DNA from: Clytia hemisphaerica
Taxonomy: Eukaryota; Cnidaria; Hydrozoa; Leptothecata; Clytiidae
Assembly: GCA_902728285.1 (NCBI GenBank)
Contig: CACVBU010001253.1
Coordinates: forward strand, 443,293-507,292
DNA length: 64,000 nucleotides
Reading direction: 5' to 3'
Part shown: positions 1-64,000 of the stretch, one piece after another
Layout: every line of letters begins with the position of its first letter
How positions within the stretch are numbered: the stretch's first letter is position 1
Position numbers and translations under genes: made by a program
Notes under the pieces: generated by a model
What the model saw: only the letters and a program-made list of their open reading frames with translations
The model's database searches: none
Told to the model about the DNA's origin: nothing

Positions 1-99
1 TGTAAGGATTGTAAAGAAAATTACTGACAATTACATCTTGAATAACCACCTATTAACTTCTTGTTCATTATAAGAGTTCGTTGCAACAAAAAACAAGGA

Positions 100-120
100 T
101 ATAAAAACGAGACCCGGAAG
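100..120 (+). promoter_or_regulatory. Possible GLG1 core promoter: TATA-like box and ETS site
   Basis: TATAAAAA at 100-107 is followed by CCGGAAG at 114-120, an ETS-family core, about 125 bases before the GLG1 start codon. The spacing fits a transcription start in the 130-170 region. Short motifs like these occur by chance in AT-rich DNA, so this is weak. Confidence 0.3.
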
Positions 121-242
121 TTTTTTTCATTCTTTGCGTTTTCGCTTAGCTTACGTGTTCTTTTCTCCGTTCATTGAAAAAGATAACAGATTGAAAGGGA
201 ATTTGACCACGCTCTTTATTTTGATATCGTGTTGTACCAAAG

Positions 243-1376
243 ATGGCAGACTGTAGCTGCGGCAAGATGTCTGGAACTAGAAGAAATTTTGTTTTTGTAA
301 TTTTTGCTGTAGTTTTATTCAATTTATGTCTTGTTAATGGCAAATCTATACCCAAGAAAGGTAATTTTTATTTTTCATACTACTTCAAATAGCAACGGCA
401 GTCAGGCACATCCTGGCAAATGAACGGGGTGAGCATTTGCATGGGGTATTCGTCACCCAGTGTAAATGAGATAGGACGTCTCAGGCTAAAAGCGTGAAAA
501 TGAATAAAAATGAACTTCAAACTGAAAATGGGAAAAAAGAAAGAAAACTGGGAACTTTATTTTTTTGTTAAAAGTTTCTTCAATCTTCGAAGAAAAAATT
601 GACCCATGGAAAAAAAATTTCATCTATGCAGTTCTTCAAAATGAAGAAAAATATTTCAAACCCGGTTCAATTGCGTGGGGTATTCAGCACTATTACATCA
701 CTTTTGTTTTCGACCCCTTGCATTTGCCACCAATCACAAGTGAAAAATACCCCGTTCATTTGCCAGGATGTGCCTGACTGAACGGGTTAAAAAATGTAGT
801 GAAAGTTGTCCTTTTTTATGAACAAAAACACACACTACACACTGAGAGAAAACAATCCAAACAAATTACCAAAATTACACTGCCCTAAATGGTTCATTCT
901 GGAATTGATGTAAAGCTTACTTCAGACTATTAGGGGCCGTCGACATTCGACTTTCGAATTTTTAACGGCATTTGGCCGTTAAGGAGGGGGAGGGGGTCGA
1001 CCATGTGCCGTTAAGGGAAGGTCGAAAATCTCTTTAGGGGTCAACTCACCACATATCAATTCTTTTCTCCAGAAAATATAGATTTTTGAGACGTTTATTC
1101 CATACAAATGTTACTTTCCATATTTATATATTTCATATATTATTCCATATTTCCTCGGTTACTCCGAGGTCACTAGTTTGTTGGAACTATCTTCGTTGTC
1201 TCCCCTCCGTTTTCTCATTTACTCCCTCTTACTAGTATATGGATTTAGATATATCATTTTATAACAGAGTATCATCACAACTTGTGCTAGTTTTTAAATG
1301 TAAATTCCACTTTGTTCATATTTTACATCCATTTGTACATTATATTTAGGATGAGAGTATCGGTAAATATATTCTA

Positions 1377-1419
<43 letters not shown>

Positions 1420-4400
1420 TTTCCTCCTTTTATCAACTAAGATCTGCTAAAGTCACATACCTAAAGTATTCACTTCGCTATTTTTTAGAATAATTTTAAC
1501 CAAAACAAACGACCCGATGTTTATGTCTCGTGTTCCTTTTGTTTAGACGGTCCGCGCGGCCCTTGAATTTCGCAGACGGTCGGTCTTTTTCTTTGAAATG
1601 CCGCTATTCTTTTGATTATGATTACGGAGATAATTAATTCGCGCAACTTTCGGAAAAAAGTTTAGAAATTATCTCCGTTATTTTTAAAATGTAAACTGGG
1701 CGAAGTCGTAGCGAAATTAAAGATGGCTGACGAAACAACGATGAAAGTGAAGGAGAAAATTTAGAGTTTCATCGATTTTTGACAATTTTTTAACTTTAGA
1801 GAATTTGATGGCCGTTAACGTAGAGGGGGGAGGGGGTCAGAACCATAACGGCCAAATACCGTTAAAAAATTCGAAAGTCGAATGTCGACGGCCCCTTACT
1901 CCCCCTGGAAACTTGGAGTAGAACCGCTTGGAGGTTGAGATTTTTCGCAAAAAAGGGGATGTCATTTTTTTAATTAATAAGCCGAGATAGGATAATAGAT
2001 GATAGCATAGAGAGCTCCTGAAAAGGTTATGGCTTCTTAATAAAGACAAAAGACATATCTGGACTTATTTCATACTTTCCAGTCTCTTGTTTGTAGTTTT
2101 TCTGACTTTCTGGTTCTTTGAGAGTTATTTTCTATGTTTTCTGACTGACTGAATGACCGAAGAAATAAAGATATCGCGACCGGTGGGATTTTAGTCAGAA
2201 AGTCTGCCGTATACTATCTTCGCTTTCTGATTTGAATGATGGCGCTGCGATAGAACGTCAGAGGGAACCCCTCGACCGTTTTCGGTCGACGCATGCGTCA
2301 ACTTTTGAAAATAATTCAAAATTGCGCAATATCCGTGGTTGTTAAATTAAAAATAAAATGCCCGTATTGTTTGTCTTTAAATAATTTTTTTATCTTAGTG
2401 AGGAAAACCACAGCTTAATTATTGATTTTGACTAACTGCCGTTCAAAACAAAATCTAATTCCGAGAATCTAAAAGTTTACGAAGCAATTCTACAATGAAT
2501 ATCTTAAAGAAGAAAACCAATCTTTAATCACATTGAGAAAATAATGGAAGTCTTTCCTTTTGCCATTAAGAAAAAGTAATATTTTCGATGCTGTTGCTAA
2601 TATGTATACTCACTTTCTTTTTCATACGGCTGTCCTCCTATAATTATCTACTTTATCTTTTATCTACGTTGGAGTGCAATTTCTACGCTAATACGGCAGA
2701 AAGTATATTGAATAGAATGCTCTCTCATTCCCTGTGTTAAAAACAAAATAGAGAGAGTTTCGTGGTCGCACAGCTTTTTTAAAATACCCTCTCAATATCT
2801 TGATTTTGTTTGAGATATAGATCTTTAGTTGATACAACCAAGGGGATGTAAATAAACCTTCGAGAAGTCGAAGGCAAAATGGTAGATAAGATACGGTAGA
2901 AATGAACGAAGATCTGATCAGTGGGTGGTAAAAGATGCTTGTTTATTTTCAAATTGGGTGATTAATTTTACACTTTTTGAACAAAATCTTTTGGTTTTTA
3001 CATCTGAAAACACAAGTGAGGAAGACATTTTTGTTCATTATGTTTTATTTACAACAGGAAAAGAAAAAACACTTATAAAATAGTGATTTCTCTTCTCTTT
3101 TTAAAAATAAAAGTTTATGTTAAACTTTTATGTTTTTTTTCTGCCATTTTAGAATGAATAATTATGGTGTCAGCCCCTCTAATTATGCGAAGACCTTAGT
3201 TATAAATTTAAAAAAGAGGGAATTCTGATTGGTTTTAAATTCAAATTTGGTGTGACAGTTAATAGTTTCAGTTACATAATTTGTGGGTTCCACTGGACTC
3301 TCTATTTTTTCCACCATCAGATTATCAAAGACAAAAAATAGTTGAGCTCCAGACCCTGGACTAGTGGGATTTGAACCCACTAAAGTTCCAATTTTTAGAT
3401 ATCCAATGCCTTAACCACTGCGCCACGACAGACCAGACTATATAGAGAGAAAAACACAAAAGAGTGCTTTTTTCGAGCTGCAACCAACCCTAACCCTAAC
3501 GGATAATAACCCAATTCCTAGCCAATTTGATACTCAACCACACCCAAACCACACCCATACCCAACCCTACCAGGTCACCTGCAGGTCCTGACACTATTCC
3601 TGCATGCCAGATCCAAAAAATAGATCTATGTCTTTCGCTTTTATGAAGAAGCCTTCACCTCCTGAAAAAATCCTGAGAAAGTGCAATGAGCTCACGTGCG
3701 TTTGGTTTGGGAACGCGAAACACGAACGCAAACTACCCATGTCTAAACTTTTCAATATATCTCCAGAACTAACAGATTTTTTGAAATTCTGTAAAAAGGT
3801 ATAAGTTCCTGAATAGTTTTACTATGTTCTTTGAAAAAATCATAACCATCAGTCAAATACTCGTTCATCTATTTAAGATTGAAGACAAAAATTTGCGAAG
3901 AAAAATAAACCTTGAGCACAAAAAATGCTTTTTTAAACACTTTTTTCCACCGAAAAACAAATAACTTTTACAGACTTACCTTCCCCAAACATTGAAGAAG
4001 CCTCTACTAATTAAAGTAAATGAGATAAGATAAGATAAAACCTTAAAATCAACCAGAATGTACAACCTTTCGTCCAAAGCAAAAGACGTGCTTTTCTCGC
4101 CGCCATCTTGTTTTTCGAATGAGAATTCTAGAGAATTCCATTCGTTTCCAGCTCCCGCGGTCTTTTTTCATCCAATCAGATCGCGCAATTTCACTTTCGC
4201 TTTCTCTAGTCCAATAAGACTGCGGGATTTGAGTCATGTGACATCTCTGTTAAAAACCCGCGCGAAATACAGGGGTTCACAAAATAGAAATACAGGGGGT
4301 CACACTACTGGGGACAGTAACTGAAAGCAAGCAATTAAGGCCAATATTTTTGGTTTTTCTGAAGGACAAAAGGTATAGGAAGCTTTACTGAAAGAGGGAT

Positions 4401-7400
4401 AAGGCTGGGACAATCTATTTAAAAGATATGGACAAAAAAAGGCACTTTTTTTGGGTGATAATTAAGATTTTACTTAGAAACTTGAATTCTCTTACCCCCG
4501 TCTCGGGCCCCCTTGATATGAGCAAAGGAACCATGTTGGCCACCCCTACTGAAAATTTCAGATCAAAACAAACAAGGAATTAATTCCTGTAACTCGAAGA
4601 AAATTGGAAAAAGCTGGTTTTTGACTGTTTCTGATCCTAAAGTGCTATTTTTTGGTAAAAGCTATGCAATTTATGTTTGAATTTCTAGAAAGCTTACCCA
4701 TTCATTGTTAGTACATTTTTTATTTGAAAGTAATCTCTTCATGGAATAAAAAGATATAGTCAAATCTTGTAGGGTCATTTTTCAAAAATTTTTTGCCAAA
4801 TTCGATTTTCGCATTTCGCCATTTTACCCTACGCAAACGCACATGACCTAAAACCTGAACAAAGTCCCCCTGGAAAAGTTAACTGTAAAATCTCTATAAT
4901 AATAATAATGATAATAATAATCCAATTTTTCAAAATCAGAAAATCAGGAAATCGCTGAATTTTTGCTACCTGGGAGAAATGTGGTAATGTCAGCATATAG
5001 TCAACTCAGGTAATCGTTACGCACCCCTAATTCTTACGCACTTTTTGAATCGCCAATATTTCATGATATACTTGGTTTCTAACCTTGAAGTAAAATTATT
5101 ATGAAAGCAAAACATTTCCCTACCTTTTGTACCAATAATTTGTTTCTGTTTTGACTTCCCGCTCGCCAAAATTTGCTTCAAAGAAGATGCGCTGTGGCGA
5201 TACCATTTTGATATTTAAGAAGGATGAAGTAACTTTTGAACTGAGGAGATCTGGGTACAAGATAGTGCGCAAATGGTTGTTGCTAAGAAGCAGCCTATTC
5301 AAGTACGTTTTATCCCACCAAATGTTTTTTCTTGAATGTTTCGTGATAAATAACAAGAGCCGCAGATCAATTAGGTGCGTAAAATTTACGAGGGTAGCCC
5401 AATCATTACGCACTTTTCAAGTTGCCATTCAAGCTTAAAGTCGCCAATACAATGTTTTCAAGTAATATCTTTTCAACACAGTTTAATAGCCAATTGGTTT
5501 TCTTAACAGTTTTCCGATCCACGGAATCGATAGGGAAAAATGCGGAATAATTACGGATTTGGCACCTAATCATTACGCAGTTGAAAAATGTTGTTTAATG
5601 AATTTTGGCTTATCGCAGATAGCTTATATGAATGAAAAAGGTTGGAAAATACTTTAGCTATCTAAAAAGAGCTCAACCAGCCTTTAATCGCAAGAATTAG
5701 CATGCACGGAATCGATAGGGAAAAATGCGGAATAATTGCAGATTTGGCACCTAATCATTACGCAGTTGAAAAATGTTGTTTAATAAATTTTGGCTTATCG
5801 AAGATAGCTTATATGAATGAAAAAGGTTGGAAAATGCTTTAGCTATCTAAAAAGGGCTCAACTAGCCTTTAATCCCAAGAATTAGCCGCAAAATCAACCT
5901 TTCTCTGAAAAGTGCGTAACGATTACCTGAGTTGACTATACCTTGTCTACTTCCTTCATAACAACTAGTCTGCAAAGCAGTTAAAGTAATTTTTATTATA
6001 ACTTTCTCATAAGGTTTTATGTATGAACATTTAAAAGACCAGAAAGTTCATATGACAAAATTAGAAAAGGTATCTCAGCATTACACAAAGTATATATGCA
6101 GCCCTCGAATTTCAGGTCGGCATTCGGCAGTGCCGACCTAAAAGCCGACCAAAGAGTGCGTATGGTCGGCAGTTCATTGCCGACCATATTCATTGATTCT
6201 CTCGGCAGCCGACCATAAGTTATCTTTTAGGTCAGCAAAGCCGACCTGTAACTGTAAAATGAAAGTCTCTAATAAGAACCATATCGCACTCAAATAAAAA
6301 AACAAACATTGCCGTAGCCTTTAAACAACTTTGCCGACCTAAAATATAGCTCAGATCGGCATTGCCGACCTAAAAACAAGCTTAGGTCGGCAAAATTTTG
6401 CCGACATTTGGACGGCACTTACGTGCCGACTTAATTTTACTTGAATTTCGAGGGCTGTATATGGTAGGAATGAATAGAGTGAATACACCTTATCCTCGCA
6501 ATGTTGCAGCTCAACACTTTTGCAGAGGTAATAAACAAGTCCTAAAATGATGGATTTCAAGCATAAAGCCTTACAAAACAGCTAAAGTATTGTTGCTAAG
6601 ATTGTTGCTTGTTGTTTCCTCAGAGATGATGCCATCAAAATTGTTGTTTTTATTTTTTGCATAGCTTCTGAAAGCTTGTTAAATTTTGTGTTTTCATTTA
6701 GATAAAAATAAGCTCTTATAGGCTCTTTTGCTAGCCTTGTTACCATTTTTGACTCCATAATTCACCACTAATTTATCATGGAATCAAAATGGCATAGTGG
6801 CTAGCAAATAAAGGTTGCAACCCCAGACTGATTACCAGATTCCACTCCCGATTCCACAACCATGACCTGGAAAAGTTTGTACAGGCTACTGTTTGGCAAT
6901 AATGTCCTAAAATGTACATCTTAATAAACACCATTTTAAAAATTCTATAATTTGTATTATAAATATAATTTGTTAATTGGATTCATGCAATGATTTTAAC
7001 TTCAATTTGTAGGAGAGGAAGAGCAACGTTACATACTCTCAAAAGATCCAACATGTGCCAGAGATGTAGAAAATCATTGCTCAAAAGTTCCAAGAAAGGA
7101 TAATAATTTTGCTGTCTTTGTTTGTATGCAAGAAGCTTTATATGTAAGTTTAACTGATTTATATTTTTAAATTGTTTTCTTTTTCTTGGTGTTTTCCATA
7201 TGAGTTATTACAATGTCACCTCCCCACATAAATGAGGATTAGATTTTGGCATAACCCTGCTTACAAAGATTTTGGCCATTCTTGCAAAAATAAACATAGA
7301 TAAGCACAAATTATTGCTTAACTTTTGCTTTCATATAATTGCATCATTTATTTTTAGAGAGATGATGACGATATCAGTGAAGAATGCCACCAGGTGCAGA

Positions 7401-10400
7401 TATTTTTTTAGTCTTTTTGCCTGATTTATATAATCATTTAAAATTGAAATTGAAAATCTTTTACCCCGTTTTATCATACATTTTACTTGAAGCGAAGTTC
7501 AAACTCAAACAAAACATTTTAAAAACATATAAATTAGAAATTGAATAAATTACAGCAATCTAAAAGTAAGAAAATATATTTCAATCTTAATGAACTATTT
7601 TTTATGTTTTCCAGACTATGTGGCACTACAAATTTAACTTGACTTCTGATATGAAATTCGATGAAGCAGCAACACAAATTTGTGAAACTTCAATTCCCAA
7701 AGTAAGTAGAGAGGAGGTGTGAAATTATTTTACTAATTTCAGGCCATATTTTAGAAAAGCAGGGCAGCATCAGTTGGTGGCTAAAAAAGGGCACTTTGTC
7801 TTGTTTTTTTTTTCGCTAAAAAGGCTACTTTTACCAAATTGTTAGTGATTTCAGGAGGGGCAGCGTCCGGGTATGAAAAATAGCCTGAATTTTATACCTA
7901 ATTTTGATGAAACGATGGCTTGCCTCTTACCTCAATTATAGTTTGAACAAAAATTGATCGCCTTATTACACTTTATATAACTACTCAAGTTATTAACTCT
8001 AATCTGTTACCCTCGCTCTAATTACAACCGTTTAACAAAATTTGATCGGTGGTAATTTTTTGAAAACCCTGCCTTTTCGCGTTAATAAATTGTCACATTC
8101 ATTATGTTATAAAGTACTTTATGATTTTTATTTTGTTTATGATTCTGTAGGTTAAAGAATGTGCCAATCCAAAATTACGAGACACTAAAGGATTTTTGAT
8201 GAATTGTATGGTTGAAAATCGACATGAAGTGGAAGATACAAAATGTAAAGGATTCTTAAACAAAATGGCTGCCATTATTTTCTCTGATTATCGTCTCATC
8301 AAAGGGTTCTATGATGATTGTCATAAAGATATCACAACAATGAAATGTGCAATAATCACAAGACCAGATGATGATGAAGCTGTATGTCTTTTTGTTTATT
8401 GTTATTTTTTTTCAAATCTAAACGTCATTATTTTGTTCTTTGTTTTTGTTCTTTTACAAACTCTTGCTCCTTTTTTCTTGGGAGTATAACTTACTTAGGT
8501 ATTTATTAAGACATTGAAGGTTTTGACAATTTGAAATAAAAGCTTTTGTTTACTATGAAACAAAGCTTTTCTCTTATAGCTAAAAGAATAAATTAATCTT
8601 TAATCACATCCTAGTAGATTTTTACAAAGTTTAAAAATTTTCTTTCCCCCAATAGATGAAAAGTAAAATGAAATATCTGTTGAAAACGTTAAATCTTGAT
8701 AATTCACAAAAATAAATATCTTTGTTCTTTGTCATTTAGACCGAATCACATGAGCAATCAGAAGTTGTCAGCTGCTTAGAATCACGATTTGAAGAAATCA
8801 AAAATGAAAAATGTCAACAAGCCGTTTTGAAAGTCTCTGAATTGCAATCAGATGATTACCATATGGACAGACCATTATTCTATGCTTGTCAAAATGCTCG
8901 TGAAATTTTCTGTAAAACTGTTCAATCAGGTGAAGGTCGCATCTATGAATGTCTTTTGAAACATTCGCAAGAGGAAAGTATGGACCATGCATGTGCAATT
9001 AAATTACTTGCTCGCTCTAAGATGATGCAAAAAGATATTAAGGTATTACATTTTGTCTTGTTTTTTACTCACATTGAGTTGTTTACCCTTTTTGGGATAC
9101 GAGAGAATTCTTGGGTTATTTAAAAGATGCCTTTTAATGCCTCCTGTTTCTTTTGGAACAAATTTTAGCTTCAAATAAATGATGATATCATGTGCTTTTC
9201 TTCTTGATTTAGATCAATTACCCATTATGGAAAGCATGCGAAGCAGACTATAAGAAATATGATTGCGAGAAAGAGAGAAAAGAAATCAAGAACCCGTCAG
9301 AGCACGGAGAAGGTTCTTTATTGTTGATGTGTTTGACCAAACATCAAGCTGAAGGCAAGTATTTTCATAGACTTCATATCAACACTCATCACTTAACTGA
9401 AGAATCATTTAAGTTATTTCTAAAGAGCATTGCAAAAAATTTTAAAAGATATTTAAAAAAAATTCACTTTCTTCTTTTTTTTAACATGCAAGCAATATCT
9501 CAATCAACACTTCATATTTACAAGAAGTGTGATTGCTTGTCTTTCTTTTTCTTATCTTGTCTTGATGTAAAATAAACATGATGCAGTCACTTAGGTTAGT
9601 TTTTAATGGAAAGCATGACTATAAGAAGTACTAGATTTTTTTATTGCATTACTTTTGAATTCAAATTTCCAGGAAGTCCTATTGAACCGGACTGTGCAAA
9701 TGAGATGCGATCTTTTGCCATGTTAATCTTTGAACAATATCAAGTCAGTCCTCTAGTCGTTGGTAAATGTGATAAAGAAATTCATGAGCATTGCAAGACA
9801 CTTATTGGTAAAGAAAAGGATGACGGAGGAATGATGGACTGTTTGATGGGTCTTGCTGCTAAAGAGAATAGTGGAATGAGTGAACAGTGTTTTACAGCTG
9901 TAAGCACACAAGTTCCATACAATCAAAATAAATCAGCTCTAGTCTGAATCAGAGTTTACAAAGAAGGATTGACCTCAATTGTCTGGGTCATTGCACTTAT
10001 TTTCTTATCGACACAAAATTTCAATGTCTTTCCTTCTTTGTGAAGTCGACTAAAACTCTTTGTGGTGTTAAATGTATTAGAACTAAAGCCATTCTCTCTC
10101 ATAATCTTAATATTCTGACATTTGATGGCATTCCTTTCTGGTTAACTCTTAAAAGTTGATCTTTTTACCCCCAAGATAACCTGTTCTAAATTTTCATGTT
10201 GTATACACTTTTTAGATTACAGAAGTCTTGAAGGAGACAGGTGCAGGTGATAATTACAAAGTTGATCGTGGATTAGAAGTGGCTTGCCAATCCACCATTG
10301 CTCAGTTATGTGAGGGAAAACAAGACTCAATGTAAGCTTTTTCCTTTGGAAGCTGGAATTTGAGTAATCTTTGGACTTTGTTGTTTCTTTGTCTATGAAA

Positions 10401-13400
10401 AAAACTGATTTCAAAAAAGAATGTTAAAGTTGGGCCATATCGAAACTCTCTGAAGACATTAACAAAGTCCAAAGATTAATCAAATTTTAGAAATGCATTT
10501 TTAATGTACAATTGTTAATTCATATAGCAGTTTCAAAATGTATATCAATTACTCAGTGCTAAATATGTTTTACCAAAATGAAGACACTTTTATTTAGCTC
10601 ACAAAGGGAGTCTTTAATATGATCTATTATATATTTCTCTAACCTCTCTTACTTTTAGGATTCTTTCTTGTCTGATGGAAAATACACACAACCCCAAGAT
10701 GGACCCTTCTTGTCGTGAACAAGTTTTCCATCTTCAATTCTTTTTGGCTAGAGACTTTAGGTATTATGAATATTTTTTATCATATAATGTTTTTTTACTA
10801 CAATGCCAACTGACACCTGGGTAAAATGGGGTAAGATGAAAACTATGAGTTTTGTTGTATGATAAAGTACATCGTATAACATGTTGTCAAATATTTTAAG
10901 AGCATTTTCCCTTGATAAGCTGGTCATGGGATTTTATCAATTTATCCATTAAAGCAAATCATTTAACATTACTTTCTTAAAAAAATGATAGTGAAAGTGG
11001 CACTAATTATTTCACCCCTTTATTTTAAGACTGGACTCAGCCTTGTACAGAGATTGTAAAGATGATGCCAAGACCATCTGCCATGCCACCGATTGGGGAA
11101 ATGAAAAGGAATCCACCATGCCCGATAACTTTGTCATTTCATGTCTATACAGAAATGCTATTTTACATGACAATCCAGCACATAAGGTGACTAACTAAAC
11201 CATATTTTAATGACTTTTCCATGACATGTCACAAAATGCACAACCAAGTTCCATCTTATCAGTGTGACGGATTTCGAACTCGACCTTGTTCCTAAATTAT
11301 ATTTTGTTATCTCAAAATTTGAAGATTTTCTTAAAATAAAATAAAACCGCTTCCCTGTCTGCCTCGTAATACTTGGACAGTGACATAGGTATCTAGAGAG
11401 TCAGAATACGATAAATTACTCGATAAAGAGAAGTCGAGATGGTTTTGTTTATCAAAAAGTCGATGTCAATGTCTTTGGTGTATGACTTTTAAAGAGTTTT
11501 TTTTCCATGGCAATAGCACACTTGATCATCAGATACCTATTAATGTTTCGCAATTATAACAAACACAAGCACACATTTTACTAACTCACACATATGAAAC
11601 CAATATATTATAGTACAGTATGACTAATTTTGACTGAGAAACACTCAAACCTTTCACCATTCTACCGGGTGATCCAGAAGAAAGTATAAAGGTTCGATGG
11701 TTAACTGTGTCCAAAATAATGTGAATTTTTACTATATTCTTTTAATTGTCAAGAGGAATGGCAAACTTAAAATTTGGCATATAGCTTTTCAAATTTGGTT
11801 TAGTGGCTCTCAAGTTATAAGCTTTTGAAGTCAAAATTCACTTTTGAAAAAGTCCAAAAACACGTCAAAAATGGGGTATAAAATTAAGCATTTTTTAACA
11901 TTTTTCACTAAAGTTTTTTTGAAAATCGCTCTGAAACTTTAGGATAATTGGTAAAAATCAGCTGAGATGATTAATTGAATTGTAAAAGTCATTAGAATAG
12001 TGAAAATATGAGGTTTTCATTTAGAATTGCGTTAATTTGATAAGATAAAAATTGATTGATGTGTTTTTTGGACTTTTTCTAACTGCAAATTTTGACTTCA
12101 AAAGCTTATAACGTGAGAACCACTGAACCAAATTTACAAAGTTATATACCAAATTTTCAGTTTGCCTTTCCTCTTTGCAATGACAAAAGAATTCATTAAA
12201 AGTTTACATTATTTTGGACACAGTTAGCTATCAAACCCTTATAGTTTTTCTGTGTCACCCGGCATCACTAACAGACATACACACACAAGCAACTGATATA
12301 ATGGGTTTCAAAATTTATGATTGGTTTAAATATTGGTTTTAATTTGAAAACGTCAATCATTTCCATCGCCATAAATTTTGAACCCATATGTATCTAGGTA
12401 CATTGACATCACTTATAACACAACAAGCATTCATTTCTTTTCATAAATTAGTAAGATAAAGCAACAAAATAAAAGTAAAATATATAAAAAGTAACTAAAA
12501 TAAATACAAGTAAATATCCATCCCCTACCTGAGCCTATCTCAACTGAAACTTTGCCTCTTTCTACGTTTAGACCGTTTTTGACAAGAATAGGATACCGAA
12601 GGTACAGAATACTACTTACCCCTTTTATACATTTTAAAACCTCACCCCTTTCGTAAATTTTCTGATTTTCTGAAATATCGGTCGGGTTATTGCGTGAAAC
12701 TTGAGGAAAATTTGCGTGAATGCATGAATTTCGAAAAAAAATTGTGTGATTACGTGGAAAACCATGGTGGTTGGTAAATCTTCGTTAAAATATCAAAGGG
12801 ACTTTCAGAAAAGTGAACTGAAGACAAAAACACAAGGGAGTCTCCAAAAATGACCTCCTCGACACGGAGAGGGCAAAAAAAAAATCTGGAATAGCCCAAT
12901 GTACAATAAAGTTAAATAAAGATAACCATTTTAGTAAACATTCATTAATACACATAATTATATTAATAAATAATTTTTTTTCATCTAACTTTCTGTTGTA
13001 ACAGGTATCTGATGTTTGTGCCAGCCATGTCAAACGTGTCATGCACCAAAGGGCTACTGACATTCGACTTATGCCTGAAATTGAGAAACCCTGTATGGCT
13101 GACCTTGGCAAATTTTGTACTGATCGCCATGAAGAAGGGGAGGTATAGTAACATAATTTCCTATCTTTTTCATACTTTATATTAGACAGCGGATAAATGT
13201 TTCGCACACATTAGGAGAGCCATGTTAGAGAGAGCGCAAAGTGTGAAATTGATGCCTGAGATTGAGAAGCCGTGCATGGAAGATCTGGGCAAACTATGTA
13301 TGGACAGCAAGGAGAAAGATGAGGTAGAATTTTGATTGTCTTCGTTTCAGTTTTGAAAAGAAGACCAGGCTTGATCTTGGCCATAATCTAAGAAAAAGTT

Positions 13401-16400
13401 TCCTTTTTTAAGCTAATTTTAGAAGCCATTATTTGAATAATTTAAGAATGTTATGATATGACATCAGTCAAAAAAGAGCATGCACATCATTTTGTGAAGG
13501 GTGTGAAATTTTTTTATTTTGAATAATTTCTTGATGATCTTTAATGTTTTTTCCATCCAGGAAATTGATTGTCTACAAGAGCATCTTGAGGAATTGCAAA
13601 ACAAATGTCAAGAAGCTATCAAAACTTTCACCAAGATGGAAGCCAAGGTAAATAATGAACGCTGAAATTCACTATGAGCCGTGCTCTATCGTCAATATTT
13701 GCCAGTCCTTTTTATTCTTTTCTAATCATTTCTTCTAATCATCTCATTTCTTTTCATAATTTTCTTGCTACCACCCAACCAATAATGTATCATATTTTTA
13801 AAAGTTAATGTTTTTTTCATATGGTTTTCTTTTACAGGACTTTGATTTGGACAAACATCTTGTCGACAAATGTGGTGCTATGGTGACCAAATTCTGTCCA
13901 GTATGTTTTATTATAGTTTTATTCTCCTTCTTCCTTACTCTAAAGGTGATTTTCTAAATTCTTTGGAAGTCATTTTTCACTATTTTAAACAGCTATTAAG
14001 CCTGAGTTCTTCTTCTTGAATGGGTCTGAACATGAGTTTTACAACAAATAGTATAATTTCATAAATTTCACTTTATTTCTGTTTTCAAGCATATCGTCGT
14101 ATCGTAGCTCTAAAGTATATATTTTCACACCTCATTTTTCGACCCACTTTACTTGAAAAAATAGCACCGTCCCAAGCCTTATTTGTCAAAAAAAAATTCA
14201 TTTTTTCAAGACGTTATTTTTTTTCATCAATTGGATCTTTCTAACTATAGTTATGTAAGTCTTGGTTACTTGGTTACCTAATTTTCAACCCATTTCTTTT
14301 TGTTCTTCTTTACAGAACGAATTACAAGATAAAGATGGAGAACAAATCCTACCATGTTTGATATCACACAAGAATGATATTGAAATGAACGCTGAATGTA
14401 CCACAGCTCTTGAACATTGGCAATTGGTAAGGAGATGAAGAAAAATATCGTTGCGATTCTTCCATTATCATAATTTTCATACTTGAGGGATCCCCAGAGG
14501 GCGCTAGGTTTGATAGCTGACGGGTATTTTACGTCCAATCTTCGACCCTCAGAGTCAAATTTTTTCTATTTTCCAAGACTCGTGGGGGGGGGGACTGAAA
14601 TGAAATCTTATTCCGTTACTGGTCCCCGAAGATACTTATGCCTTTCAGTAGCCGAGGTACCCTTTTCCCCTCCTGGAAATTAACTGTTGGCTATTGACAG
14701 ATAATTGTTTGGAAATTGTTTCACTCCTTTTCAAAACAGCAGGAATAAAAATTTCCCTGTCAATGACAAGCATATCCCATCTGATATCACAAGTGATTTG
14801 TCTATAAGAGCTTATCCAGCCATTTGGTTTTGTTGTAAACATTGACGCTTGTAATAATTCCTTAATTTTCTTCAGATCGAAATGAAAGATATCGAGTTCA
14901 GTCCTCGATTGAAGGACGCTTGCATGGATGATGCAATGAAACTTTGTAAAGATGCTAAATCTAAGTAAGGGGAATTTATTTCTATCATTAAATTTCCTTT
15001 TCAAGTTTCAGACCTACCGGTATAGGAACGTAAATAGACCGGGTTAAACACCAAAAGAATTCGACGATACTGATGTTTGACGTTTATAATTGCTAATTTA
15101 AAGACGTTTGATACTATGTGATATTTAAGGCTCAAAATTGAGGTTCTAAGTTCAAGATCCAAGATGGGCAAACAGGACAGTTTCGAATCCAAATAGAATA
15201 AAATAACAATTCCATCGCGACATGTCTTAATAACAAAATCGAGTGCGACTTTTTATAGACAAATTAACCATGACTTATTGTCTCTTTTCTTTAAACTAGA
15301 TATCAAGCTGTACGTTGTTTATCACAGAAGATGGTCGAAGATCACACCAAAGTCTCTTCGCAGTGTAAATTGCAAATCCGAAAAGAATTGACCATCCAGG
15401 TACTAATAATAATAATGACATTAACTTGTAGGGAATCATCAAAATTTACCATCAGGTTACTTCAAAGAACGAATTTTACAACCACTATATAGGTGGAATT
15501 CTAACTGAAAATAATCTATCCCTGGGGAATTGCAAACGCATTTAGGATTAAACATCTTTGAAATTTTGGATCTTCACACGATTCTTGGAAATAGAATTCC
15601 GGTTGTTTTACCCCTATGGAGTTCCAAAACCTTTCCAACCTTGAACCTTTGGCGCTGAAACGGAGTATACGGTTTTGTTTTGAAAAAAAACAGTTATAAT
15701 TACTTCAATCTGGTCTAACTTGCTTTTGACGTTGCATTGTTCTAATAATTTTTTCGTTTTTTTTTCAGAGTGAAAACATTAAATTGAATCCAGAGATGTT
15801 CCACGCTTGTCAAGATGACATCAAAGAACATTGTCACGGTATCCCACCAGGTGGTGCTCAGGTCAGTTGTCAATCATTTTGAATTTGAATATTGTACCTC
15901 AGAAACCTTCATTTTTGCAAAGGGACCTCCCATTTTTTAATTTATTGGACCTCTCATGTTCAGTATTTATAGTGTGCAGACAGGTCTCGTACCTATTGCA
16001 AAGGACTTTTTCACAACTTTCCTAACATCACCTTATTTAGGGACTCTAACTTTATTTTTATCTCGTCAAAATTTGTTTTCCTAAACGATAACAATGATGT
16101 AGTGTAATGTGATGTAAAGATATTATAAACGAAGCCGTCTTTTGCTTTCTTCGCAGATCGAAGAATGTTTGAGACGTAACTTCCCCAAATTGAAATCAGC
16201 CGCTTGCAAGAAAGCACTTTTCAAACAAGAAGAAATGGAATCAAAAGACAACGGCATGGATTACCGTCTCATGCAAATCTGTAAACCGATGATCAAGAAG
16301 TACTGTCAACCTCTCGTTTCCACGGGTGATACGACCGCCATTATGGAATGTTTACGTTCTTTCACGCATGACACTGACATGTCTAAAGAATGTAAAGCGA

Positions 16401-19315
16401 TCGTTTTCGAACGCCAAAAGGAACAAGCGGAATCGTTCGCTCTCGATCCTGAACTTTCGAGCTTCTGCGATTCTGATGTTAAGAGACATTGCAGTAGAGA
16501 AATGAAAGAAGCTCAAAAATCGTATGACCAAGGACACACTGACGAAGGCCTTGTCTTTGGATGTTTGGTCGATGTGTTGATCGGTAAAAAGAATGTAAGT
16601 GTGACTTTTATGCTTTGTTACTGTTAAATAACGTAATTTCAAATCCTGTGTTTTGACAATACCGTTAGGCTTCGGTTCTTAAACTGAAGATTTTGTCGCC
16701 ACGTTTTTTTCTTTAAGATACGAGTTCCGCGCTAAATTGTACTTAACCTGTTTGTGACGGTTTCAACCCACTCTTCTCACGATTATCCAGGTGTCATTAA
16801 ATTATCGATTTTAACGGGACGCTTTTAATCGAAAATCTATTTTCTCGCATAATTCAACCCCAGTCAGGACCTCAGAACAACGTCTATCTGACGTCCATAA
16901 TGTCTTTTTTACGTTAAATGTACATTGAAACAACGTTATATATTTTCCTCTATTCTACTAAGTAAGTAAGTAAGTAATGAATTTATTTGTCTTAATAAGC
17001 GAGACGAGCGACCACACTCATAGACATAAAGCTAAACTAAGGAGGTGGCCGCACGCTACTGTTACAAGAAAAAATAGTTTCTAAGATCTTACTAGGATAC
17101 ATTGAAAATAAATTTTTTATAAAATAGCAATAAAGAAATGAAAAATTCAGAACGAAACTCGAAAATCGTAAAAATTAAGTATATGAAGAGAGGAAATATA
17201 ATCTTGTTAAATCTTTGAGACGATCCAATGTTAGTGTAGAGATGTCGTCATAGGCTAGGTATTTTTGTATTTCGTTCCAAATCGAAATAGATTGGTATAA
17301 AATTGAGTAATTACCAATTTTATACCTATCTATTTCGATTTGGAACGAAATACAAAAATACCTAGCCTATGACGACATCTCTACACTAACATTGGATCGT
17401 CTACTATCCAGAGACTTCAACCAAGTTGTGAACAATACGTCAGACGTCGTGAACACGAGGCCGCCTTGGAATTAGAGTTGAACCCACAATTCTTGGAGCA
17501 CTGTAGAGACGAGGTATTCAGGCTATGTGGAAAGACACCACCTGAAGAGGTCATCGATTGCATGAAAATGAACATTCCTAAAATCAAAGGAACACAATGT
17601 GTCGAGGTAAGATTATACTGTTATTTTGTCATTCATATTCTAAAAAGATAGGTTTTCAGAAAAATCTCAAGGAAACCAGGGAAACTCGGGGAATTCGATC
17701 TTGCAAATTACTTATAACAGAACCTCTTGTTTTTTATGGTCTGGAGGATATTATTTACTAACCATAATGGCCCCTCAGACCGCTAGTTTTAAGTTAGTTC
17801 AACTATATATTGTTGTTTAACGAAATACATATTCGACAGCTGGTTATTACCTTTTTAAAATCTTTCACATGTTCACTCTTTTCTTACGTTACAGGAAGTA
17901 CGTAAGCTGATTGCGGAAGGTATTGAAGACGTACACGTTGATCCGTTCTTAGAAGAGACGTGCGCACGTGATATTAACAGATATTGTAAAGACCTGCCAA
18001 AGAAGAGTGGAAACGGTGAGTTTTCCTTTTCGATAGTTTTTCACCATTCAGTATTGAACGCGTCATTATTTATGTCTACTACTTTTGTACCGTCGTTTTG
18101 GGGTAAGATTCCTTTTCCCGGACTTAACTGACTTTAACTGGATATTTTCGCTTTCTTCGGTATGTCCTTCATACCATTGGAAAGGTTTTTTCTAAAGGTT
18201 CGGAATAAGAAAAATGGTCAACTCTCCATTTTTCAACTAGCCGGAGCGCTGGTCTTTTTTCGCTAGAAAGTGGAATCTTAAATTGACCGACTGCATATTT
18301 AGCAATATCTCGCTAATTGGAATAAAGAATCTAGTATTATTTTACTAAGAAAAGATTAGTAAAATTCATCCTTTCTTGTGCATGTAATTATTTTAAAATG
18401 TTGTATTTTTTGTTTTTCTGTAGTGGTATACTGTTTGATAGACGTACACAAAGCGAAAAACCTCCACTTGGATCCAGATTGTGACAACTTCATCGCGAAA
18501 CGAATCCAACTCTACAAAGATGCTAATGTGGTAAGTAGAGTTGAAAAAAATTCAGATGCTTCTTTTTTTTACGTACCTTTCCTTGAAAGGGGTCGGCAAA
18601 TTGCGTTTATTTCGATTTACTGCCCCAGTATTATGTCAAGATTACTTACATAGATATAGAGCCCGAAGGGCTATATGGCATGCTTTGGCTGAAAAGTGTG
18701 CCCAGGTTAGGTTGGAAATCTTACCTAAGTCACGCGACATTACAATAGAATTTCAGCGCTTGACCAATGAGAAGCTTTGTGGGTTTTCGAAAACAAAAGC
18801 AGCAATATTTTTTGCGACATTCACTTTTTTTTTGCTTGGAAGAGCTTAAAGCACGCCATCTAGCCCTTCGGACTTTATAAATCTATGGTTACTTAGCGGC
18901 GTTTTTTGAAGTCTATAGGTCTTCAGGCTTTGGACTATAGATTTGTCCTTTTGACTTGAAACGTGGAAAAGTGGTCAGAGTTTACAAGGTAGACTCTGCG
19001 TAAAATGTCCGAAGTTGTTGCATTGATTTTTCAGTAGACACAAAATTTGGATGCCATTTCTTGACTCTATTCCTTCGAGGTGTTTTAGCCTATACAACAA
19101 CGTTGCAAGATTGAAGTTGCAAAAGTTTTAAATTATATGATTTTTTCTTTTAGAATTTCGACAGCGTATCGTCAGTGATGGTCGCCATCGCTGAATCACC
19201 ACATCGCAACTACATCTACATGACCATCATGATCTTCTTAGCGGTACTTTTCTTGGGCGGTACCTTGTTCGGGCGGGTAACCAAACGGGCGTTAGCTGAA
19301 CAGAAAAACCGTTAG
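243..19315 (+). CDS. GLG1: Golgi apparatus protein 1 (GLG1/MG-160/ESL-1), complete, 23 exons per transcript
   Basis: Type I membrane glycoprotein of the Golgi with many ~60-residue cysteine-rich repeats; relatives bind FGFs and E-selectin and act in secretory trafficking. Exons: 243-360, 7013-7143, 7358-7393, 7615-7701, 8151-8381, 8740-9042, 9213-9354, 9673-9899, 10216-10331, 10659-10760, 11030-11186, 13005-13142 or 13186-13323, 13561-13647, 13838-13900, 14316-14426, 14876-14964, 15300-15399, 15769-15861, 16157-16594, 17412-17606, 17895-18015, 18424-18530, 19154-19315. All phases join and give about 1117 residues, near the vertebrate length of about 1180. A hydrophobic signal segment (FVFVIFAVVLFNLCLVNG) is followed by repeats of the form CxxDIxxFC...CL...C. 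The last exon encodes one membrane segment and the short tail GRVTKRALAEQKNR, which matches the vertebrate GRITKRVTRELKDR tail as I recall it. ATG 243 is the first in frame; ATG 267 is an alternative. Confidence 0.93.
399..780. mobile_element. Non-autonomous inverted-repeat element, 5-bp target duplication
   Basis: About 31 bases at the left end (CAGTCAGGCACATCC...) are repeated perfectly in inverse at the right end (...GGATGTGCCTGACTG). The flanks are AACGG at 394-398 and AACGG at 781-785, a clean 5-bp target duplication. No transposase is encoded. It lies in GLG1 intron 1. Confidence 0.85.
933..1895. mobile_element. PIF/Harbinger-like non-autonomous element, TTA target duplication
   Basis: The ends are inverted copies beginning GGGGCCGTCGACATTCG, about 40 bases each, flanked by TTA (930-932 and 1896-1898). 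A 3-bp TTA duplication with GGG-type ends fits the PIF/Harbinger group. G-rich subterminal tracts (GGAGGGGGAGGGGGTC) follow on both sides. A (TCTA)n microsatellite sits inside at about 1377-1419. There is no transposase ORF. Confidence 0.8.
3361..3680 (-). repeat. Dispersed repeat with a tRNA-like segment (SINE-like)
   Basis: On the minus strand, 3361-3432 contains a pol III A-box (TGGCGCAGTGG) and B-box (GGTTCAAATCC) at tRNA spacing. The acceptor ends do not pair, so it is not a working tRNA. The adjoining 3436-3680 body has a second, inverted copy at 29528-29747 sharing the CAGGACCTGCAGG core and the CTTCTTCATAAAAGCGAAAGA block. The short ORFs here belong to the repeat, not to a gene. Confidence 0.6.
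4095..4240. promoter_or_regulatory. Promoter-like block in GLG1 intron 1 (YY1-, IRF- and CCAAT-type motifs)
   Basis: GCCGCCATCTTG (YY1-type) near 4100 is followed by CCAATCAGA at 4172, TTTCACTTTCGCTTTC at 4189-4204 (ISRE/IRF-type) and another CCAAT at 4211. A similar set of motifs occurs at 59467-59650. It may be an internal promoter, or part of a repeat that carries promoter-like sequence. Confidence 0.3.
4998..5938. mobile_element. TA-target inverted-repeat element with internal 185-bp tandem duplication
   Basis: The ends are inverted copies starting TAGTCAACTCAGGTAATCG and flanked by TA. Inside, a ~185-base unit starting ACGGAATCGATAGGG is present twice in tandem (about 5521-5705 and 5706-5888). 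The terminal motif (TAATCRTTACGCAC) recurs several times in the interior. The ORFs at 5120-5438 lie inside the element and look like chance. It is in GLG1 intron 1. Confidence 0.75.
6099..6457. mobile_element. 359-bp inverted-repeat element filled with GGTCGGCA motifs
   Basis: The ends are CAGCCCTCGAATTTCA and its inverse, flanked by TATATG on each side (6093-6098 and 6458-6463). The interior holds more than ten copies of GGTCGGCA or its complement TGCCGACC in both orientations. It lies in GLG1 intron 1. Confidence 0.75.
11665..12262. mobile_element. 600-bp fold-back element, mariner-like ends
   Basis: The whole stretch is a diverged palindrome. It begins CCGGGTGATCCAGAA and ends with the inverse of CCGGGTGACACAGAA. 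The block TAACTGTGTCCAAAATAATG is mirrored near the other end. The left flank is TA. It lies in GLG1 intron 11, upstream of the alternative exon pair. Confidence 0.7.
13005..13142 (+). CDS. GLG1: GLG1 exon 12, version A
   Basis: This exon is 138 bases (46 codons), phase 0 at both ends, with acceptor TGTAACAG and donor GAG/GTATAG. It encodes the last cysteine of one GLG1 repeat and the first two cysteines of the next, including LMPEIEKPCMADLGKFC. The following exon (13561) supplies the DCL motif that completes the repeat. By my count, 25 of 46 residues match version B just downstream. See the finding on mutually exclusive splicing. Confidence 0.9.
13186..13323 (+). CDS. GLG1: GLG1 exon 12, version B (tandem duplicate)
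   Basis: This exon is also exactly 138 bases, phase 0, with acceptor TATATTAG and donor GAG/GTAGAA. It encodes TADKCFAHIRRAM and then LMPEIEKPCMEDLGKLC, the same repeat segment as version A. Only 43 bases (13143-13185) separate the two, and that spacer opens with an in-frame stop (GTA TAG). Including both exons would give two CxxxxxxC pairs in a row without the CL motif between them, breaking the repeat pattern, so one or the other is expected per transcript. Confidence 0.87.
16957..17218 (-). repeat. Possible 3' end of a non-LTR retroelement with (ACTT)n tail
   Basis: AAGT is repeated at 16959-16976. Read on the minus strand this gives AATAAATTCATTACTTACTT, which resembles a non-LTR element ending in a short tandem tail. 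No reverse-transcriptase ORF is visible, so it would be a heavily 5'-truncated copy. This is inferred from end structure only. Confidence 0.35.
17219..17401. repeat. Near-perfect 87-bp hairpin ending 10 bases before a GLG1 splice acceptor
   Basis: Bases 17219-17305 are mirrored at 17315-17401 with one visible mismatch and a 9-base loop. The right arm ends just before TACTATCCAG, the acceptor of the 17412-17606 exon, so it overlaps the normal branch-point and pyrimidine-tract zone. See findings. Confidence 0.85.
18642..18895. mobile_element. Short inverted-repeat element (MITE) in the last GLG1 intron region
   Basis: About 45 bases at the left (core CCGAAGGGCTATATGGCATG) match the inverse of the right end (core CCGAAGGGCTAGATGGCGTG). 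The element is about 250 bp with no coding capacity. Confidence 0.65.
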
Positions 19316-21420
19316 AAAAACCATTCATCACACATTTGATATGGCAGTATTTCATTTTTGATGATATTGCTTTTTAAAAATAATTCTTATAATGTTTTTG
19401 ATGGAGTACTATAAGTTGTTATGGTAAATACGGGGAGAAAAACGACATTCACTTCAATGCACTTGATTCTGCACCGATAGATGGAGTAATTTGGTTGTTG
19501 TCGATTTAACAAAGAAGTGATGCTATTTAAGTCTTTCTTGGATAGCATCCCACGAATCGAAAATCGTTAGCCTATTCCTTGGATAAAATGTTATTCATGC
19601 TTCATGACTTTATTACTTTTTTAATTTATTTAAAAAATTTTCATACTATACTATTATAGACATTTTTTTTTCTAATTTAAATGTTTTTTTCTTTTCGGAT
19701 TTTTTTGCTCGTTTCCTTTAAAATTCAATAAGACCCTGATTTAATTCACTTGTATCTACAAGTATTTATATTTAAAAGATTCTTAATTTCCTTCGGTATT
19801 CATCTTAAAATCCCGACATAATTATTTGGATGCAGATTTGTGTTTTGTTTGCTTCTCAGAAGTCTTCTGTTCAAATATCCAAAGCTTTTTTAGACTCAAT
19901 TCTATTTTCAATTTCCTTTTTTGTAACAAATAGATATAAATTTTTATTTGAGCTTATACTTTAAATTCTGATCTATTTTTTATTTACATTTTTTTAACTT
20001 ATAGCAAATTTGGTGTTAGCTCTATATCCCGTTTTTTTTTGTCTATTTATGAAATGTAAAAAGATTAAGAATGCAGCATATCCAAAAGGTTTTGTGGTCT
20101 GATGCAAGGACACAATAAAAGATCGACTGAAATGAATTTCATTTTTACTTCGATTTCTTGAATTTTAGGGCCGATCAGACCCGTACAACAAATTTCTGTC
20201 TCGCCTAATGTTAATTTATTTAAGAATAATTTTTTGATTCATGAAAGCCTTTAACCGTAAAAACGTTCCAGGGCTTGGCATTTTTTAAATACATTCAATT
20301 TGTTCATTGGGTAGTAGTAGCCAATGTAATATGGGGGATTTTATTCGTAGTATTAGAATTTAGTATTAATAGTATCTGGAAAATGTAACTGAATGTTATT
20401 TTTTTGTTTCTTGTTATTTTGTAATAGAATAACAAAAGATGGATAGTAAATGTTCTCTGTTTTTATTGAAAAATTCTGTTTGGTCACACATATGTCTTTT
20501 TGGACCTTTTCAAAAGTGGATTTTTGACTTCTAAATCTTACAACTTTATCATAACTTTTAAACCAACCAAGTCTGAAAGTTAAGGTTCCCTATAGGTGTG
20601 ATGTTGTTTGGAGGGCGTTAGATTACCTTTGCCCATTGCGTATTTTGTTTTGGTTTTGAAAGTATGCTAAGCATGTAAAAAGTTTCATCTAAGAGTATTT
20701 GAGAGGTATAATAAATAAGTGTATTATAATAAAAAGTGGATTCAAGAGGTCGTGAATAAAGCTTGGATATAAAAATAAATAATCTAAACTAAAAGATTAT
20801 TGGCTATTATAAAAAGATAAGGGTTAAAAAAAATACTTGGGTTTGTATTACAAACGTAATATATGCGGTGCGTGTGTACAGTGGGATAATATGAGGTGCC
20901 TAACCAGGCTCTTTCCCAACTGTTTAAAAGTTTAAAAAATATGTCGTTTTTACTAACTGTGATGGAAAGGTTTCCTATACTCTTTACAAAAACTCTTAGA
21001 AATCCACATTATTACGGACCAGCTCGCGTAATTTAAACCCATTTAATTATTTCGTTGATCACCCGGTAACGCTAGATTAAGAGTTTTGCAAGTCAATTTC
21101 TTTTTTTACGCGAAGTGTAGAGTAGTCTGAATCGCAGAAGTCTACAAAAAATACGCCAGTAGCAAGCAGAATCCGTTAGACACCGCATGCACCCCGCCCT
21201 TCCGCCATAGTAGTGGATGCCAACAGCCTAATTTGAGAGCTGCACATTATGTTGAGAATAAAATGAAGAAAGGATCCTAGATTTGATTTTGGTACCAAAA
21301 CGTTTTCCGGGTTTGTTTCCGTAAGAGCACACGTGTTAGCGTCGTCGGGGGGCGGTGAGGGCGGACAAATGCGAGTTTTGTGACTAGTGATATTTACCGG
21401 TTGCCGAATTTATTTGCAAC
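19316..21420. other. GLG1 3' untranslated and flanking sequence
   Basis: No ORF of note. A candidate polyadenylation signal AATAAA lies at 20114-20119, about 0.8 kb after the stop, with a second AATAAA near 20755. The region is T-rich. I see no other gene. Confidence 0.5.
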
Positions 21421-21423
21421 AAG

Positions 21424-21514
21424 CACTGACCTTTATATACCCTGGACAAAGCTTCTCAATCCCAGCCAAGCAAAATCTTTGATCGGAGTTTTTTGGGTTA
21501 TATAAAGGTCAGTG
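21424..21514. mobile_element. Tiny inverted-repeat element
   Basis: CACTGACCTTTATATA at 21424 is mirrored by TATATAAAGGTCAGTG ending at 21514. The 91-bp unit has no coding content. A YY1-type motif (AAGATGGCGGCG) follows at about 21534. Confidence 0.5.
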
Positions 21515-21810
21515 GCAACAAGAAAGGAAGACAAGATGGCGGCGATTTACCTGTGTGATACCAAAAGATCCAAAAGCTGTACCATTATAATGTACCGTGC
21601 TTTTCAGAATTAATTGGAATTGATGAAAAGTTGTTGGCCATTTTATGATCCTTCTTTCTTGCTCTTCTGTCTGGACGTGAGATTTTATTAACGTTTTTAT
21701 TATTTTTATTGAAAGTCTACTTACTTGTGCTTGGAAGAATAAACGGAGTCATTACGTTTGGTTTTGCCCCGCTTATTTGCGAATTTATTAGAAGAATCAA
21801 ACATTACGAC

Positions 21811-22437
21811 CTTGCCGACGCACCAGACTTTACAAACACGGGACAGGCAAAGTCTGGTGTTAGATGAGGATACTTTTTAACACCAGACAATCTCTTGAGT
21901 CTGGTGCGTCGGGTGTGCATTATTTTTAATACAAACTTTGTCCGTTGTCCAGCCAGAAGTTTGAGAAATTAACACCGGAACTAACACCGGACAAAAGGTT
22001 TCCGCTGTGGCTGAGGGATTCTTTTTGGCACTGGACAAACACACCGCCGGACTGTCAGGACCTTGCCGACGCACCGGACTGTCCGGTGTATTTAATTTGT
22101 CCGGTGGCAAAAAGTATCCTTTCGCTACACCGGACGCAATAAGTCCGGTGTCAGTCCGGTGTTGCCTACAGGGAATTTTGGACGCCGGATATTTATGAAA
22201 CAAAAAATTAAGAAACACCGGACCCACCGGACTGGCCATGTCCGGTGTTTTGATTGTCCGGTGGGAAAAATTATCCTTCTCCGACACCGTACATCCGACT
22301 TCCTTAAGTCCGGTGTAGAAATTGTCCGGTGGTAAATAAAATTCTCATTTTACACCGGACTTTCGCGTGTCCGGTGTTCGTTAAGTCCGGTGCGTCGGCA
22401 GGGTCCTGGACTGTCCAGTGCAGTGTGTCGACAGGGT
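21811..22437. mobile_element. Inverted-repeat element filled with CACCGGAC/GTCCGGTG motifs
   Basis: The outer ends ACGACCTTGCCGACGCAC and its diverged inverse frame a GC-richer interior. That interior has many copies of CACCGGAC and GTCCGGTG in both orientations. Roughly 80 bases inside the left end match the inverse of 22320-22411. The ORFs on both strands here are by-products of the motif array. Confidence 0.65.
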
Positions 22438-22486
22438 CGTGTATTAGTAGAACATTTTGTGTGCTTAGAACCTGGCCTGATCTTGC

Positions 22487-22590
22487 TATAGACCTTTTCG
22501 CCTTTCCATCTGCCATCTTGAATTGTATGCAAAAATAGAGGAACGAAAAAGCCGTGGTTGGATTTAGTTGGAAAGTATGCAAAACATATG
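22487..22590 (-). repeat. Partial copy of a ~317-bp dispersed repeat
   Basis: AGACCTTTTCGCCTTTCCAT followed by CTGCCATCTTGAATTGTATG is shared with 63573-63889, and in inverse with 25645-25960. Only the first ~100 bases are present here. Confidence 0.7.
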
Positions 22591-22786
22591 TAAGTTTACT
22601 CAAAGATTAAAAAGACAACAGAGCATCTTATAATTAAATATTATAATCATTAGAACAATAAAAGATCGAATTTCTTAATCCAAAAAGAAACATTTACAGA
22701 ACAACAAATGCCTTTTAGAAATTTGTTCTTAAAGACATAGCATATTCTGTTTTCATGCCATTAAGAAATTCCACGAAGACGGAGTA

Positions 22787-24327
22787 TAGTCATCTGGGGT
22801 AATAACGGGACACTTAAAATGACGGGGTAAAAACGGGACACCCAAAATAAAGAACAAAGAGTTAAAAGGATGAACTCAAATTTATGCCCCTTAAAAGATC
22901 ATTTATAAGGCTGTAAAAAAAATCCATACTTTGATCAGCTTCATTCCTCTACATCAGAATACACCACGATGTTTCTTGGTGGTTGAAAACGTCGATTTTT
23001 CATTTCTAGTAGGGTGGTCAGAGGAAATTTCAAACTTACTTGCAGAATACCAAACCAAGTTTAATGGAAAGCCATAACCATCAGAAGAAAAATGAGGGGT
23101 CATTTACCTTCCAATTCTTTAAAGTTCCAAAGATATTACATTTTGAAGTTCAATTTTTCAAGCATTTCCGTGCACGCATCGCCAGCCATTTTGTACCTTC
23201 ATTACGGCACCAAAAGCGAAAGTGTTTTATGAAAAATTCAGCGCAAGAGGTTTGGTGCGAGTTTTATTTTCCGTAGATGTAGCTGAAACGGGGGTAATTA
23301 CACCATAATCTTTCCCTTAGCGCTTGCCACCGGAAACAGCTTGATTCTTACTTTTTTCACATTTGGAAAGAAAAAACATTGTTCTTTCTAAAAAATTCAC
23401 ATTCGATAAAAAAATTGGATTTTTTCAATGAAAAAAACGCATTTTAAGTATATACATAATTTGACTTCCTGAAAAATATACGTTGCTCCAACCAACGAAC
23501 GTAGTACGTCTCAAAAGCTAAACTATTGCGGGGAACGATGCAAAAAATTCCAGGTCGATAGCTGTTTCGGGTGGCTAGCGCTTTGGATTTTAGAACCCCC
23601 GGATAAAAAATTTTGCCGTGCCGCGAACAAGAAGTTTGAAAAAACTCACCTGCGAGTACTCATTTTCAAATTTTGAAGGAACATGAAGACATGATGTGCT
23701 GATTTTTTCTGCAAAAGAAAGCTGAATAAATTCTCTACACTTTGGAAAAAATACTTATGTTAAAAGAGGTTTCCTTCCTTGAGATATGTAAGCTTGAATA
23801 TTTTTTTTCGAAAATCTATGTTTTGTTACTGCTGCACGGGTAAGGCCCAACCTCCCTATTTCTAGAACGCTTTTTTCTTGACTTAGAATAAATGCCGTAC
23901 TAAATGCAGGCGCTACATGTTTGGGTCATCGAGACTAGTAAACAACCCTATTGACCTGCCCAAAGTCGCAAGTTTGTACAGGGCGCCGTTTTTGAAAAAA
24001 AGGTGTCCCGTATTTACCCAGTGAAAATTTTTCTATGTTGGGGTAATAACGGGTCGCGTCCCGTATTTACCCCAGTCTATATTTGGCGCGCTGGGGTAAT
24101 CACAGGACGCCGTTTCATGCATGTCTAAGTTTAGTTCATGTCCCGTTTTTACCCCAGGGGTGTCGTGTTTTTACCCCAGGGGTGTCGTGTTTTTACCCCA
24201 AAATCCGGGGTAATTACGGGACGCATGACAAGGGAGTTGCTGGCCAAAAATCATGATTGTAGCTTTTGAAGTTCCTGAGATATGGAAAGGTTCGTCGATT
24301 TCGTCCCGTTTTTACCCCAGATGACTA
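22787..24327. mobile_element. 1.54-kb TA-target element with GGGGTAATNACGGGAC arrays
   Basis: The ends are TAGTCATCTGGGGTAATAAC and its inverse, flanked by TA on both sides (22785-22786 and 24328-24329). The same GGGGTAATNACGGGAC core recurs inside, at about 22820 and clustered at 24000-24230. The ends are clearly related to those of the 4998-5938 element. It has no transposase. Confidence 0.75.
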
Positions 24328-24431
24328 TACACACATCAAATTTTCAAAACATCAAAGTAGTAATTATGACGTCACACATTATCAATGTTTTCATTTGATC
24401 ATTTGGCGGCTCTATTCCCAGGAGAATAATT

Positions 24432-25628
24432 GTGTCGCTGCAAGCGATTTAGAGCACATTCAAGATCGGCCAGGATCGGCCAAGTAATTCTACGGCCCAA
24501 ATCGGCCTAGTTCGGCCAGGTCCGGTTCGGATCGGCCAAGTCCGGTTCGGATCGGCCAAGTCCGGTTCGGATCGGCCAAGTCCGGTCTGGATCGGCCAAT
24601 AACGGCCAGGTCCGGTTTTGTTAAGTTACAAACCTGATAAAACAAAAACAGTGATGTTCGGCCAATGTAAGACCGGCCTAGGTCGATTTGGTCCTGTCCA
24701 GGCCGATACGAACCGATCCAGAACGTTTTACGGAAGCCAAAATACTGATTATGAGCAAAATTGTTTTCAAACAGTGTTTTCATCATAAATCACATACTCT
24801 CCTATATTTTATAACCTTGACTAACTCGCTCTTATGAATCCATTTAGAAAAGATTATTAGAAATCCTCCTTAGAATAGAATTGCGCTGTGTCCCTTTGTT
24901 AGTTTATTTAGACATCACTGTTTCATTTACATATATCTCCCCTGTTATAAATTGCATGTCAATATTTTTCTTCGTATTTCATACACAGCTAATAAAGTAA
25001 CACCAAAATTGGTTGTTTCGACCTTTTAACTAACGACAGCTTAATCTCTCAAAAAGAAACTGTTACTCGCCTTTTCCTTTGCTGATATTTCGATAATACA
25101 GTTATTTTGATAATTTATAATCTTAATTTTTAGCTCATGAAAAATTATTCTCGAACGGTTTTCACTCTAGTGAAAATATAAAGCTAACAATACTTCCACC
25201 TTCTTCCTTCTGTTGTGGTACTTTTCCTTTTGCTTTTGTTTTGGTTTTAGAGGCAGAGACTTTTCAAAACATTTGAACGTTCTGTGGAGTTCATTCGAAC
25301 ACTTAACAAAAAGATTCGAAAGTTTTTAGGCACTCGAAATTGTAAACAAAAATTACCGTCATACGAAAAAGATTTGCTTGTTTGTTTTCAGACCGGACTT
25401 GGCCGAATTTGGCCGATTTTGACCGGTCTAGATCGGCTTTTGTTTAGAGAAAAGATTAGGAAACATGGTTCAGCTAAGATCGGCCTAGATTGGCCCAGAT
25501 CGGTCAACATCGGCCAAATTTGGCCAGGAACGGTCCAGACCGGTCCAGACCGGTCCATATCGGCCAAAAGTTCGGCTTTTTAAGGATCAGCCTATTTTCA
25601 ATGTGCTCCAAATCGCATGCAGGGACAC
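24432..25628. mobile_element. 1.2-kb inverted-repeat element with ATCGGCC arrays, AATT target duplication
   Basis: The ends read GTGTCGCTGCAAGCGATTT and, inverted, GTGTCCCTGCATGCGATTT, then AGAGCACATT or GGAGCACATT. AATT lies on both sides (24428-24431 and 25629-25632). Two subterminal arrays of CGGCC-type motifs (24464-24720 and 25390-25575) flank a plain AT-rich middle. Confidence 0.75.
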
Positions 25629-25644
25629 AATTTACCGTCAGCCG

Positions 25645-25960
25645 AATAAGGATTACTTTTTACCTTCGCTGGTGATTTTTCAGTTTGAGTTTATGTCTAA
25701 TGTTATGGATTTTTGAAGTGCTTGTTCTAAGAGATGAGCGAATATAATTATTTTTAGTTTTCAAGAGAAGCAAATTTAATCTTTCTTCTACAACATTACA
25801 CTTTAATATAATGCCAATTATGCATGTAAGTTTTATATTAATACTTTCTTTTTGCATATGTTTTGCATACTTTATAAGGGAATTTCACCACGGCAATTTG
25901 GCCACCATAATTTTTGCATACAATTCAATATGGCTGATGGAAAGGCGAAAAGGTCTATTG
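25645..25960 (+). repeat. Near full-length copy of a ~317-bp dispersed repeat
   Basis: It runs from ATAAGGATTACTTTTTACCT to AGGCGAAAAGGTCTATTG and matches the inverse of 63573-63889 along its whole length with scattered changes. Small ORFs in it are also seen, disrupted, in the other copies, so I treat them as chance. Confidence 0.75.
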
Positions 25961-26099
25961 CGGCTCGTGCCTTTGTGGATTCTAACTTCAGGCTATTTCT
26001 TTACGTTTGTGGTTGGATTCCAGGATTGTGCAATTGCTCAAAGAAAGAACAGAAGATTTCAAAAATGAGGTTTTTGGTGGAAAAATTAAAAAAAGGTTC

Positions 26100-26838
26100 C
26101 AATTTCAGTTACTGACCGACCAACCAACCAAATCACCCACCCACCCATTTTTTAAAGCTTCTAGGACACAAACCAAACAATCAATGGGGCCTGGCAGTTT
26201 AGTCACACAAAGGAAATCAAGCTTTCAAAAAAACAAAAAAACATCAGTCCATTTTTTTACATAACTTGAAAATTCATTTCAAAGAACACCCGAAAATACA
26301 TAAATATATACTGGTGATATTTGATTGAAATTATGTCCATGAGTTTTATTTTGCCCATCCCACCCTAGCACATAATGAGCAGGATTCTAAGGTAAGGTAC
26401 ATGGACCTAAAAGGGTTCATAAAGGATCATGTGTTGATTGCAGTTAACTCTTGATAAAAAAATTTCCATTTATTTTCAAAAAAAGAAGACATTACATTGC
26501 CATCCAGCATTTAGAGTGAAGGCCACAAGAAAAACCTAGACACAAAAAAAGAGAAAAGTATACATTTTCACACCCCCTGGAAATGGAGAAACTAAATATT
26601 AGAAAAAAAGGCTGGGATTTTATGAAAGCCAAAACATTCAATCAACAAATATCAAATTCAGCAGAAAAAATATTTTTTTAGGGACATTCCCACGCGAACA
26701 TAGCCAAAAACTGCAAAAAAGTGTAAGAAAATCTAAAAACTAGAATTAGCGAGTGTGATTTTCAGATTCCTTACCCTTTTTCTGATAAACATACAAATTT
26801 TTAGCCACCAACCATTTGTTCCTCTATTTCCAGAGAGG
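26100..26838. other. Non-genic AT-rich stretch
   Basis: I see no supported gene, inverted-repeat element or tandem array here. The ORFs in the flanking region are short and have no recognisable domain. Confidence 0.4.
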
Positions 26839-26846
26839 TTTGAAGA

Positions 26847-29116
26847 CCGGCAGGTCCAAAATGCATAAAACATAATGCATATTGCATAATGCATAATGCA
26901 TAATATTTGAAAAATGTCAATTTCAGAGGCTATAATAAGGAGAATTTGAAAGATAATATTTTCAACAAAACAAATATACCATTTTCTACCGGAAAATAAA
27001 GGGTAGAAAGCTGTAAATTTGAGTTTTGGATGATGAAGAAAATCCATGATCCATTGAAAATGCTTGTCGCCATTTTGATTTTCATAGTTGTATTTTACAG
27101 AACGTGGTAAAGTGTAGAAAAAACACGAAAATATGTGACTCCCCAAGCGATTTGAAGTACACAAAAGTCCGATCGGCTAAAGCGGGTAAAAGACCGGTCT
27201 CATAGCGGGCGAAGTGAAATTTCAAGCGGCCTAACATTTTAGAAGATCGGCCATGAAGCGGCCAATGGAATTTTTCCAAGAACGGCCTCAAGGCCTCTAT
27301 TAGAGGCTTTTTCTTGATCGAGAGACCGGCCAAGCGGCCAGCGGCCTATTTAGCGGCCAGCGTCCTATTTAGCGGCCAGCGTCCTATTTAGCGGCTTTCT
27401 TTAGGGATCTTCTCAAAGATATAATCGATTTTCGTTTATGAAGTTTGATTAATGACTCGACTATTTATTCTCCTATATTCAATTATTTTTAATCTCCCAT
27501 ATTCGATTATTTAATCCTTGTTGTATTCGATTAATTAATCCTTTTTCGCTTATATCTTAGGGATCTTCTCAAAAATATAACCGAGTTTCTGTAAAATGGT
27601 TTCGGTTAAATTCGGCTGTTTAACCGAATCGCTTCGGTAAAAAGTTTAACTAATTCGGTAAAAGTAATTATTGAATTTGGCTTAAGCTTGTGGAATTCGG
27701 TTAAAGTTTTACCGAATTTCGGCTATAAAGAATTTTACACTGTCTAGAATAATAATAGAGAATTCCACTGACTGAGACGGGGATATTAACAAAAGGATCG
27801 TTCGTGGTGAGACAGGGTTGTCTTGAAAATTGTTCTTTTAACTACTTACATATTCTGAATTTGTTTATCTAGTATTTTTGAATAGTGAAATACTTTGCCC
27901 TCTTACATTTCTTTTCAAATCATAACAACGAACGAAGCAGAGTGCAGACTTTTACTAAATGTTTGTTTACATTGAGCTCCCTCTGCGTGCTCTCCTTCCT
28001 GTTATCACGTGAACTTTTACCAAAAATAGTGATGAAATACACTCCTTCTGAGTGTGTCTCTTTCTTTTCACGTGATTTTCACTTTTTCTCTCTCGCATTC
28101 TAAAAGTTGCATCAAGCATTCGAAACGTCACAGATCAGGAGCTTGTGACAAATCAGGAGCTTATAAGAAAGCAAAGCCTACAAGATGCCCTTTTGGAAGC
28201 TTCCCCCCTTCTCTACTGGGGAAGCAATCATTTCATTTTATTTTACAACATTTGATGGCTTCTTAGGTCCTTCTTTATTTCGAGCGCCCTCCCTTTTATC
28301 TTTTTTTTTGTTTTGCCCTTTTTGATTTCTGAAAAAATCTTTCTTTGTTCCAAATGTACTTGAAAATGTAAGTAAATTAAAAAACAAAGCTAAGGGTCGC
28401 TCATGGCCGCTAATGGCCGCTAATGGCCGCTAAGGGCCGCTAATGGCCGCTAAGGGCCGCTAATGGCCGATAGTGGCCGCTATGTCCGATAAGGGCCGCT
28501 GCACTGTGGCCGCTTTTGATAAGCGGCCTCGCATCGGCCTTCTTCAATATCCAAGCGGCCCAAAAGGTAAAAAGACCGGTCAAGTAGAGGCCAAAGAAGA
28601 TCGGTCTTTTTACCGATCGGACTTTTATGTACTTCAAATCGCTTGGGGAGTCACATATCTCCTCTGCATATTACTTTTCTAACTCGAAAACGTAAATTTT
28701 AAAGCAAGATCTTTCTGGGTTTTCCCATGTGAAGGCTTTTTGTTTAGATAAGCCAATATCCCGCCAATATAAATTAAAGAGCTTCTTGCAAAAGCTAGAT
28801 CAAAGAAAATAGACTTCGAATCTTTTTACATTCGAATGTTTATGTTTTTTTTGAGAAAGAAGAAGGGGGAAACCTTTCTGATCTGTTGCATCCTCTTATT
28901 ATTTATGCTGACGGAAAACCCTTTCTTGTTATGATTCGAATGTTTTCTCTTTCGTTCAAAATTCGAAAAGTAAATATTATGTCTGGGGAAATCCCTCTTC
29001 TAAAGAGGTTTTCGCGGTTTTAGCCTCTACAAAGGAGAGTTTTAGAAAAATAAAATCATTCTGTAAATTACACAATACTATTATGCACTATGTTTTATGC
29101 ATTTTGTACCTGCCGG
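26847..29116. mobile_element. Inverted-repeat element with 8-bp target duplication, hosting a second element
   Basis: The ends are CCGGCAGGTCCAAAATGCAT and its inverse with one visible change. They are flanked by TTTGAAGA on both sides (26839-26846 and 29117-29124), an 8-bp duplication as made by hAT-type transposases. A separate element (27135-28654) is inserted inside. Without it the outer element would be about 750 bp. Confidence 0.75.
27135..28654. mobile_element. 1.52-kb inverted-repeat element with AGCGGCC arrays, ATAT target duplication, nested
   Basis: The ends GTGACTCCCCAAGCGATTTG are mirrored with one change over about 42 bases. ATAT flanks both sides (27131-27134 and 28655-28658). 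GCGGCC motifs are arrayed near both ends (27230-27400 and 28390-28560). A TTCGGTTAAA-type motif cluster lies at 27595-27730. Ends and layout match the 24432-25628 element, so they are one family. Confidence 0.78.
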
Positions 29117-29527
29117 TTTGAAGACTGTCACTTCAAAAATGTTTTTTTCCCACAAACGGCAAAAATAAAAAAGTGCCCCGGGTAGATGAATAATTCGCCG
29201 AATGATCTTCGGGCTGAGTGTACAGTGTTATACACCGCTGGAAAGCAGAGATTTTGGAATAACTAGTGCAAAAAACCGAACGACAATCACGTATACACAA
29301 AAATAGTTATATAACTTTGAATTTTGTTGGAAAATGCAACATTTGGTTCAACAAAAGTTGCGTGACTTCTGGAGTCGCTACCATCGAGTTATCTGAATCA
29401 AGTTCAAGATCCCAAGACAATCAATTAAGACTTGAAATGAAACAAAATGACCGATTGCTAAACGTGCAGTAGTCAATCAACCAACCAAATTTTGTCATTC
29501 AATTCTTGAGACAGCGTTTCAATTTGT

Positions 29528-29747
29528 TGGTGATGGCTTCTTCATAAAAGCGAAAGACACAAATATATTTTTGGATCTGGCATGTGGTAATAGTGTCAGG
29601 ACCTGCAGGCAACCTAGTAGGGTTGGGTATGGGTTTGGTTGTGTATTAGATTGGCTAGGAATCAGGTTATTATCAGTTCGAGTCAATTTGGAGCTTGAAA
29701 CAAGCACTCTTTTGTGACTTTCTCTCAATATAGTCTAGTCTGTAACT
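29528..29747 (-). repeat. Second copy of the dispersed repeat seen at 3436-3680 (inverted)
   Basis: It shares GTGTCAGGACCTGCAGG, GTAGGGTTGGGTATGGG and the CTTCTTCATAAAAGCGAAAGA block with 3436-3680, in opposite orientation. This copy lacks a clear tRNA-like segment. Confidence 0.65.
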
Positions 29748-30578
29748 TGTACAATATTTAAGTAGCCGTCGGAAACACTTTCCTGGGATGAATCTGTGGC
29801 GTTGACAAAAAAATAGACCAGCTAGAAATTTAAAAAGGCATGGAGGGCATTTTTTGCACTATGATTTTGACTTGAAGCATGAACATAAAAACGACTGAGA
29901 CATCCATCTCCTTTGTATTATTGAAGATTGTTTGTTGCTGCCTCGTTAAAATCATAAAATGAAATAATGGATTTTGATGATATACCTCAGGGGAATACTT
30001 TGCTCACGATGACAAAACTTCGACAAAAACCTCAATGGTCCAACTCTTTACAACTCTTTAATTTACATTATGAGGAAGGTAAGAGAGGGAAAATACTCCG
30101 TCAACTTGTTAAAACTCCGGCTAATATTTTGAAATTTCGACTCAAAAGTATGGAATAATTTTAGAAAGTATGGGATTTATATAAGGGTTTTCTTATAACA
30201 CAGGCTTTGAACTTTAACATGCCATTTTTTTAAGCCATAGAAAAATTTATTCCAGCAATATAAGAGATTCACAGGTATTCACAGGATTCACAGGATTTAC
30301 AAAAGTATACACGCAGTTGAAATTCTGCATTTTAGCATTGAAAAATACTTTTAAAATATATTCAGATATATTGCAAATTTATGAAAAAATAGGAGGATAA
30401 TTTTTTTGTAAATTATGAGTAATGTTCAAGCTCTATCAATCCTTTTAGATAAATAATTCAAATAAATAAAATTATGACAGATTTTTTATTCCAAGTTTGA
30501 AATACAGGCAACAACGAAGCTCGCTTCAAAGACACCAAAGAAGATAGACGTCCAGGCGTTTATATGTTCATGCTTGAA

Positions 30579-30986
30579 GCAACCTTCTCTACTAGGTCTG
30601 AAAACATCAATTGTGGACATTGTTGATGTTTTTTATCCACAGTCAATCATTGTTATGGACAGTTTTTTCTTTTTCTTGACTGTTGATGCCTGGAAATAGA
30701 CAGCCAATACTATTAATGAACTGTCGAGATTATGTCTGTCAACATCCTGAGATTGACTGTCGATAACTGATATAAAAAATAGCCATCGACAGTTGAGTTA
30801 AAAGCTATCGACAGTCAATATCAGATATCGACGGTCAATTAAATAATCTTGACAGTTTATGAAAAGTATTGGCTGCTATTTCCAGGCATCGACTGTCAAG
30901 AAAAAGTAAAAATTGTCCATAACAATGATCAACTGTTGATAAAAAACATCAACCGTGTCCACAATTGATGTTTTCCGACCTAGTAG
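30579..30986. mobile_element. ~400-bp inverted-repeat element inserted in a coding-looking exon
   Basis: CTACTAGGTCTGAAAACATC near 30589 is mirrored by the right end ...CCGACCTAGTAG. TGCTTGAA lies at 30571-30578 and 30987-30994, an 8-bp duplication. The left side has about 10 bases outside the mirrored part. The interior carries many TCGACAGTCAAT-type motifs in both orientations. Confidence 0.65.
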
Positions 30987-31128
30987 TGCTTGAAAAAGGA
31001 CGAATTGTTTGCTTTCAAACACAATGAATAGAGGATAATTTCAACTGCAGAGAGTTTCTCTGTGTGAATAAAGATGATTGCTAATTTCAAATTTACTTAA
31101 ATGATCTTTTAATTTGCTGAATTTTTAA

Positions 31129-31240
31129 AGGGACTGAAAATATGGGTCGGACATAATATCAGATCAGAATCTATTTTGGTTGGACATTTCATATTGATTC
31201 GTCGGACAATATCCGATGTCCGACCATTATTTCAGGCCCT
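31129..31240. mobile_element. Very short inverted-repeat element with GTCGGACAT motifs
   Basis: AGGGACTGAAAATATGGGTC on the left is mirrored by GACCATTATTTCAGGCCCT on the right. GTCGGACA-type motifs recur between them. Confidence 0.5.
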
Positions 31241-31247
31241 GTGATTA

Positions 31248-31649
31248 TACCTAATCGGTCAAAACTTAGTCGGCCCTAAGTGACTAAATTTTGGCTTGGT
31301 GACTAAAATTAGGGCCAACTAAATATTTGGGCCAAATTAAAATTGTATAATTAAACTTTCCTCAACCCACTTTTCATACCGTTATTACTTTAACAAAGAA
31401 TTTATTAATATGTAATCATTGAACAGAGCTTATATTTCAGCCAAAAAATGACCTGTTCGTAATATCTTGAAAATAAGAAACTAAAAGAGATATTTTGGGG
31501 CTTTTCCATCTCCTTGTAAATTTAGATATGGCCCAAATCTTTAGTCGGTCTTAATTATTAGTCAGCCCTTAGTGACTAAAATTAGGGCAGACTAATAATT
31601 AAGGCCGACTAAAATTAAGGCCGACTTAGTTTTGGCCAATAATAAGGTA
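31248..31649. mobile_element. 400-bp inverted-repeat element with TTAGTCGGCC motifs
   Basis: The left end (TACCTAATCGGTCAAAACTT) and the inverted right end (TACCTTATTATTGGCCAAAA) match with gaps. AGTCGGCCCTAAGTGACTAA-type motifs are repeated just inside each end, in both orientations. Confidence 0.55.
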
Positions 31650-32823
31650 CGCTAAAGCAAAAATGATTCCGCATGTGTAAATGGGCCATTGTTTGTGGTC
31701 CGACAAAATTTCTTGGAAATAGCCTATCCGGCGGTGTGGGATCTAGGTCTTCTCCCCCGTAGGTCTTTTTCTTGGGAAGTTGTTCTTTAAATTACTTTTC
31801 AAGGTATAGCTCAAAATTTAGGTAATTTCTCAAGGTTTTTGAAAATGTTAATTTCATTGAAAAGTGCCGGTTTATTTTTTCATAATTCTCGTTAGAAGTT
31901 TTGCGGTACATTCTTTTCCTTGTGAGTGAAGTAAACCATGAAGCGGTTCTGCTGCATTAATCTTTGATACAAATTTTGACGCTAGTGTGACTAACTGTAT
32001 GGCCCTTTGAAGAAAGGTTTTTTAGGTAAAGATCTTCATAAAAATTTGCATTATCAATAGGATACTTTCACAAAATCAAGAATCAAGTGTCTTCTGTGTA
32101 AAAAAATCTGCCAAAACTTTGTTTTGAAGTCCTTTTTACAAGATAAAGGGGGTCACCGGAGTTAGGAGTGGTCTTTGAGTGAATTTTCAGCCTCTATATA
32201 TAAGTTATCAAAGTGTATCACATTTGGTTTCCCTGGAAAACTTTCTAGATTTGGATATAATATAAACTGAGCACTCCCATATTTTGGTGAGGTGAAATTG
32301 ACTGCTAGGTCATTCTTTTTTTATTACCGACTTAAGTGGTGGGTTTCCCTTTTTTCTCAAAAGAAGAAAGTACCAGGCCATTTTTCATGCCAATCGAACG
32401 CTGCCCCTCTTGAAATTACTAAAATATTGGTAAAAACAGCCTTTTTAAGTGGAAAAACACTGGAAAAAGTGCCCTATTTTGCCACCAACGGACGCTGCCT
32501 TGCCTTTCTAAAATATGACCTGAGTACCTGGCATGAAAGAAGGGTTGGGGTTGGTTGATTTCTGTATTTGACTAAGATACAACAAAAACCCTTCAGTCGC
32601 AATTGGGGCTACTTTCATAAGTGTGGAGTGACTTTTAGAAAAACTTTGGACAACTCTAATGCTCAATTCTTTCCTAAATCTGTAGTTCACTGACACATAT
32701 TTATCACTTTTTTTCAGGTTCTCTCTGCCAAGCTGATGATGACTTTGGATGACTTACATATTTTATTAATTACTTTGTCAAAGAAAATTCCTAACTCTTT
32801 CAATTTAAAATCTGATGGCTAAA

Positions 32824-33733
32824 AGATAGAATATACCTGAATATACTACAATTCGATACTCAGATTCAAATTGAATTGAAAGTGGAATTCTGCTTGGCAA
32901 AGTTTATTAAAGTTGAAGTATATACATCCGATGATCTTGAAATAAATAATTTATTAGTATGTTTTTAGGCTTCACTCAAACCCTGTTTCAAGAGGTTTAT
33001 TTCGAAAAAAAAACTCAAACTCAAATAATCAAAAGTAAAATATCACTGTCCAACTACTACAAAGAGAATTTGAGTATTGTAACCACTTGAAAATAGAATT
33101 GGGTAAAGCCTGGAAGCTAAGATTTAATTTTAATAAGGAATACACAAGCGTGACGAAGAAGCAAAGGTGTTTAAAAATTCAGTTAAAATATTAATGGCCT
33201 AGATTATTAGTTTGTGTTTATGAGAAAAGTTCATAACAAATGACAGCATCAAATCAACAAGAACTTGATAATTGTGCTCCATTATAATGTAAACCTTGAG
33301 AAAGAGCTTGCTTTGTTGATTTTTCTAATTTTGAATGGTTTTTCTCATAAACGCTTTAAGTCAAAACAAAAGTACTTTTAAGAAGAAGAAGAAAAATGGA
33401 AAGTTTTAAACTTTCCCAAGTTATCTTTGTATTGGATGGTAAGTCTGAAAGACCTGTTGCCTCTTCTTATTTTTTTATTTGTTTCATTTTAATTTCAACT
33501 CTAGTTGCTATAAATTGCCAGGGACTAAACATTGGTCTTTATTTTTTGTAAAGTGCAAGGTTTTAATTTTACAGTTAATTTTAATAATTTTCATGTCTTG
33601 TGTAGTATTTATCCCACCAAATTACTCGACACTATTACAATACTAGTTCTTTTCTGGGTTTTGTGTTTCAAAAAAAAAAAAATTAGTTATTTCAATTTAT
33701 TCTATATTTCAGAAATCAATATATTTTGTGACA
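32824..33733. other. Region upstream of ZC3H18, no gene seen
   Basis: This is AT-rich DNA with no ORF of note. It should hold the ZC3H18 promoter and any 5' untranslated exon. A T-rich tract ending in TTTCAG at 33707-33712 could be a splice acceptor in the 5' leader, about 20 bases before the start codon. Confidence 0.4.
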
Positions 33734-36700
33734 ATGGATAGTGGGGAGACTGTGGCAAATGATGAAGCAAATACTGGAGATACTTTTACTGAAGGACCTT
33801 GTCATGAGGAAGCAAGTCCTGAATTTATAAGTGACAAAACTTTTGTTTTGAAAAATAATGTGAATAATGGAGACACGGTGAATGGAGAAAGTGAGCAAAA
33901 AATTGAAAATGATTTGGTAAGTAATGAAAAAAACGAAAACGAGGAATCAGAAAATACAGAATCTAAAACTGATGTTGAAACTTGTGATGAAAAACAAGAG
34001 GGCGAAAACAAAACATTAAGCGAGGAGGCTGAAAACAAAACAGTTGAGGAAACTGAAAAAAGTGATTCATCTGAAAATGATAAAGTGGAGAATAAAGAGC
34101 CCCACATAGATAACATTGAAAAAGTAGAAAGTGTTGAACAAAATAACTCTCAAAATTCAGAAGATGATAAATCATCAGACACAGATGAAAATACTGCTGA
34201 GAATACAAAACCTGAGCCTGCAGACAACAAACCAAAGGACTCTAAAGATGGCGAAAATCAAGAATTGATTTCAACTGACTTGCAAAAGGAAGAAAATAGT
34301 ATCGAAAACAAAGATGATAATGACGCTGATAAAAATTTTGATAAAAAAGCAGATAGTACTTCACCAAAGGACAATAATCCTCCTCCCTCCTCCATGGGGA
34401 ATCTTGTAGAGCCTGTTTCACCAGATGATGGAGAACTTTCATCTGAAAATGAAGAAGATTATGAAGAAGATACTAAAGAAGTACCTGGCGCAAGATATTC
34501 GCCACCTGCTCCCGTCATTACTATTCAACCAGTAACATCAATTTTTATTTTTATTTTTTTCTGGGCTTCAATTGTCCTTCCTCAAATTAATAAGGGTTTT
34601 CAACTTAGCTTCTCTTCCGTGCTATTTTGCTAGAAGCCCAGCCAATTTTCAATAATAATACAACACATTAGTTTAAATAAATTAGGTAATCTAATGTATG
34701 AGCTTTATCTTTGTGCTCAAAGCAGTGCTCAAAGCTCTTTTGTCTCAGATGAATCTCCATCTTAAGAAAAGTCTTAAAAAAGACTGCCTTTCCAACAATA
34801 TCCAGTAAGGTTTATAGAATCTTGACTCATTAGTTATTGTTAGTTTAAAGACCATTTTCTGCCGAAAGTCCTTTATACATCCAAAATAATTGTCGTTTCA
34901 GCTGAAAAGCATGTTAGAGGACATCGAAGATGGTGAATTGGATTACGAAGAAGATGGCCAAGCTGAAGAAATTGAGGACCTCCCCGATCTACCAGAGTTT
35001 GAGCTGGGTACGAAAAAACCAACATCAGAAGATGGTGAAATTGTTTCTGATGGGGATGATGGAGAACGCGAAGAAGGAGAAATACGAGATGAAGATGAGG
35101 TTCTTTTTGAAATGTTCCTTATTTTGTAGTTTTTATTTTTTTAATGGGTGAAAACGGAGTACTATGGTTTATTAACTAACTCAAAGATTTTTGTATGTGC
35201 TCAGTATTTTTGTAATTTTTGAAGGAAGGCAGTATTTTTACAGTGTTTTTTCCCTTCATAATCTTTGTCACAATGATTTCATTTTTAGACTGGGCAAGTT
35301 TATATTTGTGTTGATTCTAAATCAGACCGATGGAAGAAAGCTTCCAAAGCTGAACAGGTATAAATCGAAAGAGAAATATATTTTGATTTATTTATTATCT
35401 CTCTTCTACTTTGTACAGATTGTTTGGGCCTTAATTGATTCAAATATTTTTACAAGAAACCCCAAACTTGAAAGTATATACTTAAAATACCATAAAAAAC
35501 AATTGTGGGGATTGTACCCCGGAATATCCAAATTCCGAAAAGAATGAAAAGACTAAAAATAGTGTGCTTCTGTCTTCATCAACATACACAATTTCTTTTG
35601 ACTGCCAAAATTTGGCTTTGGATAATGTCTTGCAAGATTGTGGCTTTTTTTTAATGATTGCTTCATTTTCAGAAACGACTAGCGGAGCTTGAGGATGGAC
35701 AGATATCTGATGATGAAGAAATACCACCAGAACCTGTCAACAAAGACACCTCTAACCAAAGTCTGTTTTCAATTGTATATATTTAAATCTTTCTTCTTTT
35801 TTTTTGTCCGATGATGGATTCTGTACAATGGTTTGAAGAGGAAAATATTTATTTATGTGTTTAGTTTAAAGTTTGATATCAGGTTCTCTTTGCTTAAGAA
35901 TAGGAATAATGAAATATTCTAGATACTTCTTTACGACTGAATGATATGTATTTTACTAAATCTGTGCTGCTATTACTATCTGATTATTGAGACTGATTCA
36001 TTCAATCATTTAATTGCAATTTTGATTCATAAAACCACTGTTTTCAATTTCAGCTCGTTTCATCCCAAGAACGTTATGTAAATACTTCAATAATGGTAAG
36101 AATGGCTTTGATTATTATTATTTGCTGATAGTGAAATAAATAGAATCACAAAGTACTCAAGAAAATTTGAAAACTTTTTATTCTTTATTTCTCAAATATG
36201 ATTCACTGATAATACTGGTTCTGGTCAACTGGTCAAATGTTGGTTATTTCTCACAACAGTTTCACTTCATATAAATTAGTAAAAACTTTAGCTCAACAGT
36301 AAAAGTTGTTGACTTAACACCTACCTTTTAAAATTTCTACTGTTCATGTTGCTAATTTATCCCTCTCCATTTCTAGGAATGTGCAGATGGGGTGCCACAT
36401 GTCGATTTCTGCACCCTGGGATCAATGATAAAGGTAAACATGTTAAAGTTTTTGTTGTTGTAATGTTTTGAGGTGCTCTTCTGTTAAAGATGCTTTTTAA
36501 AGATAATTCTGATTAAAAAACGAATGATACACATTTTTATAAGCATAACGCTTATAAGCATACCCAGGTTCAAATATTGGAAAAACTTCAACATTGCCTA
36601 AGCATTTGGTAAGCCTCAGTTTACAGAATTTCACCATTACATTACATCCCATATTCGAAGCTTACAAAAATTTACCTTATGCCTATAAAAAATGTGTAAA

Positions 36701-39700
36701 GACATTCTGAAATGTTGTGAAAAAATAAGATTGTGCACTTAACACCATATCGGTGGTTAAAAAAACACATATCAGTGGGGGAAAAAACAACCAAAGGCTG
36801 AAGATTTAAATGGTTATGATCATTTGATTCACAGGTATTCCAACAGACAGTACACCAACATGGAACGCTAATGCAGGTTTGTACTTCTTCTTCATTTATC
36901 CCATGTTATTGCCATACTCCTTTTTATGTGTTATATCCTCTCTCCTTTTAAAAGAATCTTTTCAACAAAATTACCAAAAGGCAATGAAAAATAATCGTCT
37001 TCGATTCGAAATCTGAGAGAACAAAAATGAGGTGCAGACCGGGGACTTTTAGACTGTAAATCAGTAAAATTTAGCAAATTTTAGCAAATTCATTGCAGTG
37101 ATTTGGGTCTTACAGGGAAGTTCATTTTAAAACTCGAGGAGCGGTACTAAAATCCAAGACACATTTGAGTACTAAAAGGTTTTTTGACGATTTTTGACAT
37201 ACCCCCACCTAATTTTTGAAAAAGGAATTTTTTTGACATTTTAGCATAGTGACCACCTAAATTAGGCTTATTTTGGAATTCTGTTCAGAGAATGGCGGTC
37301 TTTCAACTTTCAACAAAATGCCAACTCTGGTTATTTAAGCTGTCAATAAATCTGGTCTATCTCTTTCTAAGTATCACTTGTTTATGATGAAAAAAATTTA
37401 TTATTGATGTGCTCTATTTTCTTCATCCTCAGGAAACTATACCATGCTTCAACCACCAGGACAATACCCAAAAGCTGTTAGCAAAATTACTGAAAATACT
37501 TCACGAATGTCAGACGTTAATGTAAGACTCTTGTTGACTTGCTTTAGAAGAGTTGAAAGTCATGATGGTGCCGGAATAGACCTAGCGATGGTCGGCTTTT
37601 TATGGGACTGGTAACGAATTTAGAAAGAAAATTTGGTCTCTGCGCACGACATTTTTCGACTTCCTCTCAAACAAACCAAACAAATTTCTGCCAAAACTAA
37701 ATTGACGTTACGATAAATCACTTCATTACAAGGGTATCTTGCCTTTTCACAAGAGCTTGTATTTTTTGTTACCAGTCCCTGACCGCGCCGCAAAGGGTTA
37801 AAAGCACTGATCTCTAACTATTTGACTGGATGGGATATAATAAAAGGAAGTGTGTTTAGTTTTAGAGCTGACTTAGTCCTCCATCTTGTTTTCAATCTGG
37901 TTGTCAACAGCGGGATTTCGAATGTTTTGAAATTCGAACGTTCGAAAATCTAGTTTAAAGCAGAAAACAACACGGCGAACTAGTCAACCATAAAACTGGA
38001 CATACTTTCACGGAAAATCTGTGAGAAAGTCAGCCTATCTTATCTAGTGTGTAAAGGAATATGATATCTTTGGTTGAAAGGTGTGTAAGACTAATTCACA
38101 TTTTTCAATTGCTTGGATTGCACGATTCAATTACTTGAGTACTATTGAAATGACACAAATCTTTCTCAAAAGAAGAAGAATTAGTTTTTACTTAATCCTC
38201 AGATGTCCTGATAAAGCTGGCCATGATTGATATAAACGAGTTGGAGTGATTTTTTACTGCAAAATGTTTACACACCTTAAAAACGTCTCAGGCGGCATGT
38301 TGGTCAACATATTTGGAAAGCGTTTAAAGGCATTTTCTGTCGAGCCTCCGTTCAATACATGCAAAATTTTTACAAATTTTCTTTTTCTTTAGCCGGCAAT
38401 GAATCATCCAGGAATGACAATGGACGGATCTCCAAAGAAAGAATCTGCCTGGGAGAAAGGTCTTCGAAGGGCCAAAGAGGTTTGATTCATACTATACGAT
38501 TTCATGATATCTCAATTTCTTTCTGATTTTGTTTTTGCTTTTCTGTATGCTATTTTTTAGTGTAGTGTCCTCGATAAATGTTTATTTCGACCTTCACCTG
38601 GAACCATATTCCTCTAAAATCAAACGTATTATTCAATCCATCAAAAAAGCTGAGACTTTTCCTATTATCATATTTCAAATCTCTTCCATTTTTTTATAGA
38701 TCAAAGAAGCAGCTGCCAGGCGACGCGAAGAGGACGTCGACTTTGAAGAGAAACGTTTGAACATGAGAATACCAGAATACTTCCCCAACGAGCGTGAAAA
38801 CCCCGAAAACTTTGAAAACAACCCTCCGATGGAGAACCAAAACAAACCATACATGGAGCACGACAACAGAGGAGGAGAGCGGCCGCCCAACGATGAATAT
38901 CTTGATCGCCGCGGTGGTCGTAGTAAGATGTATAGCGACCGAGGAGGACATAATAATAACAATATGGGCTACAGGGTAAGCTGAATTAAATTTGTTGTCA
39001 GTATAGACTCCACTTCTGTTAGTTAGTTATTTCCACTGATTTGATATAGGTGTTGGCGCTCCTTAAATATCAATTGTCATTTTTAAAAACCGTTTCATTA
39101 TTTCCCTGTTATTTATCTGTTTCAAAATTTTACCAAACAAATATGACATGAAGTATCAAAATTCCATGAACTAAACTTTCATCACAAAAACAGTTTAAAT
39201 TTAGCCAGTACCGTCAAAAAAACCTTTTATGTTTACTGTACAATAAGCAAGTGTCTTCTACAGGATAATTCAAACTTTTCATTCTTTTCTCCCAACAAAT
39301 ACCATATCTTCTTCTACTCTAGAACGATCGCTTTCATGGAAACAACCAGATGGATAATGTTGACAGGTAAATTTTTGTATGACTCGAAAGGATAAAAGTT
39401 TTGAATATTTTTTTTTACCTTTAACCAATGGCTCACTGCATTTGTTACCCACCTTTTTTTAAATGTGTATGACATAATATGACCTTATCATCTCTTGAAT
39501 TTTAACTGTTTCTCTCTTCAGGAGTAGTGGTCGCGCCCGTTTAGCGGAACTACCGCCCGACCACCCTGCCCGGCGTGAAGAACGTATACGTCAAAGAGAA
39601 CGAGAAAAACGCCGAGACGATAAGGACAAGCGAGGAGATCCGCGTGACCCAAGAGACGAAAACCGACAACCGCCGAGGGACGAAGTCCAAGATCCACGAC

Positions 39701-42700
39701 GTCAGCCGTTCCCTCAAGGTCAAGACGACGACGTTCCCCCGCCCCCACCGCCACCTCCACCCAAGAGTATGGGCGCCACTGAATGGCATGATCCATGGAT
39801 GCGAACTCAAAGCGGAACGATGGCAGGCCAGAAACCCGATATGGGAAAAACGACGGGTATCGAAGCCGTTTCGGATTCATCTTCCTCTGATTCGGATTCT
39901 GACTCTGATTCAGGTATTCATTTCTTTTCTGTCTATTTGCACACGGTTCTTCAAATACTAAAAATTATTTTCGTCCGAGTGGTGATGACACCAAGCTTCG
40001 AACGCAGTTTAAAATTTATTCCGCAGATTCGAAGATTCGAGTTATTTTTTGCAGCATACCTTATTGAATCTTTATTGGCGTTATTTTTTTCGTCCCTAGT
40101 GTAATAGTAAGGTATCTTTAAGGTAATTGAATTAGGGCCCAGGCTAAAAATGGGAAAAATAGAGCTTTGGTGTAAGAAAAGCCAAGTAGGTAGCTGATAA
40201 GGATTTGAACATTGTACGTTTTTTAACTACCTTTTGATAATAAATTTAATTTTTTTTCAAATTTCAGATTCGTCAGATTCGAGTAAATCTTCAGGTTCCG
40301 ATTCTGATAGTTCTTCATCTGGTGACGAAAAACGAAAAAAGGTATATATGCTTTTGTTTTTTTTTTGCTTAAATCACGCACAAGCGAGTTTTCGTTAATT
40401 CTTTTTCAATTACGAGGTATGATTTTTTGCCCACCTCAACTAATTTCGCGCATTTACGGGTCTTTCCGCGAAGTTGCACGAAAATTAATACCAATAGTAG
40501 TTTGGTTATTTGAATATTGGTTATTTGGTTTATTGTTATCTAAAAACATAAATAAACTAAGAGACAAAAACAATAAAAGATAGCCTCACGCAAAATACGC
40601 GACTGCTCTAAACAACTTCCGTTTTTCAATATGTCTCTCAGCTATGGCCTAGTCAAATTATTATTATTATAGAAACTTATCAGATGATAGTTTTCCTCAT
40701 ATTCATCAGACCTGGAGTCCATATGTCAGATATATTCTGTGATGTCATACCGTTTGAAACAATGATTTGAAACAAAGTCATTTTAAAAAGAATTGAAATA
40801 TATTTACAAGGGTTATAATAAAAAAATTTTAAACAAATTCTCTGGAAAAATAGCTAACTAAGATTATCAAGAAATAATAAAAATTTTACGCTGTGTTTAA
40901 GCAACGTGTAGAAACTCAGCAAGGAGTTCCTGTGCAATATTATAAGACGTATCGTCCAAATATGCAAGGCTATCCGTACGCGTCGCAAGTCGTCGAAACG
41001 GATTCTTGAAACAACACACCTCTCGAGATTGCATTCGTTTCTTAATTAAAGATTCCAATGGAACCAAACGACAGGCCACTCTTAACTCCCGACTCTTATA
41101 ATCATCTATTTCGTGTTGTCGTGACACGTTTTCTCGGACCTCGATTTTGTACTTTTCTTCGAGGACGTCTTTAAGTTCATGCACGGTTTGTAGTTCTTGC
41201 TTCAGCTGCTCGATCTCTGCAACTTGTTCGGTGCTCTTAGCTTCGGCGTAACGTAGCTTGCCATCCAAACCTTTGACGGCTTCCTTTGAAGCAATCAGTT
41301 CAGTTTTGATATCTGCTACCTCACAGTTCACTTCTTTCAAATCTTGGATCAGTGTTTTGTTTTCTTGTTCTAATTCTTTATTGCGAGTTTCAATGTCTTG
41401 AATTGTTAACCTATAATGATAACCAAAGAAATTGAGCATTAGAACTTACCGCCCCCTCCATCATTTGTACTAAACTTTCAAATGTTGCTTAGATTATAGA
41501 AGAAAAAAAGTGAAATATTATTTTTCTCAGTGTAGGCAAACTTACATTTGCGTTTTGGTCAAGTCTTTTAATTCTCGCACATCTACCTCTAATTTGAGAC
41601 ACTCTTTCTTTGTGTCAGCCAATTCCTGTTCAGTTTGTTGAAGCTGCTCACGGGAGCGCTTTAAGTCTGAAGTCAAGTACGTATTCACGTGGCGTAAATC
41701 CTTGACCAGCATGGCATTTTCCTCACGCTCTTTTTTTACCACAACCAATTCCTGCTTAAAGTAAGCAAGGTCACCTTTAAAATCTTTAGTAACTGCTTCT
41801 AATTTATCATTACATTCCTTAGTGACAGCCGCTAATCTCTTGTCACAGGCCTTGCTAACGGCAGCTAACCTCTCGTCACAGGCTCTAGTGACGGCAGCAA
41901 GGTTATTTTCATGCTCCCGCTTAAAAACTGTCATATCATCCTCACTCTCCTTCTTAATGGCTTCTACCTCTTCATTAGCAGCTACAACTTTCTCAACACA
42001 CGCCTGCTTAACCGCATCTAGCTCAGCATCGTGCTCTTTCTTAACTGTCAACAACTCCTCATCATTCTTTCTTACAACCTCCTTCAAGACGTTGGTGACC
42101 TCCTTCATATGATCAACAAACAATTCTTTTTCTTTGCTGATCTTCTTTAACTTTGCAATCTCCAAAGATGCTGCTTCGTACAAACTCTTGTAATCAACAG
42201 CCTCGGCAAGGGACGATTGCTCAACCGGTGAACCCTCGACATCCTTGGACTCAACGCTAACCTTCTTTTCTTCCGATTTCTTCTTGATCAGCGAAAACAT
42301 CTTTTCAACCACCACAAATATCCAACCGACTGATATAAACCAAATAAATCGATAAATTGACGTATTGAATTTCGCACTTCCTTTTATATCTTTTTATTTC
42401 TCATTTTGACGTCAATTTTTATTTTTAAAAAATTATTTGACGTCAGCTTGTGTATTTTTTCATCCTCGTTTCGACTACACTGCTATGGTGACTATTCTCA
42501 AATGAGGCTTTAAAAGCAAGATGAGAGTCCTTCTAGTGACATTAGACGTTAAAATCTCTTTTTATTGAATGTATAACAAAACTTGAGCAAATTTAGGCAA
42601 AAAAGTTGATCCTTACTTATTGCATTTTTCTGCAGTAGAAGGCAAAATTGGGCGAATTTTACAAAGTTTTGACCGAATTCTTTTCATTCTACACAACAAA

Positions 42701-45700
42701 ATCAAAAGAAATTAAAAATTAATGCAAATTTTTAAATTATTCCGAACTCACATCTCGGATATATTGTCATATTTTCTTAAAATTAATACTAAAGGAACTA
42801 TAGTGCAGTCTCCATGATTCGAACATGCACGGGGAATGGAAAAAAGACCATGAAACTTGTTCGAGTTAATGAGACATTCGAGTTATAGAGGTTCAAGTTT
42901 AAGAGACTACACTGTAAGTTACGAAGTAAATCATACAGAAATGAGCAAAACAAATTTAGTATCTTCATGTTCCTAGTCAACCACGACAGAATCGTTCACC
43001 AGCCAGGGTATCAGCTCTACTTCTCAATTTACAATTACCAGCGCCTCTTAGGAAACAGTTGTTTGGCGATCTGGTTGAGCGCGCGTGTTGCCAAGTCCAG
43101 TACTGACAGGCTGGTGTCTTGTTGCATAGATCGGCACATGTTTGCCATTTGTATATATTGCATTTTCCGGTGATTATGTTTCCACATGCCCAATCTTTGC
43201 CTAAAAATATTGGAAAATGTATCGAAAAACTGCAACGAAAAGAATATCAAGTAAACAAAACAAAAACAAAAAAACAAAAAGAGAATCTCATTTTTCCTTT
43301 ACATAGTTTCTAGAGGGGTCAAGACCCCCCCCCCTTAGGAAAGAGGACCCCCCCCCTTAAGTGCTACCCCCCCCTTAGGAAATTCATTTAAAATTTCACC
43401 CCCCCCTTAGAAAATCAGTATGGATTCAAGGAAGATCCCCCTTAGGTAAGAAGACCCCCAATAAGGTAAGAAGGCCCCCCTTAGGTAAGAAGACCCCCCT
43501 TAACTGGTAACCCCCCTTGCTTTTGGTTCATCAAAACCCAAGACCCCCCCCCCTGAATGTTGGGAGTTAGAAACTATGCTTTATGGCATACTGTATGGGT
43601 CTTTATAACAGCCGTGGAATTATAAACATAATCTATATGTATAATCTTGATACTTTTATTGAATCTGAAAAATAAATTTTTGAACATAAAGTCTTGATTT
43701 CGGGCAAAACAAGAAACAACAGCAGTTGTGACCCGTTTTATTAACTTGATATTTTTCCTACAAATATATTCCAAACCCGTACTTTCAAAGATTTCAAAGC
43801 ATGCATTTGCTTCTATCGTTCAAAAAATAACGGGACTATCTCAACATTTCTTACCGTAGTAAGGTGTGCATCGTTAGTCATCAGCTACAGCGCATGTGCG
43901 ATTACCAGAGATGACAGAAGGATCACCAACCTTGATGTTACATTGTCTGCCCTTCAATTGACATCGCAATGGCAATCGTACTGACAAGCGATGTTCCCAC
44001 GTCCAGTAGTTGCAACCTTAGATGTCGAGAAATAAGTTAGATTTTCCACTGCAACCTTAAATCATAAATCGGTTTTTTTTTGGGAAGATTGCTTCATCAA
44101 TAAGCGATATTCTCGTGTCCATTAGTTGCAACCCTAGATATCGAGAAAAAAGTCATTTTCCTTACAGGGCAAATTGCTAATAATTTAAGCCTTTAGTTGA
44201 AATTGGGAATCCCTTGTTTGTATTGATATCTTGACTATTTAGTGACCATAATTTACCTTTAAATTTGCTGCATTTCTTTGCACATTCTTGCCAGCTGCCC
44301 TCACTTGTTGTTCGAATATTACAGCCGGAATAATCGGTACTGTAATCAACCTAGAAAGACGAAAAATTAACCTTCAATAAGTCGGAACGTTAGAGACCTG
44401 AAGCTCATTGCATCACATTTGCATCACTTTTTCTGTAAAGCTTTTTAAAATGTATATAATCTTGGTGCCTAACTTTGAAAGTCTGAAAAACATTTTTTCA
44501 ATTACACAGCTAACAAACCATGTGCTGTAAGAACCTAACAAATTCAGAACCTAGCTTGAATCGATCACTAGCAGTCATTACCGTGCATCGTTCGCCGCAA
44601 GCCTTGTTTCCAGAGATGATTTTAGCTTTGGTTAGTCTGACATTGCATTCCTGTTCTTGTAGTAACATCTTTTGATTGATGGCTCGTATACCCAGAAAAA
44701 ACAACGTTTATGTTTCTGGCAAGCTTCGGCACACTCTTCCCAGCTTGGTCTGATTGAGAAGCCAATGTTACATCCAAAGTAGTTCATGTTGTAGTCCAAT
44801 TTGCATGTTGGTGGTAGTGGTGCTGTTGTCCCTGGTCCGGCAGTGGTTCTTCTGGTTGAGATGACTGTTAATGTAGTTCTTTGCCTTGTTGATTGAGGTA
44901 CTGGTGGTCCAGTTGGTTCACCATTTGGTTGACCAGTTGTGTCACCAAAAGCATTATTCAGCTGCAATGCAGCAATCAATAAAATCATAGTTGATGTAAT
45001 CATGTCGACGTTCTTCAATCAAATGATGAGAATCTCGCGGATTTTTATGGAGTATAAAGTTCTGATTTCCAAACGCATTCATGATATTCATGACGTAATG
45101 TTTTGTACGGAAGCACTCCGGTTTTTGCCAGTAGTGGCAAATTTTAAACGAGAATTAGAAAAAAGTTGTTTAAATTTGCCACTACTGGCAAAAACCGGGG
45201 TGTTCCGTACAAAACATTACGTCATGAATAACATGAATTAGCGTACCGTTGTCTTGGGGATTTTTCCTTCTTGTATTTGGTACGTTTGAGTATGTCATCA
45301 TGGTGAAAGCCAACAAATATCTATGTAAATAAGTATTCGATGTTTGGCCAGCCAATCTAATGCATGCTCAGTACAAACTCTTTAATATTATTGCGCAAAC
45401 TTATTAATTTTTCTGGAAGGAAGATAATTTTTGCAGGAAGATTCTTACATTGTTGTGAATACAATGTGTTTGATTGTCTGTAAACAAAAAATATAGTTTC
45501 ACTAGATATGTTTATTTTATAAGAACACGAGGTTCGATTTTGACCAAAACCTAAGAACAGATTAAAAGTGATCCTAACTTCAAATTAAAAAAAAAAGTTG
45601 ATCTTAGGTCCTTTTTACGTTAACAAACAATAGAAATGTGCATCTCTTAGGATCTCATCGTAGCCCTTCTACTCTGTACCAGGTGTATCTCACGTTTATT

Positions 45701-48700
45701 GCTTCGTATTACACTCGCGCATTGTCTTTTTGATAAAAGAAATACCGTACGGAGACTTCTGCGATGAAGTATGATTAAAAAAAGAACTTTTCTCTCGTCG
45801 TCTCCCCTTTCTCACCCGCACTCCATCGCAGCGGTCGGTTTGAAAAAAATACCAGAAAAGACAATGACAACAGACCCCCTATGGCAATGAATTTTGAACT
45901 CAACGACCGTAAGGGACCTTTTTCCGGTTTTTCAAAACTGCATTCACTTCTACCCCTTAAACATACCTATTTTTTGGACTTTAACGATGCGTATTAATAC
46001 GGTGTTGATAAATCTGCCCCGTCAGATGGTCCATAATGCATTAAACTAGAAAAATTTAATAAAAACCGTTAAAAATCTGCCATTTTGATGAAGTCATAAA
46101 TAGAAAACAATAGCCCAAAAATAGGTATATTTAAGGGGTTGAAGTATATACAGTTTTGAAAAAACCGAAAGTAGGTCCCTTACGGTTGTTGAGAAATTAG
46201 CCGTAGATATCAGGTTTGTTTACAGACTACCCTTCTTCTGGGATGGCCATTTTGTATGATAATATTTGAGATCAACATATTTATCACATACATTTCAGTG
46301 CCGTAGCAACTGGGGGGGCAAGGGGGGGGGCTATGCCCCCCCCCCCAATAATCTTTTCAAAAATGGTTATTTTGCAAAATGCAAAGTTTTTCTTGTTTTT
46401 TCTTGAAAGCATTTTGTTTAGAGTGCATTTTCAAGCAATCTAGAGCTTAAATTTTCAAAATTTCCCCCCTCGGGCCAAACCATGGTTGGCCCTCGCGGTG
46501 TCACTAAACTTCAGCCTCCCGATAAGAAAATACTTCCTACGGCACTGCATTTTCTTCTTCTCTTATAATGAATTAATTGATTGAATTGAATTGATCTCAC
46601 ACACCGTCTTTTAGGATATTTTGAAAGCTCATACAATATTTTTTATACTATATTCACCAATAACCGTATCAAGATCTCTCAAAAGAAACTCTAATATCAT
46701 AACAGACCATGAAGTCGGTCATGGCGTTAGCAAAATTTCAAAATAATGTTTTAATCAAAATTTTCTTGTTAATGCTCTACAATTTTTCAAATTAAATAGT
46801 CATGTTTCATATTTTAAAGCAACATTTACCCAAGGAAAATAGTCTAGCAAACTAGACGACTAATTCAAACATAGTAGAAATAAAGCAAGAAGTAACGGAG
46901 GGAACATTTGGCTGACCCTGGATGTTCTCATTTTTTTAGCAATTTTCAGCCTAAAATGTTCTTTTAAATTCAAAATAGTAAGAAAGAGCGCGAAAATAAT
47001 TACCGGGAAAAGTGATTTTTTCGCGATTTTTTCGACAGCGAAAATTAGCTCCCTTAGTAATCCAGCAAGCTAGACGAGTAATTTATACATTGTAGAAATA
47101 AAGCAAGAAGTAATGGAGGGAACAGTTTTAGTCAATCTAAACAAACTAAATCTCGTAATAATAATCGTATTATCATATAACGATTATACTGCTGTATTAC
47201 ACGCATTATAAACGACTCCAGTCTAAAGCACAAGAATCGACCAGATTTTTTAGAAAGTTGCAAGAAATACTTCACCTTTCTCTTAAAATTGTAAATAAAA
47301 AGGCTTATCTGGTTTCATTTCAAGAAAAATGTTCATGTAATGTCTTGGTTTAATTATTAGACGGAAGATTTGAGGAGGCGAGGAGACAATAGAAACCGTC
47401 CACCACACAGTGAAATCGTCAAACCGACCAATCAGAACGAACCGCTCAGGTATGGTTTTTATAATATCTTATAATATCTAATATCTTATTCAGTCTCGTT
47501 ATACCCTGTAAAAGTTCTCATCAATTGTATTTTAACCCCTCGCTAATCCCTCTAGAACTCCAAAGAGAGATATAATTGACGATTCGATTTTCAAGGGGAA
47601 TTGAATTTTCATAGTCGTTGATAAGAGTTTCTCGTTGACGGTGACTTTCAATACTATCGAATAGTGGAGTTTATCGACTAGTATTAGAGATTGCCAACTC
47701 TATATATCAGATTCGTGCGAAAATTAATCCAGTAAATTCTTCAGTTCGTCTTCCTTTTCTCTATTAGCTATAATGAATGGAAGAGACAACAGAACTTGCT
47801 ACAAAAACAACACCAGCAACAACAGCAGGGTATGGGCGGCGGTGGTCCCGGTGTAAGTGGCGGTCCAGGTGGAAGCGGCGGTCCCGGTGGCAGTGGTAGT
47901 CAGTTCAATAAAAACGCCCTGGAAAGGTATACTGCTTTTATGAGACATCTGTTACTTTTGGTTGAGCCTTGCTGCTCTTGTGCTTAAGTCATCTATAACA
48001 ATATAACTCTCCAAAATCTGAGCTTCAGCGTGTGCCTACAAGTGTTGTGCGACTAAGCAGGTCTGAAAGGACTCTTCAAGTGAAATATTTGTATACATTG
48101 ACAAAATAGAAATTATACCTAATCACACTATTTTCACAAATATTTTAAGAAATATTGACCATAAAAACTTTTTTCAATCATGTTTCAAATAGGCTATAGC
48201 TCTTGCCTGTCTCATTACTTCTATAAAACGCACTGAACGAGAGAACTTTCTCCAAAGAATTATTCAAAAACTCTTACCTTCATTCTCCCTTCGTTTTTTC
48301 TGAAATTTTCTCTTTCTTTTTTGGACCTACCCCGGTGGGGTGGAGGTCCTATAAATTAACCTTTGTCCGTTCGTCTGTTCGTCTGTTCGTCCGTTCGTTA
48401 TTAGCTTTCCTCGTGATTGACTCATTAGTTTTTTCTGATTTTTTGCACAAAGATGTGTAACTATAAACCCTCGAATGTGACGGAGCCCGATTTTCAAAAA
48501 AAAAATTTGTTTTGCATGAAAGTAGGGTACCATCATAGGTAAAAGATGGCTCAAGCAGATTTTTTCAAAAAAATTTTGTTGGCTCAAAAAACGCATGTTA
48601 TCTATAAGAATCACTATTAATAAGGATACATCAATGTTCTTAGCCAAATTACTCAATTTTTTTATGAGATAGATGTTTTCTTTGCCCACAAAATCTTGAA

Positions 48701-51700
48701 TATGAAAGAATATTTCAAGAGCATGAAATTTTGGTTTCTAAACGTTTTTTTATAAGAAACAAACGACTAATTTTAATAGATCGTCCTGGATCGTCACTAT
48801 TTGTGTTCTGAATGATTGTTTAATGGTCACGCTCACGTAGATATCAATTATATATGTGTTAAATGCATAAACCAGGTAGGTCCATAAGAGTATCCCTTGT
48901 TTCACTTCTCACAGCAGAGACCGTTACAACCGTGACGTAAGTAACCATCGTGGTGGCGGAGGCGTTGGTGGAGGCGGACCGGTAAAACCGTCGCGCCCTG
49001 ACGACCGTATGCACCACCCTCGACAAAACGATCCCAGGATGAGTCATTCGTCGCCTGTAAACAGCGGCAATAATAATATGATGAATAAACGAAATAATGT
49101 GAGTTTGTTGTAAGCTGTTGTTTTCTCCTGCACCTAAGATTTTATGAAAAAAAACGTTTCCTTAGGACTATATTGTGACCGAAGTCAATGGAGATTCGAA
49201 GGCTCACTTTTCGATAGCTATTATCTACCCACGAATGAGGTTGTCACTTTTTCTCGAACGAATTTTGAATACACAATTCAGCGTATCCGAATGCACTAAC
49301 TTCACACATCAGTCGCTTATTTACTTCCTTAGTAGAGGCTTAACCAGCAATAACCAGGTCTAAAACCAGTAGAAGGAAGAGAATTTAAAAGTAATCTGGT
49401 CAAGACGGGGGGGGTCAAGGTTATATCAAGTCCATTCGTTTTAATAAGTGTGTACTAATGCTTGTTCTGTTTAACATTTTTCAACCAATGCTTCAATTTA
49501 ACCCTATTAGCCCCAAGCTTTTTTGACTTTTGTATCCCCAGGGGGGGGGGTAGAATCTACCACCCTCAATTATTTTCGATCTAGAAGAGATATGGCCATG
49601 AAATTTGGTACAGATGTTCTCCATCATGATACAATTTTCTAGAAAGAAAAAAAAAATTGATGACGTCATGCAAAAACTGATGACGTCATCACAAAATTTC
49701 GACCTTTCGGAAAAAAGCCCCAATATATGGTTTACAAAAATGTCTATTACAGTTGAACCAATAAAGATATTTCAATTCTGTTTGAAGATTCTGAAAGGTA
49801 AAAGACTCTGCTTTAACATAATTGCCGGTTTTGCAATTTCCATGAAGAGTTTTTCTTAAAATCTATGCTGAAGATGAGTGAAATTTTCAAAATTTGATGA
49901 CGTCATAAATGATGACGTCATCATTTTCAAAAATTTTCTTATTAATGCCTATCACGTGTCAAAATTTGAAAATGATTGAATAAATAGTTTAGAAGTTATC
50001 AGCACTTTAAAACTTTTAGTTTTAAGTGATTTTAGCTGGGTTTTATGTCATGTTTCACAATAAAGTCATAAATCCTGATCTGGACAACCTATGACCCTAA
50101 AATTTTGCACAAGTACTCTTAATAAGATTTTATTAAAAGTCAGAAAGTTTCATGTCGTTTAAAAAATTTTTCTTGGAGATATAAACAAAAGAACTCCAGC
50201 GTGGTAGATTCTACCCCCCCCCTGGGGCTAATAGGGTTAAACATAATATATACGGTGAAAATGAAGATGGAATCTCTTAATGCTAGAAAATTCTTTTTTG
50301 GTATGGCGGTACTTGAAAGCCTCCTTACATAACAAGATTCGCAAAATTGCGACTAAAAATTTCCTAAATACTCAATTTTTTTCAAAAACAAACGCGCCCC
50401 TTTCTATTAACCTAATCGTCATCCACCACCTCCCGAAAAAGTCGTTTCAAGAAAGATTTCTCTAGAATCAGGAAATTTATAATTATTTTTAGCATAAAAC
50501 TATTGCGTCAATAGGTACAGCCTCTAAAAGAACAAAGCTGTTTTGCATACTTCAGGCCTGTACAAGGTTTTATGTTTCTTACTCGACTAACATCTACCTT
50601 TACTTTTTATCTTTTCTGTAGATAAATCATGGTCGAGACGTAGAACCTAGTGGGTAAGTACATTTTTGTAAAGTCGTTGTGTGTTTGTTCTGTTTTCCTC
50701 GATTCCGTTTGAGCAGTAAAAGGACAGAATCTGAGAACGAATATCTGCGTGTATTTCAAAAAAACTTTGAGATAGCTTAGAGACTTTAAAAAAAGGTCAT
50801 GCTTAGCTGAAATCTAAGACAATTAACCCTCTGAATAGTTTGAAAAAATACTGAAGTTGAACCCAGTTCTGTCCACTCGATATTTTGGATTCAAACCCTT
50901 TAATTACTCCACAAAGAACCCTATTGTTTAGTTTGAAATTAATTCTCCGATACTCTTTTTAGTAAGCCCGTGGTACAGAAAAATGACGACAAATTCGACT
51001 CACCGAAGCGTAAATCCGACAGTGACAGTGACAGCTCAAGTGATTCCGACAGCTCATCCGACTCAGATAGCAGCGATTCCGATTCGGATTCTGATAGCGA
51101 CTCTGATACCGACAACGAAAAGAAATCAGCACCTAAAAGTGCAGTCGCTAAGGTAACTTGTTTATAAACATCCCTTCTAATATGTTCTACTCGTGGTCTT
51201 CAGACATCATGGCTGTCATTAAATACAGTTGAACACACTTCTAAAAAAGACATTCTATTATTCGATATGTTCACGTTTTCGATGGAAAGTTGTCCTTTCA
51301 AATCCCATGAAAGTTCTTCGCTCTCTTATATTTGATTTCTAGTGTGTTAAAGATTTTTAAGTTTTATCTTTAAGAATTTCAGTCTAAAGCTTTTCGGGTC
51401 CATTTCTGAAATCCGAGTCTTGGATTGTCCCTAGGTTTTGACTGAAATCGTGTTCTCATAAAATCTCTCTATGAAAAGTCGTATTTTTCACCTCTGAAAA
51501 TTCTTTAACCTTGTTTACCTCTCCCAACTTTGGTATCGAACAATTGCTTTTAGCTTTTACCAAAATAGATCCTGACCTCCAAGTCTAAATTTGGTTATCT
51601 GTTTTCCGTTTTTCCAGCCAACGGCATCGAAACCCATGGCAACAGTAGTAGCAGCAGCTGGCGTGAAGAGACCTGCACGTAAAGATGATTTATTAAAAGA

Positions 51701-51752
51701 ACTCAAAGCTGTAGAGGATGCTATTGCTAGAAAACGAGCAAAAATTGACTAA
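33734..51752 (+). CDS. ZC3H18: Zinc finger CCCH domain-containing protein 18, complete, 18 exons
   Basis: Nuclear adaptor; in mammals it links the cap-binding complex to RNA export and exosome decay. Exons: 33734-34531, 34902-35099, 35673-35760, 36054-36095, 36377-36433, 36835-36876, 37433-37521, 38393-38479, 38700-38975, 39323-39366, 39522-39913, 40268-40341, 47361-47449, 47768-47926, 48915-49098, 50622-50653, 50963-51152, 51618-51752. All phases join, giving about 991 residues (human about 953). In order: an acidic N-terminus with EDGELDYEED, one CCCH finger (CKYFNNGMCRWGATCRFLH, CX7CX5CX3H) split over two exons, ESAWEKGLRRAKE, an RE/RD-rich stretch, ATEWHDPW, Ser-Asp tracts, and the C-terminus LLKELKAVEDAIARKRAKI. 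The last two match human ZC3H18 as I recall it. ATG 33734 is the first ATG in the frame. Confidence 0.93.
35289..35357 (+). CDS. ZC3H18: Possible 69-bp cassette exon of ZC3H18
   Basis: This stretch is flanked by acceptor TTTTTAG and donor CAG/GTATAA. It is 69 bases long, phase 0 on both sides, with no stop, so it could be included or skipped without changing frame. It would encode TGQVYICVDSKSDRWKKASK and AEQ. Skipping it gives a smooth acidic join (IRDEDE to KRLAELEDGQ), so I leave it out of the main model. Confidence 0.3.
40897..42300 (-). CDS. Coiled-coil protein with 11-residue repeats, nested in ZC3H18 intron 12
   Basis: Two exons on the minus strand, 41546-42300 and 40897-41410, join in phase (AT/G) across an intron with clean GTAAGT and AG signals and give 422 residues. 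Almost the whole protein is predicted charged coiled coil. Near residues 135-180 it has four 11-residue units (AAVTRACDERL, AAVSKACDKRL, AAVTKECNDKL, EAVTKDFKGDL). The C-terminus (about the last 70 residues) is less regular and holds FKNPFRRLATR. There is no signal peptide, membrane segment or known catalytic motif. The start is the first ATG in frame. TGACGTCA-type sites at about 42408 and 42437 lie upstream. The function is unknown; such proteins are usually structural or scaffolding. Confidence 0.82.
42801..42914. mobile_element. Pogo/Tigger-like miniature element
   Basis: The right end, inverted, reads CAGTGTAGTCTCTTAAACTT followed by CTCTATAACTCGAATGTCTC. The left end is a diverged mirror (GTGCAGTCTCCATGATTCGA). 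The CAGTG...TAACTCGAA style of end is typical of pogo-type Tc1/mariner elements, with TA flanks. Confidence 0.45.
43305..43575. mobile_element. 271-bp inverted-repeat element made of CCCCCCTTAGG arrays
   Basis: AGTTTCTAGAGG and its inverse form short ends flanked by AT. Between them lie about ten runs of C5-C11 each followed by TTAGG(T)AAGAAG-like spacers. It lies between the two nested genes. The C-runs are prone to length errors in sequencing. Confidence 0.55.
43874..45003 (-). CDS. Secreted two-repeat PAN/apple-like cysteine-rich protein, nested, frameshifted in this copy
   Basis: Three minus-strand exons: 44582-45003, 44257-44350, 43874-44016. Exon 1 encodes a signal peptide (MITSTMILLIAALQLNNAFG), a Thr/Pro linker and the first cysteine repeat (CKLDYNMNYFGCNI, SWEECAEACQKHKRC, FWVYEPSIKRCYYKNR). 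Exons 2 and 3 encode the second (VDYSTDYSGCNI, SWQECAKKC, CNYWTWEH, RCQLKGRQCN, ISGNRTC). The repeat layout resembles PAN/apple domains of extracellular binding proteins. In exon 1 the frame breaks at a GG run (44650-44651). With one more base there, exon 1 would read on through ECNVRLTKAKIISGNKACGE and join exon 2 in phase. It is therefore a recent frameshift or a sequence error. Confidence 0.68.
44094..44160 (-). repeat. Decayed partial duplicate of the last exon of the PAN-like gene
   Basis: It matches 43978-44045 (AAGCGAT..TTC..., GTTGCAACC, TCGAGAAA) and covers the acceptor and first ~35 coding bases of the final exon. An extra G after the AG shifts the frame, so it is not a usable copy. 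Confidence 0.55.
45085..45230. mobile_element. 146-bp hairpin element just upstream of the PAN-like gene
   Basis: Arms of about 64 bases (TATTCATGACGTAATGTTTT..., TTTGCCAGTAGTGGCAAATT) are mirrored almost perfectly. The element starts 82 bases before the start codon of the minus-strand gene, so it may overlap the promoter. Confidence 0.7.
45899..46192. mobile_element. ~294-bp inverted-repeat element
   Basis: CTCAACGACCGTAAGGGACC at the left is mirrored by GGTCCCTTACGGTTGTTGAG at the right. Homology continues inward about 75 bases (CCCCTTAAACATACCTATTT). It has no coding content. Confidence 0.7.
46296..46547. mobile_element. ~252-bp inverted-repeat element, CAGTGCCGTAG ends
   Basis: CAGTGCCGTAG at the left is mirrored by CTACGGCACTG at the right. 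CATTT lies on both sides (46291-46295 and 46548-46552), consistent with a 5-bp duplication. G-runs and C-runs follow the left end. Confidence 0.65.
46841..47124. repeat. Direct repeat pair, ~68 bp
   Basis: 46841-46906 and 47056-47124 share CTAGACGA, TAGAAATAAAGCAAGAAGTA and GGAGGGAACA in the same orientation, about 215 bases apart. They may be tandem copies or ends of a small element. Confidence 0.55.
48330..48690. repeat. Repeat-like block with GTCTGTTCGTCCGTTCGT run, in a ZC3H18 intron
   Basis: It opens with a small palindrome (CCTACCCCGGTGGGGTGGAGG) and then an imperfect tandem of YGTTCGTC. This looks like dispersed-repeat sequence. The 120-codon minus-strand ORF over it has no recognisable domain. 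Confidence 0.4.
49502..50236. mobile_element. piggyBac-like non-autonomous element, TTAA target site
   Basis: CCCTATTAGCCCC and its inverse form the ends, each abutting TTAA (49498-49501 and 50237-50240). This is the piggyBac pattern of CCC-type ends with TTAA duplication. Subterminal GGGGGTAGAATCTACCAC is also mirrored, and the interior has several GATGACGTCATC palindromes. No transposase is encoded. It lies in a ZC3H18 intron. Confidence 0.75.
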
Positions 51753-52475
51753 GTTTAATTTATGATGCGATATTACTTTGTAGTTTTGGTTTTATTATCA
51801 TATTAAGGTGGATGAAATGAATATTTAATTTTTAAAACTCGTAGTACTTGTTTTTTAACAATAACTTTATTTTATACGGTATTTTTTTGCTTAACTTTCC
51901 CTCTTGTTAATTCGTGAAAATCATTTCTTACGAAAACACGAGAAAGAAACGTCGTTTCCCTTATCACGAGTCTGGGGCGAATCAGAAAAAATTTCTCAAA
52001 ATTTTATTCCAATTTTGGAGGATTTCTTTCTCTGGTACTTGAATTACCTCTCTTAACTGGACCGATTATAAAGTGACTATAGAGTTTTTGTTTTTAAAAT
52101 TATATTATATTAGTTTTTGTATTATAATACAGTCAAGGTCAAGTTTTTATAAAAACAATCTTTTCCGTTTTTTGAAGGTTTTTTCTATACTTTTTGCCCC
52201 ACCAGGGATATATTTTGGAAAAAGTAAAGCTCTTTTATGAAATATTATGAGTACACCTCAATATTTTGTGTAAGTGGCGGAAGGGGATACTTCGGGGGAG
52301 GGATACCTCTGTTGGTTGGAGATTGCTTATAAAATAATTTTAGGGGATTTGTAATAGAATACTAAAGCTTGGTGATTTTTTTTTATATGATCAAGGTGTT
52401 TTAAAAATTGTCCATTTTTTTAGAAAATTTAAGGATCTATTTATTTCATTTTAGCTAACAAAAAAATAAATAAAA
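51753..52475. other. ZC3H18-POLI intergenic region
   Basis: This is 723 bases of AT-rich DNA with no ORF. It must contain the ZC3H18 3' end and the POLI 5' leader. TTTCATTTTAG at 52444-52454, about 20 bases before the POLI start codon, looks like a splice acceptor. Confidence 0.4.
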
Positions 52476-54215
52476 ATGGAATTTGATGACGACATCGATT
52501 GTTTCCAAGACAACTTTGAAGAAGAGGAATGGAACGAATCTTTGCTTGATGTCCCAAATACATGTCTCGATGTCAACATCACACCAAATCGTACAAAATG
52601 TCACGAACGTTGCATCATTCATATTGATATTGATTGTTTTTATGCTCAAGTTGAGATGATCAAAAATCCAGGACTGCGTGATAAACCGATAGGCGTTAAG
52701 CAGAAAAATCTGGTAGTGACTACAAACTATGCCGCCCGTAATGCGGGCGTTCCGAAAAGTTGCTGGATTCCGGAAGCAATGAGAGCCTGTCCGGATTTGA
52801 TTTTGATAAACGGTGAAGATTTACACGATTATCGACAATATTCGCAAAAGATTTTTGATGTTTTGAAATCATTCAAAGTTCCAGTTGAGAAATTGGGTAT
52901 GGATGAGAACTATATGGATGTGACTAAGCTAGTTGAAAAAGAAGTTGGAATCCAAGCTATGTTGCAGGGACATTACTTATTTAGTCCTGATGAGAAAGTC
53001 TGCATTTGTGGTTGTGACGAAAGACTTAAAATAGCTTCAAACATAGCTCAAAAAGTTCGTTCAAAATTATACGAAGAACTATCGATTACGTCATCAGCTG
53101 GTATCGGTCATAACAAATTGTTAGCGAAAATGGTCGGTAGTCGGCACAAACCGAACGATCAAACGACTATTTTTCCGTGCGATATCAACAAATTTTTAAT
53201 GGAATTTGACGACGTTAAGAAACTGCCTGGTATTGGGTCTGCAATGGTTTCAAAATTGAAAGAACATGAACTCAGTAAAATAAGTGCTGTTCAACAAACT
53301 TCAAAGCAACTACTTTGTGAGATTTTTGATTCCACAACTGCTAACAAAATATGGGATTTTTGTCACGGTGTTGATGACACTGAGGTTAAAATGTCTCTAC
53401 CATCCAAAAGTATTGGTGTTGAAGATCGTTTTAAAGGGATTACTAATCGAGACCAAAGTGTCAAACATATGGAATGGTTACTTGATCGTTTGTCGTTACT
53501 TTTGCACGAAGATGGCCGACTACCGAGCGTTCTTCGTATAACAGCACGTGACCATAACAAAGCGAAAGTTGTCAACAAGTTCATGAGAGAATCACGACAG
53601 ACGAAAATCTCACCTGAACTTTTCCGCTCATTATCCAACGATAAGACACTCGAAATTAAAGCGCGATCTAAAGTTCTTTCAATGGCTGTCGATCTACTTG
53701 GTAAAATGATACAATTGGATTCTAAATTTCATATGACTTTATTGGGTATATCAGTAACTGGTTTTAATGAGATTACTAATAAAAACATTGTATCATTTTT
53801 CAAACAGCCTACAAGCACTTCTACTGGGTTACCTTTTTCCAATGGAGTTTCAAACCCTTCGAAAAAGCGTTCAACACCTGAATCCACACTAAACCAACCT
53901 GCTTCCAAACAAGCACGCGTTTCGGACGGAAAGTGTACGTCGAATAATGCTGTTGAGAGCAAAACAAACTTTTTTCGTAAGTCGAACAAAACGAAAAACG
54001 ATAGAGAGAACACATCAAATTCGTCCCGTAACCTGCAACCTGAAATTCCATTCGGTTGGGATAAAGACGTTTTTAAGGAGCTTCCATCTGATATTCAACA
54101 AGAACTCTTAGCTTCGAATCAAGTTCGACCATTGTCTAATAAGAAAGTGCTATCACCAAAAAAAGAAAAACCGAAAAAGAAAAATAATTTATACAATTAT
54201 TTTGGTAAAAATTAA
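52476..54215 (+). CDS. POLI: DNA polymerase iota, single exon, 579 residues
   Basis: Y-family translesion polymerase that inserts bases opposite damaged template purines. The palm motif HIDIDCFYAQVE (Asp51) and MDENYMD (Asp143, Glu144) carry the expected metal-binding acids. VKQKNLVVTTNYAAR corresponds to the human polymerase iota VQQKYLVVTCNYEAR, including the Gln-Lys pair that I recall as typical of iota rather than eta or kappa. A helix-hairpin-helix-like PGIGSAMVSKLKE lies near residue 250. The C-terminal third is disordered, with FF motifs (VSFFKQ near 440, NFFRKSNK near 499), a ubiquitin-binding motif (GWDKDVFKELPSDIQQELL, about 527-545) and a PIP-box-like end (NNLYNYF). Human POLI is about 740 residues with two ubiquitin motifs; I see one. 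The gene is intronless. ATG 52476 is the first in frame. Confidence 0.9.
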   Translation: MEFDDDIDCFQDNFEEEEWNESLLDVPNTCLDVNITPNRTKCHERCIIHIDIDCFYAQVEMIKNPGLRDKPIGVKQKNLVVTTNYAARNAGVPKSCWIPEAMRACPDLILINGEDLHDYRQYSQKIFDVLKSFKVPVEKLGMDENYMDVTKLVEKEVGIQAMLQGHYLFSPDEKVCICGCDERLKIASNIAQKVRSKLYEELSITSSAGIGHNKLLAKMVGSRHKPNDQTTIFPCDINKFLMEFDDVKKLPGIGSAMVSKLKEHELSKISAVQQTSKQLLCEIFDSTTANKIWDFCHGVDDTEVKMSLPSKSIGVEDRFKGITNRDQSVKHMEWLLDRLSLLLHEDGRLPSVLRITARDHNKAKVVNKFMRESRQTKISPELFRSLSNDKTLEIKARSKVLSMAVDLLGKMIQLDSKFHMTLLGISVTGFNEITNKNIVSFFKQPTSTSTGLPFSNGVSNPSKKRSTPESTLNQPASKQARVSDGKCTSNNAVESKTNFFRKSNKTKNDRENTSNSSRNLQPEIPFGWDKDVFKELPSDIQQELLASNQVRPLSNKKVLSPKKEKPKKKNNLYNYFGKN

Positions 54216-54353
54216 CTAGTTTTTAGAATTTTTATCAGATTTTGTTTACATTTCCATCTTTCTTTCCTTGTTGTGTTCATTGAAAAATAATTTTGCCAAC
54301 ATCAAGTTGGTTTTTAATCATTTTTTTCCAAGTGGTTTATTACAGTTTTATTA

Positions 54354-54359
54354 AATAAA
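54354..54359 (+). terminator. POLI polyadenylation signal
   Basis: AATAAA lies about 140 bases after the POLI stop codon, in a T-rich 3' flank. Confidence 0.55.
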
Positions 54360-54409
54360 AAGTATTTATTGAGACTCAAACACCGCCAAGTCCTGTAAAT
54401 GTAGTTTTA

Positions 54410-54883
54410 ATGTTCATGTGTCATGATTCCGTCAACCCAGGGAAGAATGAAAAAATACCCTTCTTAAGGGCAATAGCAGTACATGTCAAACCATACGAGT
54501 ACACCCCCGCCCGGATGCTAGATTTAATCTGTTATTCCCAAGGTACGGTGGCCCCTAAGGCTCATGACGTACTTCCAGTTCACAAATCTTATAAGAATTT
54601 GAACTGTCCTTGGGTCATGGCCCAGATGGGTCAAAATAGACACTGTGCACTTCTGACAAAAAATTTCTTTGAGAGTACTAGCGAAGCTTCAACTATACCT
54701 GTACGACCCAATATATTCTGCTCCAACCATGAATTTATTATAGACACTGGAAAAACAACGTATAAAACGGTGGAGAGCGAAGCATTGTCTTTCTTTTGCT
54801 TAAAAAAAACAATCGAGGATCTAGCTTTGTCCGCAAAGGACAACTGTCATGGCGGCTCGAAGTTCTCTGATTTTGAAAAATGA
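54410..54883 (+). other. 157-codon open frame after POLI, unrecognised
   Basis: This is a continuous frame without a recognisable domain, starting only 50 bases after the POLI polyadenylation signal. It includes VKPYEYTPARMLDL and NCPWVMAQMGQNRHC. There is no signal peptide and no clear splice signals. It may be an old coding fragment or chance. Confidence 0.2.
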
Positions 54884-55456
54884 TTAATAATCTCTTTTCT
54901 AAAAAGTCCTCTATCTTTATCTTTTTGTACTTTTACTCGCCAAAAATTTGGAAATAAATGCTAAAATACTTAACGGATACATGTATTAAATCTGTTGTGA
55001 CAAAGACATCATCAGACAAGAAAAATCAAACAATAGGCCTAATATGACACAGAATTTTTAAGTTGGCAATATCTCTCTAACATCTTTCTGAGAAGAGCTA
55101 AGATCGACATATATGAGACTTGAGTGTCTTGGCTTCACCGTGGTATGAAAATATTTTGGAGGCTCGTGGTGGATCGGTGGTTTTATTGAGGTTAAATTTT
55201 GAAAATTTCTGGTGTCAACATTCAATTTTTCATACATTGCATGTTTTTCGTATCTTTCTTGCAACTTGAAACGTCATAACGACACGTAATTAGCAATTAT
55301 TTTGATGCGTTCGCCTCTCTAAGGAAAACTTAATTTTCATTCGGGAATTGAAATGACTATGTTAAGATGAGAAAAATGATTAAAATGTTACGAAAAATCG
55401 TTTAATGAAGGAAGGAGAGTGAACAATAATGTCATTACTGCGGACAAGGCTAGAAC

Positions 55457-55770
55457 ACTCGGGTGAGTTAGGGCGTGTCTAGATTTTTAAAAATCACAAA
55501 TCCCGAATCCGCGACCAATAGCACCCATTCTCAGGGATTCACTTATGGATTTTTAGATGACCTATTCCTTAAAGTTTCAGGATCCGGTGTTACGTAGTTA
55601 AATATTAACCTAAAAATTAATTATTAAAGAAAGTGTGAATTGTTACCGTGAGTATCACAGCGCGAATAAATTCGTTAATATTTTCTATTTGAAAACTTGA
55701 CCTCTGATACTCAGGGTAGTGAATTGTGACGTAATCAAATTATGACGTCATAAATCGTAAATTAGCTCTT
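55457..55770 (+). repeat. Left arm of a widely spaced inverted repeat (partner at 61490-61712)
   Basis: CTCGGGTGAGTTAGGGCGTG, the GGATCCGGTGTTACGTA block, TTAACCTAAAAATTAATTAT and CAAATTATGACGTCATAA all recur in inverse at 61490-61712. The two arms are about 6.2 kb apart end to end. Confidence 0.7.
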
Positions 55771-55780
55771 ACTCTATAAG

Positions 55781-56009
55781 TACATGTCAAATCTTTGTCA
55801 AATTCGGACCAAAGACACATCTTAAATGGTGCCGACCTTTTCAATGAAAAATTTTTTGAAGATTTTGATGACGTCAGCAAAAAATGCAAGAAATCGAAAA
55901 ATGCAATTTTTTGCTGACGTCATCAAATTTTTCCAAAATTTTTTTTTCAAAAAGTTACATTGCAGTTACATGCATCTTTGGTTCAAATTTGGGATAGATT
56001 TGACATGTA
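55781..56009. mobile_element. 229-bp fold-back element with TGACGTCA palindromes
   Basis: TACATGTCAAATCTTTG on the left is mirrored by GATTTGACATGTA on the right. A central hairpin (TTTGATGACGTCAGCAAAAA and its inverse) spans about 55862-55928. It lies just inside the left arm at 55457. Confidence 0.65.
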
Positions 56010-56475
56010 TTTTTTATATTATTATTTTTTTTTTTTTTTTTTTGACGAAAATGATTTTTAATTAGTAATCAAATATTAAATTAAAACGTTACAATATATA
56101 AATTGCTTAAAATACGTAGAGCTAGGAAATTCAAAGTTAAATAAAAAAATAATTGAAATCACGACACAAACAAAACTGAAAACTGAATCGAAAACTGTCA
56201 AACTAGCACAACCTAGCGGGTCATGCCAAACTCAAAAGCATAAACAAAAGCAATGGTAAATACGGTGAAAAAATTAAGTACTAAAATCTATGAAAAGCTA
56301 ACATTTCAAAATATTGTTATTCAATAAGTCAATCTCATCAAACCTAAGGTTTGGTTTAAGTGTTCGTGTGCCTCGAAATACATGTTACAACTGATCTCGT
56401 TAAAGCAAACGAAATTTTTGTTCTGATCCAATTTTTGGTTTGAGACGCGTGAGAATCTGTCTTATCAGCTAGTAG

Positions 56476-58314
56476 ATTAGCCTCCGTCTCGGAAGAGGAC
56501 TGGGCCCGAATTTGCGGACGTTTTCACAGTTTCACTTTCGTTTTCGGCTATACGACAGCGTTTTCAAGCAGAAAGCAGAGGAAATCTGTCAAATTATGGC
56601 AGGGAATGCTAACCTATTTTTCCAGTGTTTCTCAAGATTGGAGCAAGATTATTGTTTTAGAAAGTTCATAAAGGCCTAATAGTTTCAGATTAGTATGATT
56701 TCATCAGAAAAAAACATTTACACCAAAGCTCCTTATTGATATGTGAAGGCTACCAAAAATAGCAATGTCCTCCATCAGAACAACTTTAACATAAGGGACA
56801 AGGACAGTCAAGAAGTCTACTTCTTTGTTGAAAATTTGCACAAAATACTTAGAGAAAATGGTACTATGGAAGCCCATTCTATACTCCTAAATGATAGTTG
56901 AAAGATCAGCAGTTGAGAGGGTTGATTAAAATAGAACTCAAAGCACACAATAAAGTATACATATATATTTGTCCAGAAAGAACTGGCATGTTGTTTGCTT
57001 TGTTTTGGTGTTTAAAAATATGTACTTATCAGTCCTAAAAAAATACCAATTTGAATATAATGAGGGCAGTGAATCTGGTTAAATGTTACTATATTTACAA
57101 GAAAGGATTACTGAAAAAATACTACTGTATGTACTACTGATGAACTAAACTCAAAAACTAAAACTTTACCATAAATTTACATTACGACAATTTAAAAAAT
57201 CTATCTTTAATAGCAACAAAGAAAAAAACATGGCTCAAAGTTTTAAACATAGAGCTAGTCAGAGCTTCAATTCACAGATTCAGTAGGTTTAGAGCTTTCA
57301 AAATTTGAAAACAGACACTGCATTGGTTACTACAAGACATACTATCCACACGGTTTTTTCGATTCATGAAAAAAATAAAGTATTTATCAAAAAAAGGTTC
57401 TCTTAATTTTTTTGGTAATCAATTCCAACAAACAATAATCAATATAACAGTTTTTTGAAAACCATCCCACAGTGTAAACATTATCAACCAACTAAACCCA
57501 CACCGCCAAAATTGTAAAAATAAGTCAATATAATTTCTATCAACAATTTCTCGTAAAATGTTTTTTTCCAACATTCTGATACCAATCATGGGAATCATGG
57601 CTGGAGGCATCATGCGTAGAGTGACTGTGTGGCGTTTCATTGCTTTTAATGATCACAATACCAAACATCAACCAAACAAAACTGACGCCAAGCCAAATCT
57701 GGCGATTAAAAATTTCCATGAAAATTATATATAATTGAAACTTATCTCGTAAAATGCTTTTTTCAACATTCTGGAAGTGTTCAAAGTTAGAGGTATCATA
57801 TGTAGAGCCAAGCAATACATGAAAAGTCATTTGCTATCCCATTTGCCATGAGATATATGAGTCAACAAATCAAACAAAAACCAACAAATCATGTCTCTTC
57901 ACTTTCATGTCACATCGTGTTTATATGGGGTATCAGAAAGCCAATCCACAAGAAGAGCCATCTTCCTTTATTATGGAGTGTTCCAAAACTATTGGTAGGT
58001 TGTTTGGAAGTAAAGAAACCCCCACAGTTTGCTTTATTTTGAAGATTTAACTTGAAAACAAACTGTATCTTTCCAGTAGAAACTCATGTTTCAACCTGCT
58101 ACATAACATTGGTCAGTCGGGTCTGCTACTAACATGTAATAGTTTTATAATAGCTGAGCTTGAGAATCCGTAGGCAGAACTTGTAACATGTATTATGTGT
58201 ATAATTATGTCAGTCGACTTGAATCATGATACATTACTTACATTTCACTGGATGCATTTTCGCTGTGAAATTATCCGCAAAATTTTCTGACCGCGTTCTG
58301 AGACGGAGGCTAAT
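56476..58314. mobile_element. 1.84-kb inverted-repeat element, TAG target duplication
   Basis: ATTAGCCTCCGTCTC and its inverse form the ends, with weaker homology inward for about 45 bases. TAG flanks both sides (56473-56475 and 58315-58317). Inside, a diverged ~220-base tandem duplication (about 57440-57830) keeps coding-like frames on the minus strand. There is no transposase. Confidence 0.65.
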
Positions 58315-59460
58315 TAGCTAGCGCTCCAAAGAAGTGCTCAGCCTCTACACCCATGAATGATCCATGATCAACTTTGATAATTCGTTCGTTGTAGTTTCTC
58401 TTTTTTTCCCGTTCGTTTGACGCAAAAGCGCTTTTGAGACTTTGGGCTGTGTATCTCAGAGCATAGGCGTTGAATACCTTTACATCAAAAAATGCTCGTT
58501 AATTTTTTATATTTGCCGCCCGTAGCGAGCTTGCGAAGCGTAGGGTGGCCTACATAGCTTCACGCAAGGATATGGGACAGGAATCTCGATTTTTGTTTGT
58601 TTTGTAATCGGTCTTCCGGTTAATTAGTGTTCCGTAATTATCCGGCAACGTTTATAGCTTACCAAACTAGCAAGTAGCTTTCGCTAAATGCGCGGCGGAC
58701 GTTTTTCGTCATTTTTTTCCTTTCGGTTTTTTTCTGTCGTGCGTTAATTTGTGGATTAAGTTTTCAAACGCAGGTAATTCTATGCACATTTTCGTCCTTT
58801 TCGATGAGTTAGGCATTGATTTTCAAAAGATGTCCTGAAAGCTCTCGTCGAATGGCATTCACTTTTTTCAAAAAATTGAGATATAAATCAGTGAATTTGC
58901 TGACAGTTAAATTATACAATCTGTCTCCTGTCTTAGACATTCAGATTGATTCATTTTTCGACCCAAACAGTAGAACAATGATTGAATATCAGTGAAGTCA
59001 AGTTTGAAGATATTCTTTATTAGAAAATCAGTTAAAAGCAGTCAAAACGCAATTTACCTTACCTCCTGAGTTTGTCTTTGTTATGCTAAAATATAACAAA
59101 CCTTTATCATGCTGTTTAATTACAAAAACCTCCAATCACCACTTCTCCGCCATCTTGTTTCACTTTAATGCCGTGTTTTAAAATTCTTTAGCTACATTAT
59201 ATGTACGGAAAAGGTTTTCTCCAGGTTTTTTCAATCCCGGGATTAAACTACAAGGGCGGTTCCGCCCGCTTATTTTTCTTTCGGCGTTGAGCGCCCCGGG
59301 GATACAATAAAAGAGATTTTAAGATTAATGTTGAAAAGCATATTTTTTCGATAAATTTAGGCGATACTCAACAAAAAATAAGGTGGTTTTAAACAAATCT
59401 TTGACAAATTGGCGTTTCTTTCTGTCCTAATATATGCAAATCACGTCGAAAAAAGAATAT
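58315..59460. other. GC-richer non-genic stretch
   Basis: It holds GC-rich patches (GCCGCCCGTAGCGAGCTTGC at about 58517, AGGGCGGTTCCGCCCG at about 59254, GCGCCCCGGGG at about 59290) and a YY1-type CGCCATCTTG at about 59149. No ORF is supported. It could be a CpG-rich upstream region for the block at 59467. Confidence 0.35.
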
Positions 59461-59466
59461 ATTCCC

Positions 59467-59650
59467 GCCTTTACTTTCACTTTCGCTTTCGTGTTACGCG
59501 ATTCCAATTGGATGAATACCGCTCGCTAACAAATTCTGATTGGCTGTTAAGTCTTTAGCTTCGTGATTCTGATGGGATCATTTCCCGCGTCACGGTTGAA
59601 TCTTGATTGGTTGAAAGTTTTCTGAGGGGTGAATTCTGATTGGATGAATA
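59467..59650. promoter_or_regulatory. CCAAT-rich promoter-like block
   Basis: TTTCACTTTCGCTTTC (ISRE/IRF-type) at 59475-59490 is followed by CCAAT or ATTGG boxes at 59504, 59538, 59605 and 59638, and by TTTCCCGC (E2F-type) at 59581. The repeated GATTCTGATTGG-like unit suggests a short tandem origin. It lies about 320 bases upstream of the candidate first exon at 59972. Confidence 0.4.
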
Positions 59651-59971
59651 CCTGAAAAGTAAACAATAGTATGTAAGTATTTTGCTTATCAAAACCTAAA
59701 GATTTCCAGGGGGTTTTATTTTCTTTGCATGACGATAATTAAGCCTACAAAACACCGAGAAAAAAACCCAACATAGAACAGGTGTATTTTGTAATGTAGA
59801 ATATGATAGCGTGAATCTTTTTGAGATTCTATGTCAGGATTTTTTCTCAATGCCCCGTAACTATGCCCGGGGTACCCGTTGCTAAGAACTTATGTTAAAA
59901 ACGAAAGTGATTACGGCAAAAAGTAGCGATTTTCGTAATACCTCAAATATTGATACTTGACTGTACTGAAT

Positions 59972-60113
59972 ATGGACAAAAGTGATTATACAGATTATTG
60001 TTGGTGGTTGAATTGGCAACGAAATTCCACTGTAACTAAATTTATTCAACAATCGTCATTCAACATACTCTACTCCCAACTCCTTAAATATCCTGTGTTA
60101 TGGTACTTCGACA
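59972..60113 (+). CDS. Candidate first coding exon of an unrecognised gene
   Basis: ATG 59972 opens 47 codons (MDKSDYTDYCWWLNWQRNST, then VTKFIQQSSFNILYSQLL) ending at a strong donor (ACA/GTAAGT). It follows the CCAAT-rich block. An in-phase acceptor at 60204 leads to a frame ending at 60461 (total 132 residues), but that second piece looks like repeat sequence. The true downstream exons may be elsewhere. I do not recognise the product. Confidence 0.3.
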
Positions 60114-60461
60114 GTAAGTACAAATATTTTTTTCTTTGTGTACTTTTATAAGACTTGGTTTTATTAATCTTTTATGTTTAACCTGTGTTCTTGTTGATAC
60201 TTAGGCAGTCACCGAAAAAATGCTCTGTTGGGGTGGCAATTGGTGTTAAAAATACATGCGGGCGGACAGGCGGTCAAAAAAATTCTCAGGTTTTTTTACG
60301 TCAGTAATTCAAGCCTCAAGGGCGGGTGGTGTGTCGCGAGCAAAACAATTTTTCGATGGCCGTCAGAGCAATTGAGAAAAAAGCTATACTTTGAAAGAAC
60401 AAATTGGTTTTCCCAGAGTTTTTTCCGCATCTCCGCACCGAAAAATAAGCAGAAAATATGA

Positions 60462-61480
60462 TGCAGGCGGGTGATGCGAATAGAACAATTTTTCGACGAC
60501 CGCTACCAGGCACTATATTTGGGAAATTATTATCAAAGATTGAAAGAAACTTTTGTAAACTAGTTTTGAGGAAATTTCAGTACACTCACCATATATCGTC
60601 TAATTTCATGTTTCTTATTTTCCCTTTAAGCTTTTTATGAATGAGGATTCGTTTACCTTGACAACGCAATATTACCTTGTTACTGCTACTATTACCACGT
60701 TACGTCATGATTTTCCATCCTTCTACACGATATTGCTGTTAAACTGCAAGATAACTGGCATATAATTTTAATGTAAACAATTTTGTCCAGGAGATCCCTT
60801 ATCATGCCGTTGAAAAAAGTACTGAATGTACTCTATTTCCTGTTAATACCTGCTTCCTGCTCATCAATATTGCCTCGTTACTGATACTATTACCATGTTA
60901 CGTCCTATCATCTTCCATCCTTTACACGGACGCTGTCTACAGCTTCTAGATTAATGGTAAATCATTTAATGTAAACAATTTTGGATCACGATATCCTTTG
61001 TTAAACCGTTGGAAAAACTCCTAAGTACGTTGTTAACCGGCAATTTTTGGTTCCTGCTCGTTATGTTTCTGGCTCATAGCATTTCTTATGCTGTTTGGTT
61101 CTACTATGTTTCATTTATATTTCAAATTGGTTGAAATAAATATAGTTGCATGTCTTTTGACTGGTTTAGTATCTATGTCACTGTCTGTAATTGATTCTAC
61201 CTGGACACTTTTCCTAATGAATGTTTTAAGATTCGTATTTTATTCTTTGTAAAAAGTAATTCACATTTTTAGAAAAAAAGTATGTTTCATTTATGTTAGC
61301 TTATTCATTGATATCTGAAAGAAAATGCTGCTAAGAAGAATCATTCTAACTATTCCAAATCATTTCCAAACTTTTGTTATAATTATAAAGCATTAAAAAG
61401 CCTTAATTAGCATTAATTAGTTTTTACAAGCATTTGTTGTACTAGCGGGTGGCAGTTAGTGAAAGCTATGGCTAGTATAG
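60462..61480. other. Non-genic stretch
   Basis: A ~200-base unit appears twice, diverged: TACTGCTACTATTACCACGT and then TTTAATGTAAACAATTTTG near 60680-60785, and again near 60875-60985. This is a tandem duplication. No ORF is supported. Confidence 0.4.
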
Positions 61481-61489
61481 CGATTATAC

Positions 61490-61712
61490 GATTTATGACG
61501 TCACCAAATTCGATCAAATTATGACGTCATGATTACAATTTCTTTAATAATTAATTTTTAGGTTAATATTTAATTACGTAACACCGGATCCTGAAACCTT
61601 AAGGTATAGAGGTACTTTAGAGCCCTAAGTGGATCTCTGAATCTGGCTGCTATTGGTAGCGAAAACTTAGGGTAAACTGTTAGGTTTTTGAGACTTGCCC
61701 TAAGTCACTCGA
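61490..61712 (-). repeat. Right arm of the widely spaced inverted repeat (partner at 55457-55770)
   Basis: It is the inverse counterpart of the left arm, sharing TACGTAACACCGGATCCTGA, TTTAGGTTAATATTTAA and TGACGTCATAA-type blocks. The outer end is CCTAAGTCACTCGAG. The arms may bound one large non-coding element or be two separate copies of a repeat. Confidence 0.65.
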
Positions 61713-63572
61713 GCATGAGAAATCAATGAAAATATAGCTCGTTGGTTATCCAGTGTCTATAATAAATTCTTGCTCCAACTCAAATAGAGACCGAGTTACA
61801 AGAAATGAGTTATCGAGTTATTTAATTGAATAGTTGCGTTATCTGGTGTGCATTTCTTACACGATTCATTATCGGCGTGAAAGTTTTTCCCAGTTTTTAC
61901 TTTCAAAAATTCTCCAGATAGGGGGAGGGGATCATGCGTGCAGCCTATCGTTTTCAGGTATCGGCGGGTGGTCCAACCGAAATAACTTTAGTTTTACGCA
62001 CAGAGTCATTGAACCCGACTTGGGATGTGGTACAAGGTGTGGTTAAGGCAAGTTCAAAACATATTAGAGTGCCTAATTTTTATTAATAAAGATTTTTGTC
62101 TAATCCGAATGAAACTACTGGACAGACGATACTTTAGGCAGGAATGACAGTCGCTCATAGGCGACACAGGCATCAGATTTCGACAGTCTGAATCGCAGAG
62201 ATCTCACAAAACCGCAGGTAGCATCCTCTATAAGAAGCACAAATTCGCGATCGTATAAGACCGCTTGTGACAACGACTTTCTGCTGTTACGTGTTAGTCT
62301 AAATTCTTGGATGTTTCTTCTCCGTCTCTCCCCAACCAGAGGCCGTTATGGAGGCGCAGTCAGTCCTGACAAAGAAGTAATCTCTTATTACTTCTTTGGT
62401 CCTAATTACACGATTTATTTCGACTGTGAAATAGCCTATTCGTTAGCAGCCTACAACCGGCCCCGAAATATTTGGCACAAAATCAAAAGAGGAACTGGAG
62501 GAATTCCTTCAAAACTTGAAAACCGCAAACAAATGATTTTTAAGTGCTTTAAAGTACGGTTAAAAAATAGAGGATCTAAAAGCTCGAAAATGTTCCAATA
62601 ATCAATATGGCTGAGAACATAGCCGGCCTGGAAGCCACTTAACTAACCCTTCCTAAAAATCGAAACATTCAATGAATTAATCTCGTATCCACGCCACACT
62701 CACCGCCCGGTTAATGGGCGGCTAACCTATAGAAGATACTTAACTAGAAATCATCCGCTTTCCACCGCGCGAAAATGACTAATGGCGCTTAAATTTTGAA
62801 GCTCCCTCCACCGTTGTTAAAATATTTGATGTGATCGTTTTAGATGTTTTCTATGGCAATTAAATGTTACTTCAACTAAATTTAATATCAGTTAAGGGAG
62901 TTTATTGAAATCAGAAAATAATCCCCAAAAAATATCTTTAGACTTTTCTTTTCTAGAAATTTACAAATTTATTAAAGGGGGAGAACTAAACTTTATGTCG
63001 GAGCCCGTGAAAGCGCGATCTCAACCTGAAATTAACCTGAAATTTTGATGGTCGATCAGCCTGCTGCCTGGTTGGGTTGTCTGGTTGTCGTTGGGTTGAA
63101 AACTAGACAGACTGCTAGAAAAATCATATATATTTATGAAGTAAATATATATACAGATTTAAAATTTAAATTGGCTCTGATTTCATTGAGCACTCTGCAA
63201 CATCAATCACAAACAAATCTATATAATACAGATATAAAGTTTCCAGCAGGGTGTAACTTTCACTTAGTGATTTCATAGTTGCCAAGTTTCAAAATTCTGA
63301 ATGCGGGACAAGGAAGGTGTGCAAGCACAAAATTGAGCTAGGCATTTCCAATGCAATGGTTTTTTTTGGGGGGGGGGAAACAAGAGAGCCCGGAGCCCAC
63401 TTAGAAAAATTTTCAACAATGAATTGATGGGAAAATTACAAAAACCTTGTCTAATTTTTTCCTTTTTTTTATCATTAATCAATCATCTTCCTCGTTATTG
63501 CATTGCATTGGTTGTGTGTTTCGTCATTTTTGCGTGACTTTGTTTTGAGCGTAATTCTAATGAATATTTGGT
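61713..63572. other. Non-genic stretch to the terminal repeats
   Basis: No gene is supported. A 96-codon frame at 62311-62601 lacks splice signals or a domain. Short TA-rich and G-rich tracts are present (G9 near 63369). Confidence 0.35.
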
Positions 63573-63889
63573 AATAGACCTTTTCGCCTTTCCATCTGCC
63601 ATATTGAATTGTATGCAAAAATTATGGTGGCCGAATTGCCGTGGTAAAATTCCCTTAGAAAGTAAGCAAAACAAATGCAAAAAGAAAGTATTTATATAAA
63701 ACTTACATGCATGACTGGCGTTATATTAAATTGTAATTCTGTAGAAGAAAGATTAAATTTGCTTCTGTTGAAAACTAGAAATAATCAAATTTGCTCATCT
63801 CTTAGAAGAAGCACTTCAAAAAACCATAATATTAGACATAAACTCAAACTGTAAAATCACCCGCGAAGGTACAAAAAAGTAATCCTTAT
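63573..63889 (-). repeat. Near full-length copy of the ~317-bp dispersed repeat (inverted)
   Basis: It matches the inverse of 25645-25960 end to end, with AATAGACCTTTTCGCC at one end and AGTAATCCTTAT at the other. It directly abuts the GGGGCC end of the next element at 63890. Confidence 0.75.
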
Positions 63890-64000
63890 GGGGCCATTCA
63901 AAAAGTACGTTCGTCGCCGAGGGGGGGAGGTGGTCAGCAAAAAAGCGAACGAAAACGAACGGGGGGAGGGGGAAGGGGTCAAGTCGATTTGTGTACGGGG
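63890..64000 (+). mobile_element. Left end of a GGGGCC-type element, cut by the window edge
   Basis: It begins GGGGCCATTCAAAAAGTACG and has G-rich tracts (GGGGGGAGGGGGAAGGGGTC), the same plan as the PIF/Harbinger-like element at 933-1895. The other end lies outside the window. Confidence 0.5.

Follow-up and report, generated by a model that had tools for sequence, protein, structure and literature searches.

Steric interference between splice sites is a well-known basis of mutually exclusive exon use, with alpha-tropomyosin as one example. The exon pairs of both alpha-tropomyosin and OGDH consist of homologous neighbouring exons. The distance between a donor and a branch point is subject to a steric limit of about 50 nt, as applied in two studies (PMC5740500, PMC7969005), and the intron between OGDH exons 4a and 4b places donor and branch point closer than this (PMC7969005). 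A human survey reports 57 clusters with potential steric interference, and notes that similarity between neighbouring exons is in many cases not accompanied by mutual exclusivity (PMC5740500). In Dscam/srp-type clusters, too, a single exon is chosen from a tandem array of duplicates (PMC6071210).

GLG1 is an old animal Golgi protein that has been connected in vertebrates with the maturation of TGF-beta and with the binding of FGF and E-selectin (PMC10202991). The main text of PMC5740500, the human survey, does not mention GLG1, and a study in which glg1 is differentially expressed does not, in its accessible text, tie it to a splice form (PMC7844397). The preliminary description of the locus knew of no exon switch in GLG1; no report of mutually exclusive exons in GLG1 was found among the matches listed, within the accessible text of open-licence papers on GLG1 splicing and isoforms and on cnidarian exclusive exons.

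Here we describe two neighbouring exons, A and B, in the GLG1 gene of the hydrozoan Clytia hemisphaerica. We put the probability that they are tandem duplicates, now mutually exclusive by a steric block, at roughly 0.8. Compared with OGDH and alpha-tropomyosin, the GLG1 spacer totals just 43 nt and the candidate branch point lies 9 nt from the donor; use of the two exons in RNA is a prediction. Compared with Dscam/srp-type clusters, GLG1 has just two such exons and competing pairings are unsupported. To our knowledge, no exclusive exons of the steric kind are known from this gene or this lineage, nor any with so extreme a spacer.

The GLG1 gene and exons A and B

In the window, the whole stretch of 64,000 nt that was analysed, a GLG1 gene occupies the + strand between about 243, where its first exon was placed by eye, and 19315. 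GLG1 repeats (PF00839) are confined to one locus of the 417 Mb genome (951 contigs): a whole-genome profile search gave 14 matches, 13 above the cut-off, and all 14 lie within this gene. The protein model has 993 residues, starts at exon 8151 without the N-terminus, and contains 14 stretches of tandem cysteine-rich PF00839 repeats (476.4 bits). Human and other vertebrate GLG1 (MG-160, ESL-1, CFR-1) belong to the same repeat family; a putative C-terminal membrane anchor, as in those proteins, and a hydrophobic, signal-peptide-like N-terminus were both judged here by eye. Among solved structures, the best match to the A-form stretch was a tropomyosin (E 0.19), which is not a relative. The features are as follows.

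243..360, + strand: probable first coding exon of GLG1 with a signal-peptide-like start; ATG and GT donor located, N-terminus by eye
7013..7143, + strand: probable N-terminal GLG1 exon with open frame and splice ends, before the modelled part
11030..11186, + strand: exon upstream of the A/B pair in the gene model; the frame continues at phase 0
11187..13004, + strand: intron upstream of exon A in the gene model, 1818 nt, with a repeat hairpin inside 11681-12247
13005..13142, + strand: exon A, 138 nt, 46 codons, phase 0-0, three repeat cysteines; PF00839 score 37.3 bits
13143..13185, + strand: spacer between the donor of A and the acceptor of B, 43 nt, 3 G of 43
13146..13148, + strand: TAG stop in the frame of A, met if the spacer is retained
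13146..13152, + strand: candidate branch-point motif TAGTAAC; its A at 13151 is spacer base 9, 35 nt before exon B
13186..13323, + strand: exon B, 138 nt, 46 codons, phase 0-0, three repeat cysteines; PF00839 score 27.9 bits
13561..13647, + strand: exon downstream of the pair in the gene model, carrying the fourth cysteine of the repeat (CL)

Exons A and B are each preceded by AG and followed by GT, and their translations align ungapped with 25/46 identical residues, all three cysteines included. The preliminary description had seen two phase-0 exons of 138 bases with this identity, a 43-base spacer opening with an in-frame stop, and outer junctions at 11186 and 13561. Its coordinates, phases and identity all proved correct; the TAG is the second codon of the spacer in the frame of A, and both outer sites are right in the gene model. 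Equal length and phase, similarity, GT-AG ends and position as neighbouring internal exons are the marks of a mutually exclusive cluster, and A and B show each of them.

The similarity of the two exons is specific to them. A six-frame search of the whole genome with exon A, at E up to 1, returned two matches, A itself (1.6e-26) and B (7.1e-12). The GLG1 introns from 8151 on were scanned for same-phase open segments with AG and GT ends and a length within 30 nt of the exon; among 53 candidates, some of them overlapping, only B resembled the neighbouring exon, reaching 0.586 of the self score against -0.02 for the next candidate. The BLOSUM62 score of A against B is 146, while the rest of the modelled protein gives at most 67 with A and at most 69 with B, which points to a local duplication and not to two ordinary repeats. 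Human GLG1 presumably has a single segment at the position of the pair, and the motif HQRA.D, which we take to be common to exon A and human GLG1, is absent from B; this comparison would suggest that A is the older-looking copy. No relative carrying the pair was confirmed in collections of viral contigs (200 pattern stretches) and genome contigs (80); as these cover viruses and prokaryotes, their negative says little. A duplication of the acceptor region together with the exon was also considered: the spacer resembles the end of the intron upstream of A (11/500 shuffles as good). The idea was dropped because the spacer scores 32 there and 33, 32, 31 and 31 against other GLG1 intron ends.

Several further features were seen along the gene. 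A further probable N-terminal exon was glimpsed by eye near 7610-7700, and between the first and second probable exons a 185-nt unit occurs in two tandem copies (5520-5886, 95% alike). The junction at 9355-9676 can be read with a GC donor (AAG|GCAAGT, 9354) and an acceptor at 9673, or with a GT donor (9358) and an acceptor at 9677; the frame is kept in both. Within 11681-12247, in the intron before exon A, lies an imperfect inverted repeat whose arms, 124 and 63 nt long, are 81% and 84% complementary. Genome-wide, a 171-nt piece of this repeat gave at least 44 matches, including two in the same intron, so the repeat is probably a hairpin-forming mobile-element family. A near-perfect hairpin at 17218-17402 (88-nt arms, 99% complementary, 9 nt between) ends 9 nt before GLG1 exon 17412, and may be a recent insertion at the acceptor of that exon.

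Elsewhere in the genome, a mitochondrial contig of 14,551 nt (G000:C900; L004, L005) has a hydrozoan-like gene order and ends inside cox1. Genes named by eye from translations run cox2, atp6, cox3, nad2, nad5, nad6, nad3, nad4L, nad1, nad4, cob, cox1, an order that presumably fits a hydroidolinan hydrozoan. Physalia mitochondrial contigs are reported to carry nad2-nad5 and nad6-nad3-nad4L-nad1-nad4 (PMC4655093). The contig reads by code 4, judged by eye: at positions expected to be conserved, AGR codons correspond to Arg and ATA to Ile. A blastn search of its cox1 end against 9900-14551 gave no second cox1 piece. No tRNA was detected in the first 10,000 bases by ARAGORN, run with its settings for bacteria.

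Codon change and splice sites of the two copies

The two exons appear to have diverged strongly at synonymous sites. By NG86, dN between A and B is 0.41 and dS is not computable, which is read as saturation and is the only hint at the age of the duplication. Third codon positions are identical in 18/46 codons and second positions in 33/46, and 13 of the 25 common residues are encoded by different codons. Judged from this pattern in the sequence, both copies look to be under selection.

When the remaining splice sites of the gene (17 donors, 17 acceptors) are scored leave-one-out, the donors and acceptors of A and B lie within their range. An apparent weakness of these sites relative to those of other exons was rejected on this ground, as the scored sites had trained the matrix. 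The donor of A scores 5.32 and that of B 3.0. Among GTs inside introns (n = 367), 5.5% score as high as the donor of A and 18.8% as high as that of B, which itself lies above only 1/17 other GLG1 donors, so the donor of B alone is not distinctive. The acceptors are matched by 6.3% (A) and 4.4% (B) of intronic AGs (n = 363).

The lower donor score of B, together with its lower PF00839 score, is what would be expected if one copy, more likely B, were rarely used or decaying and GLG1 came almost wholly from the other copy. This reading is unlikely, however. Twenty-five residues have been kept despite synonymous change beyond computing, and all three cysteines are in place; the frame of B is open and its splice ends are intact, while random 46-codon stretches of local intron composition are open in 464/20000 cases.

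The cysteine cycle and the 43-nt spacer

The cysteines of the modelled GLG1 protein follow a four-step cycle of spacings, 24, 7, x, y, with 26 in place of 24 once and 8 in place of 7 twice, x being 10-23 and y 11-18. Exons A and B each encode three of the four cysteines of one repeat, and the fourth lies in the next exon. Models with A only or B only have 59 cysteines and an intact cycle. A model with both has 62 cysteines and the spacing ...7,12,24,7..., three cysteines being gained without a fourth, and a model that skips both has 56 and the spacing ...7,20,17,11,24...; the cycle is broken in each. The fixed cysteine order on which the preliminary description relied takes the form of a four-step cycle that is kept by exactly one of A and B. 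A secreted repeat protein that gains an odd number of cysteines is expected to misfold. Inclusion and skipping of both exons preserve the reading frame, 138 nt being a multiple of three, so frameshift decay does not enforce exclusivity. Nor was a U12-type donor found: each of the three donors concerned (upstream exon, A, B) agrees with the U12 consensus at no more than 5/8 positions.

The spacer is an outlier in length. The 18 introns of the A-form GLG1 model measure 170-1818 nt, one of them, of 418 nt, spanning B, and the intron from B to 13561 has 237 nt. Estimates for 40 myosin introns (129-4723 nt) and 69 dynein introns (94-8639 nt) were derived from the distances separating adjacent profile matches (85 and 101 in all), leaving aside neighbours with a profile gap outside -12..12 (myosin) or -30..12 (dynein) positions; these estimates may miss a few very short introns, since one whose length is a multiple of three could lie unnoticed within a single match. 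Across the 127 other introns (18 measured, 109 estimated) no length falls below 94 nt. The motif TAGTAAC, the best branch-point candidate, was called from the consensus, and its function is putative. The steric argument applies to any branch point within the spacer, since in only 43 nt each would fall below the limit of about 50 nt from the donor of A.

Were A and B both included, with the spacer removed as an ultra-short intron, the repeat would be enlarged; in favour of such joint inclusion are the GT and AG ends and the 138+138 nt, which are in frame. Splicing is reported for human introns of only 43, 49 and 56 nt (PMC4463651), so the length of the spacer alone does not forbid A-B joining. 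The human 43- and 49-nt introns are G-rich, with a G-rich enhancer (PMC4463651), a make-up that the spacer lacks. Of the ultra-short human introns with splicing evidence described there, 12/15 are G-rich and 3/15 are not, and the G-poor spacer is therefore only a weak argument against joining. Weighed with the broken cysteine cycle and with the lengths of the other introns, joint inclusion appears very unlikely. Less probable still is a true exclusivity that depends on rival pairings of intronic RNA (docking/selector) in place of a steric block: such pairings are known in other tandem exon arrays (PMC6071210), yet duplexes between the spacer and flanking introns were not above shuffles preserving single-base content only, which were as strong or stronger in 200/200, 171/200, 160/200 and 39/60 cases.

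The proposed switch and its meaning

The steric block thus remains the preferred reading, and from their sequence A and B are very likely mutually exclusive exons of the steric kind. An ancestral 138-nt exon that supplied one GLG1 repeat with three of its four cysteines would have been duplicated in tandem, and its copies would now serve as alternatives. Splicing from the donor at 11186 would lead to one of the two exons, A or B, and from there on to 13561. Joining of A to B would be blocked because U1 at the donor of A and U2 at the branch point of B do not fit the 43-nt spacer together, the likely branch point adjoining that donor. If the spacer were retained, A would read into the TAG. The outcome would be two full-length GLG1 proteins that are alike outside one cysteine-rich repeat, within which up to 21 residues would differ. 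The earlier proposal that one exon or the other is used is thereby upheld on grounds of anatomy, namely the cysteine cycle, a spacer that is an outlier below the limit of about 50 nt, and two selected-looking copies. It is predicted that both exons are used in RNA and that A is not joined to B; the steric block, the branch point and any control by tissue or stage are likewise predictions.

A wider reading, which we hold tentatively and consider somewhat doubtful, is a regulated GLG1 switch in hydrozoans or cnidarians more widely. The closeness of donor and branch point would force an either/or choice, and the forms would differ through one repeat in partner binding, for example of the FGF/TGF-beta family, by cell type or life stage. 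The A/B pair offers a compact natural test of the minimum distance between donor and branch point. If GLG1 does exist in two natural forms that differ in one repeat, this would suggest that the repeat is important for the choice of partners.
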